From Phreatobacter sp. (GTDB lineage Bacteria > Pseudomonadota > Alphaproteobacteria > Rhizobiales > Phreatobacteraceae), in assembly GCF_027532945.1 (NCBI RefSeq), contig NZ_JAPZTZ010000022.1, positions 62,001 to 126,000 of the forward strand: DNA of 64,000 nucleotides. Direction: 5' to 3'. The translations under genes were made by a program, and so were the position numbers. The notes beneath the pieces are model-generated. The model worked only from the letters and a program-made list of their open reading frames with translations. It was not told the origin of the DNA and did no database searches. Shown here one piece after another: positions 1 through 64,000 of this stretch; positions within the stretch are counted from its first letter, which is position 1; each line of letters starts with the position of its first letter.

Positions 1-1
1 T

Positions 2-766
2 TCGGTTGATCAGCCGACGCTGAACCGCTTCTTCTCGCTGCACTACCTGCTGCCGTTCATGATCGCCGGCGTCGTCGTGCTGCACGTCTGGGCGCTGCAC
101 GTCACCGGCCAGAACAATCCGACTGGTGTCGAGGTGAAGGACGTGAAGAAGGACACCGTGCCCTTCACGCCCTATGCGACGATCAAGGACGCGGTCGGCC
201 TCGTGTTCTTCCTCGTCTTCTTCATGTGGTTCGCCTTCTTCCAGCCGAACTATCTCGGCCATGCGGTGAACTACGTGCCGGCCGACCCGCTGGTGACGCC
301 GCCGCATATCGTGCCGGAGTGGTACTTCCTGCCCTTCTACGCGATCCTGCGTGCCATCACGTTCGACATCAACCTGATCATCTTCACCATCCCCTCGAAG
401 CTCGGCGGCGTGCTTGCCATGTTCGCGGCCATCGCGGTGCTGGCCTTCCTGCCCTGGCTCGACACCTCGAAGGTGAAGTCCTCGGCCTATCGCCCGCTGC
501 ACAAGCAGTTCTTCTGGGCCTTCGTCGTGGTCTGCGTGATGCTGGGCTGGCTCGGCTCCAAGCCGGCCGAATATCCCTACACCGTGCTGTCGCTCATCTT
601 CACCGGCCTGTACTTCGCGTATTTCCTGGTGGTGCTGCCGCTGCTCGGCCTGTTCGAGACCCCGCGCCAGCTCCCGGCCTCCATCGCCGATGCTGTGCTG
701 GGCAAGAACCGGGGTGCCGCTCCCGTCACGGCCGGCGCCGCCGCCGCGCCGCAGACCAAGGGTTGA
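2..766 (+). CDS. petB: cytochrome b of the bc1 complex (5' truncated by window edge)
   Basis: This is the C-terminal part of the quinol-oxidising, membrane-embedded subunit of respiratory complex III. The reading frame is open from base 2, so the gene begins before the window. Visible landmarks are histidines in SLHYLLPF and [13 protein letters not shown] (the heme-ligand helix), the PEWY motif of the Qo site at bases 314-325, and several hydrophobic helices. About 254 residues are present. petC follows 22 bases downstream on the same strand, as in the usual petABC operon. The identification is very secure, and only the start is missing. Confidence 0.97.
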
Positions 767-788
767 GAGAACCGAAGGACTTCATGAG

Positions 789-1628
789 ATGACGCGTTTC
801 TCTCTCCGCATGGCGGCGGCCGGCCTTGCCGGCCTCGCCCTCGCCGCCAGCCTCTCGCCGGCTTCGGCCGCCGGGCAGGTCGAACCGCCGCGCTTCAACT
901 GGTCGTGGGCCGGCGTCTTCGGCACCTTCGACCGGGCGCAGCTGCAGCGTGGCTTCCAGGTCTACAAAGAGGTCTGTGCGGCCTGCCACGGCCTCGAGCT
1001 GGTGTCGTTCCGCAACCTCGCCCAGCCGGGCGGCCCCGGCTTCAGCACCGCCCAGGCGGCGCAGATCGCGGCGGACTGGATCCACAAGGTCCGCGAGATC
1101 GGTGACGACGGCCAGCCGGCCGAGCGCACGCCGCGCCTCGCCGATCGCATTCCCGGTCCCTTCCCGAACAAGAAGGCCGCCGAGGCCGCCAGTGGCGGCA
1201 AGGCGCCGCCGGACCTGTCGCTGATGCCGAAGGCGCGCACCTACGAGCGCGGCTTCCCGCGCTTCCTCTTCGACATCGTCACCCTCTATCAGGAGACGGG
1301 CGCCGATTATGTGAAGGCCTTCCTCACCGGCTACGAGGACGGCCACGAGGTGCCCCCGGGCACCCACTACAACAAGTATTACCCGGGCAACGCGGTCGCC
1401 ATGCCGAACGTGCTGCAGGACGGCCAGGTGACCTATTCGGACGGCTCGCCGCAGACGGCGAAGCAGTATGCCGCCGACGTCACCGCCTTCCTGATGTGGA
1501 CGGCGGAACCGCACATGGAGCAGCGCAAGCGCATCGGCTTCCAGGTGATCCTGTTCCTTCTGGTGCTCGGCGGTCTCGTCTATTTCACCAAGAAGAAGGT
1601 GTGGAAGGACGTCGAGGGCCACGCCTGA
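789..1628 (+). CDS. petC: cytochrome c1 of the bc1 complex
   Basis: The protein has 279 residues. An N-terminal signal peptide ends near the ASA of SPASAAG. The covalent heme site CAACH is at about residues 63-67 and the candidate axial methionine is in AMPNVL. One C-terminal transmembrane helix (FQVILFLLVLGGLVYF) is followed by a lysine-rich cytoplasmic tail, the standard c1 architecture. It carries electrons from the Rieske protein to cytochrome c on the periplasmic face. The ATG at 789 was chosen because it puts the signal peptide at the N terminus; earlier in-frame starts would add a non-signal extension. A clear terminator follows, so petC ends the operon. Confidence 0.97.
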   Translation: MTRFSLRMAAAGLAGLALAASLSPASAAGQVEPPRFNWSWAGVFGTFDRAQLQRGFQVYKEVCAACHGLELVSFRNLAQPGGPGFSTAQAAQIAADWIHKVREIGDDGQPAERTPRLADRIPGPFPNKKAAEAASGGKAPPDLSLMPKARTYERGFPRFLFDIVTLYQETGADYVKAFLTGYEDGHEVPPGTHYNKYYPGNAVAMPNVLQDGQVTYSDGSPQTAKQYAADVTAFLMWTAEPHMEQRKRIGFQVILFLLVLGGLVYFTKKKVWKDVEGHA

Positions 1629-1653
1629 GACGTGTCGACACGGACTTGACGAA

Positions 1654-1676
1654 GGGCCGCGCGAGCGGCCCTTTTT
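1654..1676 (+). terminator. rho-independent terminator of the pet operon
   Basis: A perfect 7-bp stem (GGGCCGC / GCGGCCC) with a GCGA tetraloop is followed by five T residues. It lies 25 bases after the petC stop codon and before mtnP. Confidence 0.9.
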
Positions 1677-1700
1677 CGTGGGGCTTCAGGGGACAGGCGC

Positions 1701-2576
1701 ATGGCCAAGGCGGTTCTGGGAATCATGGGCGGGTCGGGCATCTACGACCTGCCGGGCCTCGAAGGGCTTGAGGAGGTCGCCATCGCCTCGCCCTGGGGCG
1801 AGCCGTCCGACGTCCTGCGGCGTGGCCGCATCGGCGGCACCGAGATCGTCTTCCTGCCGCGGCACGGCCGGGGCCATCGCCTCAGCCCCTCCGATATCAA
1901 CTACCGCGCCAATATCGACGTGCTGAAGCGGGCAGGGGTCACCGACCTCGTCTCGCTCTCCGCCGTCGGCTCGTTCAAGGGCGAGTTGCCTCCGGGCCAT
2001 TTCGTCCTCGCCGACCAGTTCGTCGACCGGACCTATCTGCGCACCTCCAGCTTCTTCGGCCGGGGCTGCGTCGCCCATGTCGCCTTCTCCCATCCGGTGG
2101 CGCCGCTGCTGCAGAAGCGCGTGGCGTCGGCCGCCGAGGCGGAGGGCATCGCCCACCAGGTCGGCGGCACGGCCGTGTGCATGGAGGGACCGGCCTTCTC
2201 GACGCTGGCCGAGAGCCTGTTCCACAAGGGGCAGGGCTGGGACCTCATCGGCATGACGTCGATGCCCGAGGCCAAGCTCGCCCGCGAAGCAGAGATCTCC
2301 TTCGCCTTCGTCGGCATGGTCACGGACTACGACGCCTGGCACGAGGAGGTCGGGCCGGTGGACGTCTCGCTCGTCGTCCATCACCTCCACGCCAATGCCG
2401 ACAAGGCGCGCCGGCTGGTGGCACGCCTCGCCCGCGATTTCCCGGCGGAGCACGAGCCCTGCCCGATCCATTCGGACCGGGCCCTGGAGCACGCCATCAT
2501 CACGGCGAAGGAGCATCGCGACCCCGCGCTCGTGGCGAAGCTCGATGCGGTGGCCGGCCGGGTGCTCGGCCGCTGA
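1701..2576 (+). CDS. mtnP: S-methyl-5'-thioadenosine phosphorylase
   Basis: The 291-residue protein cleaves methylthioadenosine with phosphate to adenine and methylthioribose-1-phosphate, in methionine salvage. Family signatures are IMGGSGIYDLPGL at the N terminus (phosphate loop), RHGRGH near residue 55, MEGPAFST, and the TSMPE segment followed by VTDYD at the base-binding site. Its length is typical for the trimeric MTAP family. The adenine product is the substrate of apt, the next plus-strand gene, so the pair forms a salvage module although a small minus-strand gene lies between them. Confidence 0.95.
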   Translation: MAKAVLGIMGGSGIYDLPGLEGLEEVAIASPWGEPSDVLRRGRIGGTEIVFLPRHGRGHRLSPSDINYRANIDVLKRAGVTDLVSLSAVGSFKGELPPGHFVLADQFVDRTYLRTSSFFGRGCVAHVAFSHPVAPLLQKRVASAAEAEGIAHQVGGTAVCMEGPAFSTLAESLFHKGQGWDLIGMTSMPEAKLAREAEISFAFVGMVTDYDAWHEEVGPVDVSLVVHHLHANADKARRLVARLARDFPAEHEPCPIHSDRALEHAIITAKEHRDPALVAKLDAVAGRVLGR

Positions 2577-2580
2577 GGCG

Positions 2581-2814
2581 TCAGAGGCCGAAGGGGCCCA
2601 TGCCCATATAGCCATAGCGCCAGGTGGCGACGCCCCAGAACAGCAGGCCGCCGATGACCCGCACGACGATCGCCACCGCGATGATGGCGGGGATGGCGGC
2701 GAGGGCTGCCTTGAAGAAGAAGGCGACGAGCCTGAGGAAGGGTACGTCGAGCGCGGTCAAGGTGACCGGGGTCGGCTGCCAGGTGGTCGGGGCCGGCTGT
2801 GCGGGCATGGTCAT
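2581..2814 (-). CDS. small single-pass membrane protein, function unknown
   Basis: The 77-residue protein has a proline-rich N terminus (PAQPAPTTWQPTPV), one long hydrophobic segment (VAFFFKAALAAIPAIIAVAIVV) and a C terminus rich in glycine, tyrosine and methionine. The stop lies four bases from the mtnP stop on the opposite strand, so the two genes converge. A GGAGAGA-type Shine-Dalgarno sequence lies just upstream of the ATG. I do not recognise the family. The codon use and membrane segment support a real gene, and its place between mtnP and apt may be accidental. Confidence 0.72.
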   Translation of the reverse strand: MTMPAQPAPTTWQPTPVTLTALDVPFLRLVAFFFKAALAAIPAIIAVAIVVRVIGGLLFWGVATWRYGYMGMGPFGL

Positions 2815-2933
2815 GGGTCTCTCCGGGTGGAGGGGCGCGTCCTGCCGGACGGGTCCCGTTTTCTCTGTGTCGCTCCCCGGCTAGAGTTGGACGGGGCGCC
2901 GCCAATGCGCCAGTGAATTCGCGGTAAGGTTTT

Positions 2934-2955
2934 GCCGGCGCGCCGGCGCGCCGGC
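2934..2955. repeat. 22-bp GC-only perfect palindrome upstream of apt
   Basis: The motif GCCGGCGC is repeated in overlapping fashion to give a perfect self-complementary 22-mer, starting at 2934 and ending 16 bases before the apt start codon. It could form a stable hairpin in the apt leader or be a simple GC-rich expansion. There is no T tract after it, so a terminator is not indicated. Confidence 0.6.
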
Positions 2956-2971
2956 ACGGGGGCATGAGCGG

Positions 2972-3511
2972 ATGACGGACGACGGGGATCTGCGGCAGGC
3001 GATCAGGACCATCCCGGACTATCCCAAGCCCGGCATCATGTTCCGCGACATCACCACGTTGCTCGGGGATGCGCGGGCCTTCCGCCGCGCCGTGGACCAG
3101 CTCGTCCACCCCTATGCCGGCGCGAAGATCGACAAGGTCGCCGGCATCGAGGCGCGCGGCTTCATCCTCGGCGGGGCGGTGGCGCACCAGCTCTCGGCCG
3201 GCTTCGTGCCGATCCGCAAGAAGGGCAAGCTGCCGCACCAGACGGTTCGCATGGCCTATGCGCTGGAATATGGAACCGACGAGATGGAGATCCATGTCGA
3301 TGCGATCCGGCCCGGCGAGAAGGTCATCCTGGTCGACGACCTGATCGCCACCGGCGGCACGGCCGAGGGCGCGGTGAAGCTCCTGCGCCAGATCGGCGCC
3401 GACGTGGTGGCGGCCTGCTTCATCATCGACCTGCCGGAGCTTGGCGGCGCTGCGCGCCTGCGCGCCATGGGCCTGCCGGTGCGGGCGCTGATGGCCTTCG
3501 ACGGGCACTAG
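2972..3511 (+). CDS. apt: adenine phosphoribosyltransferase
   Basis: The 179-residue protein converts adenine and PRPP to AMP. The N-terminal segment [20 protein letters not shown] is the family signature, EARGFILG follows, and the PRPP-binding loop [14 protein letters not shown] is near residues 112-125. Length is normal. The ATG at 2972 starts the conserved part directly; an ATG at 2964 is in another frame. Together with mtnP upstream it recovers adenine released from methylthioadenosine. Confidence 0.96.
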
Positions 3512-3524
3512 CCGGAGTGGGCTT

Positions 3525-3944
3525 TCAGCTGCAGCCGACCGGCGGGCGGCTGCCGGTGGGGCAGTTACGGCCGAAATTGCGGCCTGTTCCGTACCAGCTG
3601 CCGTTCGGTCGGCGTTCCCAGCCTGCGCCGAAACTCGACCCGGTGCCGGTGATGCGGTTGCGCTGAACCTCATAGCCCGAGCCGAACCGGCTGCCGGTGC
3701 CGGTGATGCGGTTGCCGCGCTGCTCGTAGCCACCGCCGAAATTGCCGCCGGTACCGCGGAAGGTCGTGGTGCCGGAGCGGCGCGACCGCTCCACATCGAA
3801 GCCCCGGCCGAAGCGCCGGCCCTCGCCACGGAGATTGCCGCGGCGATCCTCGACATATTGCACCGGCGTGATCTGCGGTCCGGATGCGGCTGGCGTCGTG
3901 GAAACGATCTGGCCTGCCATCATCAGCGCGAGAATGGCGCTCAT
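3525..3944 (-). CDS. secreted glycine/arginine-rich protein with 18-residue repeats
   Basis: The 139-residue protein has a short hydrophobic N terminus (MSAILALMMAGQIVSTTPA) that may be a signal peptide. It is then built from about five copies of an 18-residue unit with pattern x-G-x-G-x-x-F-G-x-G-[FYW]-E-x-x-x-N-R. Two neighbouring copies are nearly identical at DNA level, with a 21-base match starting near 3640 and again near 3694, a 54-base period. Two cysteines occur only at the C terminus. I do not recognise the family. The ATG at 3944 was chosen because it places the hydrophobic segment first; longer in-frame extensions give an unlikely N terminus. Confidence 0.7.
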   Translation of the reverse strand: MSAILALMMAGQIVSTTPAASGPQITPVQYVEDRRGNLRGEGRRFGRGFDVERSRRSGTTTFRGTGGNFGGGYEQRGNRITGTGSRFGSGYEVQRNRITGTGSSFGAGWERRPNGSWYGTGRNFGRNCPTGSRPPVGCS

Positions 3945-4040
3945 CCTGTTCTCCCGGGTGTCCCTCGCACGGTCTCCTGTCGCATCGGCGGCTTTCCGCA
4001 TGATGCCGCGAAGCGACGCCCTGTCCTTCGCAACGACGTC

Positions 4041-4064
4041 TTGACCTTCCCACAATGGGAAGGT
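4041..4064 (+). promoter_or_regulatory. CueR/HmrR-type (MerR family) copper promoter-operator
   Basis: A TTGACC -35 box at 4041-4046 overlaps a perfect inverted repeat, ACCTTCCC and GGGAAGGT separated by five bases (4044-4064). This is the arrangement of the Escherichia coli copA promoter bound by CueR. The repeat sits in the long -35/-10 spacer typical of MerR-family promoters, and the -10 box would lie near 4066-4072. It is 36 bases upstream of the DUF305 gene start. No MerR-family gene is present in the window. Confidence 0.75.
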
Positions 4065-4100
4065 GCATCCCCCTGGCCTGACATCGTCAAGGAGCCTCTC

Positions 4101-4505
4101 ATGCGCCGCACCGCGATCCCTGCCCTCGTCCTCGCCTTCGCCGCCGGCCTCGCCGCTGCCACGGCCCTCACCGGTGGCGGCCTGCCGCTTCTCGCCCAGA
4201 CCCATGGTCATGGCTCGCACGGTGCGCGTTCGCCCGCGCCGGCCGCCGCCAGTGCCGCGACAACGGGCTACCGCGCCGCCAATGCCCGCATGCACCGCGA
4301 CATGGACATCGCCTTCACAGGTGATGCCGACGTCGATTTTGTCAGGGGCATGATCCCGCACCACCAGGGCGCCATCGACATGGCGAAGGTCGTCCTTGCC
4401 CACGGCACCGATCCGCAGGTGCGCAAATGGGCGGAGGATGTCATCCGCGAGCAGGAGCGCGAGATCGGCGAGATGCGCGGCTGGCTTGCCCGCCGCGGCC
4501 GGTGA
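4101..4505 (+). CDS. DUF305 family exported protein, probably copper-responsive
   Basis: The 134-residue protein has an N-terminal signal or anchor segment (IPALVLAFAAGLAAATALTG), a short histidine-rich linker (HGHGSH) and a DUF305 domain with the hallmark MIPHHQGAIDMAK near residues 83-95. DUF305 proteins are ferritin-like four-helix proteins often found in copper-resistance loci, but a biochemical role is not settled. An AAGGAG Shine-Dalgarno sequence precedes the ATG. The upstream promoter has a CueR-type operator, which supports a role in the periplasmic copper response. The HH and Met residues are plausible metal ligands (inference). Confidence 0.88.
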   Translation: MRRTAIPALVLAFAAGLAAATALTGGGLPLLAQTHGHGSHGARSPAPAAASAATTGYRAANARMHRDMDIAFTGDADVDFVRGMIPHHQGAIDMAKVVLAHGTDPQVRKWAEDVIREQEREIGEMRGWLARRGR

Positions 4506-4509
4506 GCCG

Positions 4510-4971
4510 TCAGAGCGGCACGAAGACCGAGCCGTCGAAGGCGAAGACCTGCTCGCCGTGCTGGTTTTCGCCGGTGTTGAGCGAGAAGACGATGCCCCAG
4601 CCGGGCCGCGAGGCGAGCGGCCGCTTCGACACATATTCGGTGTAGTAGGTGACGGTGTCGCCGGCCCTGACGGGTCGCGGCCATTTCAGGTTCGTGAATC
4701 CGCCGGAAGGGCCGTTCCACTGCGGCGGCAGGCCCTTGGCCGCGCGCTCCGCGGCGATGCGCTGGGAATGCTCCACCCGCATCCGCATCCACAGGCTGCC
4801 GGTATGCCAGCCCGAGGCGACGAGCCCGCCGAAATGCGTCGCCTTGCCACCCTCCTCCGAGAGGTGGAAGGGCTGCGGGTCGTAGTTGCGCGCGAAGGCG
4901 ATGATTGCCTCGGCGGTGAAAGTATAGGCGCCAAGCCGCTCGCGCTGCCCCAGGACAATGTCGTCGTACAT
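4510..4971 (-). CDS. MaoC-fold dehydratase/hydratase (second of pair)
   Basis: The 153-residue single hot-dog domain has the hydratase pattern NYDPQPFHL (Asp/His dyad of MaoC enzymes) followed by HFGGLVASGWHTGSLWMR. MaoC proteins hydrate enoyl-CoA or act on related acyl thioesters. The gene starts two bases after the stop of the upstream paralogue, so both are translated from one transcript. The pair may form a heterodimer, as some MaoC pairs do, or act on different substrates. The substrate is unknown. Confidence 0.88.
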   Translation of the reverse strand: MYDDIVLGQRERLGAYTFTAEAIIAFARNYDPQPFHLSEEGGKATHFGGLVASGWHTGSLWMRMRVEHSQRIAAERAAKGLPPQWNGPSGGFTNLKWPRPVRAGDTVTYYTEYVSKRPLASRPGWGIVFSLNTGENQHGEQVFAFDGSVFVPL

Positions 4972-4973
4972 GG

Positions 4974-5444
4974 TCAGGCCCCGGCTGGATGGCGGCGGGC
5001 GAAGAAGATGGGATTGGTCTGCTCCATCACCACCTCGCCCTTCTGGTTCATCAGCTGAAAGCGGAAGCGCACGACGCCGCGGTCGGGCTTCGAGGCGGAG
5101 GGCCGCGCCTCCAGCACCTCGCGGCGCACCGACAGCACATCGCCGGGGAACACCGGCTTCAGCCAGCGCACCTCGTCGATGCCGGGCGAGCCGATGGAGG
5201 TCGAGCCGTCCATGAAGTGATCGAACATCAGGCGCATCAGGATGGCGCAGGAATGCCAGCCGGAGGCGGCGAGGCCGCCGAGCATGGAGGCGCGGCCGGC
5301 CTCCTCGTCGAGGTGGAAGGGCTGCGGGTCGAACTGGCTGGCGAAATCGATCACCTCGTCCTTCGTCACCGCATAGGCGCCGAAGGTGGTGATTTCGCCG
5401 GGGACGAAATCCTCGAAGGCGGGGTAGGGGCGTGTGGCGGTCAA
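4974..5444 (-). CDS. MaoC-fold dehydratase/hydratase (first of pair, TTG start)
   Basis: The 156-residue hot-dog-fold protein has QFDPQPFHLDEEAG and LGGLAASGWHSCAILMRL, the same motifs as its downstream neighbour. I chose the TTG at 5444 because a GGAGG ribosome-binding site lies at the right distance (5450-5454) and the protein then begins TATRPYPAFEDFVPG, a normal MaoC N terminus. An ATG further upstream would add an arginine/proline-rich stretch that looks non-coding. It is probably an enoyl-CoA hydratase-like enzyme with unknown substrate. Confidence 0.86.
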   Translation of the reverse strand: MTATRPYPAFEDFVPGEITTFGAYAVTKDEVIDFASQFDPQPFHLDEEAGRASMLGGLAASGWHSCAILMRLMFDHFMDGSTSIGSPGIDEVRWLKPVFPGDVLSVRREVLEARPSASKPDRGVVRFRFQLMNQKGEVVMEQTNPIFFARRHPAGA

Positions 5445-5571
5445 ACTGTCCTCCGAACCTCGTATCCGGCGACGTGGCTGTTCCGCCTTATGCCGGAAAG
5501 GGAGGGCTTCGTCCCGCTGGACCTTCGGCAGGGTGGGGACCTGTCCTGGGTGCCCGAGGAGCCTCAACCGC

Positions 5572-5597
5572 CATGCCCGGCCTTGTGCCGGGTATCA
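5572..5597. repeat. short dispersed palindromic element
   Basis: ATGCCCGG and GCCGGGTAT arms flank CCTTGT, a near-perfect inverted repeat with the look of the ATGCCCGGC...GCCGGGCAT elements I remember as frequent in Rhizobiales intergenic DNA. It lies in a 504-base spacer (5445-5948) in which I find no credible coding sequence. Confidence 0.55.
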
Positions 5598-5641
5598 CGC
5601 GGAAGCGTGCGATCCTAAAAAGGCGCGCTGCATCGCGGCAG

Positions 5642-5684
5642 TGCGTCCTTCGAGGCTCGCTGTCGCTCGCACCTCAGGATGAGG
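5642..5684 (+). repeat. Rhizobiales-type palindromic repeat, copy 1
   Basis: The element begins TGCGTCCTTCGAGGCTCG and ends CGCACCTCAGGATGAGG. The same element occurs in opposite orientation at 5776-5822, giving a large inverted repeat with about 90 bases between. The internal arms of each copy (CGAGGC / GCCTCG) can form a hairpin. I recall such CTTCGAGG...CCTCAGGATGAGG elements as multicopy in Hyphomicrobiales genomes. Confidence 0.7.
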
Positions 5685-5775
5685 ATGGTGGAGCGTTGCG
5701 GAGCCGTTGCAGATCACGGCCAGCGGCTGAACCGAAGCGATGACGCCACTCACCGCTGATGCCAGTCACCACATG

Positions 5776-5822
5776 CCTCATCCTGAGGTGCGAGGCCTCT
5801 TGGCCGAGCCTCGAAGGACGCA
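5776..5822 (-). repeat. Rhizobiales-type palindromic repeat, copy 2 (inverted)
   Basis: This is the reverse-complement partner of the copy at 5642-5684, beginning CCTCATCCTGAGGTGCGAGG and ending CGAAGGACGCA. The arms match well and the centre differs. Between 5823 and 5948 I see nothing further. Confidence 0.7.
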
Positions 5823-5948
5823 CTTGCGTGATGCAATGCAGGGCCACTTACCCTCGGGAGGCTGTGTGCAGGTCCAATGGCCCCATAGGACACGTCGGGA
5901 TGGCCGATGCCTCCCGCCGGTCGAGACAGATGCTTCCTGCGCCCCGCC

Positions 5949-7046
5949 TCAGTTGGCGAAGCGGAAGTGCAGCACGTCGCCGTCGGCCACCACATATTCC
6001 TTGCCCTCGAGCCGGAGCTTGCCGGCATCGCGCGCGCCGGCCTCGCCGCCCAGCGCCGTGTAATCGGCATAGGCGATCGTCTCGGCGCGGATGAAGCCCT
6101 TCTCGAAGTCGGTGTGGATGACGCCGGCAGCGCCGGGGGCCTTGGTGCCCTGGGTGATGGTCCAGGCGCGGGCCTCCTTCGGGCCGACGGTGAAATAGGT
6201 CACGAGGTGGAGGAGGTCGTAGCCGGCGCGGATGACGCGGTTGAGGCCCGGCTCGGTGAGGCCGACGGCCTCGAGGAAGTCCTTCTGGTCCTCGGCCGGC
6301 ATGACCGCGATCTCGCTCTCGATCTTGGCGGAGACGACGACGGCCTTGCCGCCTTCCTCCTTCGCGCGGGCGAAGACCTTCTCGGAGAAGGCATTGCCCT
6401 TGTCGGCGGAGGCCTCCTCGACGTTGCAGACGTAGAGCACCTTCTTGGAGGTCAGGAGGTTCAGCATCTCGAAGGCCTTTTGCTCCTCCACCTTCACCTC
6501 GGTCATGCGGGCCGGGCGGCCGTCGCGCAGGTGGACGAGGGCGCGGTTGATGAGGTCGACCAGCTCCTTCGACTCCTTGTCGCCGCCCTTGGCCTTCTTC
6601 TCGAGGTTGATGACGCGCTTCTCCAGGCTCTCGAGGTCGGCGAGCATCAGCTCGGTCTCGATCGTCTCGATGTCGGCGATGGGGTCGACCTTGCCCTCGA
6701 CATGGGTGATGTCGCCGTCCTCGAAGCAGCGCACGACATGGACGATGGCGTCCACCTCGCGGATGTTGGCGAGGAACTGGTTGCCGAGGCCCTCACCCTT
6801 GGACGCGCCGCGGACGATGCCGGCGATGTCGACGAAGGTGATGCGGGTCGGGATGATCTGCTGCGACTTGCCGATGGCGGCGAGCTGGTCGAGCCGCGGA
6901 TCGGGCACGGCCACGTCGCCGACATTCGGCTCGATGGTGCAGAACGGGTAATTGGCGGCCTGCGCCGCCGCCGTCTGCGTCAGGGCGTTGAAGAGGGTCG
7001 ACTTGCCGACGTTCGGCAGGCCGACGATGCCGCATTTGAAGCCCAT
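5949..7046 (-). CDS. ychF: redox-regulated ATPase YchF (OLA1 family)
   Basis: The 365-residue Obg-family P-loop protein has the Walker A motif GLPNVGKST near residues 9-17, a G3 motif in FVDIAGIV, and NVEE in place of the GTP-specifying NKxD, the known reason YchF prefers ATP. The C terminus (DGDVLHFRFAN) is the TGS domain end. Length is normal. YchF binds ribosomes and influences the oxidative stress response. It follows pth on the same strand, the standard pth-ychF order. Confidence 0.97.
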   Translation of the reverse strand: MGFKCGIVGLPNVGKSTLFNALTQTAAAQAANYPFCTIEPNVGDVAVPDPRLDQLAAIGKSQQIIPTRITFVDIAGIVRGASKGEGLGNQFLANIREVDAIVHVVRCFEDGDITHVEGKVDPIADIETIETELMLADLESLEKRVINLEKKAKGGDKESKELVDLINRALVHLRDGRPARMTEVKVEEQKAFEMLNLLTSKKVLYVCNVEEASADKGNAFSEKVFARAKEEGGKAVVVSAKIESEIAVMPAEDQKDFLEAVGLTEPGLNRVIRAGYDLLHLVTYFTVGPKEARAWTITQGTKAPGAAGVIHTDFEKGFIRAETIAYADYTALGGEAGARDAGKLRLEGKEYVVADGDVLHFRFAN

Positions 7047-7135
7047 GGGAGGTCCGATCTCGTGGTTCGGCGCCTTGTCGAATGCAGGCGCGGGGGTGTC
7101 AAGGGCCGCGGGGGCGCGGCGTCAGGGCTTGCGGG

Positions 7136-7756
7136 TCAGGGTTTCGGCGCGTCCTTCTCGCCGACGCGCTTCACGTCGCCCCAGCCGCGGCCCTCCATGG
7201 CGAGGTGAATGCGGTTCTGGAAGCCGGGATCATCGCCCGCGCCAAGGAGCTCGGCATGGTCGGCGCAGGCCCCGCAAAGGTCCTCGACCCAGGGCGTCTC
7301 GGCCTTGGCAAAGTCGTTCAGCACATAGGCGTGGACCAGAGCCTTGTCGCCGGGATGGCCGATGCCCATGCGCACGCGGCGATAGTCGTTGCCGCACTGG
7401 GCGGTGATAGAGCGCAGGCCGTTATGGCCGGCATTGCCGCCGCCGGTCTTCACCCTGAGCTTGGCCGGTGGCAGGTCGAGCTCGTCGTGGAAGACGATGA
7501 CCTCGCCGAGAGCGATCTTGAAGAAGCGCATGGCCTCGCCGACGGCCCGGCCGCTCTCGTTCATATAGGTGCCGGGCACGAGCAGCAGCACCTTCTGGGT
7601 GCCGATGGTGCCTTCCGCGGTGAGGCCCTGGAAGCGCTGGCGCCAGGGGCTAAAGCGATGGCGGCGATGGATCGCCTCGATCGCCATGAAGCCGATATTG
7701 TGCCGGTTGTTCTGGTATTTCGCCCCGGGATTGCCGAGGCCCGCCATCAGGATCAT
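7136..7756 (-). CDS. pth: peptidyl-tRNA hydrolase
   Basis: The 206-residue enzyme releases peptide from prematurely dissociated peptidyl-tRNA. Family motifs are [18 protein letters not shown] (including the catalytic histidine), [16 protein letters not shown] and [13 protein letters not shown]. Length is near the usual 190-200 plus a short C-terminal tail. It lies between rplY and ychF in the conserved rplY-pth-ychF order, with a GC-rich hairpin between rplY and pth that may reduce read-through. Confidence 0.96.
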
Positions 7757-7797
7757 GGGCCAGGGTCTCTCGCGCGTGTTCGCGTCTCAAATGACAA

Positions 7798-7822
7798 GGG
7801 GCGCCCTGCGAGAGGGCGCCCC
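7798..7822 (-). terminator. GC-rich hairpin between rplY and pth
   Basis: A perfect 10-bp stem (GGGGCGCCCT / AGGGCGCCCC) surrounds a five-base loop. On the minus strand it follows the rplY stop by about 35 bases. The downstream T content is low, so it may be a partial terminator or mRNA-stabilising stem rather than a full stop. Confidence 0.6.
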
Positions 7823-7857
7823 GATGCCGGTCACGGTGGGGCCAAGGCCCCGCCGGA

Positions 7858-8478
7858 TCACTTCTTGGCGGCGGGCGCGGCAGCGGGAGCCGCAGCGGCC
7901 GGCTCGGCCGCGGACACGGTCGGGGCGACGATCGACAGCAGCGTGACGTTCTCCTTGGAGGCGAAACGCGTGCCGGCCGGAAGCTTCACGTCCTGGATAT
8001 GGACGCTGTCACCGACGCCGAGGGCCGAGATGTCGACGTCCACGCCATCGGGCAGGTTGTCGGCGTTGCAGAGCAGGGTGAGCGCGTGCAGGACGAGGTT
8101 GACCGTGCCGCCGGCCTTGATGCCCGGCGAGGCCTCGGAGCCCTTCACGTGGATCGGGATCTCGACGCTGATCTCGGCACCGGCGCCGAGGCGCAGGAAG
8201 TCCACATGGAGCGGGGTGTCCTTGACCGGATCGAGCTGGTAGTCGCGCGGAATGACGCGATGCTTCTGGCCGTCGACCTCGAGCTCGAACACCGTCGAGA
8301 GGAAGTGACCGGCATAGATGCGCTGGTGAAGGGTCTTGTAGTCGATCGCGATCAGCACCGGGGGCTTCTTGTCCCCGTAGATCACACCGGGCACGCGGCC
8401 CTGACGACGTTCTGCGCGTGCGGCCCCCTTGCCGCCCTTCGCGCGGACCGTCGCCGACAACATTGCGTTGGCAGCCAT
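7858..8478 (-). CDS. rplY: 50S ribosomal protein L25/general stress protein Ctc
   Basis: The 206-residue CTC-type L25 binds 5S rRNA. The N-terminal 5S-binding domain contains GKGAARAERRQGRVPGVIYG and PRDYQLDPVKDTPLHVDF; a second beta domain follows and the protein ends in an alanine/proline-rich tail with KK. The size fits the two-domain bacterial form, not the short E. coli L25. A structured leader precedes it, and pth and ychF follow on the same strand. Confidence 0.96.
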   Translation of the reverse strand: MAANAMLSATVRAKGGKGAARAERRQGRVPGVIYGDKKPPVLIAIDYKTLHQRIYAGHFLSTVFELEVDGQKHRVIPRDYQLDPVKDTPLHVDFLRLGAGAEISVEIPIHVKGSEASPGIKAGGTVNLVLHALTLLCNADNLPDGVDVDISALGVGDSVHIQDVKLPAGTRFASKENVTLLSIVAPTVSAAEPAAAAPAAAPAAKK

Positions 8479-8479
8479 G

Positions 8480-8545
8480 GTCTGTTCTCCAAAAGAAAGA
8501 CCCGTGGCGGGAGCCTCCAGGGGTGCGGAGATGCCACGGGACGCG
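8480..8545 (-). promoter_or_regulatory. structured 5' leader of rplY, candidate attenuator
   Basis: On the minus strand CCCGTGGC and GCCACGGG (8533-8540 and 8501-8508) pair perfectly around a 24-base loop that contains a second small CTCC/GGAG stem. The stem is followed at once by TCTTTCTTTT and then the GGAGAA ribosome-binding site and ATG of rplY. A hairpin plus T-rich run directly in front of a ribosomal protein gene is the form of an autogenous leader or attenuator (inference). Confidence 0.55.
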
Positions 8546-8655
8546 GCTCCATAGCGGAAAGCGCCCGCCGGAGCAAGGCTTGCGGTGCTGCGGCGGCGTT
8601 TGGCGGAAACAGCAGCGGGGCCTAGTCTGTCCTTCTGTCACGAGAGGCTATCCGC

Positions 8656-9159
8656 ATGCGCATCGCAGCCGTCGTCACCCTCGCTGGCCTTGCCGGCACG
8701 CTTGCCTCCGGCCCCGTCGCGGCGCAGAGCCTGTTCGATAGGCTGAGCGGCGCAGGCGGGACGGGCGATCCCTGTTTCGGGCGGACCTATGACCGGGAGC
8801 ATCTCAACCGCAACCCGGGCCAGCGCGTCGTGGCGATGCATGTGGTCCGCGAGCGGGTGGAGGTCGCGGCGGAGAACGGCCCGCGGCGCTTCACCGTCCG
8901 TGTCGGCTTCCGCCTGCGAAGCGGCACCGAGACCTTCTCGACCCTCGCCATCTGCACGCCCGCAGGCGACGGTGCGGCCTGTGCCGGCGAGGGCGACACC
9001 GGATCGTTCCGGCTTGCGCCGGCCGGGCAGGGGCTGCGGATGACCATCGCGCGGCTGGAGGTCGAGGGCGAGACCGAGTCGAGCCCCGACCTCGCGCGCG
9101 GCGACGACCGCGTCTTCCTGCTGCGGCCCGCGGCGGCGGCAGCCTGCTCCGCCAGCTAG
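8656..9159 (+). CDS. exported protein of unknown function
   Basis: The 167-residue protein has a clear Sec signal peptide (MRIAAVVTLAGLAGTLASGPVAAQS, cleavage near AAQ). The mature part contains four cysteines (CFGRTY, AICTP, AACAG and near the C terminus) that may form disulfides in the periplasm, and alternating hydrophobic stretches (RVVAMHVV, FTVRVGFRLR) that suggest beta structure. I do not recognise the family. It ends one base before the stop of the convergent YfhO-like gene. Confidence 0.75.
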   Translation: MRIAAVVTLAGLAGTLASGPVAAQSLFDRLSGAGGTGDPCFGRTYDREHLNRNPGQRVVAMHVVRERVEVAAENGPRRFTVRVGFRLRSGTETFSTLAICTPAGDGAACAGEGDTGSFRLAPAGQGLRMTIARLEVEGETESSPDLARGDDRVFLLRPAAAAACSAS

Positions 9160-9160
9160 C

Positions 9161-11635
9161 TCACTCGTCGCGGCCGAGCAGGCCGTCGAGCGCCGCCTTG
9201 AGGTTTTCCAGCGACAGCGGCCGGTAGGCGAAGACGACCTTGCTCGCGCCAGCCGGGACCTCGACGCCGCGGAACAGGACGTCGGAGCGCAGCAGCGGCT
9301 TGCGCAGGCCGTCTACCTCGACCTCCCAGCCAGGATACCAGGGCTCGTGCAGGGTGAGCACGGTGGAGACGCGGGCATCGACGGCGACCTCGATCCGGTC
9401 CGGGCGCCAGGCCGTGATCTCGGCCTTGCCGGGCGAGCGCATCAGCGCCTGCATGGCCGGGGTGAGGGTGGCGCCGCCGCCCTGGCGGGCGGGTGTCTGG
9501 CCAGCCGTCGCCTGCTGGCTCAGTTCGTCGTCGTCGTCGACCATGACCTCCTGGTGCGTGCCGTTCACGCGCGGGAAGCTGCCCGCCTCAATGAAGGCAT
9601 CGGCATCGGCGACGCGGACGGCGCTGGCGAGGGCGACGCGCGGGGAGGGATCGGGCAGGCGGTAGATCCAGGCACGCGGGCCGGCCATGACCGTCTCCAC
9701 CGTCGAGCGCTGGGCGAGGTGCGGCATCTGCTCGATGGGGCGGTCGAGGACGATGAATTCGAGGCCGAGCAGCTTGGAGAGGTCGCAGCTATAGCTCGGG
9801 AAAGAGGTCGGGAACTGCCGGTGCAGGACCGTGTAGGGGCTCTCGCCAGGCGCCACTAGCCGGTCATAGGGGCCGATGCGCAGCGGGTTGTAGCCGTTGG
9901 TCGCCTCGAAGCCGTAGACCATCGCGGCGTTTTGCCAGGGACCACCGAGGCCGACGATCTCAACGCGCGGGCGCGTCGCGCGCGAGCCGTGCTTCTTCAG
10001 CTCGCGGGTGAGGGTGGCGATGATGCCGGCATCGCGGCCGGCAGGCTTCTCGAGGAAGGCGTACGAGGCGCGCGGCTCGGCATTCAGCGACGAGCCGGCA
10101 TTGCGCAGCACGAGTTCGCCGCTGGTGACGAGGACGGCAAGGCTCGCCGCGGCGAGGCGCATGCGCGCCGTCTTCGGCCAGGCGAGGAGGACAATGAGGG
10201 CCACATAGATCGGCGCGACCTTGGCGATGGCGAGAGCCGATTCCCAGGCCTTGCCGGACTGGGCCGAGAAGTGGATCGCCCAGGCGAGCATGGCGGCGGT
10301 GCCGAGCCCAAGGCCAATCACAACGAGCCGGTTGAGGCGCGGCAGGCCGCGGCGGACATAGTCAGCGAGGAGGAAGCCGGCGAGATAGGCGAGGGCGATG
10401 ACGACGATGAAGAGGCCGCCGACCGGCCGGCGGAAGCGCGAGACGCCCGGCATATGCTCGAAGAGGAATGGGAAGACCGGCGTGTAGCGGCCGAGCGCAT
10501 AGGCAAGGCCCGCCAGCGCCACGACGGCGAAGACGCGGCGGCCCGAGGCGAAGATGCGGCCGCCGGCAAGGCCGTGCCAAAGCAAGAGCAGGGCGGTGAG
10601 CGTGCCGGCGAAGAGATAGTTGAAGGAGCGGTCGGTGCTGTCGATGCCGGGGCGTGTGCCGTGGCTCGGGCCCCAGTCGCCGGTCGCGCTCGGCTGCAGC
10701 GAACCGAGTGCGTCGGGGGCGAAGAAGGTGGCGAGGTTCACCGGGAACCAGGATGAGGTCAGCGCCGTCTCGAGATCGACCGCAGGACGGTTCGAGAAGC
10801 TGGCGAGCTGGGCCGTGAGCAGGATTGGCACCACCATGAGCGCCGCGCCGAGCAGCGCCATCAGCACAAAGAGGTGGAGGCGGCGGCCGAGATAGGCGAG
10901 GGGGCGTTCCTGCACCGCCACCTTGGTCACCGCATAGGCGACGAGGATGGCGCTGAGCAGCATCGGCTCCTGGGTGCGGCCGATGGCCAGCAGCACCGCG
11001 GTCAGCGTGAAGCCGATCGCCGACAGGATCGAGCGGCGGTCGAGGGCGATGTCGAGCAGCAGCAGGGCGAGCGGGAAGAGCCCGTAGGCGGTGATGATGC
11101 CGACATGGTTCATGCGGCCAGACACGACGCCGCCGAGCATGAAGATGGTGGCGGCGAGCACCGAGGCAGCCGCCGGCCAGCCGAGGCGGTGGCCGTGGAT
11201 GGCGAGGGCGAGGCCGCCGACCAGCAGATGGGCGAAGACAAGGAAGTCGAAGGCGAAGAGCGAGGGTTCCGGATCGAACCAGGCCCACAGCAGGAAGGGC
11301 GGCTGGAAGATCAGCGATTGCGGGTCGGCGATGCTGGGATGGCCGGAATAATGGTAGGGGTTCCAGAAGGGCGTCGCGCCGGAATGAATGGCCGAGGCGA
11401 GGAACCGGAAGAAGGCGTAGAACTGGTTCTTGGAGTCCCAGGGGACGACGAGGTCGTTCAGCCACCACTGCATCCAGGCCGCGGTCCAGACGAGGGTGAC
11501 GGCGACGAGAGCAACTGCGAGGCCAGCGCGAGGGGAGGCTGCGACGCTGCGCCGCAAGCCCGCAAGCCGGGCTTGGGACGCAAAAAAGACGGACGCGCCA
11601 CGCGAGGCGGCGCGGGCCGGGCTTTGCAACGACAC
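9161..11635 (-). CDS. YfhO-like multi-pass membrane protein
   Basis: The 824-residue protein has at least ten hydrophobic helices after residue 35 and a soluble C-terminal domain. PWDSKNQFYAFFRFLASAI and the following FWNPYHYSGHP resemble the first periplasmic loop of YfhO and related GT-C glycosyltransferases. The C terminus has EPWYPGWEVEVDG and GVEVPAGASKVVFAYRP, the pattern that ends YfhO proteins. YfhO glycosylates envelope polymers in Gram-positive bacteria; the substrate here is unknown. The GTG start at 11635 has an AGGGGGA sequence about seven bases upstream. It is probably monocistronic. Confidence 0.82.
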   Translation of the reverse strand: MSLQSPARAASRGASVFFASQARLAGLRRSVAASPRAGLAVALVAVTLVWTAAWMQWWLNDLVVPWDSKNQFYAFFRFLASAIHSGATPFWNPYHYSGHPSIADPQSLIFQPPFLLWAWFDPEPSLFAFDFLVFAHLLVGGLALAIHGHRLGWPAAASVLAATIFMLGGVVSGRMNHVGIITAYGLFPLALLLLDIALDRRSILSAIGFTLTAVLLAIGRTQEPMLLSAILVAYAVTKVAVQERPLAYLGRRLHLFVLMALLGAALMVVPILLTAQLASFSNRPAVDLETALTSSWFPVNLATFFAPDALGSLQPSATGDWGPSHGTRPGIDSTDRSFNYLFAGTLTALLLLWHGLAGGRIFASGRRVFAVVALAGLAYALGRYTPVFPFLFEHMPGVSRFRRPVGGLFIVVIALAYLAGFLLADYVRRGLPRLNRLVVIGLGLGTAAMLAWAIHFSAQSGKAWESALAIAKVAPIYVALIVLLAWPKTARMRLAAASLAVLVTSGELVLRNAGSSLNAEPRASYAFLEKPAGRDAGIIATLTRELKKHGSRATRPRVEIVGLGGPWQNAAMVYGFEATNGYNPLRIGPYDRLVAPGESPYTVLHRQFPTSFPSYSCDLSKLLGLEFIVLDRPIEQMPHLAQRSTVETVMAGPRAWIYRLPDPSPRVALASAVRVADADAFIEAGSFPRVNGTHQEVMVDDDDELSQQATAGQTPARQGGGATLTPAMQALMRSPGKAEITAWRPDRIEVAVDARVSTVLTLHEPWYPGWEVEVDGLRKPLLRSDVLFRGVEVPAGASKVVFAYRPLSLENLKAALDGLLGRDE

Positions 11636-11801
11636 AGGCAGTCCCCCTGGACCACGTAGGATCCGACTTCTTCACTGAAACGTGAACGACGCAAATTTCA
11701 AGTGATTTGTCGGCTCTCGGGCACCAAAGACCACGAGCGACATTTACCGCACGTGAACGGGATTGGGTTGCAGCGCGGCGACGGGGGCGCGATAAGCGGG
11801 C

Positions 11802-13214
11802 ATGTCCACGCTCGACCGTCCGCGCTCGACCTATGGTGGCCTTCGGGGCGTGCTCGCCAATCTCGCGAGCCGCTTCTCCGCCTTTTCCGACATTTCGGGC
11901 CGACGGTTCAACGACCTGATGCCGAAGGGCCTCTATGCCCGCTCGCTCATCATCGTCATCGCGCCAATCGTCATCCTCCAGTCGGTGGTCGCCTATGTCT
12001 TCATGGAGCGGCACTGGCAACTCGTCACCTATCGCCTCTCGGCGGCGGTGACGCAGGACATCGCCGCCCTCATCGACATCCACCGCACCTATCCCGCCGA
12101 CCGTGACGACGCGACGCTGAAGCGGATCGCGCGCGAACGCCTGAACCTCATGGTCGATATCCTGGCGCCCGAGCCCCTGCCAGTGTCGGGGCCGCGGCCC
12201 TTCTTCGACGTGCTCGACGCGGCATTGTCGCGAGAGATCGCGCTGCAGGTCGGCCGGCCCTTCTGGATCGACACGGTCGGCAATTCGGCGCTGGTCGAAA
12301 TCCGCATCCAGCTCGAGGACGGCAAGATCATGAAGGTCTTCGCCCGGCGGGGCATGGCCTATGCCTCGAACAGCCACATCTTCCTCGTCTGGATGGTCAT
12401 AGCCTCGCTGGTGCTGATCGCCATCGCCATCCTGTTCCTGCGCAACCAGATCCGCCCCATCCAGGCGCTGGCGGCGGCGGCGGAGGATTTCGGCAAGGGG
12501 CGCGAGGTCGCCGGCTTCCGCCCGCGCGGGGCCAGCGAGGTGCGCCAGGCGGCGCTCGCCTTCATCGAGATGCGCCGCCGCATCGAGCGGCAGATCGACC
12601 AGCGCACCACCATGCTGGCCGGTGTCAGCCATGACCTGCGCACCATCCTCACCCGCTTCAAGCTGGAGCTGGCGCTCCTGCCGGAGGGGCCGGAGACGGA
12701 GGCGCTGCGCCGCGACGTCGACGAGATGGGGCGCATGGTCGAGGGTTATCTCGCTTTCGCCCGCGGTGATGCCGGCGAGGCGCCCGCCGTCACCGACATC
12801 GAGCTCATGCTGAAGGAGATCGGCGCCGATGCCGAGCGCACCGGCGCGCCGACGACGGTCGCCTATCATGGCCAGCCCACGGTGAAGGTCCGTCCCGACG
12901 CCTTCCGCCGCTGCATTGCCAATCTGGTGGTCAATGCCGCCCGTTATGGCGATGCCATCGCCATTACCGGCCATCGCGACCATCGCTGGCTCACCGTGAC
13001 GGTGGATGATGACGGGCCCGGCATTCCCGCGGAGAACCGCGAGGACGTGTTCAAGCCGTTCCTGAGGCTCGACGATGCCCGCAACGTCGACGATGGCGGC
13101 TCGGGCCTCGGCCTTGCCATCGCGCGCGACATCGCCCGCTCCCATGGCGGCGAGATTACTTTGTCGGACAGTCCGCTCGGGGGCCTGAGGGCGACGGTGC
13201 GCGTGCCGGTCTGA
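11802..13214 (+). CDS. EnvZ-like sensor histidine kinase (orphan here)
   Basis: In the 470-residue protein a first membrane helix (SLIIVIAPIVILQSVVAYVF, about 49-68) precedes a periplasmic sensor of about 130 residues. A second helix (IFLVWMVIASLVLIAIAILFL) and a HAMP domain follow, then the H-box GVSHDLRTILTRFKLELAL, an N-box NLVVNAARYGDAI, and ATP-binding boxes DDDGPGIP and GGSGLGLAIARDIA. The usual proline after the H-box threonine is isoleucine, a form I associate with alphaproteobacterial EnvZ-type kinases. No response regulator is adjacent, so the partner must be elsewhere. The signal is unknown. Confidence 0.93.
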   Translation: MSTLDRPRSTYGGLRGVLANLASRFSAFSDISGRRFNDLMPKGLYARSLIIVIAPIVILQSVVAYVFMERHWQLVTYRLSAAVTQDIAALIDIHRTYPADRDDATLKRIARERLNLMVDILAPEPLPVSGPRPFFDVLDAALSREIALQVGRPFWIDTVGNSALVEIRIQLEDGKIMKVFARRGMAYASNSHIFLVWMVIASLVLIAIAILFLRNQIRPIQALAAAAEDFGKGREVAGFRPRGASEVRQAALAFIEMRRRIERQIDQRTTMLAGVSHDLRTILTRFKLELALLPEGPETEALRRDVDEMGRMVEGYLAFARGDAGEAPAVTDIELMLKEIGADAERTGAPTTVAYHGQPTVKVRPDAFRRCIANLVVNAARYGDAIAITGHRDHRWLTVTVDDDGPGIPAENREDVFKPFLRLDDARNVDDGGSGLGLAIARDIARSHGGEITLSDSPLGGLRATVRVPV

Positions 13215-13220
13215 CCGGCC

Positions 13221-13766
13221 TCAGGCCGCGGCTTCCGCGTCGGCGCCGATCCAGCGCTTTTTCGCCGCCAGCACCACGTCGTGGACGAAGAGCGACAGGT
13301 GGCCGGCGGTGATGGCCGCGGAGAGCGCCATGCCGAAGATCCAGTAGCCCGGCATCGAGGACAGCGCCGTCGAGGGCGAGGGGATGCGGCTGGCCTGGTC
13401 GAGAAGGGGCTGCGCCAGCCAGGACAACAGGATCAGGCCGGCGAGGCCGCCCATGACGATGGCGGTGGAGCGGATGTTGGCGAGAGGCTCGCTCGGGCCG
13501 AGGATGGCCCGCAGGGCGCCGACGAGGGTAAGGCTCAGCACGGTCGCCCAGGAGACAGCGTGGAGGCCGGCATAGACCTGCGCCTCGAAGATGCGTTGCG
13601 CGCTCACGAGGGAGTCGATGCGTGCCTCCAGCGTGTCCGGCGACATCCAGAACAGCGAGAGACGATAGCCTGGCACGGGATCGATCAGCCCCCAGCCGGT
13701 GGTGGCGGCGGCGAGCGCCGCGGCTGCGAGATAGATCCCGCAAAACGTGATGACGAGCCGCCGCAT
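13221..13766 (-). CDS. four-helix membrane protein, function unknown
   Basis: The 181-residue protein has hydrophobic segments near residues 4-25, 67-88, 102-122 and 143-163. The loop after the first helix has WGLIDPVPGYRLSLFWMSP. I do not recognise the family. It converges with the kinase gene with a gap of six bases. A perfect CtrA-type box lies 67 bases upstream of the start and could belong to this gene or the divergent NTF2-like gene. Confidence 0.75.
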   Translation of the reverse strand: MRRLVITFCGIYLAAAALAAATTGWGLIDPVPGYRLSLFWMSPDTLEARIDSLVSAQRIFEAQVYAGLHAVSWATVLSLTLVGALRAILGPSEPLANIRSTAIVMGGLAGLILLSWLAQPLLDQASRIPSPSTALSSMPGYWIFGMALSAAITAGHLSLFVHDVVLAAKKRWIGADAEAAA

Positions 13767-13832
13767 GGACCCGAGCCTCCGATATCCCGGGGGGGACCCT
13801 AGGAGGGGGGCGGGGCCCTCACAATGAAAAGG

Positions 13833-13848
13833 TTAAGAGAAGGTTAAC
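13833..13848 (+). promoter_or_regulatory. CtrA-type box (TTAA-N7-TTAAC)
   Basis: TTAA at 13833-13836 and TTAAC at 13844-13848 are spaced by exactly seven bases, the full consensus for the alphaproteobacterial cell-cycle regulator CtrA. It lies between two divergent starts (13766 on minus, 13932 on plus). Chance occurrence is possible, but a second perfect site occurs in this window. Confidence 0.6.
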
Positions 13849-13931
13849 GCCGCGTCCCATCCCCGGTTCGGCCGGATTGCGGCCCGGCTGCGGCGGGGCG
13901 AGGCTCACGGCCACACCAGGGAGGACGAACG

Positions 13932-14360
13932 ATGCCTGATCATCACGCCGCCAATTCGGCTGCCATGCCGGCCGCCATCCGTCGCTGGCATGCGGTCGCC
14001 GAGGCGCGGGACGTCGCCGGCCTCGCCGATCTGCTGGCGGACAATGTGGTGTTCGAGAGCCCTGTGGTGCACACGCCACAGGAGGGTCGGGCCCTCACCA
14101 CAAAATATCTCGCGGCGGCGTTTCAGGTGCTCAACAACGAGGGCTTCCACTATCCGAACCAGTGGTTCGGCGCGCGCTCCGCGGTGCTGGAATTCGCCAC
14201 CGGCATCGACGGCATCGCCGTCAACGGCATCGACATGATCAGCTGGGACGAGGCCGACCGCATCACCCATTTCAAGGTGATGATCCGGCCGCTGAAGGCC
14301 ATCAATATCGTCCATGAGAAGATGCGCGAGACGCTGATGGCGATGTCTGCCACCTCATGA
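13932..14360 (+). CDS. SnoaL-like/NTF2-fold protein
   Basis: The 142-residue protein has the SnoaL pattern: an N-terminal helix AIRRWHAVAEARDVAGLADLLADNVVFESPVV, then strands ending DRITHFKVMIRPLKAI. These small cone-shaped domains include isomerases, hydratases and carrier-like proteins, and sequence alone gives no reaction. A GGGAGGA Shine-Dalgarno sequence precedes the ATG. It stands alone on the strand. Confidence 0.8.
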   Translation: MPDHHAANSAAMPAAIRRWHAVAEARDVAGLADLLADNVVFESPVVHTPQEGRALTTKYLAAAFQVLNNEGFHYPNQWFGARSAVLEFATGIDGIAVNGIDMISWDEADRITHFKVMIRPLKAINIVHEKMRETLMAMSATS

Positions 14361-14575
14361 TGTTGTCAGCCTTTCGGGGTATGTCAAAATCTGGCATTCT
14401 GTACGCCTATGACAGCCACTCTTCAAATATTCTAGAATTCTAGAATGAAGACAATGTGGTCATCTTATTACATGTCGACGCGATAAGTGCGAATGGTATC
14501 ACACGATTATTGCCACGTTCGGTGCGGATGACTTAGCTGTCTCCAACGGCGATCATCGCCTTAAGGAGGAACGTC
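14361..14575 (+). promoter_or_regulatory. AT-rich porin promoter region with 18-bp palindrome
   Basis: This 215-base spacer is far richer in A+T than its surroundings and contains a perfect 18-bp palindrome at 14429-14446 (ATTCTAGAA followed by its complement TTCTAGAAT). It leads into the TAAGGAGG ribosome-binding site of the porin gene. A palindrome of this kind suggests a dimeric regulator; the core TAGAATTCTA is reminiscent of iron-responsive Irr boxes but lacks the usual spacer, so I do not assign it. Confidence 0.5.
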
Positions 14576-15325
14576 ATGCGTCGTGTTCTGTTCGGTCTGG
14601 CTGCTGCCTGCTGCGTTGCAGGGACTGCGTCCGCAGCCGATCTCGGCTCTCCGCGCGGTCCGGTGATGGCGGTCGCCGTCGCGCCAGCCGGGTTCAACTG
14701 GACCGGCTTCTACATTGGCGGCCACCTGGGCATCGCCTCGGTCGCCGGTGGTTACGACGCCTTCACACCCCGCAACGGCTTCGCAGGCTTCCCGCTTCAG
14801 GGGATGGGCGGTTCGGCGCTGATGGGCGGTATGCAGATCGGCTACAACTACCAGATCAACAGCATGGTCCTCGGCCTTGAGGCCGATCTGTCGGCTGTCG
14901 GATTCAACAAGAGCTCGACCACGGCGCTGGCGCCGGCCGCGGGTGTGGTGCCCGTGTTCGCGCGCAGCCTCAACTGGACCGCAACGCTGGCGCCGCGCAT
15001 CGGCGTCACCTTCGACCGGGCCATGCTCTACGCCAAGGCTGGTCTCGCCCTCGGCGGGTTCACGACCGGTCACGATCAGGGGCCCTACCTGTCCTCCTCC
15101 AGCACCCGTGTGGGCTGGATGGTTGGCGCCGGCCTCGAATATGCGGTGACGCAGAACCTGACCGCCAAGATCGAGTACAACTACCTCGCCTTCGGTCGCT
15201 TCCGCACCGATCTGGCGGGTGCGCCGAACATCTGGGTCCAGCAGCGTGGTGACGTCCATGCCGTCAAGGTTGGCGTGAACTACCTGTTCTCGTCGGGTCC
15301 GGCTGGCGTCGTCGCCCGCTACTGA
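14576..15325 (+). CDS. outer-membrane beta-barrel protein, Omp25/Omp31 family
   Basis: The 249-residue protein has a signal peptide cleaved after ASA in CVAGTASAADLGS. The mature protein starts near the family hallmark NWTGFYIGGHLG, continues in amphipathic strands (MQIGYNYQINSMVLGLEADL, AKIEYNYLAFG) and ends in VKVGVNYLFSSG...VARY with terminal aromatic residues, as in Omp25/31 porin-like proteins. It is an abundant structural surface protein in Rhizobiales. A very strong TAAGGAGG ribosome-binding site precedes it and a terminator follows, as expected for a highly expressed single gene. Confidence 0.93.
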   Translation: MRRVLFGLAAACCVAGTASAADLGSPRGPVMAVAVAPAGFNWTGFYIGGHLGIASVAGGYDAFTPRNGFAGFPLQGMGGSALMGGMQIGYNYQINSMVLGLEADLSAVGFNKSSTTALAPAAGVVPVFARSLNWTATLAPRIGVTFDRAMLYAKAGLALGGFTTGHDQGPYLSSSSTRVGWMVGAGLEYAVTQNLTAKIEYNYLAFGRFRTDLAGAPNIWVQQRGDVHAVKVGVNYLFSSGPAGVVARY

Positions 15326-15349
15326 ACGAAGGCTATCCGACAAGATGAA

Positions 15350-15376
15350 GGGCCGCCTCGTCGAGGTGGCCCTTTT
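15350..15376 (+). terminator. terminator of the porin gene
   Basis: A 10-bp stem with one G-U pair (GGGCCGCCTC / GAGGTGGCCC) closes a short loop and is followed by TTTT. It begins 24 bases after the porin stop codon. Confidence 0.85.
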
Positions 15377-15397
15377 CCGTTGTCCGCCCGTTGGCTG

Positions 15398-15688
15398 TCA
15401 GGCCGCCCGGAGGGCGTCTAGAACCCGCGTCGCCACGCCCGACTCGATTGAGTGGATGATCCGGCGCCCGGAGCGCCGCGATGCAATGATCCCGGCGTGG
15501 CGAAGGATGCCGAGATGATGGCTGACGGTCGCAGGCCGGAATCCGGTGCGCCTTGCAATCACGGTCGACGAATCCTCGCCATCGCGAAGACAGCAAAGGA
15601 CCATCAGCCTCTGGGAATGCGCCATGGCCTTGAGAACATTTTCGATCTCGTCGGCAAGCGTTCGCTGGGCGTCGCAAGGCATATCCAT
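15398..15688 (-). CDS. ArsR-family winged-helix repressor
   Basis: The 96-residue regulator starts at MDMPCDAQRTLADEIENVLKAM; the recognition helix lies in TGFRPATVSHHLGILRHAGII, then the wing RRSGRRIIHSI. ArsR proteins are dimeric repressors that sense metals, redox state or small ligands. Cysteines occur in MPCD and in VLCCLRDGED; the CC pair in the alpha-3 region could sense a metal or sulfur species (inference). I preferred the ATG at 15688 because a longer start at 15781 adds a poorly ArsR-like extension. No obvious target gene is adjacent. Confidence 0.82.
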   Translation of the reverse strand: MDMPCDAQRTLADEIENVLKAMAHSQRLMVLCCLRDGEDSSTVIARRTGFRPATVSHHLGILRHAGIIASRRSGRRIIHSIESGVATRVLDALRAA

Positions 15689-15814
15689 GCCGAAACCTTT
15701 TGGCTTTTTCTTCCTCCAAGGCAAGTAATTTACGTGAGGGCTCCAAGGAATGCATTGCGCTGTCTCAAGACAGGCTGCCACGGCCTGGGCCGGATTCTCG
15801 ATGTGTCGGTCGTG

Positions 15815-16090
15815 TCAGCGCTGGCAGATGGTCAGCGTCGAGACGGCCTCGCCGGTGGGGCGGAACTTCAGCACCTGCGATCCACCGAGGACCTGGCCGT
15901 TCGGCACCCAGTCGCCCGAGACCGTCATGGCCGGCGGCGCGGCGGTGCACAGGCAGGGGCCGCAATAGGTGACGGGGCGGGTGCCCGGCGACTGCGCGGG
16001 GGACTGGGCCGGGGCGGCGCCGGCGCTGGCGGCGAAGCCGGCAGCGAGAACGAGGGCGGCGAAGGCGGTGCGGGCGATGCGGATCGACAT
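15815..16090 (-). CDS. small secreted YCxxCLC protein, copy A
   Basis: The 91-residue protein has a signal peptide (MSIRIARTAFAALVLAAGFAASAGAAPAQ) and a mature core with YCGPCLC, then MTVSGDWVPNGQ and a last cysteine in LTIC. The gene just upstream on the same strand (16192-16461) encodes the same pattern, YCTGCLC then MPVPGEWRPSGR and a last cysteine. The four conserved cysteines suggest a disulfide-stabilised or metal-binding domain. I do not recognise the family. A GGAGAC ribosome-binding site precedes the ATG at 16090. Confidence 0.75.
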   Translation of the reverse strand: MSIRIARTAFAALVLAAGFAASAGAAPAQSPAQSPGTRPVTYCGPCLCTAAPPAMTVSGDWVPNGQVLGGSQVLKFRPTGEAVSTLTICQR

Positions 16091-16133
16091 GGTCTGTCTC
16101 CGGTCGGCGGCGCTGTTGGGCCGCGGGACGATG

Positions 16134-16176
16134 AACTTGACCATGGGTGGCGGCGTGCCTCGAAAAGGTTCAAACC
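16134..16176 (-). promoter_or_regulatory. upstream element of copy A, repeated at 16611-16652
   Basis: Read on the minus strand it contains GTTTGAACCTTT, a 20-base gap after GAACC, then CCATGGTCAAGTT. The same two blocks with exactly the same gap occur at 16611-16652, upstream of copy B. The TTGAAC...GTTCAA ends are inverted repeats. It is a candidate shared promoter or operator. Confidence 0.5.
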
Positions 16177-16191
16177 GCCGCGGATTTTTCG

Positions 16192-16461
16192 TCAGCCAGC
16201 CGTATTGGGGCGCCGGCAGGAGGAGGCGGTGCGGCCCGGCTCGCGCGGCTCGAAGCGCAGGGTGATGCGGTCGCCCATGCGGCCACTCGGGCGCCACTCG
16301 CCGGGAACCGGCATGTCGGGGCGTTCCTCGTCGCAGAGGCAACCGGTGCAATAGAGGACCGACTGGGGCGCCATCGCACGCGGCGCATCGCCGGCGAGGC
16401 CTGCCAGGCCCGCGACGGCGGTGATGGCGGCGGCGATGGAGGACAGCGGCATGAGGGGCAT
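16192..16461 (-). CDS. small secreted YCxxCLC protein, copy B
   Basis: The 89-residue paralogue of the downstream gene has a hydrophobic N terminus (MPLSSIAAAITAVAGLAGLAG) that acts as signal peptide, then YCTGCLC, MPVPGEWRPSGR, TLRFEPRE and a final SSCRR. Spacing of the conserved residues matches copy A, so this is a tandem duplication followed by divergence. A GGAGG ribosome-binding site lies upstream. A perfect CtrA box is 50 bases upstream of the start. Function unknown. Confidence 0.75.
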   Translation of the reverse strand: MPLMPLSSIAAAITAVAGLAGLAGDAPRAMAPQSVLYCTGCLCDEERPDMPVPGEWRPSGRMGDRITLRFEPREPGRTASSCRRPNTAG

Positions 16462-16510
16462 CGGAGCGATCCTCCGGCGGAACGGCTGACTTGAGAACAG
16501 CCCGCCGAGG

Positions 16511-16526
16511 TTAAGGTTCCCTTAAC
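16511..16526 (+). promoter_or_regulatory. CtrA-type box (TTAA-N7-TTAAC)
   Basis: TTAA at 16511-16514 and TTAAC at 16522-16526 are separated by seven bases. It also reads as an inverted repeat, GTTAAGG and CCTTAAC around TTC. It lies 50 bases upstream of the copy B gene on the minus strand. Confidence 0.6.
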
Positions 16527-16610
16527 GGCCTGGCCGTCTGCGGTTGGACATCCCGGCGAGAGGCGCCGTGTCGCCTGGGATCGTCACGAAGAGTGGCCCT
16601 GAAGCCGCTC

Positions 16611-16652
16611 ACTTGAACATGGGTCGGATCGGCATTCCGAAAGGTTCAAACG
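16611..16652 (-). promoter_or_regulatory. upstream element of copy B, repeated at 16134-16176
   Basis: Minus-strand blocks GTTTGAACCTTT and CCATGTTCAAGT match the element upstream of copy A with identical spacing. It starts next to the terminator of the aminotransferase gene and about 150 bases before the copy B start codon, further away than in copy A. Confidence 0.45.
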
Positions 16653-16679
16653 AAAAAGCGCGCCGGTGAGGGCGCGCTT
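16653..16679 (-). terminator. terminator of the aspartate aminotransferase gene
   Basis: A perfect stem AAGCGCGCC / GGCGCGCTT surrounds a six-base loop, followed on the minus strand by TTTTT. It lies about 30 bases beyond the stop codon. Confidence 0.9.
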
Positions 16680-16710
16680 CCCGATGGGGACCGGTGATGA
16701 CCTGAAAGGC

Positions 16711-18003
<1,293 letters not shown>

Positions 18004-18070
18004 TTAGTCGTGCGTCACGGCGCGAACAAGCGAAAAACATTCATAGAAGCCATCATCAGGAAGGGAACCC

Positions 18071-19084
18071 ATGAGCAGCACCACGCGCAGCATCAGCCGG
18101 GCCACGCGTCGCGGCGTCGTCCTCGGTTTCGGCGGCCTTCTCGCCGCGCCCCTTTTCATCCGCGGCGCTTCGGCCCAGGCCTGGTCACCGTCGCGGCCGG
18201 TCAAGCTGGTCGTCGCCTATCCGGCCGGCGGCCCCACCGACGGCATCGCCCGCATCGTGGCGCAGGATATTTCCGGTCCCCTCGGCCAGCAGGTTGTGGT
18301 GGAGAATGTCGGCGGCGCCTCGGGCTCCATCGGCACGCGGCAAGTCGCCCGCGCCGATGCCGATGGCCACACCATCACCTTCGGCAACAACCAGACCCAC
18401 GGGAACAACATGTTCCTCCTGAAGGAGCCGGGCTACGACGCGGTGAAGGATTTCTATCCGCTCGCCGGAGTCGGCGCCTTCGAGCACATCTTCGTGGTGA
18501 AGAACGACTCGCCGGCCAAGTCGATCCAGGAACTGATCGCGCTGGCGAAGTCCAAGCCCGGCGAGCTCAATTACGGCTCCACCGGCGTCGGCTCCGGCTC
18601 GCATCTCTCCACCGAGCTGTTCATGGTGCGCACCGGCATCAAGATGACGCACGTGCCCTATCGCGGCGCTGCGCCGCTGGTGCAGGACATTGTGGGTGGC
18701 CGCATCGATGTCGCCAATTCCACCATGGCGAGCGTCTTCACCCAGATCCAAGGCGGCCTGATGCGCGGCATCGCCATCGGCTCGCCGAAGCGCAACCCGC
18801 AGCTGCCGAATCTCGCGACGCTGCGCGAGCAGGGCGTCACCGATGCCGACGCCGAGAGCTGGACCGGCTTCTTCGCTCCCGCGGCGACGCCGCAAGGCGC
18901 CCTCGACCGGCTGTCGCGCGAGATCCTCGCCTCGCTGGCAAGGCCCGCCGTGGTCGAGGCCATCACCAAGCTCGGCTTCACCATCACGGCGCGCGACCCG
19001 GCCGCCTTCCGGCCCTATCACGCCCAGGAGATGCAGACCTGGGCGGAGATCATCCGCGCGGCGAACATCCAGCCCTCGGGCTGA
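18071..19084 (+). CDS. Bug-family (TctC) periplasmic substrate-binding protein
   Basis: The 337-residue protein carries a twin-arginine-like signal (RATRRGVVLGFGGLLAAPLF, cleavage near ASAQA). The mature part has the Bug patterns RPVKLVVAYPAGGPTDGIAR, QVVVENVGGASGSIGT and VPYRGAAPLVQDIVGG. These proteins bind carboxylates and usually feed a TctAB transporter; none is adjacent, which is common because the family is expanded and scattered. Ligand unknown. An AAGGGAA sequence lies upstream of the ATG. Confidence 0.92.
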   Translation: MSSTTRSISRATRRGVVLGFGGLLAAPLFIRGASAQAWSPSRPVKLVVAYPAGGPTDGIARIVAQDISGPLGQQVVVENVGGASGSIGTRQVARADADGHTITFGNNQTHGNNMFLLKEPGYDAVKDFYPLAGVGAFEHIFVVKNDSPAKSIQELIALAKSKPGELNYGSTGVGSGSHLSTELFMVRTGIKMTHVPYRGAAPLVQDIVGGRIDVANSTMASVFTQIQGGLMRGIAIGSPKRNPQLPNLATLREQGVTDADAESWTGFFAPAATPQGALDRLSREILASLARPAVVEAITKLGFTITARDPAAFRPYHAQEMQTWAEIIRAANIQPSG

Positions 19085-19152
19085 GTCCGCGCGGCTAACC
19101 TTGTCTTAGCGCCTTGCTGCGATGGTGCCCCGGTCTAGCAACCGGGGCATCC

Positions 19153-20376
19153 ATGCTGGCCTCCCTTCGCAGCGGCGACTGGCTCACCGAAGATCGTGCG
19201 CGCATCTATGCGCTGATGATCGCGCTGTTTGGCGCCGCCTCGCTCATTTTCATCTGGGTGACCGGCGGGCCGATGACCGACCGGTTCGGCCGGCCCATCG
19301 CCACCGACTTCTCAGGCATGTGGACGGCCGGGCGGATGCTTGTCGGGGGCGATCCCACCGGCCTTTTCGACCCCGAGACCCATTTCGCCTTCCAGCGGCA
19401 GGTCTTCGCCAATCCCGCCATTGACGTCTATGGCTGGCATTATCCGCCCTTCTTCCTCGCCGTGGCGGCGCTGATGGGGCTCCTGCCCTATGTGCCGGCG
19501 CTGATCGCCTGGCAGGCCTCGACGTTCGCGCTCTATCTCGCCGCCGTGAGGGCCATCGCCCCGCCGCACCGCGCCCTTCTGGCGGTGGCCATTGGCTTTC
19601 CGGCGGTCTTCGTCACGCTCGGCCATGGCCACAACGCCTTCCTGACGGCAGGCCTGCTCGGCTTCGGGCTTCTGCTCCTTCCGACGCGGCCGATCATCGC
19701 CGGGATCTGCATCGGGCTCCTCGCCTACAAGCCGCAGTTCGGCCTCGTCCTGCCGGTCGTCATGCTGCTCGGCTGGCATGTCCGCGCCGTGGTCGCGGCA
19801 GGCGTCACGGTCCTCGCCATGGTGGCGGGCGTGACACTCTGGCTCGGTCCCGAGGTCTGGACGGCCTTCCTCAAGGGTGCCGTCTTCACCCGCGAGGTCA
19901 TTCTCGAACAGGGCATCACCGGCTGGGCGAAGATCCAGTCGACCTTCTCCGCCTTCCGCTCCTTCGGCGCGCCGCTGCCGCTCGCCTATGGCGCGCAGTT
20001 CGCCGTCACCGGCCTTGTCGTTGCGATCCTTGCACTCGCCGCATGGCGCCGGGCTGACCACCGCCTCGTCGCCGCCATGACCGCTACGGGCGCGCTGCTC
20101 GCGACGCCCTATTGCCTCGACTACGACATGACCATCCTCGCGGTCGCCGTGGCCTTCACCGCCGCCCATGGCGTCGAGAAGGGCTTTGGCCCCTATGAGA
20201 AGACGCTTCTCGCGGCCGTCTGGTTGCTGCCGCTCGTCGCCCGCCCCGGCATGATGGTGACGGGCGTGCCCATCGGCGTCCTCGTCATGGCCCTGTTTTT
20301 CGGCGTCCTCGCCCACCGGGCGCTTGGGCCCGATCTCCTCCGCCTTTCCGCCCGCTGGAGCCCCGCCCGTGGCTGA
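19153..20376 (+). CDS. GT-C type membrane glycosyltransferase, DUF2029/GT87 family
   Basis: The 407-residue protein has about nine or ten hydrophobic helices. The first loop carries ATDFSGMWTAGRMLVGGDP, with the acidic residue expected of GT-C enzymes that use polyprenyl-phosphate sugars, and is followed by YGWHYPPFFLAV. TPYCLDYDMT is typical of this mannosyltransferase-like family. The ATG at 19153 begins a normal N terminus. The following glycosyltransferase gene overlaps its end by eight bases, which indicates translational coupling and a shared pathway. Confidence 0.85.
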   Translation: MLASLRSGDWLTEDRARIYALMIALFGAASLIFIWVTGGPMTDRFGRPIATDFSGMWTAGRMLVGGDPTGLFDPETHFAFQRQVFANPAIDVYGWHYPPFFLAVAALMGLLPYVPALIAWQASTFALYLAAVRAIAPPHRALLAVAIGFPAVFVTLGHGHNAFLTAGLLGFGLLLLPTRPIIAGICIGLLAYKPQFGLVLPVVMLLGWHVRAVVAAGVTVLAMVAGVTLWLGPEVWTAFLKGAVFTREVILEQGITGWAKIQSTFSAFRSFGAPLPLAYGAQFAVTGLVVAILALAAWRRADHRLVAAMTATGALLATPYCLDYDMTILAVAVAFTAAHGVEKGFGPYEKTLLAAVWLLPLVARPGMMVTGVPIGVLVMALFFGVLAHRALGPDLLRLSARWSPARG

Positions 20377-21427
20377 ACCGCAGAAGCGCGCGTCCCGATC
20401 CGCTGCCCCCGCCTCGGGGAGCCCGGCCCGCGCCCTCATCGACGATCTCGCCCGCCGCCTCGCGGCCGAAGCCTCACGGCCCTCCGTCGCCGTCCTGCTA
20501 CCCTGCTACAATGAGGCAGCGACCATCGCCGCGACGGTTGCCGCCTTCCGCGCCGCGCTGCCGGAGGCCACCGTCTACGTCTATGACAACAATTCCACCG
20601 ACGGCACGGCCGAGGTGGCGCGCGCCGCCGGCGCGGTGGTCCGCCACGAGCCGTTCCAGGGCAAGGGCAATGTCGTGCGCCGCATGTTCGCCGATGTCGA
20701 CGCCGACATCTATGTCATGGCCGATGGCGACATGACCTATGACCCAACAGCGGCCCCCGGCCTCGTCGACCTGCTGCTGCGCGACCAGCTGGACATGGTG
20801 GTCGGTGCCCGGGTCGACAGCGAGGAGGCGGCCTACCGGCGCGGCCATCGCTTCGGCAACGCGCTGTTCAACCGCATCACCACCGCGATGTTCGCCTCGC
20901 CCTTCAAGGACATCTTCTCCGGCTACCGCGTGTTCTCGCGCCGCTTCGCCAAGTCCTTCCCCGCCTCGTCCTCGGGCTTCGAGATCGAGGCGGAGCTCAC
21001 CGTGCACGCCATCGACCTGAAGCTGCGCACTGGCGAGGTGCCGCTGCCCTATGGCAAGCGCCCGGAGAACTCGCATTCCAAGCTGAAGACCTATCGCGAC
21101 GGCGCGCGCATCCTCTGGACGCTGGTCAACATGTACCGGGCCGTCCAGCCGCTGCGCTTCTATGGCCTGATTGCCGGCGTGCTGGCGCTGGCGAGCCTCG
21201 GCCTCGCCGCGCCGATCATCCAGACCTACCTGGAGACCGGCCTGGTGCCGCGATTCCCCACCGCCATCCTGTCGGCGGCGGTGATGCAGCTCGCCTTCCT
21301 CATGCTGGTCTGCGGCCTGGTGGTCGATGCCGTCTCCGGCGGGCGGCGGGAGATGAAGCGGATGCGCTATCTCGACCTGCCGGCGCTCGCCTGCGAGCCG
21401 GCCGCGGCCCATCGTCCCGGCGGCTGA
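20369..21427 (+). CDS. GT2 family polyprenol-phosphate glycosyltransferase
   Basis: The protein has about 352 residues from the GTG at 20369, chosen because a TGGAG sequence lies eight bases before it and because it couples to the upstream stop. The GT-A domain contains VAVLLPCYNEAATIAATV, VYDNNSTDGTAE and the metal-binding MADGDMTYDP. KDIFSGYRVFSRRF is typical of dolichyl/undecaprenyl-phosphate sugar synthases. Two C-terminal membrane helices follow. It probably makes a lipid-linked sugar used by the neighbouring GT-C enzyme (inference from coupling). Confidence 0.9.
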   Translation: MAEPQKRASRSAAPASGSPARALIDDLARRLAAEASRPSVAVLLPCYNEAATIAATVAAFRAALPEATVYVYDNNSTDGTAEVARAAGAVVRHEPFQGKGNVVRRMFADVDADIYVMADGDMTYDPTAAPGLVDLLLRDQLDMVVGARVDSEEAAYRRGHRFGNALFNRITTAMFASPFKDIFSGYRVFSRRFAKSFPASSSGFEIEAELTVHAIDLKLRTGEVPLPYGKRPENSHSKLKTYRDGARILWTLVNMYRAVQPLRFYGLIAGVLALASLGLAAPIIQTYLETGLVPRFPTAILSAAVMQLAFLMLVCGLVVDAVSGGRREMKRMRYLDLPALACEPAAAHRPGG

Positions 21428-21457
21428 CAATCCCGCTGCGTTCGCTATAACGAACGC

Positions 21458-22087
21458 ATGAGCCTCGTCCTCCACGCCGCCCAGCGTTCGGCCAATTGCT
21501 ACAAGGTGCGCCTGCTTCTGGCGCATCTCGGCATGCCCTTCGACCTGCGTGACGTCGACATCCTGCGCGGCGATACGCGCACGCCCGACTTCCTCGCCAT
21601 GAACCCCCGTGGACGCGTGCCCGTCCTGCAGGTCGATGGCGGCACCGTGCTGATCGAGTCCAACGCCATCCTCATGTATCTCGGTGAGGGCACGCGCTTC
21701 CTGCCCGAGGACAAGCTGTGCCGTGCCATGATGATGCAATGGCTGTTCTTCGAGCAGAACTCGCATCATCCCTCGCTCGGCGAGGCGCGGTTCTGGATGG
21801 CGCTGATCCCCGGCGGGCGCGAGTTGAAGCGCGACCTCGTCGACGACTGGATGGAGAAGGGCGAGGAAGCGCTGTCGCGGATGGAAACCCAACTCGCCCG
21901 CTCCCCCTTCGTCGCGGGCGACCGCATGACGCTTGCCGACATTGCGCTCTACGCCAACACCCATCTCGCCCACGAGGCGGAGTTCGACCTGACGCCCTTC
22001 TCGGCGGTTCGCGGCTGGATCGACCGTGTGGCGGCGGAACCCGGCCATGTCGGCATGGACTGGCGGCCCGTTCCGGTCGTGGCCTGA
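21458..22087 (+). CDS. glutathione S-transferase family protein
   Basis: The 209-residue protein has an N-terminal thioredoxin-like domain with RSANCYKVRLLLAHLG, the cis-proline motif GRVPVLQVDGGTVLIESNAIL (glutathione gamma-glutamyl site ES), and an alpha-helical C-terminal domain with MTLADIALYANTHLA (N-capping motif). The catalytic residue is probably Ser or Cys near NCYK. The substrate is not evident. It stands just before moaE on the same strand. Confidence 0.92.
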   Translation: MSLVLHAAQRSANCYKVRLLLAHLGMPFDLRDVDILRGDTRTPDFLAMNPRGRVPVLQVDGGTVLIESNAILMYLGEGTRFLPEDKLCRAMMMQWLFFEQNSHHPSLGEARFWMALIPGGRELKRDLVDDWMEKGEEALSRMETQLARSPFVAGDRMTLADIALYANTHLAHEAEFDLTPFSAVRGWIDRVAAEPGHVGMDWRPVPVVA

Positions 22088-22099
22088 GGGAAGCGGATC

Positions 22100-22576
22100 A
22101 TGGCGGTGCGCGTCCAGCGTGAGGATTTCGACATGGGGGCGGAGGTCCGCCGCCTCACGGCGGGCCGTGTCGATGTGGGGGCGGTCGCGACCTTCACCGG
22201 CCTCTGCCGCGGTGTGACCGGCAGCACCACCATCGGCGCCATGACGCTCGAGACCTACGAGGCCATGGCCCTGGCCGAACTCGGCCGCATCGAGGACGAG
22301 GCGCGGGCGCGCTGGCCGCTGCAGGACGTACTGATTATCCACCGCCACGGGCGGATGGAGCCGGGTGACAATATCGTCCTGGTGGTGACCCTCTCCGAGC
22401 ATCGCGAGGCGGCCTTTGCGGCGGCCGAATTCCTGATGGATTTCCTCAAGACACGGGCGCCGTTCTGGAAATTCGAGGAGAGCGGCGGCGATGGGGCCTG
22501 GGTTGCCGCGAAGGACGCGGACGATGCCGCAGCCACCCGCTGGCAGGGCGCCGAGGGCGTTTCCCGGCGGTCCTGA
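22100..22576 (+). CDS. moaE: molybdopterin synthase catalytic subunit
   Basis: The 158-residue MoaE transfers sulfur from MoaD to precursor Z, making molybdopterin. Conserved parts are GAVATFTGLCRG, LTLE-like MTLETYEAMALAEL, VLIIHRHGRMEPGDNIVLV, and the catalytic-lysine segment FLKTRAPFWKFE. MoaD is not next to it, unlike many genomes where moaD precedes moaE. It starts 12 bases after the transferase gene and may be cotranscribed with it. Confidence 0.95.
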   Translation: MAVRVQREDFDMGAEVRRLTAGRVDVGAVATFTGLCRGVTGSTTIGAMTLETYEAMALAELGRIEDEARARWPLQDVLIIHRHGRMEPGDNIVLVVTLSEHREAAFAAAEFLMDFLKTRAPFWKFEESGGDGAWVAAKDADDAAATRWQGAEGVSRRS

Positions 22577-22714
22577 CCGGGGCGGCGTTTCGCCGCGACA
22601 CATGGTGAACGGCCCTTAACCCTGCCGCGCCGACCCGGCTGGTCCATTGGCAAGGGTTGCCCGGCTAACAGCGTGCGGCCGGCGCGGGGCCGGCTTGCAG
22701 GGCAGCAGCGGGAC

Positions 22715-24496
22715 ATGGGACGGGATACGTCGAAGGAGGCCTATGGCCGGGGGCTGAACAGCATCCCCTTGCGCTTCGCGTTGCTCAGCTTCGTCGTGGC
22801 GCTGGCCTGCGGCGGGCCGCTGAGCTTCGCGGTGCTGACGCGGATGACGGACCAGGAGCCCGCTCTCGCGGCTGCCGCCATTGCGCTCGGCACGGCTGCC
22901 ATCTCCGCCGTCATGATGCTGCTCGCTGCCCGCAAGCTCACCAGCACCATCGCCGCCATCCAACGCTCCACCGATGCGGTCGCGGCCGGCCGCTTCGACG
23001 AGGTGGTGGACGTCGATTGCGCCTGCGAGATCGGCGGCCTTGCCGAGAGCTTCCGGCGCATGGTGAAGCGGGTGAACGCCAGCATCGTCCGGATGAACGT
23101 CCTCGCCCATACCGATCTCGTCACCGGCCTGCCGAACCGCGCGGTGGTGACCCATGTCCTCAATCTCGCCGCCGGCCGGACGCAGGAGCCTTGCGAAGGC
23201 GCGCTGTTCTTCATCGACCTCGACGGGTTCAAGGCCGTCAATGACACCTATGGCCACCGCACGGGCGACGAGCTTCTGCGCCAGGTCAGCCGGCGCATCG
23301 TCGTCGACGGGTTCGGGCGCCAGCCCGAGGAGCTCGCGAGCTGCACCAATGCCCTCGGCGAGCTGATCGAGGCCTGCCCCGACGATCTCGTCGTGGCGCG
23401 CTTTGCCGGCGACGAGTTCGTCGCGCTGATGCCGGGCATCGTCGCGCTGGACGTGCTGCGCGCCCGTGCCGACGCCATCCTCGCGGCGCTTCGGCGGCCC
23501 TTCCGCATCGCCGGCCATGACATCGTGATCGGCGCCAGCATCGGCATCGCGCGCGCGCCCGACGACGCGCCGGCGCTCGGCGACCTCATCAGCCTCGCCG
23601 ACTTCGCCATGTATGTCGCCAAGGCGCGGGGCAAGAACACGGCAGTCTTCTTCGACCAGGACCTGCGCGACCTCGTGCGCGAGCAGGCCGAGCTGGAGGC
23701 CGATCTGCGCATTGCCATCGAGACGCAGGCGATGGAGCTGTACTACCAGCCGAAAGTCTCGACCACGAACGGCGAGGTCGTCGGCGTCGAGGCGCTGCTT
23801 CGCTGGACCCATCCGAAGCGCGGCGCGGTGGCGCCGTCGCAGTTCGTGCCGCTCGCCGAGAAGGTCGGGCTGATGGAGGACCTCGGTCGTTTCGTCGTCA
23901 CCGCGGCCATCCGCCAGCAGGTGATCTGGGCGGCGGAGGGGCTCGACCTGCCGGTCGCCGTCAACGTCTCGCCGCGCCAGCTCGAGGACCCCGCCTTCGT
24001 GCCTGAACTCCTCGAACTGGTGATGCGCAGCGGCGTGCGCCCGGAGCTGATCGAGGTCGAGGTGACGGAAACCGCGTTGATCAGCGACTATGCCGAGACG
24101 GCGGCCAAGGTGCGCCTGTTGCGCCAGGCCGGGATCGGCGTCGCCATCGACGATTTCGGCATCGGCCATTCCAACCTGTCCCACCTGTCGCGCCTTTCGG
24201 CGACGGCGTTGAAGATCGACCGTTCGCTCATCGAACGCGTGGCCGAGGACGAGAAGGCGGAGGCGATCATCCGCGCGGCCGTCGAAATGGCGAGGGCTCT
24301 CGGCCTGACCAGCGTCGCCGAGGGCATCGAGACGCCGCAGCAGGCGGCCTTCCTTGCGAGCGCCCGCTGCGACGTGCTCCAGGGCTTCCTCTATGCCCGG
24401 CCCATGGCCCCGGCCGACCTCCTCGGCTGGCTTGCCGGGCGCGGTGCAAGCCCCGTGGCCGATCTGACCGACGGATTGCGGCAGGCGCTGTCCTGA
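22715..24496 (+). CDS. membrane-bound GGDEF-EAL cyclic-di-GMP protein
   Basis: The protein has about 593 residues. Two membrane helices (ALLSFVVALACGGPLSFAVL and ALAAAAIALGTAAISAVMML) are followed by a HAMP-like linker and a GGDEF domain with AHTDLVTGLPNRA and the active loop altered to AGDEF. The EAL domain has VEALLRW, EVTETAL, IDDFGIGHSNL (usual T replaced by I) and SVAEGIET. The EAL domain keeps the main metal and catalytic acids, so phosphodiesterase activity is likely; the cyclase may be weak or regulatory. ATG at 22715 was preferred to a GTG 42 bases upstream. Confidence 0.92.
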   Translation: MGRDTSKEAYGRGLNSIPLRFALLSFVVALACGGPLSFAVLTRMTDQEPALAAAAIALGTAAISAVMMLLAARKLTSTIAAIQRSTDAVAAGRFDEVVDVDCACEIGGLAESFRRMVKRVNASIVRMNVLAHTDLVTGLPNRAVVTHVLNLAAGRTQEPCEGALFFIDLDGFKAVNDTYGHRTGDELLRQVSRRIVVDGFGRQPEELASCTNALGELIEACPDDLVVARFAGDEFVALMPGIVALDVLRARADAILAALRRPFRIAGHDIVIGASIGIARAPDDAPALGDLISLADFAMYVAKARGKNTAVFFDQDLRDLVREQAELEADLRIAIETQAMELYYQPKVSTTNGEVVGVEALLRWTHPKRGAVAPSQFVPLAEKVGLMEDLGRFVVTAAIRQQVIWAAEGLDLPVAVNVSPRQLEDPAFVPELLELVMRSGVRPELIEVEVTETALISDYAETAAKVRLLRQAGIGVAIDDFGIGHSNLSHLSRLSATALKIDRSLIERVAEDEKAEAIIRAAVEMARALGLTSVAEGIETPQQAAFLASARCDVLQGFLYARPMAPADLLGWLAGRGASPVADLTDGLRQALS

Positions 24497-24557
24497 CCAT
24501 CCACAGGGCGCCCAGACCACTTCCGAAAAAGCCTCGGGAAAGTGCTATGTCTCCGCC

Positions 24558-26471
24558 ATGCGCTTTCCCCCCTCGTTCCTCGACGAGATCCGCCAGCGCC
24601 TCCCCGTGTCGGAGGTGGTGGGCCGGCGCGTCAAGCTGAAGAAGCAGGGGCGGGAATGGCGAGGGCTGTCGCCCTTCAATGCCGAGAAGACGCCGTCCTT
24701 CTATGTGAACGACCAGAAGGGCTTCTATCACTGCTTCTCCTCCGGCAAGCACGGCGACCAGTTCCGCTTCCTGATGGAGACGGAGGGCGTGTCGTTCCCC
24801 GAGGCGGTGGAGCGGCTGGCGGCCGATGCGGGCCTCGCCGTGCCCAAGGTGTCGGCGGAAGAGGTGCAGCGGGCCGAGAAGGCGCGCACGCTCTACGACG
24901 TCATGGAGCTTGCGGCGAAACATTTCGAGGCCAAGCTCCAGGATCGCGTCGGCGCCAAGGCCCGCGGTTACCTCGCGGGGCGGGACCTCGGTGCGCCGAC
25001 GCAGCTGAAGTTCCGCCTCGGCTATGCGCCGGGGGAGCGTTTCGGGCTGAAGGAGTTCCTGGGATCCAAGGGCGTCTCGGTGCCCGACATGATCGCCGCG
25101 GGCCTTCTCGTCCACGGCGACGACATCCCGGTGCCCTATGACCGGTTCCGCGACCGCGTCATGTTCCCGATCACCGATCTGCGCGGGCGGGTCGTCGCCT
25201 TCGGCGGCCGGGCGCTGGAGAAGGACGTTCCGGCAAAGTACCTGAACTCGCCGGAGACCGACCTCTTCCACAAGGGGTCGCTCCTCTACAACGCCCATGG
25301 CGCCCGCGAGGTCGCCCATCGCGCGAACCGCATCATCGCGGTGGAGGGCTATGTCGATGTCATCGCCATGGTCATGGCCGGCTTCGGCGAGACGGTGGCG
25401 CCGCTCGGCACCGCCCTGACCGAGGGCCAGCTCGACCTCTTATGGAAGATGGCCCCCGAGCCGGTCCTGCTCTTCGACGGCGACAAGGCCGGCCGGCGGG
25501 CCGCTTACCGGGCCATCGACATCGCCCTGCCGCTGCTGAAACCCGGCCGTAGCCTTCTCTTCGCCGCCCTGCCGGAGGGGCAGGACCCCGACGACCTCAT
25601 CCGCTCCTCGGGTCGCGAGGCGATGGATGCGGTGCTGGCCCAGGCCCAGCCGCTCGCCTCCATGCTCTGGCAGCGCGAGACCGAGGCCGGCGTCTTCGGC
25701 ACACCGGAGAAGCGCGCGGCGCTGGAGGCGCGGCTCGGCCAGGTGGTGGCGACGATCGGCGACGAGAATGTCCGCCGGCACTATCGCGACGATGTCTTCG
25801 GGCGGCTGTCCGACCTGTTCCGGCCGATGCAGCGGGCGCGGCGGCAGGGGCCGCCGGGCGCCCAGCGGCCGGGCCAGGGGAGCCGCGGCTTTTCCCGCTA
25901 CGACGTGCCGGACCACCGGCCCTCGCCTTCGCTTGCCGCGAGTGCTCTTGTGCGCGGCCCCCGCGCGGCCCTGCCGATGCGCGAGGCGCTGATCCTCATG
26001 GCCCTGCTCAACCATCCCTGGCTGATCGATGGCCAGGAGGAGGAGATTGCCGGCCTCGACCTGCGCCATCCGCAGGCGGAAGCGCTCAAAGCGGCGCTTC
26101 TCGACATGCACGCGCAGGGGATTGATGCAGAGGCCGAGGCCTTCGCCGTGGCGCTCATGGCCGCCGGGCATGGGCCGCTGGTCGACCAGTTGCGGGCCAC
26201 CGTTTCGCTCGGCGCGGTCTGGGGTGCCAAGCCGGGGGCCGCAAAAAGCGACGCAGAGGTGACATTCGGCCAGCTGATGGCCTTGCATCGCAAGAAGCAA
26301 GCGCTAATTAAGGAAATCCGGGATGCCGAACGTGCCTTCGGCGACGATCCGACGGAAGCCAATGAGCAATGGCTCCTTGACGCGAAGCGTCGGGAGGCGG
26401 AGTTGGCGGGAACGGAAGCCCTCGTCGAGGGCTTCGGGGCCCAGTCCGGTCGGGGTGGTCGGAGCGTCTGA
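24558..26471 (+). CDS. dnaG: DNA primase
   Basis: The 637-residue protein makes RNA primers for replication. The N terminus [20 protein letters not shown] and the TOPRIM region ([30 protein letters not shown]) are typical, with a C-terminal helicase-interacting part. In the zinc ribbon, the expected C-x2-H and C-x2-C ligands read S38, N41, C59 and S62, so three of four are lost while the surrounding residues ([16 protein letters not shown]) stay conserved. I recall similar changes in some Hyphomicrobiales primases. rpoD follows, preserving the old dnaG-rpoD order. Confidence 0.97.
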
Positions 26472-26580
26472 TGCGCTCGGTGTCACGGGGGGCTGGCCCA
26501 CGCAACGGCAACGAGGCGTCCGGTCATGGTTCACCAGGTCTTAAGGACGAAGGCCTTAGGGCGGGTCAGGCGGGTTTGAC

Positions 26581-26617
26581 GAGGGGCGCGCCGGTGAGCG
26601 AGCGCAGCCCCTCTTTT
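26581..26617 (+). terminator. terminator-like hairpin between dnaG and rpoD
   Basis: GAGGGGC and GCCCCTC (7 bp) enclose a 19-base GC-rich loop that can extend the stem (GCGC pairs inside), followed by TTTT. It would separate dnaG transcripts from rpoD, which then needs its own promoter in the 221-base gap. Confidence 0.65.
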
Positions 26618-26692
26618 GGCGTTGAGGCGGGCGGTTGCCCTCCATTGGTGCCGGACGGGCCGCTTGCGGCGCGTGAGCGAGGACGGGTGTTG

Positions 26693-28675
<1,983 letters not shown>

Positions 28676-28706
28676 CGCGACGAGCCCGCCTGCGAGGAAC
28701 GTCGAC

Positions 28707-29114
28707 ATGACGGAACGCGCGGCGGGCAGGCATCAGGGCGGCGGCAGGGGCAGCGCCCGGTCGCGCTCGCTCTTCGAGGTGCCGCGCAGCTCGCCGCTCT
28801 GGGGCCGGCTCGCCCGCTCCATCGCCATTTGGTTCGCCCTGATGCTTGCCGGCCTCGCCGTGGGCATGGCCGGCTATTCCGGCTTCGAGGGCATGGGCTG
28901 GCGCGATTCCTACCTCAACGCCGCGATGATCCTCTCCGGCATGGGCCCGGTGACCGAGCTCAAGACCGATGGCGGCAAGCTCTTCGCCGGCACCTACGCC
29001 ATCTTCTCGGGACTTGTGATCGTGCTGGCGACCGGCGTGGTGCTCTCGCCCATCGTCCAGCACGTGCTGCACGTCTTCCACGCCGACACGGACGACGACG
29101 AGCGCAAGGGGTGA
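28707..29114 (+). CDS. small membrane protein with ion-channel-like pore loop
   Basis: The 135-residue protein has a basic N-terminal tail, a first helix ([21 protein letters not shown]), a loop containing [15 protein letters not shown], and a second helix ([23 protein letters not shown]) ending in an acidic, His-containing tail. The two-helix plus re-entrant loop layout resembles two-TM channels, but I see no canonical selectivity filter. Function unknown. It follows rpoD by 31 bases and may be read from it. Confidence 0.78.
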
Positions 29115-29201
29115 GGGCAACCTCGCCCATCGGGATTCATCCCAAAGTTGTGTGACCCTCCGGAAGCGCTTTCAATCGGAGTACCCGCGACGAGGTACCC
29201 C

Positions 29202-29633
29202 GTGGCGAAGCCCGACAGAATCCACGCTGTCACGTCCGCTGAAATGACCTTCGACTGTCCGTGCTGCGGGAAGCTCTCTCGGACGATCTTTGGTGAGGTC
29301 CATGACCCGGTAGGCTCCATCGTCGTCTACCTCTGCCAGTGGACGGTCGACGGCCCTGACCACGATGCCAATGTCGACCTCCTCATCGGCCCCTGGGGCG
29401 ATGGCACGACGGCTGGTGACCGAGCCTTGGTCAGCCTGCTGTATCGGCGCAGTGAAACCAGTTTCATGGCCATCGATGCCGAGCCGAGGCTGGAGAAGGT
29501 CCCGGGCCTCGCCGCGATCGGGCTGGCGCGCAGCGAGGTGATCGGCTCCTGGATCGCTCAGAGCGCTTTCATCGTCGTCGACGTCATCTGGTACGACGAC
29601 CCGCGGGTTGCCGACCTCCTCGCCGCCCGCTGA
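29202..29633 (+). CDS. hypothetical protein with N-terminal CPCC motif
   Basis: The 143-residue protein starts at GTG 29202, chosen because GAGG lies six bases upstream. The N terminus contains TFDCPCCGKLSRTIFGEVH, and a further Cys occurs in YLCQWTVD; the CPxCG knuckle is a common zinc or metal site. The rest is globular and hydrophobic in strands (ALVSLLYR, AFIVVDVIWYDDPRV). I do not recognise the family. The stop lies three bases from the convergent SRPBCC gene. Confidence 0.62.
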   Translation: MAKPDRIHAVTSAEMTFDCPCCGKLSRTIFGEVHDPVGSIVVYLCQWTVDGPDHDANVDLLIGPWGDGTTAGDRALVSLLYRRSETSFMAIDAEPRLEKVPGLAAIGLARSEVIGSWIAQSAFIVVDVIWYDDPRVADLLAAR

Positions 29634-29636
29634 TCC

Positions 29637-30131
29637 TCACATCGCCTTCACCATCGCCACCAACTGATCCAGCGCCGTGCCCCAGCCCGTGTGGAAGCCC
29701 ATGGCCTCGTGCTGCTGCTTCGCCTCCGGGTCCTTGTGCAGGGCGCGGGCGACATAGAGCGTGCCCGTCGCGGTCGGGGCGATCTCCACCGAGGCGGCCA
29801 TGAAGGCGCTGCCGGTGGGGCGGAAGCCCGGGCCGAGCGCGTCGGTGAAGACGAGGAGGCGGCCGGGGATGACGTGCAGAACGCAGCCCGTGCTGTCGTT
29901 CTTCTCGCCGTTCGGCCCCTCCATCACCGTGCGGAACTTGCCGCCCGGGCGCACGTCGATCTCGCAGAGCGTGGTCCGCCAGGGCGCCGGCGTGAACCAT
30001 TTGACGATCAGCTCCGGCTCGGTCCAGGCGCGCCAGACGAGGTCCGCCTTCACCGGCACCTCGCGGCGCAGCTCGAGGTCGAGGGTGGGATCGAAGACGG
30101 AGAAGGCGTCGGGCGTCGGAGCGGTGGTCAT
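29637..30131 (-). CDS. SRPBCC family protein (AHSA1-like)
   Basis: The 164-residue START-like domain begins with LELRREVPVKADLVWRAWTEPELIVKWF, continues GGKFRTVMEGPNGEKN and ends WGTALDQLVAMVKAM, the standard pattern of COG3832 proteins. They bind hydrophobic ligands in a deep pocket; the reaction is unknown. The start codon overlaps the stop of the upstream ArsR gene (ATGA), so the two are translationally coupled, the usual arrangement for this regulator/ligand-binding pair. Confidence 0.93.
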   Translation of the reverse strand: MTTAPTPDAFSVFDPTLDLELRREVPVKADLVWRAWTEPELIVKWFTPAPWRTTLCEIDVRPGGKFRTVMEGPNGEKNDSTGCVLHVIPGRLLVFTDALGPGFRPTGSAFMAASVEIAPTATGTLYVARALHKDPEAKQQHEAMGFHTGWGTALDQLVAMVKAM

Positions 30132-30508
30132 GGCGTGTCCTTGTCGGTCTGGTCTTGGGGGGAGGGCGTGGCGGGCATCTCCTCGGCCATGGTGACGAGG
30201 AGCGCGTCCAGTTGGTCGAGGCGGCGGGTCCAGAGGCTGCGCTGCACTTCCAGCCAATGATCGAGGGCCGCGAGCGGTTCCGGCTTCAGGCGGCATGTGC
30301 GCACCCGGCCCTGCTTCTGGGTTTCGACGAGGCCGCACTCCTCCAAGAGCTTCAGGTGCTGCAGGAAGCTCGGCAGGGCCATGGAGAAGGGCCGGGCGAG
30401 GTCGCTGACGGCAGCGGGGCCGCGCCCCAGCGCTTCGACCACGGCGCGGCGGGTGGGGTCGGCCAGGGCGCGGAATGTGTCATCGAGGCGATGGGGCGCA
30501 GTGATCAT
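30128..30508 (-). CDS. ArsR-family repressor paired with SRPBCC protein
   Basis: The 126-residue winged-helix protein starts HRLDDTFRALADPTRRAVVEALGRG, with the recognition helix in RPFSMALPSFLQHLKLLEECGLV and wing QGRVRTCRLKPE. This subgroup normally controls the SRPBCC gene it overlaps. A near-palindrome 23 bases upstream of the start is a likely operator and could also affect the divergent LysE-type gene. Confidence 0.93.
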   Translation of the reverse strand: MITAPHRLDDTFRALADPTRRAVVEALGRGPAAVSDLARPFSMALPSFLQHLKLLEECGLVETQKQGRVRTCRLKPEPLAALDHWLEVQRSLWTRRLDQLDALLVTMAEEMPATPSPQDQTDKDTP

Positions 30509-30530
30509 GGGGCGAGGCTAGCGACACCTA

Positions 30531-30550
30531 TTAGTTAGGTTAATGACTAA
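30531..30550. promoter_or_regulatory. candidate ArsR operator
   Basis: TTAGT and ACTAA arms are separated by ten A+T-rich bases, standing out from GC-rich flanks, between the ArsR start (30508) and the divergent transporter start (30625). ArsR proteins typically bind such 12-2-12-like or shorter imperfect palindromes over their own promoter. The assignment is inferred from position. Confidence 0.5.
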
Positions 30551-30624
30551 GTATTGAGGGGTGTGCGGAGGGATTGCCTCCGGGCGTCATGAAGGGCCTC
30601 ATGGCCCATCATCGGAGAGAGACC

Positions 30625-31236
30625 ATGACGATCGAGTTCCTGCTGACGACGCTCATCATCGTCGCCTCGCCCGGCACGGGCGTTGTCTACACGCTGGCCG
30701 CCGGCCTTTCGCGCGGCAGCCGGGCGAGTGTTCTCGCTGCCTTCGCCTGCACGCTCGGCATCGTGCCCCACCTGGCCGCGGCCATGCTCGGGCTCGCGGC
30801 GCTGCTCCATACCAGCGCCGTGGCCTTCGCCATCGTCAAATATGCCGGTGTCGCCTACCTGCTCTGGATGGCCTGGCAGACGCTGAAGGAGAAGGGTGCC
30901 CTCAGCGTCGATGCGGCCAGTGCCCCGCGGTCGAACCTGCGGGTGCTGGTCGACGGGGTCGTCATCAACGTGCTGAACCCGAAACTGTCGATCTTCTTCG
31001 TGGCTTTCCTGCCGCAGTTCATTGCGCCGACGGAGGCCGCACCGCTCCTGCGGATGCTGGAGCTGTCAGGCGTGTTCATGGCCATGACCTTCATCGTCTT
31101 CGTTGTCTACGGCCTGTTCGCCGCGGCGATGCGCGACCGGGTGATCAGCCGGCCTTCGGTCATGGCCTGGATGCGGCGGACCTTTGCCGCCGCCTTCGTG
31201 GCGCTTGGCGCGCGCCTCGCCCTGCAGGAACGCTGA
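30625..31236 (+). CDS. LysE/RhtB family amino-acid or metabolite exporter
   Basis: The 203-residue protein has six hydrophobic helices. It starts MTIEFLLTTLIIVASPGTGVVYT, with the conserved SPGP-like motif here SPGTG, and has NPKLSIFFVAFLPQF in helix four, as in RhtB proteins. A CGGAGAGA ribosome-binding site supports the ATG at 30625. It is divergent from the ArsR/SRPBCC pair. Its substrate is not predictable. Confidence 0.93.
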   Translation: MTIEFLLTTLIIVASPGTGVVYTLAAGLSRGSRASVLAAFACTLGIVPHLAAAMLGLAALLHTSAVAFAIVKYAGVAYLLWMAWQTLKEKGALSVDAASAPRSNLRVLVDGVVINVLNPKLSIFFVAFLPQFIAPTEAAPLLRMLELSGVFMAMTFIVFVVYGLFAAAMRDRVISRPSVMAWMRRTFAAAFVALGARLALQER

Positions 31237-31263
31237 GACCGTCCGTCTTCGTCTTCCGAACGC

Positions 31264-31290
31264 AAAAGGGCGCGCCGATGGCGCGCCCTT
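31264..31290. terminator. bidirectional terminator between LysE gene and SH3 gene
   Basis: A 9-bp stem GGGCGCGCC / GGCGCGCCC around GAT has AAAA before and TT after on the plus strand, so it gives a TTTT tail on the minus strand. It lies between the convergent genes ending at 31236 and 31306. Confidence 0.8.
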
Positions 31291-31305
31291 CTGGATCAAG
31301 TCGGC

Positions 31306-32079
31306 TCAACCGCCCTGGCCGCGACCCACGGAACCCGGCGTGCCGGGGGACTGTCGGTCGGGTCGAGGAGCAACGGGCCGCGGGGCCGGTCCGCCCGTGC
31401 CTGGCCGCGTGACATCCGGTCGCGTGAAGGGGGGGCGGCCACCGCCACCATCAGTCCAACCCGGGCGCCCGGGCGGGCGGAAGTCTGGCCGATCGGGCCG
31501 CGGCGGGCGAAAATCAGGGCGGTCGGGCCGCGGCGGGCGAAAATCAGGCCGGTCGGGCCTTACCGGCGGACGCCATGCGGGGCGGCCGTCAGTTTCGTCC
31601 GGACGGACAGGGGGACGCCAGTTCGGGCGGTCAGGCCGGTAGGGAGGGCGCCAATCCGGACGGTCGGGCCGGTAAGGCGGGCGCCAGTCCGGGCGGTCGG
31701 GGCGATAGGGCGGACGGTAGTCGGGACGATAGGGCGGATCATAGGGCCGCACATAGACCGGCGGCGGGATGTAGACCGGCGGCGGGACATAGACGCGCGG
31801 CGGCGGCGGCACGTCCACGTCGTCGTCGATCAGGCTCGCCGAGACAAAGCCGCGCAGGCCGCGATAGGTGACCTGGCACCAGCTCACGCTGCAGCCGATC
31901 AGGTTCACCACCGCGCCCGGGGGGAGGGTAGCGATGCGGCTGAATTGCGCACCAGGGCCGGCGCGCAGGTTCGCCGTCGCGATTGTCACCGCCGGCTCGG
32001 CCATCGCGGCCGTCGACAGGCCGCCGACGGCGAGCAGTGCTCCCGCCAGGCCCGTCCATCGCTTGAAACCCCAGATCAT
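31306..32079 (-). CDS. exported SH3-domain protein with proline/arginine/aspartate repeats
   Basis: The 257-residue protein has a signal peptide (WTGLAGALLAVGGLSTAAMAEP). A bacterial SH3 domain of about 60 residues follows (TIATANLRAGPGAQFSRIATLPPGAVV, then GCSVSWCQVTYRGLRGFV). The rest is a long low-complexity tail of WRPPYRPDRPD-type (11-residue) and FRPPRPDRPD-type (10-residue) repeats. SH3b domains usually bind cell-wall peptides, and the extended charged tail could span the periplasm or bind polymer. Start at 32079 has GGAG eight bases upstream. Confidence 0.88.
   Translation of the reverse strand: MIWGFKRWTGLAGALLAVGGLSTAAMAEPAVTIATANLRAGPGAQFSRIATLPPGAVVNLIGCSVSWCQVTYRGLRGFVSASLIDDDVDVPPPPRVYVPPPVYIPPPVYVRPYDPPYRPDYRPPYRPDRPDWRPPYRPDRPDWRPPYRPDRPNWRPPVRPDETDGRPAWRPPVRPDRPDFRPPRPDRPDFRPPRPDRPDFRPPGRPGWTDGGGGRPPFTRPDVTRPGTGGPAPRPVAPRPDRQSPGTPGSVGRGQGG
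31476..31745 (-). repeat. in-frame tandem repeats coding RPPYRPDRPDW / RPPRPDRPDF
   Basis: Two DNA repeat classes with 33-base and 30-base periods lie inside the SH3 protein gene. Both keep the reading frame, so copy number changes would change tail length without a frameshift. Confidence 0.75.
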
Positions 32080-32287
32080 CGCGGATCTCCACCCTCGCGA
32101 CCTCTCCTCCATGGGATGGCCGCGCCTACGCAATATCACAGTGACGGTATCGCCATGAACCGTCGATGAACCCACCGGACCCCGGTGTGGTTCCAGAATG
32201 TCGCACCGGCGGCGCGGGTGCATCCGGTCCTTTCCGCAGGGGGCGTGGCGGTCTAAGGGTGGCGCAACCGTCCCCGGAGGAAACGCC

Positions 32288-32581
32288 ATGTCCTTTTTCA
32301 AATCCCTGTTCGGCTGGGGCAAGTCCGGCCCCGAGGCGGAGGCGGCCCCGGCGGAGGGCGCGACGCTGGAGCACAAGGGCTTCCTCATCACCGCCGCGCC
32401 GTTCCGGAACGAGGGCCAGTTCCAGACCGCCGGCACCATCACCAAGGAGGTCGGTGGCGAGATGAAGGCGCACAGGTTCATCCGTGCCGACCGCCATGCC
32501 AGCCATGAGGATGCGGTGACCTTCTCGCTGTCGAAGGGACGGCAGATCGTCGACGAGCAGGGCGAGCGGCTGTTCCGCTAG
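32288..32581 (+). CDS. HlyU family protein
   Basis: The 97-residue protein has the HlyU-type core LEHKGFLITAAPFRNEGQFQTAGTI, then HRFIRADRHASHEDAVTFSLSKGRQIVDEQG. The family (PF10115) is named after a Vibrio regulator, but these short alphaproteobacterial members lack a helix-turn-helix, so a transcriptional role is uncertain. CCGGAGGAAACGCC provides a good ribosome-binding site. Confidence 0.85.
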   Translation: MSFFKSLFGWGKSGPEAEAAPAEGATLEHKGFLITAAPFRNEGQFQTAGTITKEVGGEMKAHRFIRADRHASHEDAVTFSLSKGRQIVDEQGERLFR

Positions 32582-32597
32582 AGGGGCCTGATCAACG

Positions 32598-32620
32598 AAA
32601 AAGGGCCCGTGAGGGCCCTT
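32598..32620. terminator. terminator between the HlyU gene and rpsU
   Basis: AAGGGCCC and GGGCCCTT with a GTGA loop form a perfect 8-bp stem. An A-run on the plus strand gives TTTTT on the minus strand, so it mainly terminates rpsU transcription and may also serve the convergent HlyU gene. Confidence 0.85.
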
Positions 32621-32662
32621 CCGGTGTCGTTCTCCGCCCTCAGGCAGGATGGCGCGCTGCCT

Positions 32663-32971
32663 TCAGCGCGGCGTGCCGGTGGTCGGAGCCGCAGCGAGCG
32701 GCGCAGAACCCGGGGCACCGCCCGGACGGGGCTTGCGCTCGGGGCGCGGCTTCGGCTTGGCGGCGGGAATGAGGCCGTCGCGCTGGGCCTGCTTGCGGGC
32801 GGCCTTGCGGGCGCGGCGAATGGCTTCGGCCTTCTCGCGGTTCTTGCGCTCGGACGGCTTCTCGAAGTTCCGGCGCTGCTTCATCTCGCGGAAGATGCCC
32901 TCGCGCTGCATCTTCTTCTTCAGGACCCGGAGGGCCTGGTCGACATTGTTGTCACGGACGAGAACCTGCAT
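32663..32971 (-). CDS. rpsU: 30S ribosomal protein S21
   Basis: The core is [25 protein letters not shown] followed by [22 protein letters not shown], the S21 sequence. At 102 residues it is longer than the usual 70-75 because of a C-terminal tail rich in Lys, Pro, Ala and Gly ([13 protein letters not shown]), an alphaproteobacterial trait. It lies about 4 kb from dnaG/rpoD and on the other strand, so the enterobacterial rpsU-dnaG-rpoD operon is not kept. Confidence 0.96.
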
Positions 32972-33028
32972 GTCGTCTCCCTTGTCGGTGGGGCCGCCGC
33001 AGCGGCACGGGCTTCGGGCGGTGGAGCG

Positions 33029-33274
33029 TCAGGCCGACTTGGCCGCCGCGTCCTTCTTCCGCCAGAGCTGGAATCCGTTCTGCGCAATGCCATCCTCGAT
33101 GGCGTCGCGCTTGAGGCCGTGAGGCGGGCGCTGGTCGCCGCGGATCACGCCGATGCTCGACCAGGGGCCGAATTTCTCCGGCAGCTTGCTGCCAGTATGG
33201 TCGGACGCGAAGCCGAAGAGCTGGTCGTTGGCTCCCGACTTGAACATGAACAGGCGCGGCGCATCGGCGGTCAT
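33029..33274 (-). CDS. conserved-looking hypothetical protein upstream of rpsU
   Basis: The 81-residue protein has RLFMFKSGANDQLFGFASDHTGSKLPEKFGPW near the start and a basic C terminus (LWRKKDAAAKSA). It has no signal peptide or membrane helix. The order cspA, this gene, rpsU on one strand suggests a growth or cold-related context, but I cannot assign a function. Confidence 0.7.
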   Translation of the reverse strand: MTADAPRLFMFKSGANDQLFGFASDHTGSKLPEKFGPWSSIGVIRGDQRPPHGLKRDAIEDGIAQNGFQLWRKKDAAAKSA

Positions 33275-33453
33275 GGCGGTCCTTCAAGGCTTGCCGCCTG
33301 CGGACCTCGGTGCCCGTCGCGGTCGTCACGCAGGCGCGTCGGGCGATAACGCCCGGCGCCTGCGCAAGGTCCGGACGACGCGCGGCAAAGCCGCCCCGTC
33401 GCCCGGGTCTCCCGATGGTCCTCGGTCGCCACCATTACATCCGTGGCTCGCGA

Positions 33454-33473
33454 GCGGGGCCCATCGGCCCCGC
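33454..33473 (-). terminator. GC hairpin after cspA
   Basis: A perfect 8-bp stem GCGGGGCC / GGCCCCGC with a CATC loop begins two bases after the cspA stop. There is no T tract, so it may stabilise the 3' end or act with Rho rather than terminate alone. Confidence 0.45.
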
Positions 33474-33475
33474 GG

Positions 33476-33688
33476 TCACTCGACCGCGCGCAGGTTGTCG
33501 GCCGCCGACTTGCCGGAACGGCGATCGGCGACGATCTCGAAGGAGATCTTCTGGCCCTCGTTGAGGCCGTAGAGGCCGGCACGCTCGACGGCGCTGATGT
33601 GGACGAAAACGTCCGAACCACCGCCATCAGGCTGAATGAAGCCGAAGCCCTTCTGGGAGTTGAACCATTTCACGGTTCCGGTCTGCAT
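33476..33688 (-). CDS. cspA: cold shock protein (CspA family)
   Basis: The 70-residue OB-fold RNA-binding protein has RNP1 [10 protein letters not shown] and RNP2 VFVHISAV motifs, with the N terminus [10 protein letters not shown]. It melts RNA secondary structure. An AAAGGA ribosome-binding site precedes it, and the upstream gap of 365 bases would allow the long 5' untranslated region common in csp mRNAs. Confidence 0.96.
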
Positions 33689-34053
33689 GGGATGTCCTTT
33701 CGCAAAGCGCGATGAAGTGGACCGCTCGCGTCAGGCACGAGAAGTTCGTTGGTACGGTTTCGATGATTTTTGTCAGCGGTGCGCCGAATTGGATGGGCGC
33801 GGGGCCAAAAAAGAACGGCCGAAACGTCGGTGAGAGATAGGCCCTTTGTCTGCCAATTGCAAGACAATAAATTTCCCGGCCGCGCCACAGATGCTGCGAA
33901 GAGGCCGAAAACTGCCGCTGAACGCGGGAAAAACTGGAGCTACTGGTTGAGGGGTGCGGCGAGTTCACTCGCCAGCACGCCTTCTCGCCCCCAATTGCCA
34001 CGGCCCCTGCGACCTGCGTCAAATCGTCGAAGGATACGATAGCGGAATCACCC
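33689..34053 (-). promoter_or_regulatory. long spacer upstream of cspA, probable promoter and 5' UTR
   Basis: No credible coding sequence is seen in this 365-base stretch between divergent genes. It is less GC-rich than its surroundings near 33730-33900. The cspA start has AAAGGA just upstream, and a TTGCAA-like -35 element lies near 33855 on the minus strand. A structured leader is plausible but not shown. Confidence 0.4.
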
Positions 34054-34485
34054 ATGACCTCCAGCCAAAGGCACGAGCCTGCCAAGCCCCGCGGCCAGCT
34101 CACGGTGCGGATCAGCGCCATGCCGGCCGACACCAACGCCAACGGCGACATTTTCGGCGGCTGGGTCATGGCCCGCATGGACCAAGCGGGTGGCATCGCC
34201 GGTGTCGAACGCGCGCAGGGCCGCGTCGTCACCGTGGCGGTGGAGGCGATGACCTTCATCCGCCCCATGGGCGTCGGCGATGTGCTCGAGGTCTACACGG
34301 AAGTCTTCCATGTCGGCCGAACCTCCATGAAGATCCATGTCGAGGCCTGGGCGCAACGCTTCCGCTCGACCCTGCGGGAACTGGTGACGCAGGCGACCTT
34401 TGCCTTTGTCGCCATCGACGAGGAGGGCAAGCCGCGGCCCGTGCCGCCGCTGCCCGAGGCCGTCACGGCCCCCAGCGGTAGTTGA
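34054..34485 (+). CDS. acyl-CoA thioesterase, YciA-like hot-dog fold
   Basis: The 143-residue protein has the family pattern MPADTNANGDIFGGWVMARMDQAGGIAG (catalytic Asp in the N-x-x-G-D-I-F-G-G segment) and VTVAVEAMTFIRPMGVGDVLEVYTEV. It hydrolyses acyl-CoA to free acid and CoA in the cytoplasm. Its 3' end overlaps the convergent oxygenase gene by 23 bases. Confidence 0.93.
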   Translation: MTSSQRHEPAKPRGQLTVRISAMPADTNANGDIFGGWVMARMDQAGGIAGVERAQGRVVTVAVEAMTFIRPMGVGDVLEVYTEVFHVGRTSMKIHVEAWAQRFRSTLRELVTQATFAFVAIDEEGKPRPVPPLPEAVTAPSGS

Positions 34486-35083
34486 AACTCACCGAGATCC
34501 GCTCCTCCGGACTGCGGTTCACCGGCACTTCGTGGCGCACGAAGCTTTCCCAGAGCAGGATGTCGCCGGGCGCCGTCGCCACGGAGACATGCGGCTGGAG
34601 CTCGCGCGGCGCATTCGCCTTGCGCGGCGGATGGGCCATCATCTGGGTGTGCCGCGGGTCCTCGAGCTTCAGCGCCGCGGCGCCCTTCGGCATGGCGACA
34701 TAAAGCGTGCCGGAGATAACGCTGTGCGGGTGGATGTGGGAGGCATGGGCCCCCCCCTCGGGCAGCACGTTCACCCAGAGCGAATCGAGCGCGAGCTTGC
34801 GGCGGCCGAGATCGAGGGCGAGGTCCTTGGCGAAATCGGCGACATGGCGGTCGAGCCGGCGGGCGAGGGCCTTGAAGGCAGGGAAGCGCCAGGGCAGGTC
34901 GTTCAGCGAGGCGTAGCTGGTATAGCCGGGATAGCCGTTGCGGGCGCACCAGCGAATGCCAGCGGCGTCGTCCACGGCCAGCGAGCGGCAGGATGCGTCG
35001 ATCTCGGCGAGGAGCGCGGCGTCCTCGGGCGCGAGAGCGGAGCGGTAGAGGCGGGTGACGAAGAGGGTTTCGATCGTGGCCAT
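34463..35083 (-). CDS. TIGR02466-type 2-oxoglutarate/Fe(II) oxygenase-like protein
   Basis: The protein has about 206 residues. ETLFVTRLYRSAL at the start, LWVNVLPEGGAHASHIHPHSVISGTLYV in the middle and RISVSFNYRW at the end match the family of putative 2OG-Fe(II) oxygenases. Candidate iron ligands are the HIHPH histidines and a later histidine in FVRHEVP, with arginine RIS as 2-oxoglutarate anchor. Substrate unknown. An ATG 12 bases upstream (35095) is an equal start candidate. Confidence 0.88.
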   Translation of the reverse strand: MATIETLFVTRLYRSALAPEDAALLAEIDASCRSLAVDDAAGIRWCARNGYPGYTSYASLNDLPWRFPAFKALARRLDRHVADFAKDLALDLGRRKLALDSLWVNVLPEGGAHASHIHPHSVISGTLYVAMPKGAAALKLEDPRHTQMMAHPPRKANAPRELQPHVSVATAPGDILLWESFVRHEVPVNRSPEERISVSFNYRWGP

Positions 35084-35239
35084 GGCGCCTGTCATGGCAC
35101 CGCCCCGGGCCCGACCGCAAGCACCGGGACCCGTGGCCTAGTCCAAGTTTGACCGCCGGTAAAACGCCCTTCGCCTTGGTCGGGATGCCGAAACCTGTTA
35201 TGCGGCGGCGTTGTATCCTCGGCGAGCACAAACGGCTTC

Positions 35240-37024
35240 ATGCGGCTGCCTGGCCTCCTTTCCAAGCTCGATGCCCAGCGGGGCCAGACACTCAAGCGCC
35301 TGGTCTCCGAAAGCATCAGCACCTATGCGGCGCGCTACGCGCTCGCCTTTGCCTGCATGGCCGTCGTCGCCGGTTGCACCGCCATGTCCGCCTGGATCAT
35401 GCGCGACCTCATCAACGGCGTGTTCCAGAACCGCGACTTCACGCTCGCCGTCTGGTTCGGCGTCACGGTCTTCACCGTCTTCCTCATCAAGGGCATCGCG
35501 GCCTATCTCTCCAACATCATCCTGTCGCGGATCGGCAATGCCATCGTCGCGGCCCAGCAGGCGCGCATCTTCCGCCATCTGCTGGGACAGGGCGTCGACT
35601 TCTACCAGCAGCATGTCTCGGCCGATCTCGTCACGCGCGTGACCCACAATGCCCAGGCGGCGCGCGACGTGCTGCAGAACATCGTCACGACGGTCGGGCG
35701 CGATCTCCTCACCGTCATCGGCCTCATCGGCGTGATGATCTATTCCGATCCGCTGATGTTCGCGGTGTCCGGCCTGGTCATGCCCTTTGCGGTGCTCGGC
35801 GTGAACCGCCTGCGCCGCCGCGTGCGGCGCCTCGCCCAGAGCGAGTTCACCTCCCTCTCCTCCATGGTCAACGTGGTGCAGGAGACGGTTCAGGGCGTGC
35901 GGATCGTCAAGTCCTTCGGCATGGAGGACCGGATGCAGGCCCGCATGGAGGCGACGATCGATGCCGTGCGCCAGCGCGCCGACAAGATTGCGACGCTCGG
36001 AGCCCGCACCGCGCCGCTGATGGAGACGCTCGGCGGCCTCGCCATCTCCGCCGCCATCGTCTACGGCGCCTGGCGCGTCATCCACCAGGGCGTCGATGCC
36101 GGCGCCTTCTTCGCCTTCGTCACCGCGCTCCTGCTCGCCTATGATCCGGCGAAACGCCTGGCGCGGCTCGGCGTCGAGGTCGAGAAGGGTCTCGTCGGCG
36201 TGCGGCTGATGTACGAGCTGCTCGACACCGAGCCGACGCTGAAGGAGAAGCCCGACGCCAAGCCCCTCGCGGTCAGCGCCGGCACGGTCGCCTTCGACAC
36301 GGTCACCTTCGGCTACCAGACCGGCGAGCCGGTGGTGCGCGACCTGTCCTTCATCGCCGCCGGCGGCAAGACCACGGCGCTGGTCGGGCCCTCGGGCGGT
36401 GGCAAGTCCACCATCATCTCCCTTGTCCAGCGCTTCTTCGACGTGCAGGGCGGCGCCATCACCGTCGACGGGCAGGACGTGCGCGACGTCACCGTTGCCT
36501 CGCTGCGCGGCGCCATGGCCTTCGTCAGTCAGGACGTCTTCCTCTTCCAGGGCACGGTGCGCGAGAACATCGCGGTCGGTCGCCCCGGCGCTACGGAAGA
36601 GGAGATCGTCGCCGCAGCGCGCGCCGCTCACGCGCACGACTTCATCACCGGGCTGCCGGAAGGCTACGAGACGCTGATCGGCGAGCACGGGCAGGGCCTG
36701 TCTGGCGGCCAGCGCCAGCGGGTGGCGATCGCCCGCGCCATCCTCAAGGATGCGCCGATCATGCTGCTGGACGAGGCAACCTCGGCGCTCGATTCCGAGA
36801 GCGAGTTCGAGGTGCAGCGCGCTCTCGACCAGTTGCTGGACGGGCGCACCTCCATCGTCATCGCCCACCGCCTGTCGACGGTGATGCGCGCCGACCGGAT
36901 CTTGGTGATCGAGGCCGGCCGCGTCGTCGAGACCGGTACCCATGCCGATCTCATCGCCCGCAACGGGCTCTATGCGCATTATGTGGCGATCCAGTTCGGC
37001 GCGCCCGACGCGGCGGCCGAATAG
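35240..37024 (+). CDS. MsbA-like ABC exporter (fused permease and ATPase)
   Basis: The 594-residue protein has a six-helix transmembrane domain (about residues 30-310) and an ATPase domain with Walker A GPSGGGKST, the Q-loop SQDVFLF, signature LSGGQRQR, Walker B IMLLDEATSALD and H-loop AHRLST. Half-transporters of this type flip lipids, lipid A precursors or drugs; the closest functional model is MsbA, but the substrate is inferred. No partner gene is adjacent. Confidence 0.94.
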   Translation: MRLPGLLSKLDAQRGQTLKRLVSESISTYAARYALAFACMAVVAGCTAMSAWIMRDLINGVFQNRDFTLAVWFGVTVFTVFLIKGIAAYLSNIILSRIGNAIVAAQQARIFRHLLGQGVDFYQQHVSADLVTRVTHNAQAARDVLQNIVTTVGRDLLTVIGLIGVMIYSDPLMFAVSGLVMPFAVLGVNRLRRRVRRLAQSEFTSLSSMVNVVQETVQGVRIVKSFGMEDRMQARMEATIDAVRQRADKIATLGARTAPLMETLGGLAISAAIVYGAWRVIHQGVDAGAFFAFVTALLLAYDPAKRLARLGVEVEKGLVGVRLMYELLDTEPTLKEKPDAKPLAVSAGTVAFDTVTFGYQTGEPVVRDLSFIAAGGKTTALVGPSGGGKSTIISLVQRFFDVQGGAITVDGQDVRDVTVASLRGAMAFVSQDVFLFQGTVRENIAVGRPGATEEEIVAAARAAHAHDFITGLPEGYETLIGEHGQGLSGGQRQRVAIARAILKDAPIMLLDEATSALDSESEFEVQRALDQLLDGRTSIVIAHRLSTVMRADRILVIEAGRVVETGTHADLIARNGLYAHYVAIQFGAPDAAAE

Positions 37025-37027
37025 CCG

Positions 37028-37786
37028 TCAGTCCACCAGTTCCCAGGCGATGGAGACCGACAGGCGGAAGGTCTGGTCGCCGGTTGCGACGGGCACCGAC
37101 TCGCCGGAGGCATAGGAGGCCGACCGGGGCCGCGCCACGGCCATCGGTGCCGGCATCGAACCGCCGCTCTCGGTGATCGACAGCACCTTGCCGAGCCGGG
37201 CGCCGGCGGCCTTGGCCAGAACCTCGGCCTTGCGGCGGGCATCGGCGACCGCCGCCTCGCGGGCCTCGTCCACCTTGGCGGACCAGTCCGGCACGCTGAG
37301 TTGCAGGCCGTCGATCTGGTTGGCACCCGCCGCCACCATCCTGTCCAGCACGTCACCGAGGGTGGCGAGGTCGCGAAGCCGCACCCTGAGGCGGTGGCCG
37401 GCGACATAGCCGGTGACGCGCGGCCGGCCGCCCGAGGGATATTCGACCTGGGGCTGCAGGGAGAGGGCGGAGGTCGCCACGTCGCGGTCGGCGATGCCGG
37501 CCTGGCGCAGCGCCTCCTGCACCTGCCGCATGGCCCGCGCGTTGCCGTCCATGGCCTCGCGGGCGGTGCGGGCCTGGATCTGCGTGCCGCCGGCGATGAA
37601 GGCCTCGGTGGGTGCGGCGGAGGCCTGTCCCTCGCCCTGAACGGCGATCTGCCGGGGCTGGGCGACCTGCGCGGCGGCGGGCAGGGCCGCGAACGTGAGG
37701 CCCGAGGCGAGGAGTAGGCCGGCGAGGGCGCGGCGGGGCAGGGCAGCCGTCGCGACGCGGCCCGGACGCGAAGTGGTGGGTGTCAT
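37028..37786 (-). CDS. SIMPL-domain periplasmic protein
   Basis: The 252-residue protein has a signal peptide (RRALAGLLLASGLTFAALPAAAQ). The SIMPL (DUF541) domain is recognised by IAVQGEGQASAAPTEAFIAGG, ALSLQPQVEYPSGG and AVADARRKAEVLAKAAGARLGKV. This family includes YggE of E. coli, linked to oxidative stress tolerance and reported to oligomerise; its molecular activity is unclear. It converges with the ABC exporter with a gap of three bases. Confidence 0.92.
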   Translation of the reverse strand: MTPTTSRPGRVATAALPRRALAGLLLASGLTFAALPAAAQVAQPRQIAVQGEGQASAAPTEAFIAGGTQIQARTAREAMDGNARAMRQVQEALRQAGIADRDVATSALSLQPQVEYPSGGRPRVTGYVAGHRLRVRLRDLATLGDVLDRMVAAGANQIDGLQLSVPDWSAKVDEAREAAVADARRKAEVLAKAAGARLGKVLSITESGGSMPAPMAVARPRSASYASGESVPVATGDQTFRLSVSIAWELVD

Positions 37787-37915
37787 TGTATCCCTCAGGT
37801 TGCAGCGGTGCGGCGATTGACGCCGCGGAGGCCAAATGCCATCACCTGTTCGTGCCGCCCCAAGGGTCGCCTTGCGGCCTTTTCGCGGCACGCCGCGCGT
37901 TACTGCCGGCACGGT

Positions 37916-37991
37916 GGGCCTGTAGCTCAATGGTTAGAGCCGGCGGCTCATAACCGCTTGGTTGGGGGTTCGAGTCCCTCCGGGCCCACCA
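37916..37991 (+). tRNA. tRNA with CAU anticodon, most likely tRNA-Ile2 (lysidine type)
   Basis: The 76-nt cloverleaf has an encoded CCA end. The acceptor stem GGGCCTG pairs with CGGGCCC through one G-U pair, the D arm is AGCTCAATGGTTAGAGC, the anticodon loop is CTCATAA, and the T loop is GGTTCGAGTCC. The first base pair is G-C, so it is not initiator tRNA. The anticodon stem-loop and D-loop match E. coli tRNA-Ile2 more closely than elongator tRNA-Met, so C34 is probably modified to lysidine to read AUA. Confidence 0.9.
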
Positions 37992-38063
37992 AACTCCGCT
38001 GGCCTCGCCCCGCCCGACGCTCTATCCCTCGGCCGAGTCCAGTCCCCGCCCCACGGAATCCCC

Positions 38064-39227
38064 ATGCGCATCGTCGACGTCGTCGAGGTCACCAAGCCGA
38101 TCGCCTCGCCCATCCGCAACGCCTATATCGACTTCACCAAGATGACCGCGAGCCTCGTCGCCGTGGTGACCGACGTGGTGCGCGATGGGCGGCGGGTCGT
38201 CGGCTACGGCTTCAATTCCAATGGCCGCTACGGCCAGGGCGGGCTGATCCGCGAGCGCTTCCGCGGCCGCATCCTCGAGGCCGATCCGAAGGGCCTCCTC
38301 AACGCGGCCGGCGACAATCTCGATCCGCACCGCGTCTGGGCGGCGATGATGGTCAACGAGAAGCCGGGAGGGCATGGCGAGCGCTCGGTCGCGGTCGGCA
38401 CGCTGGACATGGCGGTCTGGGACGCTGTCGCCAAGATTGCCGGCAAGCCGCTGTTCCGCCTGCTCGCGAATCTCAAAGGCCGCGAGGCCGACCCGAAGGT
38501 CTTCGTCTATGCAGCCGGCGGCTACTATTATCCGGGCAAGGACGACAGCGCGCTGCGGGCGGAGATGCGGAGCTATCTCGACCGCGGCTACAATGTCGTG
38601 AAGATGAAGATCGGCGGCGCGCCGATTGCCGAGGATCGCCGCCGCATCGAGGCGGTGCTGGCCGAGATCGGGTCGCAGGCACAGCTCGCCGTCGACGCCA
38701 ATGGGCGCTTCGACCTGGAGACCGCCATCGCCTATGCCAAGATGCTCCGGGACTATCCGCTGTTCTGGTATGAGGAGGCGGGCGACCCGCTGGATTACGC
38801 GCTACAGGCGGCCCTCGCTGAGTTCTATCCGGGGCCGATGGCCACCGGCGAGAACCTCTTCTCCCACCAGGATGCGCGCAACCTCCTGCGCTATGGCGGC
38901 ATGCGGCCCGACCGCGACTGGTTGCAGTTCGACTGCGCGCTCTCCTACGGCCTCGTCGAATATCTGCGGACGCTCGACGTGCTGGAGCAGCAGGGCTGGT
39001 CGCCCGCCCGCTGCATCCCCCATGGCGGCCATCAGATGTCGCTGAACATCGCCGCCGGCCTCGGCCTCGGCGGCAACGAGAGCTATCCGGACCTGTTCCA
39101 GCCCTATGGCGGCTTCCCGGACAGCGTCCGTGTCGAGGACGGCCATATCGTCATGCCCGACCTGCCGGGCATCGGATTCGAGGGCAAGAGCGACCTCATC
39201 CGGGTGATGCGGGATCTCGCGGAATAG
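38064..39227 (+). CDS. tarD: D-tartrate dehydratase (enolase superfamily)
   Basis: The 387-residue protein dehydrates D-tartrate to oxaloacetate. It carries the mandelate-racemase-like pattern: KMKIGG with the catalytic lysine, metal ligands in LAVDANGRF, WYEEAGDP and ATGENLFSH, and the catalytic histidine region IPHGGHQMSLN. The sequence follows the characterised Bradyrhizobium TarD closely as I remember it, including SPIRNAYIDFTKMT and RYGGMRPDRDWLQFDC. No transporter or regulator gene for tartrate is adjacent. Confidence 0.92.
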   Translation: MRIVDVVEVTKPIASPIRNAYIDFTKMTASLVAVVTDVVRDGRRVVGYGFNSNGRYGQGGLIRERFRGRILEADPKGLLNAAGDNLDPHRVWAAMMVNEKPGGHGERSVAVGTLDMAVWDAVAKIAGKPLFRLLANLKGREADPKVFVYAAGGYYYPGKDDSALRAEMRSYLDRGYNVVKMKIGGAPIAEDRRRIEAVLAEIGSQAQLAVDANGRFDLETAIAYAKMLRDYPLFWYEEAGDPLDYALQAALAEFYPGPMATGENLFSHQDARNLLRYGGMRPDRDWLQFDCALSYGLVEYLRTLDVLEQQGWSPARCIPHGGHQMSLNIAAGLGLGGNESYPDLFQPYGGFPDSVRVEDGHIVMPDLPGIGFEGKSDLIRVMRDLAE

Positions 39228-39362
39228 GCCCTGCCATGGGGGATGCAGCCACCGCGGTGTGCGGTGACGCACATCACGGCTTATGCATCACCCTGTTCCT
39301 TTCCGGCACTGGGCTTGGCCGCTTCGTCAGCGCGGCCAGGGGTTGTGCGTCAGGGGCGCGGG

Positions 39363-40403
39363 ATGGTCGATGGGGACTCAGCAGCGCCGAGCTTGTCGGT
39401 CGTCGCGCCCTGTTTCAATGAGGCGGAGATCGTCGGAGCCTTTCTCGTCCGCATGAGTGCTGCGGCCGAAGCGGCAGCCGGCGGCGATTTCGACATCATC
39501 CTCGTCGATGACGGCTCGACCGACGGCACCTGGCCGATCATGGCGGCTGCGGCGGCCGCCGACCCGCGTATCGTCGCCATCCGGCTGCGGCGCAATTTCG
39601 GTCACCAGATGGCGGTGCTGGCGGGCCTCAGGGCGGCCCGCGGCGCGCGGGTCCTGCTGATCGATGCCGACCTGCAGGATCCGCCGGAACTTGTCGGCCC
39701 GATGATGAGCCAGATGAATGGCGGTGCCGATGTCGTCTATGGCCGGCGGGTCGAGCGGGTGGGCGAGACCGTTTTCAAGCGTGGCTCGGCCGCCCTGTTC
39801 TACCGGCTGTTGCGTCGCCTGTCGTCGGTGGACATTCCGGTTGATGCGGGGGACTTCCGGCTGATGACGCGCCGGGTCGTCGACCTGCTGGTGGCGCTGC
39901 CTGAACAGCACCGCTTCACCCGCGGGCTGGTGAGCTGGATCGGCGGTCGGCAGGAGCCGATCGACTATGTGCGCGAGGCCCGCTTCGCCGGCGCGACCAA
40001 GTATCCCCTGGCGAAGATGCTGCGTTTTGCCCTCGACGCGCTCACTTCCTTCTCGATCAAGCCGCTGCGGCTCGCCACCTGGCTCGGCTTCGCCGCCGCC
40101 GGCCTCGCGCTGATGCTGATGGGCTACAGCGCGGTGCAATGGGCACGCGGCCATGTGGTGGATGGCTGGACCAGCCTTTTCATTGCGGTGACGACCCTTT
40201 CGGCGGTGCAGCTCGTCGTGCTCGGCATCCTCGGCGAGTATGTTGGCCGGCTGGTGATCGAATCGAAGCACCGCCCCCACTACATCGTCGATGCGGTCAT
40301 CTCGGCCCGCGGGCTTAATGCGGCCGCCCCGCTCATGCCCCTTCCGGGTGTGGCGATGGCCTTGCCCGGCCTTACGCTGCCGGCCGGTCCGGCATCGTCC
40401 TGA
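39363..40403 (+). CDS. GtrB-like GT2 bactoprenol-phosphate glycosyltransferase
   Basis: The 346-residue protein has a GT-A domain with SVVAPCFNEAEIVGAF, ILVDDGSTDGTW and the metal-binding DADLQDPPEL, then FRLMTRRVVDLL and two C-terminal helices (WLGFAAAGLALMLMGY, VTTLSAVQLVVLGILGEYVGR). This is the layout of GtrB/DPM1 enzymes that transfer a sugar to undecaprenyl phosphate. It starts a three-gene cassette with a GtrA flippase and a membrane protein; spacing to the GtrA gene is three bases. Confidence 0.92.
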   Translation: MVDGDSAAPSLSVVAPCFNEAEIVGAFLVRMSAAAEAAAGGDFDIILVDDGSTDGTWPIMAAAAAADPRIVAIRLRRNFGHQMAVLAGLRAARGARVLLIDADLQDPPELVGPMMSQMNGGADVVYGRRVERVGETVFKRGSAALFYRLLRRLSSVDIPVDAGDFRLMTRRVVDLLVALPEQHRFTRGLVSWIGGRQEPIDYVREARFAGATKYPLAKMLRFALDALTSFSIKPLRLATWLGFAAAGLALMLMGYSAVQWARGHVVDGWTSLFIAVTTLSAVQLVVLGILGEYVGRLVIESKHRPHYIVDAVISARGLNAAAPLMPLPGVAMALPGLTLPAGPASS

Positions 40404-40406
40404 CCG

Positions 40407-40796
40407 ATGCTGCCGCAAGCCATCACGCGGGTCGTGGCCTTCCTTGGCGTTGGCGTTGTCAATTCGCTGATCGACGTGATCGTGTTCCTTCTCGCCATGG
40501 CCATGGGCGTGCCGCCGCTCGCCGCCCATGTGCTCGGCTTTGCGGCCGGCGGGCTCAACAGCTTCCTGATGAACGGGCTCGTGACCTTCGGCCGTCGCCT
40601 CGTCGACATCGTCCGCTGGCGCACGGTCGTTCCGTTCATCGGCGTCCTCGCCGTCCAGTTCAGCATCGGCACGGCGACCTTCTGGCTGGCGCATCACGCG
40701 ACCGGCTGGCCGATCCTGGCAAAGCTCATGGCGATCGGCATCACCACCGTCGCCTCCTTCCCGTTGATGCGCCGCGTCTTCGCGGCGGCGCGCTGA
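40407..40796 (+). CDS. GtrA family membrane protein (putative lipid-sugar flippase)
   Basis: The 129-residue protein has four hydrophobic helices with the GtrA pattern FLGVGVVNSLIDVIVF and GFAAGGLNSFLMNGLVTFGR. GtrA proteins are thought to flip undecaprenyl-phosphate-linked sugars to the periplasmic side. Its position directly after the GtrB-like gene fits the standard gtrA/gtrB pairing, here in B-A order. Confidence 0.92.
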   Translation: MLPQAITRVVAFLGVGVVNSLIDVIVFLLAMAMGVPPLAAHVLGFAAGGLNSFLMNGLVTFGRRLVDIVRWRTVVPFIGVLAVQFSIGTATFWLAHHATGWPILAKLMAIGITTVASFPLMRRVFAAAR

Positions 40797-40821
40797 TGAC
40801 CTCCGGAAAGTGATCTCCGCC

Positions 40822-42459
40822 ATGTCGATCCACCTGCCATCGGGGGCCGCGCCACCGCGCTGGCTCGTCGCCGCCCTGGTCAGCCTCGCCGCCATGAGTG
40901 TCATCGCCCCGCTCGCCGTGGCGCCGGTCCCCTATCTCTGGGACTTCCCGAACCACCTCGCGCGGTTGTGGGTGCTGCTCGGCTATGCGGCGGGCACGCC
41001 GGTCGCCGGGATGTACCAGCCCGACTGGAGCCTTGCCTGGACCAATCTTGGCCTCGACTATCTCGGCATGGTGCTCGGGCAGGTCCTGCCCTTCGCCTGG
41101 CTGGGGACGGTTCTCGTCGCCGTCGCGCTGCTCATCGTCCCGGCGGGGCTCATCGTTCTCAACCGCGCCCTCTTCGGCGGGCCCCATATCTGGCATGTCG
41201 GGCTGTTCCTGCTCGCCTGGAACTTCGTGGTGGTCGGCGGGCTGCTGAGCTTCCAGCTCGGTCTTGGCTGCGCGCTGTTCGCCGCAGCTCTTGATACGCG
41301 CCTTACGGGCCTGTCCCGCTGGAGGCGCTTTGCGGCGCGGGTAGCGATGGCGACTGGGCTGATGGTCGTCCATGTCTTCGGGCTGATGTTCTTCCTGCTG
41401 CTGCTGGTCGGGCTCGATGTCGGCCGGCGGCGCCCGCCGGTGGACCAGCCGATCGTTCGGCGTCTCATTGTCAGCCGCCTTGCCATCGCAACGGCCGCCT
41501 GCCTCGTGCCGATCGTGGCTCTCGTGATCCTCGCCCCGCGCCTGCCCGGTGCGCATGTGCTGCCAGGCGCCGGGGCTCAGTTCAAAGCGACGATCCTCGA
41601 CTTTCCGCCCCTGACGGTGCTCGAGCACCTGTCGATCATGCTCACGCCGCTGAAGACCTACGATCTCCTGGCGGACCTTGTGACCGTCGTCGCCGCGATG
41701 GCGCTGCCCGTCTATGCGCTGGTCCGGGGCCGTCTGCAGATGCATTTCGGCCTGTTCTGGCTGGCGGTGGCGCTGTTCATCCTCTGTCATTTCGCCCCCT
41801 CGACCGTTCTCGGAACGGGGTGGATCGACAAGCGCCTGCCAGCCATGGCGGGTCTGATGTGGGCGGCCTCCGCGCGCCCGCAGCTTCCCGCGACGGTGCG
41901 CGGGCAGGTGCTCGTGGCCTGCCTGCTGCTCGGGGCGGTCGTCGCCCGGGCGGCATTCATCGGCACGGTCTGGTCCGGCCAGCTAGTGGTGGTGCGCGAT
42001 GTCCAGGCGGTCACTGCCACTGTCGAGCCGGGCTCGGCGGTACTGATCGCTGAGCATTTCACCGGCTCGGTATCCGATCCCCGCGCCCCGCTCGGCCGCT
42101 ACGCCCATGGCGAGCCGGTCTTCCGCCATATGCCGACGCTCCTGGTGATCTGGCGCCAGGCCTTCGTGCCGACGGTGTTTTCGGCTGCCGGCAAGCAGCC
42201 GCTCAGGGTCCTGCCGCCATGGATCGAGCTGGCGGTGCCGGAGGGCGGCATCCCGAATCTCAACGATCTCGACGCGCCGGAGGCGCTCGTCGAGTTCCAC
42301 TATCTCGCGGACTGGCGACGCCGGTTCCACTATCTGCTTGTGGTCAATGCCGACCTGCCCCATGCCGGGCGCCAGATCAGCGAGATCCCCGGCATCCGCG
42401 AGGTGGCGACAAGCCCCTTCGCGCGCCTCTACCGCATCGAGAAGCCCGGAGCGGACTGA
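40822..42459 (+). CDS. large membrane protein, possible GtrC-like GT-C transferase
   Basis: The protein has about 545 residues, eight or more hydrophobic helices in the first 400, and a periplasmic C-terminal domain. The first loop has VPYLWDFPNHLARLWVL, with an acidic residue after the first helix as in GT-C glycosyltransferases. I do not recognise a precise family. Being third after gtrB- and gtrA-like genes, it is the likely acceptor-specific transferase (inference). A GTG at 40810 is an alternative start. Confidence 0.78.
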   Translation: MSIHLPSGAAPPRWLVAALVSLAAMSVIAPLAVAPVPYLWDFPNHLARLWVLLGYAAGTPVAGMYQPDWSLAWTNLGLDYLGMVLGQVLPFAWLGTVLVAVALLIVPAGLIVLNRALFGGPHIWHVGLFLLAWNFVVVGGLLSFQLGLGCALFAAALDTRLTGLSRWRRFAARVAMATGLMVVHVFGLMFFLLLLVGLDVGRRRPPVDQPIVRRLIVSRLAIATAACLVPIVALVILAPRLPGAHVLPGAGAQFKATILDFPPLTVLEHLSIMLTPLKTYDLLADLVTVVAAMALPVYALVRGRLQMHFGLFWLAVALFILCHFAPSTVLGTGWIDKRLPAMAGLMWAASARPQLPATVRGQVLVACLLLGAVVARAAFIGTVWSGQLVVVRDVQAVTATVEPGSAVLIAEHFTGSVSDPRAPLGRYAHGEPVFRHMPTLLVIWRQAFVPTVFSAAGKQPLRVLPPWIELAVPEGGIPNLNDLDAPEALVEFHYLADWRRRFHYLLVVNADLPHAGRQISEIPGIREVATSPFARLYRIEKPGAD

Positions 42460-42522
42460 TCCGCGTCATGGTCCCGCTGCCGTCGCCGCGCTAGGCAGGT
42501 GCGTGGATGGCAGGAGAGGCTC

Positions 42523-44013
42523 TTGGCAACAGCACAGGCGGACGAGCAGGTGGTCGGCTTCCTCCTCGCCATGGCGGGCGAGGGCGTGCGGCGCATCGCC
42601 ACCCATGCCTCGGAGGTCATCATCGGACGTCGCGACGTCTTCAAGCTGAAGAAGCCGCTGACGACCTCCTATCTCGACTTTTCGAGCCCGGAGCGACGGC
42701 TCGCCTTCTGCGAGCGCGAGGTCGCGATCAACCGGCGCAGTGACCCGCAGGGGCGGATCTATCGCGGCGTGCGACGTATCACCCGCACGGGCTCTGACGG
42801 CCTCGCCTTTGACGGAGAAGGGCCGCTGGTCGACGCGGTGGTGTGGATGCAGCCCTTCGACCAGGCGGGCCTGCTCGACCGGCTGGCGCAGGAGGGACCG
42901 CTTGCCGGGGCGCTGGTCGATGATCTTGCCGCCGCGATCGCGAGGCTCCATGCCGCCGCCGAGATAGCTCCCGATGCCGCCGGCGCGGCGCGAATGGGCC
43001 GGGTGCTCGCCGTCAACCGCCGCGCCTTCGTTGATAGCGGGCTGCTGAACGCGGCGGGAGCGGAGGCGCTCGATGCCGCATTCCACGCGGCGTTCGCCCG
43101 CCATGCCGGCCTCCTCGACCGCCGCGCCGCCGCAGGTTGCGTGCGGCGGTGCCATGGCGACCTTCACCTCAGCAACATCTGCCGGATCGACGGCGAACCG
43201 GTGATCTTCGACGCGCTGGAATTCGACGAGGACCTCGCCACCACCGACATTCTCTACGATGTCGCCTTCGCGCTGATGGATCTCAGGCATCGCGGGCAGG
43301 CGGTGGCGGCGAACCGGCTGATGAACCGCTGGTGCGATGCGACCGGCGACGAGGCGGGCCTCGCGGCCCTTCCGTTCCTCGTGGCGGTCCGCGCCGCCGT
43401 GCGTGCCCACGTCGCAGCATCTGCAGGCGACATGGCAAAGGGGGAGGCCTATCTCGCGCTCGCTCGATCGGCGCTCGCCCCGGTGCCGGCGCGGCTCGTC
43501 GCTGTCGGCGGCCTCAGCGGCTCCGGCAAGTCGAGCCTCGCGGGCGCGCTGGCCCCTCGCCTTGGCGGTCTGCCCGGCGCTCGCATCCTCTCCAGTGACC
43601 GGATCCGCAAGCAGATGTTCGGGGTAGGTGCGCTGGAGCGCCTCGGTCCGGAGGCCTATCGCCCGGAGGTTTCCAGCGCCGTCTACGGCGCGATGCGCCA
43701 GCGCGCCGCGGCGCTGCTCGCCAGTGGCGTGCCGGTGGTGGCCGACGCGGTTCATGCCAGGGCTGAAGAGCGTGAGGCCATCGCGGCTGTCGCGGTCGCC
43801 GCGGGCGTGCCGTTCCACGGGATCTGGCTCGACCTGCCGGCGGACCGGCTGGCTGCGCGTGTCGCGAGCCGGCAAGGCGATCCCTCCGATGCCACGGTCG
43901 AGACGGTGGCAGCGCAGCAGGCCTACGACCTGGGCGCCATCACCTGGGAACGTCTCGATGCCTCCCGCCCTTCCGCGCGGATCCTGGCAGCGGCGATCTC
44001 CAGTCTCGATTGA
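42523..44013 (+). CDS. fusion of APH-like kinase domain and P-loop kinase domain
   Basis: The protein has about 496 residues. The N-terminal part resembles aminoglycoside/choline phosphotransferases (COG2187), with the catalytic [10 protein letters not shown] loop and FDALEFDED metal site. The C-terminal part begins [15 protein letters not shown], a Walker A motif, and resembles the COG0645 gluconate-kinase-like family. This two-domain protein is widespread in Proteobacteria without known substrate; it is not evidence of drug resistance. The TTG at 42523 was chosen for the AGGAG six bases upstream; a GTG at 42499 is the alternative. Confidence 0.88.
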
Positions 44014-44068
44014 CCATGGGCTTTGGCTGAAGGCGTTGCTGCATTGCGACAATTTCGCGCATATGGTG

Positions 44069-44103
44069 TATAAGAGATCTATTGCTCTTATATTTTTGAT
44101 AAT
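44069..44103 (+). terminator. AT-rich hairpin with T-runs, candidate terminator
   Basis: TATAAGAG and CTCTTATA flank an eight-base loop and are followed by TTTTTGATAATTTTTTC. The stem is weak but the U-rich tail is strong. It lies 56 bases after the fusion-kinase stop, inside a strongly A+T-rich patch that may also hold the promoter of the chemoreceptor gene. Confidence 0.5.
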
Positions 44104-44162
44104 TTTTTCAATGGGGTATGGCCTTTATCCCTCCGCTGACCCTTGTCTCGCCCGGCGGACCG

Positions 44163-44178
44163 TTCACCACCGATTAAC
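44163..44178 (+). promoter_or_regulatory. CtrA-like box with one mismatch
   Basis: TTCA at 44163-44166, seven bases, then TTAAC at 44174-44178 followed by C. It differs from TTAA-N7-TTAAC at one position and lies 61 bases upstream of the chemoreceptor start. CtrA often controls motility genes in this class. Confidence 0.4.
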
Positions 44179-44239
44179 CACCCCGATCGACGGTGCTCGG
44201 ATGGGTGGAGGGGTGCTCCGCCGCAGACGGAATGACACC

Positions 44240-45718
44240 ATGCTGCAGCTTCTCAGGCGTCACGACCGAGCAATGATCGATGCGATCGGGCGATCTCATG
44301 CGATCATCTGTTTCGCGCCCGACGCGACCATCCTCGACGCCAACGACAATTTCCAGAAGGCGATGGGCTACTCGCTGGATGAGATTCGCGGGCGCAAGCA
44401 CAGCATGTTCATGCCGCCGCACGAAGCCGAATCCGCGGAATACCGGCGCTTCTGGGATGACCTGCGTGCCGGGCGTTTCCAGCAGGCGGAGTGTCGGCGC
44501 ATCGGCAAGGGCGGCCGCGAGGTCTGGATCCGTGCGAGCTACAATCCGGTGACGGATGCGGCTGGCAAGGTCGTGCGTGTCATCAAGATCGCCAGCGAGA
44601 TCGGCGAGCAGATGCTCCGCCAGGCCGAGTTCTCCGGGCAGGTTGCCGCCATCAACCTCTCCCAGGCGGTCGTTGCCTTCTCGCTGGACGGCACGATCCT
44701 CGACGCCAACGAAAACTTTCTCAAGGCAGTCGGCTATCGCCTCGAGGAGGTGAAGGCACAGCCCCACAGCATGATCGTCCATCCGGCCGAGCGGCAGAGC
44801 CCGGAATACCGCACGTTCTGGCAGAGCCTGGCGCGCGGTGAGTTCCAGGCGGCGCAGTACCGTCTGGCTGGCAAAGGTGGCAAGGATGTCTGGATCCAGG
44901 CGAGCTATAATCCAATCTTGGACATGGCGGGCAGGCCCTTCAAGGTCGTCATGTTCGCCACCGACGTGACGGCTCAGGTCGTCGAACAGCAGCGCCGGGC
45001 GGGTATCCAGAAGGACATTGCCGGCGGTCTGGGCACCATTGCCGCCTCCGTCACCAATGCCATGCACGAGGCGACGGCTGCCGCGGCCGCTTCCACCCAG
45101 ACCTCCGGCAATGTGCAGGCGGTCGCGAGGGGGGCGGAGGAGCTCTCCACGTCCGTTGGCGAGATCCGGCGGCAGGTGTCGCAGGCCCGCGACATTGCCA
45201 CCCGCGCCGTCGACGAGGCCGCGAGGACCAACGAGATCGTCTCTGGTCTGACCTCTTCGGCGCAGAAGATCGGCGACGTGGTCCAACTCATCAACACCAT
45301 CGCCGCCCAGACCAATCTGCTGGCGCTCAATGCCACCATCGAGGCGGCGCGTGCCGGGGAGGCCGGCAAAGGCTTTGCCGTGGTCGCCACCGAGGTGAAG
45401 AGCCTCGCCAACCAGACTGCCCGCGCCACCGAAGAGATCGGCACCCAGATCGGGTCGGTCCAGGCCTCGACCCGCGAGGCGGTGGAGGCCATTGGCGAGA
45501 TCAATGCCACGATCACCGCGATCAATGACATTTCGGCTGCCATTGCTTCGTCGATTGATCAGCAGAGCGCCGTCACGACGGAGATGTCGGAAGCCATGAA
45601 GGTCGCCGCTGAGGGAGTTGCGGCAGTCTCGTCGAGCATGAACTCCATCGCACGCGCCACCGAGGACATCGATGGTGCCGCACAGGAGGTTCGGCGCTCG
45701 GCGCAGGCCTTCGGTTGA
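44240..45718 (+). CDS. soluble methyl-accepting chemotaxis protein with two PAS domains
   Basis: The 492-residue protein has no membrane helix. PAS 1 contains [16 protein letters not shown] and PAS 2 contains [16 protein letters not shown]; both also share VWI-x-ASYNP, so the pair arose by duplication. The C-terminal signalling domain has the hairpin tip [20 protein letters not shown] and [20 protein letters not shown], the CheA/CheW contact. Such Aer-like cytoplasmic receptors sense redox state or bound flavin/heme, which I cannot decide here. No che genes are nearby. Confidence 0.93.
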
Positions 45719-45733
45719 TGGCCTTGCCGCCAC

Positions 45734-46606
45734 TTATGCGTAGCGGCGCCGGATGATGAGGGTTGAGGCGACGGTGAGGATCAGCGTCGCCGTCATCAGG
45801 ATGAAGGAGACCGCGCCGCCGAAGGGCCAGTTGTTCTGCTGGGCGAAGGTGGAGAAGACCAGCGGCCCCATGGTCTGGAACTTCGGCCCGCCGAGCAGCA
45901 CCGGCGTCGCATAGGCGTTCATCGCGAGGATGAAGGTGAGGATGACGCCGGCGAGAATGCCGGGCAGGGCGAGGGGGAAGAGCACCCGCATCGCCATGGT
46001 CATGGGCGGCGCGCCGAGGGAGAAGGCGGCCTCCTCCACATTGCGGTCGATGCCCTCGATGACGCTCTGCAGCGTCAGCACCATGAAGGGCAGGTTCACC
46101 GCGATGATGCCGATGATGACCGCGAGCTCAGTGTACATGATCTCGATGGGTGCGGAGGTGAGGCCGAGGCCCATCAGGCTGGCATTGATGAAGCCCTTCG
46201 AGCCGAAGGCGACCATCCAGCCCGCCGCGCGCACGGCATTGCCGACGAAGAGCGGCAGGACGATCGCCATGACCAGCAGGTTCTTGAACCGCGACTGTGT
46301 GCGCGCCAGCACATAGGCGAGCGGAAAGCCGAACAGCAGGCAGAACACCGTGCAGGCGACCGCGACGCGGACCGTCCGCCACAGGACCTGCAGGTAGAAG
46401 GGATCGCTGAAGAACTTGACGTAGTTGGCGATGGTCAGCGCGTCGACCATCAGCTTGCCGGGCTCGAAGGCATTCAGGCTGTAGCGGAAGAGGATGGCGA
46501 TCGGGACGAGCAGGCCGATCGCCACGAAGAGGCTGGCGGGGACGAGGAGCCCCGCCGCCGTGAGCGCACCCGGCTCGCCGACCGGTCGTTGGGTAATGGT
46601 GGCCAT
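45734..46606 (-). CDS. ABC transporter permease, PotB-like
   Basis: The 290-residue protein has six helices and the permease EAA motif NVEEAAFSLGAPPMTMAMRVLFPLALPGILAG, which contacts the ATPase. It is the last gene of a minus-strand spermidine/putrescine-type importer: permease, ATPase, binding protein, permease. The substrate of PotABCD-like systems cannot be assumed to be a polyamine. The start 20 bases after the binding-protein gene supports cotranscription. Confidence 0.92.
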   Translation of the reverse strand: MATITQRPVGEPGALTAAGLLVPASLFVAIGLLVPIAILFRYSLNAFEPGKLMVDALTIANYVKFFSDPFYLQVLWRTVRVAVACTVFCLLFGFPLAYVLARTQSRFKNLLVMAIVLPLFVGNAVRAAGWMVAFGSKGFINASLMGLGLTSAPIEIMYTELAVIIGIIAVNLPFMVLTLQSVIEGIDRNVEEAAFSLGAPPMTMAMRVLFPLALPGILAGVILTFILAMNAYATPVLLGGPKFQTMGPLVFSTFAQQNNWPFGGAVSFILMTATLILTVASTLIIRRRYA

Positions 46607-46626
46607 GGCGAGCCGGTGCTCCCGTC

Positions 46627-47691
46627 TCAGGCCTTGAAGACCTTGTCCCACCACTCCTTCATCGCCGCGTCGTTCTTGGCGAGGAAGTCGTAGTCGAGAT
46701 CGCGCATCTTCTTGTTCTCCTCCTCGGTGAAGCCGATGCGCTTCTGCAGGTCCGGAGCGACGACCGCATTGGTCACGGTCGGGCCGAAGCCCATGTCGAT
46801 GGCGAAGTTCTCCTGGGCGCCCTTCTCCAGCATGGCGTCCATGTAGGCATAGGCGCCGGCCTTGTTGGGGGCGTTCTTGGGGATCATGAAGCCCGACACA
46901 TAGGCCATGGTGCCTTCGCTGGGCGCGGCGGCCTCGACGGTGATACCGGCGTTCTGCCACTGCACCGCGCGCGCCTTCCACATCATGCCGATCGAGATTT
47001 CCTCGGTTTTCAGCGCCTGGGCGAAGGCTTCGTTGGTCGGATAGATGCGGGCGCCGCCGCGCTTGGCGGCGAGCAGGAGCTCCTTGCCCTTCTCGAGGGC
47101 CGTCATGTCGCCGGCAGCGGCAAGGCCGGCAGCGAGCATGACAAACTGGTACTGGATGTCGATGAAACCGAGCTTGTTGCCGTATTTCGGGTCGAAGCAG
47201 TCCTTGTAGGAGGTCGGCGCGGGGGTCACCAGCTTCGGATTGTAGACGATGACCTTGCCGGAGATGATGTGGCCGACGCCATAGGGATATTTGGCGATGG
47301 GGATGATGTTGGCGGCGTTCTTGAGCCTGGAATAGTCGATCGGCTCGGCGATGCCTGCGGCGTTCATCTCGAACATCTGGGCGGCGGAGAGGCCCTGGAT
47401 GTCGGTCGTGCCGCGGGGCAGGCGCCGCTCGGCAACCATCTTGGCGCGACGGGGAGCGTCGGAGGCCTGGTCCTGCACCACCTCGAAGCCCTTGGGCTTC
47501 AGGAAGGGGTCCTCGACGTTCTTGGCGAGCAGGCGGGCATAGTCGCCGCCCCAGGTGCCGACGACGACGCGGCCGGCGGCCTGGGCCGAGGCTCGCTGGC
47601 CGAGGCCGGCAGGCAGGAGCGTGCCGGCGGCGGCGAGGCCCATGCCCTTCAGCGCCGTGCGCCGATCCATTCCCTTCGTGAACTTCGTCAT
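46627..47691 (-). CDS. extracellular solute-binding protein, PotD/F-like
   Basis: The 354-residue protein has a twin-arginine signal (MDRRTALKGMGLAAAGTLLP, cleavage near ASAQA), so it may be folded before Tat export. The mature part begins GRVVVGTWGGDYARLL, and it contains KARAVQWQNAGITVE and EGTMAYVSGFMIPKNAPNK, as in family-1/8 binding proteins for polyamines and related organic cations. The polyamine aspartates cannot be confirmed by eye. It sits between the ATPase and second permease genes. Confidence 0.92.
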   Translation of the reverse strand: MTKFTKGMDRRTALKGMGLAAAGTLLPAGLGQRASAQAAGRVVVGTWGGDYARLLAKNVEDPFLKPKGFEVVQDQASDAPRRAKMVAERRLPRGTTDIQGLSAAQMFEMNAAGIAEPIDYSRLKNAANIIPIAKYPYGVGHIISGKVIVYNPKLVTPAPTSYKDCFDPKYGNKLGFIDIQYQFVMLAAGLAAAGDMTALEKGKELLLAAKRGGARIYPTNEAFAQALKTEEISIGMMWKARAVQWQNAGITVEAAAPSEGTMAYVSGFMIPKNAPNKAGAYAYMDAMLEKGAQENFAIDMGFGPTVTNAVVAPDLQKRIGFTEEENKKMRDLDYDFLAKNDAAMKEWWDKVFKA

Positions 47692-47737
47692 GTCAGTTCT
47701 CCCTTCTGGATTCCCAGTTGGCGGCGGCGCCGCGGCT

Positions 47738-48799
47738 TCATGCGGCCTCGCGTGGAAAGACGAGGCAGGCGGATGCAGGCCAGCCGATCTCGATGGTGTC
47801 GCCGACCGCTGGAATGCGGCCGTCGGCCCGGTTCGGGATCTGGGCCACGACATGGTCGGTGTCGTTGAGACGCACATGCACGTCGAGCATGGCCCCGAGA
47901 TAGGAGACGAAGGAGACCGTGCCGGCGGCATGGTTGTCGAGGCCGGCGGCGTCCGCCCCGAGGGTCAGGCGCTCGGGCCTCAGCGCCACCGTTGCGGGGC
48001 CCTGCGGCGTCTCGCCGGTACAGCGCAGGACGAGGCCGCCATCGGACCGGAAGGCGCCCGGGCCGGTGACGGCGCCGGCGATCATGGTGGAGCGGCCGAC
48101 GAAATCAGCGACAAAGAGGTCGGCGGGGCGTTCGTAGAGATCGGCCTGGCTGCCGACCTGCCGCACGCGCCCCTCCGACATGACCACGAGGCGGTCGGCC
48201 ATGGTGAGGGCCTCCTCCTGGTCATGGGTGACCATGACGGTGGTGAGGCCGAGCTGCTGTTGCAGCGCGCGGATCTCGAGGCGCACCTCGAGGCGCAGCT
48301 TGGCGTCGAGGTTGGACAGCGGCTCGTCGAGGAGGAGCACGTCCGGGCGGATGACGAGGGCGCGGGCCAGCGCCACGCGCTGCTGCTGGCCGCCGGAGAG
48401 CTGGCGCGGATAGCGCTCGCCATAGCCTTCAAGGCGCACGAGGCGCAGCGCCTCGGCGACGCGCGGGCCGATCTCAGCCTTCGCCACCTTGCGCATTTCC
48501 AGGCCGAAGGCGACGTTCTCCGCCACGGTCATATGGGGAAAGAGCGCGTAGCTCTGGAAGACGAGGCCGGCATTGCGCTTCCACGGCGGCAGCTGGGTGA
48601 TGTCGCGCTCGCCGATGCGGATGGCGCCGCCGCTCGGCGGCACGAAGCCGGCGATCATCCGCAGCGTCGTCGTCTTGCCGCAGCCGGACGGACCCAGCAG
48701 CACGAGGAATTCGCCGTCCTTCACGCCGAGCGAGACGGATTGCACGACGGTGTTGTCGCCGTAGCTCTTGGTCAGACCGTCAAGGGTGAGGGAGGCCAT
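47738..48799 (-). CDS. ABC transporter ATP-binding protein, PotA-like
   Basis: The 353-residue ATPase has Walker [12 protein letters not shown]-loop [13 protein letters not shown], signature [15 protein letters not shown], Walker [13 protein letters not shown] and H-loop [10 protein letters not shown]-terminal TOBE domain ([12 protein letters not shown]) follows. It energises the PotABCD-like importer. The start is three bases after the upstream permease stop, so the genes are tightly coupled. Confidence 0.95.
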
Positions 48800-48802
48800 G
48801 GA

Positions 48803-49618
48803 TCAGACGACTCGGGCAAGCTTCACGTAGCGGTCGGTGATGACCATGGCGACCGCGATGAGGAGGATCTGGAGGACGGAGACTGCCGCCACGGTCGGGT
48901 CGATCTTCCACTCGAGATATTGGAGGATGGCGATGGGCAGGGTGATACGGCCCGGGCCCACCAGGAACAGGCTCATCTCCAGATTGCCGAAGGAGGTGAC
49001 GAAGCCGAACAGGGCCCCCGCAACCACGCCCGGCCGGATTGCCGGCAGCGTCACCCGGAAGAACGTCGTCCACTGGTTGGCGCCAAGGCTCTGGGCGGCT
49101 TCCTCCGCTGCCCGGTCGAGGCCGGCGAGGCTCGCCGTGACGAGCCGCACGGTCCAGGGGATCACCAGCAGCGTGTGGCCGGCGACGAGGCCGCCGAGCG
49201 AGCCGAGGATCGGCAGGCCGGTGGCGATCTCCGTCTCGATCTGGAAGACATAGATCGACGTGCCCATGACAACGCCCGGCACCACCAGCGGCAGCAGCAG
49301 CAGCTGGTTCAGCGCCGCGCCGCCGAGGAACTGCCGGCGCGCGAGCATGAGGCTCGCCGGCACGGCGAGGAGGAGGCCAATGACCGTCGCCGCCACGGCC
49401 ACCTGCAGGCTGGTGGAGAAGCCGGTCATGAAGTTGCGGTTGGCGGCGATGGCGCCGAACCACTTCAGCGAATAGCCCTCCGGCGGGAAGGAGGGGATCT
49501 CCTGGGCGAAGAAGGCGAGCCAGGTGACGAAGATGAGCGGCAGCAGGATGAAGCCGAGAGTCGCCCAGGCGACCCCGTAGAGGGCCACCCGTCCCGCCAG
49601 TCTCCCGTCTGCCATCAT
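48803..49618 (-). CDS. ABC transporter permease, PotC-like
   Basis: The 271-residue protein has six helices with the EAA loop AAEEAAQSLGANQWTTFFRVTLPAIRPG. It is the first transporter gene after the amidohydrolase gene, with a gap of 44 bases. FAQEIPSFPPEGYSLKWF is the typical first periplasmic loop of PotC-type permeases. Confidence 0.93.
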   Translation of the reverse strand: MMADGRLAGRVALYGVAWATLGFILLPLIFVTWLAFFAQEIPSFPPEGYSLKWFGAIAANRNFMTGFSTSLQVAVAATVIGLLLAVPASLMLARRQFLGGAALNQLLLLPLVVPGVVMGTSIYVFQIETEIATGLPILGSLGGLVAGHTLLVIPWTVRLVTASLAGLDRAAEEAAQSLGANQWTTFFRVTLPAIRPGVVAGALFGFVTSFGNLEMSLFLVGPGRITLPIAILQYLEWKIDPTVAAVSVLQILLIAVAMVITDRYVKLARVV

Positions 49619-49662
49619 GCCCGGTGCCCCGTCATGGTTCGCCCTGTCCTGTCCCGGTCAGC

Positions 49663-50901
49663 TCAGGAGAGCTGGTTCTTGTGCATGCGGCCGCCCTGCA
49701 TGATCAGGGCCATGTGGGCGCCCTGGTTGGTCAGGAGCGACAGGTCCTTCAGCGGATTGCCGTCGACGAGGATGGCGTCGGCAAAGGCGCCGGCCTTCAG
49801 CGTGCCGATCTTGCCCTCGCGCTTGCAGAGGGTTGCGGCGTGCTTGGTGGCCGAGCGGATCACCTCGATGGCGGGCAGGACGCGGCCGCGGATGACGAAT
49901 TCCTCGGACTGGTGGCGATGCATCTCGCCGAGGAGGTCCGAGCCATAGGCCATGGTGAGCTTGGCCTTGTGCATGATCTCCAGCGACTTCATGCCGGCGA
50001 GGCGCACGGTGTCGACCTTGGCGACCGAGATCGGGTCAAGGCCGAGCGAGGGGCCCTCGACGCCGAGATATTCGTAGGTGACCAGCGTCGGGCAGGCGAT
50101 GGCGCCTTTTTCGGCAGCGAACTTGGCGGTCTTCGGCTGGATCAGGTTGCAGTGCTCAAGGCTGTGAACGCCGCACTCGACGGCGCGGCGGATGGCCTCG
50201 TCGGTGTAGAGATGGGCGGCGACATAGGTGCCGGCATTGGAGGCCTCCTCGACGGCGGCGAGGATTTCCTCGCGGGAATAACCGAGGAAGTGGATGGGAT
50301 CGTTCGGCGAGGCGACGCCGCCATTGGCCATGATCTTGATGAAGTGGGCGCCCTGCTTGATCTCTTCGCGGCAGGCAATGCGCACCGCGTCGACGCCATC
50401 GGCGAGGCGGCCGAGCGAGCCGAGCGAGCGCGTCCAGGTCTCGGGATCGCGGCGGTCGTAGCGCGAGCGGCTGTCGCCATGGCCGCCGGTCTGCGAAAGG
50501 GCCTTGCCGGGGATAATGAGGCGGGGGGCCTCGATCAGGCCCTGCTCCTGCGCCTCGACGAGGGGATAGGTCGCGCCGCCGAGGTCGCGGACTGTGGTGA
50601 AGCCGCGGTCGAGCATGCCCTTCATGATGCGAGCGGCGCGGTAGGCGATCAGCGCGTCAGGGACCAGGGCGTTCTGGCCGATGTTCACCATGGTGGCGAT
50701 GACATGGACGTGGCAGTCGACGAGGCCCGGCATCATCGTGCGCTTGCCGCAGTTCACGACGTTCGCCTTCGACGCCTTGATCGGCTTGTCGGAGAGTTCC
50801 TTGACCTTGTCGCCCTCAATGAGGAGCTCGTAACCCTCGACCAGTTCGTCGGCGACCGAGGGATCGAGCAGCCGGAAATTGCGGAACAGGGTCAGGCTCA
50901 T
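49663..50901 (-). CDS. metal-dependent amidohydrolase (imidazolonepropionase/prolidase-like)
   Basis: The protein has about 412 residues. The TIM-barrel amidohydrolase signatures are MMPGLVDCHVHV (first metal histidines), KIMANGGVASP (bridging lysine), VAAHLYTDEAIRRAVECGVHSLEHC and YGSDLLGEM (catalytic aspartate), with GAFADAILVDGNPLKDL at the end. The subgroup hydrolyses amides, dipeptides or cyclic imides. It heads the PotABCD-like transporter genes, so the imported compound may be its substrate. An ATG two codons upstream (50907) is possible, but GAGG spacing favours 50901. Confidence 0.9.
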   Translation of the reverse strand: MSLTLFRNFRLLDPSVADELVEGYELLIEGDKVKELSDKPIKASKANVVNCGKRTMMPGLVDCHVHVIATMVNIGQNALVPDALIAYRAARIMKGMLDRGFTTVRDLGGATYPLVEAQEQGLIEAPRLIIPGKALSQTGGHGDSRSRYDRRDPETWTRSLGSLGRLADGVDAVRIACREEIKQGAHFIKIMANGGVASPNDPIHFLGYSREEILAAVEEASNAGTYVAAHLYTDEAIRRAVECGVHSLEHCNLIQPKTAKFAAEKGAIACPTLVTYEYLGVEGPSLGLDPISVAKVDTVRLAGMKSLEIMHKAKLTMAYGSDLLGEMHRHQSEEFVIRGRVLPAIEVIRSATKHAATLCKREGKIGTLKAGAFADAILVDGNPLKDLSLLTNQGAHMALIMQGGRMHKNQLS

Positions 50902-51181
50902 CGTCATGTCCTCGAGGTGGCGGGCCGGGACGCCCCGGTGGGGGCGTGCGGCGCGGGCAGGATGTCTTTTCTCGATCTGGTCGCGGCCGGGCACGATCGT
51001 TTCACGGAAGCCGCGCGCCGTGCAACAGATCGGCCGTAGCCCCGCCGTCCCGACCGTGCCGGAGGTTCCAAGCAGGGACGGTGGCCGTCAAAAAACAAAC
51101 AGTCAAGTATGTATCTTACAGGGGTGATCGGCGCCGGCGGCAGGGTTTTCGCGAGCTGCCGGGGGAGGATGCGCCGGGCGC

Positions 51182-51577
51182 TCAGGGGATCGCGGCGACG
51201 CATTCGATCTCGATGTCGAAGGCGAGCGGCCAGGGCTTGATGGCGGCGCTGGTGCGGGCGGGAAAGCCGCTCGCGAAGCGGCGTCGATAGACGGCGTTGA
51301 CGCCGCCCATGAGCGACGGATCGGTGACGAAGACGATGGCCTTCACCACCTGGTCGAGGGAGGAGCCGCCGAAGCGCAAGCTCACCTCCAGCGCGTCGAT
51401 GGCGGCTTCGGTCTGGCGCTCGATGTCGCCGGTGACGATGTCTCCCGTCACCGTGTCGATCGGCGGCATCCCGCAGGTGAAGAGCAGGTCGCCGGCCCGC
51501 ACCAGCGCCGAGGTCGGCGCGCCGAGGCGGCGGATGGCCTCGGAGATGACGGGAACCTCGATGATCTGGCGCTGCAT
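51182..51577 (-). CDS. RidA/YjgF-family protein
   Basis: The 131-residue protein has ALVRAGDLLFTCGMPPID, VVKAIVFVTDPS, and PARTSAAIKPWPLAFDIEIECVAAIP with the arginine that stacks on enamine/imine substrates in active RidA. Members deaminate reactive enamines or, in catabolic operons, 2-aminomuconate. Its place between amidohydrolase and acyl-CoA ligase genes suggests a pathway-specific role on a nitrogen-containing intermediate (inference). Confidence 0.92.
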   Translation of the reverse strand: MQRQIIEVPVISEAIRRLGAPTSALVRAGDLLFTCGMPPIDTVTGDIVTGDIERQTEAAIDALEVSLRFGGSSLDQVVKAIVFVTDPSLMGGVNAVYRRRFASGFPARTSAAIKPWPLAFDIEIECVAAIP

Positions 51578-51649
51578 GGAATGTCCTCGCGGGCGGAGCG
51601 AAGCGCGCCCGCGACGGCATCACAAGGCGCCGACCCGCAGGGCTGCCGG

Positions 51650-53200
51650 TCAGACGATGCGCACCTTCCGGTCGCCCCAATAACGGTCGCGCAGGCTCTT
51701 CTTGTAGAGCTTGCCGGTCGGCAGGCGCGGCAGCGCCTCCATGAAGTCGATGGAGCGCGGGCATTTCTGCGCCGACAGGTGAGCGCGGCAGAAGGCGATG
51801 AGCTCCTCGGCGAGCGCCGGACCGGGGTCGACGCCCGGCATTGGCTGCACCACCGCCTTCACCTCCTCGCCGAGATCCTCGTTCGGCACGCCGAAGACGG
51901 CGGCATCCGCCACCTTCGGATGGGTGATGAGCAGGTTCTCGCATTCCTGCGGATAGATGTTCACCCCGCCGGAGATGATCATGAAGGTCGAGCGGTCGGT
52001 GAGATGGAGAAAGCCGTCATCGTCGACATAGCCGACGTCCCCCACCGTCGACATGGTGCCGTCGGGCGAACGCGACGCGGCGGTGCGCTCGGGGTCGTTG
52101 AAATAGACGAAGGGATTGGCGGTCTTGAACCAGATCTCGCCGGGCTCGCCCTTCGGCGCCGGGTTCATCTCGGCGTCGAGGATGTGCAGGTCGCCCATCA
52201 GCACCCGGCCGACCGTACCGCGGTGCTTCAGCCATTCCGCGCTGTCGCAGGCGGTAAAGCCCATGGCTTCGGTCGCCCCGTAATATTCGTGGATGATCGG
52301 CCCCCACCAGCCGATCATGTCCTCCTTCACCTGCGGCGGGCAGGGGGCGGCGGCATGGACGGCGATTTCCAGCGAGGAGAGGTCGTAGCGCCCGCGCACC
52401 TCCAACGGCAGCTTCAGCATGCGCGAGAACATGGTCGGCACGAGCTGGCTATGCGTCACCCGGTGCTTATCGATGAGGGCAAGATAGGCCTCGGGGTCGA
52501 AATGCTCCATCACCACGACCGTACCGCCGCGGCGGATGGTGAGGCTCACTGCCGCCTGCGGCGCCGAGTGGTAGAGCGGCGCCGGCGACAGGTAGATCAT
52601 GTCGTCGCGGTAGCGCCACAGCTTGTCGAGGAAGACGTAGAGGGGCAGCGGCTCGGAGGGCGGGTTCTCGGGGAGGGGACGCAGGATGCCCTTCGGCCGG
52701 CCGGTCGTGCCGGAGGAATAGAGCATGGGCGTGCCGAGTGCCTCGTCGGCGATGGGCGTTGCCGGATGCTTGGCGACGGCGCTGGCGAAATCGGGATGGG
52801 CTGTGTCGGCGGGATCGCCATCCACGACGAGGCAGAGTGTCACGTTGGGGCACTGTTTCAGCGCCTGGAAGGCCACCTCGCGCTTGGCGCGGGAGGTGAT
52901 CAGCAGCTTCGACTCGCTGTTGTTGAGGATGTAGGCGAGCTCGTCGGCGAGGAGGTAGGAGTTGATGCAGGTGTAGTAGAGCCCGGCCCGCTCGCCCGCC
53001 GCGCAGGCCTCGAGATAGCGGGCATTGTTCTCCATGAAGATGGCGTAGTGGTCGAGGCGCTTCAGGCCGTGCGCGCGCAAGAGATGGGCGAGGCGGTTCG
53101 CCCGCTCCTCGAAATGCCGGTAGGAGACGGTCTCGCCGCTGCCGGCCATGATGAAGGCGGCGCGGTCCGGATGGGCCTTCGCGTGGTGTCCCGGATACAT
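51650..53200 (-). CDS. acyl-CoA synthetase (AMP-forming)
   Basis: The 516-residue ANL-superfamily enzyme has the AMP-binding motif YSSGTTGRPKG, motif YGATEA, GDVGYVDDDGFLHLTDRSTFMIISGGVNIYP and the C-terminal catalytic lysine in LPTGKLYKKSLR. It activates a carboxylic acid with ATP and CoA. The lack of other CoA-pathway genes next to it leaves the acid unknown. It is followed by RidA and preceded by the liv-type transporter on the same strand. Confidence 0.94.
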   Translation of the reverse strand: MYPGHHAKAHPDRAAFIMAGSGETVSYRHFEERANRLAHLLRAHGLKRLDHYAIFMENNARYLEACAAGERAGLYYTCINSYLLADELAYILNNSESKLLITSRAKREVAFQALKQCPNVTLCLVVDGDPADTAHPDFASAVAKHPATPIADEALGTPMLYSSGTTGRPKGILRPLPENPPSEPLPLYVFLDKLWRYRDDMIYLSPAPLYHSAPQAAVSLTIRRGGTVVVMEHFDPEAYLALIDKHRVTHSQLVPTMFSRMLKLPLEVRGRYDLSSLEIAVHAAAPCPPQVKEDMIGWWGPIIHEYYGATEAMGFTACDSAEWLKHRGTVGRVLMGDLHILDAEMNPAPKGEPGEIWFKTANPFVYFNDPERTAASRSPDGTMSTVGDVGYVDDDGFLHLTDRSTFMIISGGVNIYPQECENLLITHPKVADAAVFGVPNEDLGEEVKAVVQPMPGVDPGPALAEELIAFCRAHLSAQKCPRSIDFMEALPRLPTGKLYKKSLRDRYWGDRKVRIV

Positions 53201-53281
53201 GGCTCTAAACGCCCGGCTGCGGTGGCGGGAAGGGGCGGCGCAGGGGGCCCGCGCCGCCCAAGATCAAGTCTTGAGCATCAA

Positions 53282-53346
53282 GTGTCAGGACGCGCTCTCG
53301 TTCGAGAGCCAAGTCCCTGTGTCAGGATGTGCTCTCGTTCGAGAGC
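53282..53346. repeat. 28-bp direct repeat covering the 3' end of the binding-protein gene
   Basis: GTGTCAGGACGCGCTCTCG with its continuation (53282-53309) recurs as GTGTCAGGATGTGCTCTCG with its continuation (53319-53346), 37 bases later, with two mismatches. The second copy contains the stop codon and last codons of the binding protein; the first lies beyond the stop. Each copy holds CTCTCG/CGAGAG, a small palindrome. Confidence 0.7.
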
Positions 53347-54551
53347 ACGTCGCCGAACAGCTTGAAGGTCTCGCCTTCGACGCGGGCGAGCTGGACCGAC
53401 TGGATCGGGTAGAAGTCGGTCGGGGAGGTGTTGATCCGGATGCCGGGAAGCAGCAACGGCGCCTCGAAGCCCTTGAGGTTGGCCGCCTCCTTCATGACGT
53501 TCTCCCGGGTGAGGTTGTCGCCAGCCTGGCGAAGCACCTGCAGCAGCGTGTGGGCGACGGAGAACCCGTAGTTGTGGCCGTCGTCGCGGATGTCGGCGTT
53601 CGGCATGTATCTGGCCATGAAGGCCTTCCAGGCTGTGACGTCGGCGGCGTTCGTCCACTGCGGATCGTTGGCGTCCTTGCGATAGAGGGCCACCATGATC
53701 CCCTGCGAATTCTCGATGCCCGCCGGCTTCAGCACCGAACCGAAGGAGGAGGAGACGTTGTTGAGGTAATGCACGGGTTTCCAGGCGATCTCCGCCGCCT
53801 TCCGGATCGCCTGCGCCGCGAATTTCGGCGTGGTGATGTTGAAGAACACATCGGCACCGGAATTCTTCAGCTGGATCATCTGGCTGTCGACGGTCGGGTC
53901 GGTGACCTCGTAGGTCGAGAGCTGGACGATGCGGCGCTCGTTGGCGGCGCCGAGGCCCGCCTTGAAGCCATTGAAATAGTCCTTGCCGTAATCGTCGTTC
54001 TGCATCAGCACGCCGATCTTGGCGTCGGGCTTCGTCGCCAGGATATGCTTGGCATAGATGGCGCCTTCCGTGACGTAGTCGGGCTGCCAGCCGATGGTCC
54101 AGGGGAACTGGCGCGGATTGCCCCATTTCGAGGCGCCGGTGGCGACGAAGAGCTGCGGCACCTTGCGCTGGTTGAGGTAGCGCTGGATGGCGGTGTTGGA
54201 GGGCGTGCCCAGCGGATTGAAGACGAGCAGGACCTTGTCCTCCTCGACCAGCTTGCGGACCATCTCCACGGCCTTCGGTGGGGAATAGCCGTCGTCATAG
54301 GTGATGAAATTGACCCTGCGGCCGTTGAGGCCGCCGTTGTCGTTGATCATCCTCATCACCGCCTCGGAGGTACGGCCGATGACGCCGTAGGCCGAGGCAT
54401 TGCCCGAATAGGGCATGATGTTGCCGATCTTGATCTCGCGGTCGTTGGCGCCGTCGTCGTAGCGCTTCTGGGCGATGGCGGGGGCGAAGACCGGGGCCGC
54501 GGCAAGGGCGCCGAGGCCGACGATGACAGTTCTGCGCTTCATCTCAGTCAT
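53322..54551 (-). CDS. branched-chain amino-acid-type ABC transporter binding protein
   Basis: The 409-residue protein has a twin-arginine-like signal (MKRRTVIVGLGALAAAPVFAPAIAQ). The type-I periplasmic fold of the LivK class is shown by EIKIGNIMPYSGNASAYGVIG, then FNPLGTPSNTAIQRYLN, KIGVLMQNDDYGKDYFNGF and ATYE-like LSTYEVTDPTVDSQ. Members of this class in Hyphomicrobiales often bind aromatic or short-chain acids rather than amino acids. It is the last gene of the liv-type operon, and a GCAGCC/GGCTGC hairpin in the gap after livM could adjust its expression. Confidence 0.93.
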   Translation of the reverse strand: MTEMKRRTVIVGLGALAAAPVFAPAIAQKRYDDGANDREIKIGNIMPYSGNASAYGVIGRTSEAVMRMINDNGGLNGRRVNFITYDDGYSPPKAVEMVRKLVEEDKVLLVFNPLGTPSNTAIQRYLNQRKVPQLFVATGASKWGNPRQFPWTIGWQPDYVTEGAIYAKHILATKPDAKIGVLMQNDDYGKDYFNGFKAGLGAANERRIVQLSTYEVTDPTVDSQMIQLKNSGADVFFNITTPKFAAQAIRKAAEIAWKPVHYLNNVSSSFGSVLKPAGIENSQGIMVALYRKDANDPQWTNAADVTAWKAFMARYMPNADIRDDGHNYGFSVAHTLLQVLRQAGDNLTRENVMKEAANLKGFEAPLLLPGIRINTSPTDFYPIQSVQLARVEGETFKLFGDVLSNESTS

Positions 54552-54625
54552 GGTGTTTCCTCCTTCGGGTGGGGCAGCCTTGTGGCCGGCTGCTTCTGAT
54601 GGGGTGATGCACTGATGGCGCGGGG

Positions 54626-55669
54626 TCAGGCCCTCCGCCTGAACCTCGCCCAGAGAGCGGCGAGGCCACCGGCGATGCCGCCGGGCATGACGTAGATCAG
54701 GACGATGAGCGTGATGCCGTATAGCGTCCATGGCTGCAGCTCGAGCGGCAGGTGGATGGCCTGGGTCAGCTTCTTCGTCATCGCGTCGGCATATTTCTCG
54801 ATGAACTGCACGAAGACGCCGCCGATGATGGCGCCGGGGAGCGAGGCGACGCCGCCCACCACCGCGCCGACGAGGATGGCGATGGAGAGCTCGAAGCGGA
54901 AACTGTCCGGCGAGACGAACTCGAAGATGATGGCGTGCAGCGCCCCTGCGATGCCGACATAGAGCGCGGAGATACCGAACACCGTCGCCTTGTAGCGCGA
55001 GGTGTCGATGCCCATGGTGCCGGCGGCCAGCGTGTTGTCGCGGATGGCGATCATGGCCCGGCCCGGCCGGGAATTGAGCAGGTTGCGCGCCGCCCAGAAC
55101 ATCGCCACCGCGACGATCAGCACGACGAGGAACATCCACTGGTCTGACGACAATGCCAGGCCAAAGGGCGCGTCCGGCTTCATCAGGTTGATGCCCATGA
55201 CGCCGTTGGTGATCGGCTCCAGGTGCTTGTATTTCAGCATCTGCGGCACGGCGATGGCGAGGCCGAAGGTGGCCAGCGCCAGATAGTGCCCCTCGAGCCG
55301 CAGTGCCGGCAGGCCGAACAGATAGCCGATGACGAAACAGAGCACGGCCGCGACGGGCAGCGTCAGCCAGTAATTGACGCCGTAGGTCTCGATCAGCACG
55401 GCTGCGGTATAGGCGCCCACCGCGAAGAAGGCGCCGTGGCCGAGCGAGATCTGGCCGTTGAAGCCGGTGAGCAGGTTCAGGCCGAGCACGGCGATCGCAT
55501 AGACGATCATCAGGCTCAGCTGCAGGAAGGTGAAGTTGGAGATGACGCCGGATTTGCCTACCAGGAAGGGCAGGGCGGCGGCCATCAGCACCAGCCCGAT
55601 GACGAGGGTGCGGGTGATGTTGCGGGCCGGATCGGCGGTGGGGGCGCCCGGAGCGGTCACGGCGGTCAT
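54626..55669 (-). CDS. livM: branched-chain amino-acid-type ABC permease LivM
   Basis: The 347-residue protein has about ten helices with the LivM patterns GLNLLTGFNGQISLGHGAFFAVGAY, LRLEGHYLALATFG and AIRDNTLAAGTMGI. It pairs with LivH to make the import channel. The start lies two bases after the livH stop, so translation is coupled. Confidence 0.93.
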   Translation of the reverse strand: MTAVTAPGAPTADPARNITRTLVIGLVLMAAALPFLVGKSGVISNFTFLQLSLMIVYAIAVLGLNLLTGFNGQISLGHGAFFAVGAYTAAVLIETYGVNYWLTLPVAAVLCFVIGYLFGLPALRLEGHYLALATFGLAIAVPQMLKYKHLEPITNGVMGINLMKPDAPFGLALSSDQWMFLVVLIVAVAMFWAARNLLNSRPGRAMIAIRDNTLAAGTMGIDTSRYKATVFGISALYVGIAGALHAIIFEFVSPDSFRFELSIAILVGAVVGGVASLPGAIIGGVFVQFIEKYADAMTKKLTQAIHLPLELQPWTLYGITLIVLIYVMPGGIAGGLAALWARFRRRA

Positions 55670-55671
55670 GC

Positions 55672-56577
55672 TCACACCCTCTTCACGGTGGTGCGGCCGA
55701 ACAGGCCGGCGGGTTTCAGGGTGAGGATGGCGATGACGATGATCAGCGCCACGGTCAGCTTCTCGCCGTTGCCGACGATGTAGATGCCGAAGGTCTTCTC
55801 GGTGAGGTTGCCGAAATAGGCGACGAGGTTTTCCAGCACCCCGACCATGAAGCCGCCGAAGACGGCGCCGGCGGGGTTGGAGATGCCGCCCACCAGCGCA
55901 CCGGCAAAGCCGTAGAGGAGGATCGAGGCCATCATGTTGGGCTCGAGATAGACGACCGGGGCGACCATGGCGCCGGCGACCGCGCCGACAGCCGCCGCAA
56001 GGCCCCAGCCGAGCGCCAGCATCCAGTCGACATTGACGCCGACGAGCCGCGCCGAGACCGGGTTCTGCGCCGCCGCCCGCATGGCAAGTCCCAGCGGCGT
56101 GAAGCGGAAGAAGCCCCAGAGCGCGAAGAGCATGATGAGCGAGACGGCGATCATGCCGATCTGGTGGGCGCCGATATAGCCCGAGCCGGCGAAGGTCACG
56201 TTCGGGAAGGGCGAGGGGAAGTTCTTGATCGTGTGGCTCCAGATGCCACCCGCCAGCGAGTGGAAGATGGCCAGCAGCCCGATGAAGACGACGACGATGG
56301 AGAGCACCGAGGCGTTGTGCAGCGGCCTCAGGATGATCCGCTCGATCATCACGCCGAGGATGAAGGAGAAGAGGATGGTGAAGGCCAGCGCCGGCCAGAA
56401 GGGCACGCCCCACTGGATCATCTGCCAGCACACATAGGTGGAGAACATCGCCATTTCGCCCTGGGCGAAGTTCAGGTGGTCGGTGGCGGTGAAGATCATC
56501 ACCAGCGCCAGCGCCACGAGGGCGTAGATGGCCCCCGATGCGAGCCCTGATGCGATCTGCTGGATCAGCTGTTCCAT
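55672..56577 (-). CDS. livH: branched-chain amino-acid-type ABC permease LivH
   Basis: The 301-residue protein has about eight helices with FTATDHLNFAQGEMAMFSTY and LGLAMRAAAQNPVSARLVGVN, typical LivH segments. The gene follows livF in transcription order and precedes livM. Confidence 0.93.
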   Translation of the reverse strand: MEQLIQQIASGLASGAIYALVALALVMIFTATDHLNFAQGEMAMFSTYVCWQMIQWGVPFWPALAFTILFSFILGVMIERIILRPLHNASVLSIVVVFIGLLAIFHSLAGGIWSHTIKNFPSPFPNVTFAGSGYIGAHQIGMIAVSLIMLFALWGFFRFTPLGLAMRAAAQNPVSARLVGVNVDWMLALGWGLAAAVGAVAGAMVAPVVYLEPNMMASILLYGFAGALVGGISNPAGAVFGGFMVGVLENLVAYFGNLTEKTFGIYIVGNGEKLTVALIIVIAILTLKPAGLFGRTTVKRV

Positions 56578-56595
56578 GCGCCGGTCCCCGTTCGC

Positions 56596-57309
56596 CTAGT
56601 AGCCGAGATAGGATTTGCGGATGCCCTCGTCGTTCTTGAGCTGGGCCGCCGGCCCGCTCATCACGACGGTGCCGGTCTCCAGCACATAGGCGGTGTCGGC
56701 GAGGTCGAGGGCGAGCGCTGCGTTCTGCTCGACGAGCAGCATGGAGACGCCGGCCTCGGCGTTGATCCGCCGCATGATGTGGAAGATCTCCTGGACGATG
56801 AGCGGGGCGAGGCCGAAGGAGGGCTCGTCCAGCAGCATCAGCCGCGGCGAGAGCATCAGCGCGCGGGAGATGGCGAGCATCTGCTGCTCGCCGCCGGAGA
56901 GGGTCCCCGCCTGCTGGTTGAGGCGCTCCTTGAGCCGTGGGAAGTAGCTGAAGACGAGGTCGAGGTCGCGCTTCACGCCCGACTTGTCGCGCCGGCCGTA
57001 GCTGGCGATCTTGAGGTTCTCCTCGACCGAGAGCCCCGTGAACGTGCCGCGTCCCTCCGGCACATGGGCGACGCCGCGGCGGGCGATATCCTCGGTGGCG
57101 GCGCGGTCGATCGCCTCGCCGTCGAAGGTGATGCGGCCGTCGCGCTTCACCAGACCGCTGATGGCGCGCAGCGTCGTGGTCTTGCCGGCGCCATTGGCGC
57201 CAAGCAGCGTGGTGATGCCGCCCTTCTCCAGGGCAAAGGACAGGCCGTGCAGGGCTTCGGTGGCGCCGTAATAGGCCTTGAGGCCGGAGACTTCGAGCAG
57301 CGGTGCCAT
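56596..57309 (-). CDS. livF: branched-chain amino-acid-type ABC ATPase LivF
   Basis: The 237-residue ATPase has Walker A LLGANGAGKTTTLRAI, signature LSGGEQQMLAISRAL, Walker B LMLLDEPSFGLAP and the C-terminal GPAAQLKNDEGIRKSYLGY typical of LivF. The livG gene is two bases upstream. Confidence 0.95.
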   Translation of the reverse strand: MAPLLEVSGLKAYYGATEALHGLSFALEKGGITTLLGANGAGKTTTLRAISGLVKRDGRITFDGEAIDRAATEDIARRGVAHVPEGRGTFTGLSVEENLKIASYGRRDKSGVKRDLDLVFSYFPRLKERLNQQAGTLSGGEQQMLAISRALMLSPRLMLLDEPSFGLAPLIVQEIFHIMRRINAEAGVSMLLVEQNAALALDLADTAYVLETGTVVMSGPAAQLKNDEGIRKSYLGY

Positions 57310-57311
57310 GG

Positions 57312-58121
57312 TCAGGCCCCCGTGCCGAGATAGGCGCGGATCACCTCGGGGTCCCGCTGCACTTCCGCCGGTGTGCCGTCGGCGATCTTCTTGCCGAAGT
57401 CGATGGCGACCACCTTGTCGGAAACCGACATGACGAGGCTCATGTGATGCTCGACGAGGAGCGTCGTGACCTTCTGGACCTCGACCACCCTGCGGATCTG
57501 CTCTTTGAGGACCTCAATCTCCTCATGGTTGAGGCCGGCGGCCGGCTCGTCGAGGAGGAGGAGCTTCGGCCGGGCGGCGAGCGCCCGGGCGAGTTCGACG
57601 CGCTTGCGGATGGGGAAGGGCAGGGGGCCGGCGGGCATGCCGGCGAAGGCTTCGAGGCCCATGAAGGCGACGAGTTCGCGCGCCCTTTCCTCGATCTGCC
57701 GCTCCTCGGCGGCCACCGCGCCGGTGCGCAGCACGCTCGCCAGGAAGCCCGCGCGGCTCTGGCTGTGGCAGCCGACCTTGACGTTGTCGAGCACGGTCAT
57801 CCGGTCGAAGAGCGCGACGTTCTGGAAGGTGCGCCCCATGCCGATGGCGGCGATGGCGTGGCGCGGTGCGTTCATGATCGAGCGGCCCTCGAAGAGGATG
57901 TCGCCCTCGTTCGGGATGTAGAGGCGGCTCAGGCAGTTGAAGAGCGTCGTCTTGCCGGCACCATTGGGGCCGATCAGCCCGACCACATGGCCGGGCATGA
58001 CGTCGAAGGAGATGCCGTTCAGGGCGATGATGCCGCCGAACCGAACGCAGATGCCGCGAACCGCGAGAAGCGGCTCGGATGCGGATTCCGGATGCGCGTC
58101 GGCAAAGCCAACGGATGTCAT
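57312..58121 (-). CDS. livG: branched-chain amino-acid-type ABC ATPase LivG
   Basis: The 269-residue ATPase has Walker A GLIGPNGAGKTTLFNCL, the LivG-specific GRTFQNVALFDRMTV and Walker B LLLLDEPAAGLNHEE; the expected signature is degenerate (FPIRKRVELARAL), which is usual for LivG. It is the first gene of the liv-type operon, with a 272-base leader region upstream that includes a strong inverted repeat. Confidence 0.95.
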   Translation of the reverse strand: MTSVGFADAHPESASEPLLAVRGICVRFGGIIALNGISFDVMPGHVVGLIGPNGAGKTTLFNCLSRLYIPNEGDILFEGRSIMNAPRHAIAAIGMGRTFQNVALFDRMTVLDNVKVGCHSQSRAGFLASVLRTGAVAAEERQIEERARELVAFMGLEAFAGMPAGPLPFPIRKRVELARALAARPKLLLLDEPAAGLNHEEIEVLKEQIRRVVEVQKVTTLLVEHHMSLVMSVSDKVVAIDFGKKIADGTPAEVQRDPEVIRAYLGTGA

Positions 58122-58322
58122 TGGCCGGTATCCTCCCTGGAAGGCCGGGCGCTTTTGCGCTGCCGATTGTTCGGCTGGCCGTTATCGTTGGGCGCAGTGT
58201 GATCAGATAAGACCGGTTGCCGCAATGTCGTTTTGCCGCATTGCCAAGCCGGAGCGACGCCGTCCAAGCCCCGGGCGCAACGGTTCCAAGTGCCCTTCAG
58301 CCATTGGAATCCAGTGAAATTT

Positions 58323-58341
58323 CGTTCCGCAGAGCGAAACG
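58323..58341. promoter_or_regulatory. candidate IclR-type operator upstream of livG
   Basis: CGTTCCGC, AGA, GCGAAACG is an inverted repeat with 8-base arms and one mismatch, close to the TTCCGC-N3-GCGGAA palindromes bound by IclR-family regulators in catabolic operons. It lies about 200 bases upstream of livG and 53 bases beyond the end of the fumarylacetoacetate-hydrolase-family gene. No IclR gene is in the window. Confidence 0.5.
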
Positions 58342-58393
58342 GTCGCGCCATCCCTTGGCCGCGCCTCTTCCGAAAGGCGGAGGCCTTTTGGTC

Positions 58394-59386
58394 TCAGGAC
58401 TGCGAGGCGAGGACGCGGTTGCGCAGGGTGCCGAGGCCGTCGACGCTGAGTTCCACCATGTCGCCGGGCTTCAGGAAGCGGTCGTGTTCGAGGCCGCAGC
58501 CGCCATTCACCGTGCCCGAGCCGAAGATTTCGCCGGGCATGAGCGTCTCGGCGCGCGACACATAGGCGATCATGTCCTCGAAGGAATGGAGCATCCCGGC
58601 CGTGCTGCTGTCGGTCCAGGTCTCGCCGTTGACCTGGGCCGTCGCCTTCAGCGCATAGGGGTCGGGCATCTCGTCGGATGTGAGGATGTAGGGCCCGAGC
58701 GCGTTGCCGGCATCGAAGCTCTTGCCCTTGGCCGGGCCGAGCATGCCCGCCATCTCGGCGAGCTGCGCATCGCGGGCCGAGAAGTCGTTGAAGATCGTGT
58801 AGCCGAAGATCTGGGCGTGAGCGTCCTTCGCCGGGATGTCGGAACCGCCACCCCAGAGGACGGCGGCGACCTCCAGTTCATAGTCCATCAGCGTCGAATA
58901 GGACGGCCAGACGACATCCGTGTCCGGGCCGACGATCGAGAAGCGGTTGGTGAAATAATAGATCGGCCGGTCGCGGTAGACCTGCGGCACCTCGTCCGCG
59001 GGCTGCAGCGCCAGCGCCGCCGCCTCGTCACCCCTCGCGCGGGCGATGATCCGCCGCATGCCCACCGGCGCGTCGAGCAGATGGCGCGGGAAGACCGAGA
59101 AGTCGCGCACCTGCGGCGGCACGGGGATGGGCGCGCGCAGGCGGGTTCGGGCGAGTGGTCGGGCAATGTCCTCGTCGATCTGGTGCCGCGCGGCGAGCGA
59201 GCGCACCTGGTCGAGGGCGCGCGGGCCGGCCTCGATCAGCGTGAGCATGGAGCGGAAGGTGGTGGCCGGCACATGGTCGCGATGGGCGGCGGTGGCGAGA
59301 TCGAGCACGTGCTCGTCGCCCTGCGGCCCGATGATGGCGCCGAGCCGGTCGCGGCCATGCGAGCCGAGGAAGGTCACGAGCTTCAT
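58394..59386 (-). CDS. fumarylacetoacetate hydrolase family protein
   Basis: The 330-residue protein has the FAH fold with metal ligands in DYELEVAAVLWGGG and FNDFSARDAQ, the lysine in AKGKSFDAGNALGPYI and GSGTVNGGCGLEHDRFLKPGD near the end. FAH-family enzymes cleave C-C bonds of beta-diketo acids or decarboxylate and isomerise ring-cleavage products, with Mg or Mn. It follows the cyclase gene after 74 bases filled by a tandem repeat. Substrate unknown. Confidence 0.93.
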   Translation of the reverse strand: MKLVTFLGSHGRDRLGAIIGPQGDEHVLDLATAAHRDHVPATTFRSMLTLIEAGPRALDQVRSLAARHQIDEDIARPLARTRLRAPIPVPPQVRDFSVFPRHLLDAPVGMRRIIARARGDEAAALALQPADEVPQVYRDRPIYYFTNRFSIVGPDTDVVWPSYSTLMDYELEVAAVLWGGGSDIPAKDAHAQIFGYTIFNDFSARDAQLAEMAGMLGPAKGKSFDAGNALGPYILTSDEMPDPYALKATAQVNGETWTDSSTAGMLHSFEDMIAYVSRAETLMPGEIFGSGTVNGGCGLEHDRFLKPGDMVELSVDGLGTLRNRVLASQS

Positions 59387-59468
59387 GGGCGTTCTGCCTT
59401 CATGGACGTTTTGTCTTCGTGCACGTTTTGTCTTTGTGGACGTTTTGTCTTCTTGGGCGTTCAGTCCT
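59384..59468 (-). repeat. five-unit 17-bp tandem repeat at a gene junction
   Basis: Units start at 59384, 59401, 59418, 59435 and 59452; on the plus strand unit two reads CATGGACGTTTTGTCTT. The middle three are nearly identical and the outer two diverge. The array covers the last codons and stop of the cyclase gene, the whole spacer, and the start codon of the FAH-family gene. The second unit carries an extra ATG that is out of frame. Confidence 0.85.
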
Positions 59469-60237
59469 CGAAGATGGCGACAGCCCGGCAGAAGCCGGCC
59501 GAGGCCTTGTGAATCTTGAACGGGAAGCAGGCGATGGTGAAACCGGTGGCGGGAAGCTTATCGAGGTTCGTCATCTTCTCGATATGGCCATAAGCGCGCA
59601 CCATGCCGGCGCGGTGACCCTCCCAGATCAGGCTCGCATCGCCCGTCTCGGCATATTTGCGGGCGGTGTGGACGAAGGGCGCGTCCCAGCTCCAGGCATC
59701 GGTGCCGGTGATCTTCACGCCGCGCTCGGTGAGATAGAGCGTCGCCTCGCGGCCCATGCCGCAGCCACGGCCGACATAGTCCGGCTCGCCATAGCGGGCG
59801 CCGGCGGCGGTGTTGACCACCACGATGTCGAGCGGCTGGAGGGTCACGCCGGTGCGCTGAAGTTCGGCTTCCACATCGGCCGGGGTCGCCACATAGCCGT
59901 CGGGGAAATGGCGGAAGTCCAGCTTCACGCCGCGCTGGAAGCACCAGTCGAGCGGCATCTCGTCGATGGTCCAGGCCGGCTTGCCGCCATCGGTGGTGGA
60001 ATGGAAGTGGTAGGGCGCGTCGAGATGGGTGCCGTTGTGGGTGGAGACGTTGAGCTGTTCCACCGCCCAGCCTTCGCCGCCCGGCAGGTCGTCCTGCGTC
60101 AGGCCGGGGAAGAACGGCAGGATCTGTCCGACCGATTGGCGATGATCGACATAGGTGATGGCGGGCAGAGCCGAGGGTGGGTCGGAGGCGATGTCGGCGC
60201 GCAAGGCGACGGACAGGTCGATGATGCGGCGGGGCAT
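59461..60237 (-). CDS. metal-dependent cyclase-family hydrolase (kynurenine formamidase/isatin hydrolase-like)
   Basis: The 258-residue protein of the PF04199 family has the metal site NVSTHNGTHLDAPYHF (H-x-G-T-H-x-D) and the C-terminal ITGTDAWSWDAPF. This family includes kynurenine formamidase, isatin hydrolase and some lactone or imide hydrolases. The DAWSWDAP segment fits, as I recall, the isatin-hydrolase side, but eye inspection cannot decide. The start at 60237 is ten bases from the TetR stop. It is the first enzyme gene of the catabolic series. Confidence 0.9.
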   Translation of the reverse strand: MPRRIIDLSVALRADIASDPPSALPAITYVDHRQSVGQILPFFPGLTQDDLPGGEGWAVEQLNVSTHNGTHLDAPYHFHSTTDGGKPAWTIDEMPLDWCFQRGVKLDFRHFPDGYVATPADVEAELQRTGVTLQPLDIVVVNTAAGARYGEPDYVGRGCGMGREATLYLTERGVKITGTDAWSWDAPFVHTARKYAETGDASLIWEGHRAGMVRAYGHIEKMTNLDKLPATGFTIACFPFKIHKASAGFCRAVAIFED

Positions 60238-60248
60238 GGTGATCCCTC

Positions 60249-60920
60249 TTAACTTTCGAAATGGTCGGGCATGGGAACGGCGAGGGCGCGCAGGCCCGCC
60301 GCAGCGAAGATGATGGCGCGGGTGATCATGGCGTCGGTGTCGGCGTCCTCGGTTGCTCCGCGCGAGAGGCGGTGGGCGCGGCCCGTGGACGGCATCTGGG
60401 TGAGCGCCGCGCCGACGACGAAGAGGTAACCCCAGGTCGCGCCCGCCCGGTCGAGGCCGGGCAGGGCCGTCATCAATGCGGCGATGAAGCGGGTGGCCAT
60501 GGCATCGTAGGCCCGCGCCATGAGATCGCGCTGCCAGGCGGCATCGGCCGTCGACAGTTCGAGGATGAGGGCGGCGAAGCGGGCGCCGCCCTGCATCGGC
60601 GCGTCGCCGGTCTCGACCGCGGGGCGCAGCAGCGCCTCGATGATGTCCTCGACGCTTGGCCGTCCCCGCGACAGCATGGCGTCGAGCCTTGCGATGCGGA
60701 TGCGGTTGATGGCGCCGGCGCGGCGCAGGAACATGGCCTCGAACAGGCCTTCCTTGGTCTTGAAATGATAGTGCAGCAGCGCCTGGGCGACCCCGGCCCC
60801 GTCGGCGATGGCGCGCATCGAGGCCCCCGCATAGCCGCGCGCGGCGAAAACCTCCTCGGCCGCGTCGAGGATCTCCTCCCGCGACGAGCTGCGCGACGGT
60901 GTTGGGGGCTTGGCGGCCAA
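60249..60920 (-). CDS. TetR-family transcriptional regulator
   Basis: The 223-residue protein has an N-terminal helix-turn-helix (REEILDAAEEVFAARGYAGASMRAIADGAGVAQALLHYHF) and a helical ligand-binding domain. The start is TTG at 60920 with CGGAGAG upstream; the first internal Met would remove part of the DNA-binding domain. A perfect inverted repeat lies 28 bases upstream. It probably represses itself and the following cyclase gene, and may control the divergent hydrolase. Confidence 0.9.
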   Translation of the reverse strand: MAAKPPTPSRSSSREEILDAAEEVFAARGYAGASMRAIADGAGVAQALLHYHFKTKEGLFEAMFLRRAGAINRIRIARLDAMLSRGRPSVEDIIEALLRPAVETGDAPMQGGARFAALILELSTADAAWQRDLMARAYDAMATRFIAALMTALPGLDRAGATWGYLFVVGAALTQMPSTGRAHRLSRGATEDADTDAMITRAIIFAAAGLRALAVPMPDHFES

Positions 60921-60947
60921 GGGCTCTCCGGGGAGTGACCTTCGGGG

Positions 60948-60963
60948 CTGATCGGATGATCAG
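60948..60963. promoter_or_regulatory. candidate TetR operator
   Basis: CTGATC, GGAT, GATCAG is a perfect 6-4-6 inverted repeat between the TetR gene and the divergent alpha/beta hydrolase gene. The related half-site TGATCAGAT occurs at 58200-58208 upstream of livG, so the same regulator might act there. Confidence 0.55.
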
Positions 60964-61163
60964 TGAAGGCCGCCGTCGCCACGCCTTCAAGATCGGCCGA
61001 GCGGCCGATGGGCGCCCCGATGATGGGTGGCCCTGGGATTCTGCCTGCCGTGGCGGGTCGACCTGACGCCACGGGGCATGGGGGGACTCCTGTTCGGGGG
61101 AATGGGCAAAGGCCAACCCGCGGGGCAGGCTCGCCGTTCCTTCGCCGCAGTGGAGACCCCGCC

Positions 61164-62144
61164 ATGACGACACCAGACGAGGCCGACATTCGCCTCCGGC
61201 AGGTCAAGGCGAATGGCATCACCATGCGGATTGCCGAGATCGGCGAGGGGCCTCTCGTGCTGTTCTGCCACGGCTGGCCGGAAGGCTGGGCCTCCTGGCG
61301 GCATCAGATGCGGGCGGTCGCGGCGGCCGGCTATCGCGCCGTCGCGCCCGACATGCGCGGCTATGGCCATACCGATGCGCCCGCCGAGATCGAGCGCTAT
61401 TCGATCCTCGACCTTGTCGCCGACCAGATCGAGCTGGTGAAGGTTCTGGGCGCGGACAAGGCCATCGTCGTCGGACACGACTGGGGCGCGCCGGTTGCCT
61501 GGCATTGCGCATTGCTGCGGCCCGACCTGTTCCGCGCCGTGGTCGGCATGAGCGTGCCCTGGACCCCGCCTGGCTATACCGACCTGCTGACGGCGCTGGA
61601 AAAGCTCGGCATCCGCGATTTCTACATGCAGTATTTCCAGGTGCCAGGCGTCGCCGAGGCCGAGCTCGACGCCGATCCGGACGACAGCCTGAGACGCATC
61701 TATGGCGACGGCTTCGGTGAACGGACGGGCAAGCGCAAGTCGATGATCCGGCTGAAGACGCCGGGCGGCATCATCGCCAATACCGATCCGCCAGCCGCCA
61801 TGCCGGACTGGCTGCCCGACAGCCACATGGCCTATATGGCCGGCCAGTTCGCCCATTCAGGCTTCCGCGGCGGTCTCAACTGGTACCGGAACCTGCGCCG
61901 GAACGCGCATCTGACGGCGCCCTGGCGCGGCCAGCCGATCCGCCAGCCCTCGCTGTTCATCGCCGGCATGAACGACGGGGTGATGCATTTCCCCGCCTCG
62001 AAGGCACAGATCGAGGCCTATGCGACGACCCTGCCGGGCTGCCGCGGCGTGCATCTTCTGGAAGGTGCCGGCCACTGGATCCAGCAGGAGCGCGCCGAGG
62101 AGGTGAGCGGATTGCTGCTCGGGTTCCTCAAGGGGCTGGATTAG
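61164..62144 (+). CDS. alpha/beta hydrolase, epoxide hydrolase-like
   Basis: The 326-residue protein has HGWPE (oxyanion region), the nucleophile aspartate in VGHDWGAPVAW, a lid-domain tyrosine in GGLNWYRN and the catalytic histidine in GAGHWIQQE, all as in soluble epoxide hydrolases. Haloalkane dehalogenases share the fold but have a Trp halide site that is not evident. It is transcribed away from the TetR gene. A GGAGACC-type ribosome-binding site supports ATG 61164. Confidence 0.92.
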   Translation: MTTPDEADIRLRQVKANGITMRIAEIGEGPLVLFCHGWPEGWASWRHQMRAVAAAGYRAVAPDMRGYGHTDAPAEIERYSILDLVADQIELVKVLGADKAIVVGHDWGAPVAWHCALLRPDLFRAVVGMSVPWTPPGYTDLLTALEKLGIRDFYMQYFQVPGVAEAELDADPDDSLRRIYGDGFGERTGKRKSMIRLKTPGGIIANTDPPAAMPDWLPDSHMAYMAGQFAHSGFRGGLNWYRNLRRNAHLTAPWRGQPIRQPSLFIAGMNDGVMHFPASKAQIEAYATTLPGCRGVHLLEGAGHWIQQERAEEVSGLLLGFLKGLD

Positions 62145-62192
62145 GCGGAGGCGGTCTCCGGGCGCCATTCTTGGGCGGCGCCGCCGCCCCTT

Positions 62193-62319
62193 CACCTCTC
62201 CCCGGCGGGGAGAGGTCGGCGGCAGGCCGGGAGAGGGGGCCCTTCCATGGTCAACAAAGGCTCCCCCTCACCCAATCCGCGCTAAGCTCGGATCGACCTC
62301 TCCCCGCCGGGGAGAGGTG
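62193..62319. repeat. inverted pair of 26-bp palindromic repeats
   Basis: CACCTCTCCCCGGCGGGGAG with its continuation to 62218 and its exact reverse complement at 62294-62319 flank about 75 bases. Each arm is itself a palindrome around CCCCGGCGGGG. I recall such elements as multicopy intergenic repeats in Hyphomicrobiales. It lies between convergent genes, where the hairpins could also stop transcription. Confidence 0.8.
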
Positions 62320-62334
62320 AGAAACCTGCGCGCC

Positions 62335-62709
62335 TCACCGCGCCGGGACGAGCCGTTCCTTGCCGACGCCTTCCTGGCCGGCGATGGTCCAGGTGCCATC
62401 CAGCGTGCCGTCGTCGTTGATGCGGTAGACCACGAGGCCGACCGCCTCGCCGAGCTTGTAGGCGGCCGAGAGCACATTGCCCTGGCGCATGCAGAACCCT
62501 TGCGTCGGCGGCGTGTTGGGGATGGCCCAGCGGATGCCGCAATTGCCGCCGGCCGTGCCGGAGATCACCGCGACGCCGCGATAGCCCGTACCGTTGCCAT
62601 TGTCCCCGATGACCGTGTAGCGGCCGGTGAGCTGCTGGGCGCCGGCCGTGGCCATGCCGGCTGCGAGCATGCCCGCAACGGCGAGCGTGGTGGTGATGCT
62701 GGTCTTCAT
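62335..62709 (-). CDS. small exported protein of unknown function
   Basis: The 124-residue protein has a signal peptide (ITTTLAVAGMLAAGMATAGAQQ). The mature part has LTGRYTVIGDNGNGTGYRGVAVISG, GNCGIRWAIPNT, GFCMRQGNVLSAAY and DGTLDGTWTIAGQEGVGKERL, a repetitive beta pattern with two cysteines able to form a disulfide. I do not recognise the family. A strong GGGAGGG ribosome-binding site precedes the ATG. Confidence 0.8.
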   Translation of the reverse strand: MKTSITTTLAVAGMLAAGMATAGAQQLTGRYTVIGDNGNGTGYRGVAVISGTAGGNCGIRWAIPNTPPTQGFCMRQGNVLSAAYKLGEAVGLVVYRINDDGTLDGTWTIAGQEGVGKERLVPAR

Positions 62710-62921
62710 GGGGTCCCTCCCTTGCGGCGGCGCGTTTCGCCGTCCCGGTATGGGTAATCTTGCCGCATTGCGCCTCCGTGTCACCGAAAAATGGCGGACG
62801 AAAAGGCCGCTGGCGGCTTGCGGGCCGGTGCCGCGCCCGCTATCTCGCGGCCACCCATCCGACTTCCGTCTCGCGGCGGCGCATCCCCTTGCGCCCGAGA
62901 CCTTCGAGGACGCCCGACGCC

Positions 62922-64000
62922 ATGGCCCGCCAGTTCGCCTATCACATGTCCGGCCTCACCAAGGCCTATCCGAACGGCAAGAAGGTGCTGGAGAACGTCC
63001 ATCTCTCCTTCTACCCGGACGCCAAGATCGGCGTGCTCGGCGTCAACGGCGCCGGCAAGTCCACCCTGCTCCGCATCATGGCGGGCATGGACAAGGAATA
63101 TACCGGCGAGGCCTGGGCCGCCGACGGCGTGCGCGTCGGCTACCTGCCGCAGGAGCCGCAGCTCGACACCAGCCTCACCGTTCGCGAGAACGTCATGCTC
63201 GGCGTCGCCAAGAAGAAGGCGATCCTCGACCGCTACAACGATCTCGCCATGAACTATTCCGACGAGACGGCCGACGAGATGGCCAAGCTCCAGGACGAGA
63301 TCGAGGCGCAGGGCCTGTGGGATCTCGACAGCCAGGTCGACCAGGCCATGGACGCCCTGCGCTGCCCGCCGGACGATTGGTCGGTCGACAAGCTCTCGGG
63401 CGGCGAGCGGCGCCGCGTGGCCCTCTGCAAGCTGCTGCTGGACCAGCCGGAAGTCCTGCTGCTTGACGAGCCGACCAACCACCTCGACGCCGAGACCACC
63501 GCCTGGCTCGAAGGCCATCTTCGCACCTATCCCGGCGCGATCCTGATCGTCACCCACGATCGCTACTTCCTCGACAATGTCACCGGCTGGATCCTCGAAC
63601 TCGATCGCGGCAAGGGCATTCCCTATGAGGGCAACTATTCCTCCTGGCTGAGCCAGAAGCAGAAGCGCCTCCAGCAGGAGGGCCGCGAAGAAGAGACGCG
63701 CCTCAAGGCGCTGGCCCGCGAGGCCGAGTGGATGGGTTCCTCACCGAAGGCGCGGCAGGCCAAGAACAAGGCCCGCATCCAGCGCTACGACGAACTGGTC
63801 AAGAAGGCAGCGGAGGCCGGCCCGACGACCGCGCAGATCATCATTCCGATCGCCGAGCGCCTCGGCAACAACGTCATCGAGTTCAAGGACCTCTCGAAGG
63901 CCTTCGGTGACAAGCTGCTGATCGACAACCTGTCGTTCCGCCTGCCGCCGGGCGGCATCGTCGGCGTCATCGGCCCGAACGGCGCCGGCAAGACCACGCT
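62922..64000 (+). CDS. ettA: energy-dependent translational throttle protein EttA (3' truncated by window edge)
   Basis: The first 359 residues or so of an ABC-F protein are visible. ABC domain 1 has Walker A LGVNGAGKSTLLRI, signature LSGGERRRVALCKLL and Walker B VLLLDEPTNHLD; an arm and a basic linker (EWMGSSPKARQAKNKARIQRYDEL) follow, and domain 2 starts with GPNGAGKTT at the very end. The spacing and the opening FAYHMSGLTKAYP fit EttA, which gates the ribosome according to ADP/ATP level. There is no membrane domain, so it is not a transporter. Confidence 0.96.
   Translation, partial: MARQFAYHMSGLTKAYPNGKKVLENVHLSFYPDAKIGVLGVNGAGKSTLLRIMAGMDKEYTGEAWAADGVRVGYLPQEPQLDTSLTVRENVMLGVAKKKAILDRYNDLAMNYSDETADEMAKLQDEIEAQGLWDLDSQVDQAMDALRCPPDDWSVDKLSGGERRRVALCKLLLDQPEVLLLDEPTNHLDAETTAWLEGHLRTYPGAILIVTHDRYFLDNVTGWILELDRGKGIPYEGNYSSWLSQKQKRLQQEGREEETRLKALAREAEWMGSSPKARQAKNKARIQRYDELVKKAAEAGPTTAQIIIPIAERLGNNVIEFKDLSKAFGDKLLIDNLSFRLPPGGIVGVIGPNGAGKTT

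Follow-up and report, generated by a model that had tools for sequence, protein, structure and literature searches.

The DNA that we analysed, the window, is a stretch of 64,000 nucleotides from a Phreatobacter genome (G000 below), and the locus described here lies on its minus strand (Table 1). Two adjacent open reading frames for 91 and 89 residues are present there, just as the earlier note had reported. Read along the minus strand, the order is an aspartate aminotransferase gene, promoter element 2, a conserved stretch of 73 nt, gene 2, promoter element 1 and gene 1. The end of element 1 is 44 nt from gene 1 and the end of element 2 is 149 nt from gene 2. The aspartate aminotransferase gene stands upstream of the family locus in 9 of the 12 loci of the genus. 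The ArsR/SmtB-type gene is found next to gene 1 in G000 and G007 only (54% identical), and because only two of the 12 genus loci have it in that place, it is probably not part of the two-gene unit. The TTAA-N7-TTAACC motif before gene 2 resembles a CtrA box and is, as read from the alignment, complete in two and near-complete in five of ten genomes. A GGAAC-N16-TGTT reading overlies the same site, and it is possible that a second promoter for gene 2 is located here.

Table 1. Features of the two-gene locus and its neighbours, with positions in the window
Feature	Position	Strand	Description
ArsR/SmtB-type metalloregulator gene	15398-15688	-	NCBIfam HTH_metalloreg over cut-off; directly after gene 1
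Gene 1	15815-16090	-	91 aa, putative exported protein, YCGPCLC...C, family member 1; basis: open reading frame, alignment, dN < dS, AlphaFold2 model
Promoter element 1 (promoter-like motif)	16135-16172	-	-35 TGAACC 16167-16172, N16, -10 region CCACCC 16145-16150, then ATGGTCAAGT
Gene 2	16192-16461	-	89 aa, paralogue, YCTGCLC...C, family member 2
TTAA-N7-TTAACC	16509-16525	-	between the 73-nt stretch and gene 2; read from alignment
73-nt conserved stretch	16543-16615	-	compatible with two RNA hairpins; the gene 2 transcript presumably begins here
Promoter element 2 (promoter-like motif)	16611-16648	-	-35 TGAACC 16643-16648, N16, -10 region CGACCC 16621-16626, then ATGTTCAAGT
Aspartate aminotransferase gene	16711-17913	-	upstream context only

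The features by which the pair had been recognised, a shared YC-x2-CLC, a G-x-W-x-P-x-G segment and a last cysteine, are conserved in the 22 sequences that we aligned. The positions Y42, C43, C46, L47, C48, P53, M55, G59, W61, G65, P78 and C89 (numbering of gene 1) are invariant in these proteins, and the P63 column is at least 90% conserved. Third codon positions are the least conserved in the family genes and dN was smaller than dS in all 16 comparisons, the narrowest being gene 2 against G007 (0.72 vs 0.85), which means that the family proteins are under purifying selection. All 12 Phreatobacter genomes have the family, ten of them with both genes and two, G003 and G009, with one copy. In a maximum-likelihood tree, gene 1 (support 100/99) and gene 2 (84/82) form separate groups and the single copies fall with gene 2, so that a single duplication inside the genus would suffice to account for the pair. 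The earlier note called both proteins secreted; their hydrophobic N-termini agree with this and both are probably exported, but the signal peptide of gene 2 is less clear, since no basic residue precedes the hydrophobic stretch in nine of ten species (one of the nine has a histidine). The AlphaFold2 models had a mean pLDDT of 64 and 67, with block means of about 74–88 in the core only, and in this better-scored core they show YC in a strand that is followed by a beta hairpin. A fold search with the models of both proteins matched no known fold, and no sequence-related solved structure was found, the single sequence match in PDB having an E of 0.74. Neither gene 1 nor gene 2 matches a Pfam or NCBIfam family over the curated cut-off; the Pfam run covered all 22 members.

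Outside the genus, the YCxxCLC profile gave weak matches in 8 further genomes of 101 and in 14 of the 385 non-genus genomes of an order-wide sample (397 with the genus, at most 13 candidates scored per genome). The motif YC..CLC was absent in all six frames at all of the 22 weakly matching loci (8 + 14) that were read, three weak matches without a locus being left out. Six of the 14 order-wide matches look like heavy-metal ATPase domains, have no YC..CLC motif and were rejected. The profile search of further contigs gave seven loci, apparently those of seven Phreatobacter genomes already counted, and no homologue of the family was found in the viral contigs. The open-licence PMC literature that we searched held no paper on such a regulon and none with 'YCxxCLC'. 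Within the genomes searched, the proteins form an orphan family that is so far restricted to Phreatobacter. The earlier note had proposed the profile search and regarded a lack of homologues beyond close relatives as speaking against its idea. Within the genomes searched such a lack is what we see for the proteins, but not for the promoter and the sigma factor.

Upstream of both genes the blocks GTTTGAACC and CCATG-N-TCAAGT are 20 bases apart, as had been noticed before, and with a spacer of 15–25 the 4.13-Mb genome has two exact copies of this pattern, both of them at this locus. The unit that is conserved genus-wide is TGAACC-N16-CGACCCATG. TCAAGT, earlier taken as a part of the element, is present in this family but in only 2 of the 45 other sites, so it does not belong to the genus-wide unit; these two sites are at one G000 gene and one G007 gene, the product of the latter matching Pfam YcxB. 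When one mismatch was allowed, the unit was found at 98 places in the 12 Phreatobacter genomes, 19 of them in G007, and the reversed pattern at none. A variant, TGAACCTT-N14-CGAC-N2-ATG, occurs at 110 places in the same genomes, as compared to 2 for its reversed form, and at one place in 12 genomes of the order that have no sigma match at E<=1e-25. An alignment of 20 family sites and 45 others, picked with at most one mismatch, shows an invariant GAACC and 85–100% conservation per column in CGACCCAT. A site is present before each of the 22 family genes, and its -10 region is unlike CGACCC in six of them (CCACCC in G000 and G006, AGACCC in G008, CCACTC in G003, CTACCC in G009 and CGACCT in G001). 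The gene 1 site of G007 reads CGAACC, and the second site of G006 has no ATG. Judged by these letters the element looks like an ECF promoter. An RpoH promoter was also considered and rejected, the spacing being about 6 too long for the RpoH consensus.

That copies of the element might be found near an ECF sigma factor was suggested in the earlier note, and G000 does have one ECF sigma gene for which this is the case. The motif stands right before 1 of 11 Sigma70_r4_2 matches in G000, at C34:105774-106331, outside the window. Counterparts of this gene are present in all 12 Phreatobacter genomes with 89–100% identity, the G010 copy being cut at the contig end, and the search of 101 genomes found relatives in a further 18, which belong to 16 genera. 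The G007 copy is over the NCBIfam cut-off for PRK12515.1. In 28 of the 29 sigma homologues with upstream DNA, [T/C]GAACC-N16-CG[A/T]C lies 54–78 nt before the aligned start, where the search pattern was GAAC-N17/18-CG with a rough chance estimate of about 1 in 8 sequences. This holds for all 12 genes inside Phreatobacter and for 16 of the 17 outside, L187 being without the motif; L188 was dropped from the count because its upstream DNA is missing, and second matches in G045 and G048 had no locus. The gene after the sigma gene probably codes for the anti-sigma factor (its zf-HC2 and anti-sigma models are below cut-off), and an S8 protease gene comes next. This protease (L145 9053-11251 and L139 5121-7208) has a long glycine-rich N-terminal region, which is different in G007 and G000. 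A sigma homologue on a Methylocapsa plasmid, 57% identical, has a hypothetical gene right after it and an S8 peptidase gene near by. The promoter motif of the sigma gene stands before gene 1 and gene 2, element 1 with CCACCC where element 2 has CGACCC, and it is strongly indicated that both genes belong to the targets of this PRK12515-type ECF sigma factor.

Among the 98 sites of the genus, 65 distinct ones were scored, a sample in which orthologues are counted repeatedly and some loci were hand-picked. An open reading frame was assigned to 58 of the 65, with a hydrophobic N-terminus in 50 of these, and to seven sites none was assigned. Without the 20 family sites, the N-terminus is hydrophobic in 33 of 45 (33 of the 38 with a reading frame), and 27 of these proteins have exactly two cysteines after residue 20. 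As background, a hydrophobic N-terminus is present in 14 of the window's 63 genes and in 8 of its 32 small genes, a count made without the preference for hydrophobic N-termini and the free choice of start that the rule for the sites had. Many targets have an end like CYTARRWVDTPYGPALRRVRVC, or else are rich in glycine and carry a cysteine pair late in the sequence, and some are in tandem (G007, G009). The targets at L140, L146, L150, L151, L154 and L155 are small, with a hydrophobic N-terminus and a CYTARRWVDTPYGPALRRVRVC-like end, and some of them are tandem; two proteins of this set were tested and had no Pfam match. An end of this type resembles a cationic beta hairpin closed by a disulfide. 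Other kinds of target are a YcxB-like protein, two very small membrane proteins and a long frame reading like a response regulator.

A stricter pattern was applied to six genomes of other genera; five of them contain sites, 19 in total, and the reversed pattern has none. Three of the 19 are the sigma genes' own sites, and eight have no open reading frame by our rules, L221 at least looking accidental. The targets in these genera include an exported protein with a VWA-like start, a two-cysteine protein and an exported DsbA-like protein that has ScsC_N and DSBA domains. The last of these (L228 in G078) hints at thiol or copper stress. It seems that the sigma factor controls many other small exported cysteine proteins. 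The idea of a secreted four-cysteine family with a promoter type of its own has thus stood in part: the family and the promoter-like motif are real, but the motif also precedes other small exported proteins.

A new observation, beyond the earlier note, is the conservation of 73 nt between element 2 and gene 2. This stretch is free of insertions and deletions in all ten genomes that have the gene pair, and its mean pairwise identity of 90% exceeds that of gene 2 (68%) and of the remaining 5' UTR (46%); between G000 and G007 the values are 0.89 for the stretch and 0.50 for gene 2. It appears to begin at the expected start of an ECF transcript, about 9–10 nt after CGAC, a distance taken from promoters in the part of PMC6180224 available to us. 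The variable columns are spread evenly over the codon positions in every frame, so the stretch does not look coding. In a model with two hairpins, all 160 pair cells of the ten genomes hold standard pairs, as compared to 42–56% when the partners are slid, although the hairpins were derived from minimum-energy folds of the same sequences and are therefore favoured over these controls. Five pairs vary, each on one side and still pairing, while the number of two-sided changes is zero; 5 of the 40 paired columns and 12 of the 33 unpaired ones are variable. The shuffle control for pairing was uninformative (500/500), the minimum-energy fold of G007 is unlike the two-hairpin model, and the 98-nt stretch of the window folds no better than shuffles (z -0.5). 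No common fold was obtained for the whole 5' UTR of gene 2.

A search with an RNA model of the stretch gave one match of 94–104 bits in each of the ten pair-bearing genomes. The best match in the 287 other genomes, the two single-copy Phreatobacter among them, had 28 bits (G217; by eye in coding sequence), and 50 of the 297 genomes have some match at E<=0.1, the ten strong ones included. With Rfam 15 the interval 15300-16720 yielded five matches, their E values reaching 5, and none of them falls on the 73-nt stretch or exceeds the gathering score. Within its 11-nt loop, the second hairpin has a self-complementary GGCGCC, which is GGTACC in G005 and G011, as if loop-loop pairing between two copies mattered. 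Two possible functions were rejected. For a sequestration of the gene 2 ribosome site there is no consistent fold, and a leader peptide from the ATG of the element would have a frame that is open in some species and meets a stop after two codons in others.

Taken as a whole, we find it quite probable that the pair are paralogous, Phreatobacter-specific members of one ECF sigma/anti-sigma regulon, with a 73-nt RNA on the gene 2 message. The sigma factor would recognise TGAACC-N16-CGAC[CC] before each of the two genes, before its own gene and before those of other small exported proteins, many of these with one C-terminal cysteine pair. A signal in the envelope, by analogy oxidative, thiol or metal stress, would free the sigma factor from the anti-sigma factor. 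The gene pair would then be made and exported to the periplasm, and the proteins oxidised or metal-loaded via CxxCxC and the last cysteine. The gene 2 message would begin with the two-hairpin RNA of 73 nt, which probably regulates the message or becomes a small RNA. In the simplest reading this would be an envelope-stress regulon, to which the four-cysteine pair is a genus-specific addition.

It is conceivable that the element is not a promoter but the operator of a repressor, an imperfect inverted repeat TTGAAC...GTTCAA, as these two arms are indeed complementary in copy 2. The second arm varies (GGTCAA, CCCAAG, GCAAG, GCTCAA) while CGACCCATG is largely kept, and it is the motif minus the second arm that precedes the ECF sigma gene in 28 of 29 homologues, which makes the operator very improbable. 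The 73-nt block could in the same way be conserved as regulatory DNA or as a short coding sequence instead of a structured RNA. The absence of two-sided covariation, the ordinary folding energy of the window's stretch and the frame that is open from the ATG in some species would all agree with this, but against it are the stop two codons after that ATG in other species and the even spread of variable columns over the codon positions. It also speaks against this explanation that the five variable columns among the 40 paired ones all keep standard pairs while 12 of 33 vary in the unpaired part, and we hold the DNA or coding explanation to be unlikely. As a structured RNA, the stretch may represent a new class of sigma-dependent regulatory RNA, a two-hairpin first-transcribed part of the gene 2 message that serves as a leader switch or is processed to a small RNA tuning the sigma factor's exported-protein regulon. 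RpoE-dependent small RNAs tune the regulon of the same sigma factor in enterobacteria. For the Phreatobacter stretch we put this forward tentatively, with doubt somewhat outweighing belief.

The biochemical role of the proteins would lie in envelope thiol, oxidative or metal stress. Bufferins are small exported cysteine proteins under ECF control, of DUF2282-type sequence and with maturation partners encoded adjacent to them. The Phreatobacter proteins resemble bufferins in being small, cysteine-bearing, predicted to be exported and apparently ECF-controlled, and they could likewise be periplasmic buffers of copper or zinc, in which CxxCxC, the last cysteine and the invariant methionine hold the metal and the sigma factor senses metal stress. 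The four invariant cysteines with the invariant methionine would fit such a buffer, and so would the site before the ScsC_N and DSBA protein outside Phreatobacter (one genome), although it is only by its Pfam name that this protein is linked to copper. On the other hand, the proteins have no DUF2282-type or other Pfam match over cut-off, the likewise invariant Y, P, G and W are not ligands, 27 of the 33 other targets with a hydrophobic N-terminus have two cysteines only, and no metal transporter is among the targets read. A metal buffer is for these reasons rather unlikely. Alternatively, the proteins may be small, beta-rich envelope components whose cysteines pair into two structural disulfides, with a regulon that serves envelope or oxidative stress and involves no metal. 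This would agree with the dominance of two-cysteine and four-cysteine proteins with hydrophobic N-termini at the sites, with the modelled strand at YC and the hairpin after it, and with the DsbA-like target in one genome of another genus. The confidence of the AlphaFold2 models is moderate, however, and we regard this proposal as about evenly poised between right and wrong. We lean towards structural disulfides over a metal or redox role, because one cysteine pair is all that most of the other targets with hydrophobic N-termini contain.

The general stress promoter of EcfG is GGAAC-N16/17-CGTT, and the Phreatobacter motif has a similar layout but a different -35 (TGAACC) and -10 (CGAC). No TGAACC-N16-CGAC site was found before L099, a gene read as EcfG beside a PhyR-like gene. 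The ECF26 sigma factors of Sinorhizobium meliloti (RpoE1, RpoE3, RpoE4 and RpoE6) are alike, in the available parts of PMC6180224 and PMC3511301, in having the sigma gene followed by the anti-sigma gene, in the serine protease gene beside rpoE6, as compared to the S8 protease near the Phreatobacter sigma factor, and in small regulons with hypothetical exported proteins. Autoregulation is also reported there for RpoE1, RpoE4 and RpoE6. In contrast, most promoters mapped in the same part of PMC6180224 read GAATA...CGT[CT] and not TGAACC...CGAC, and an S. meliloti plasmid match, among the matches listed, is 32% identical to the Phreatobacter sigma factor. Sulfite activates RpoE1 and RpoE4 and, by preliminary data, not rpoE3 and rpoE6, as far as the available text of PMC3511301 goes, whereas nothing at the Phreatobacter locus points to sulfite. 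Given these differences in the mapped promoters, and with a sulfite response reported for RpoE1 and RpoE4 alone, we have not filed the Phreatobacter sigma factor as ECF26. The EcfF-OsrA system of Bradyrhizobium japonicum is similar in being an autoregulated pair of ECF sigma and anti-sigma factor with few target genes, but EcfF is in the SigF class, and redox sensing via the cysteines of OsrA was shown in B. japonicum, according to the portions of PMC3420878 available to us.

By themselves the proteins would be an ordinary orphan family, and it is the regulon together with the conserved 73 nt that makes the locus worth an experiment. To our knowledge, tiny exported cysteine-pair proteins are widespread in alphaproteobacteria and have found no explanation. 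The sigma factor, which has relatives in 16 other genera among the 101 genomes covered, gains a promoter consensus and a readable regulon rich in such proteins, and the locus offers a conserved candidate RNA and two genes as a compact test case, in which the signal of the sigma factor and the role of the cysteine proteins become testable, for instance in strain NMCR1094.
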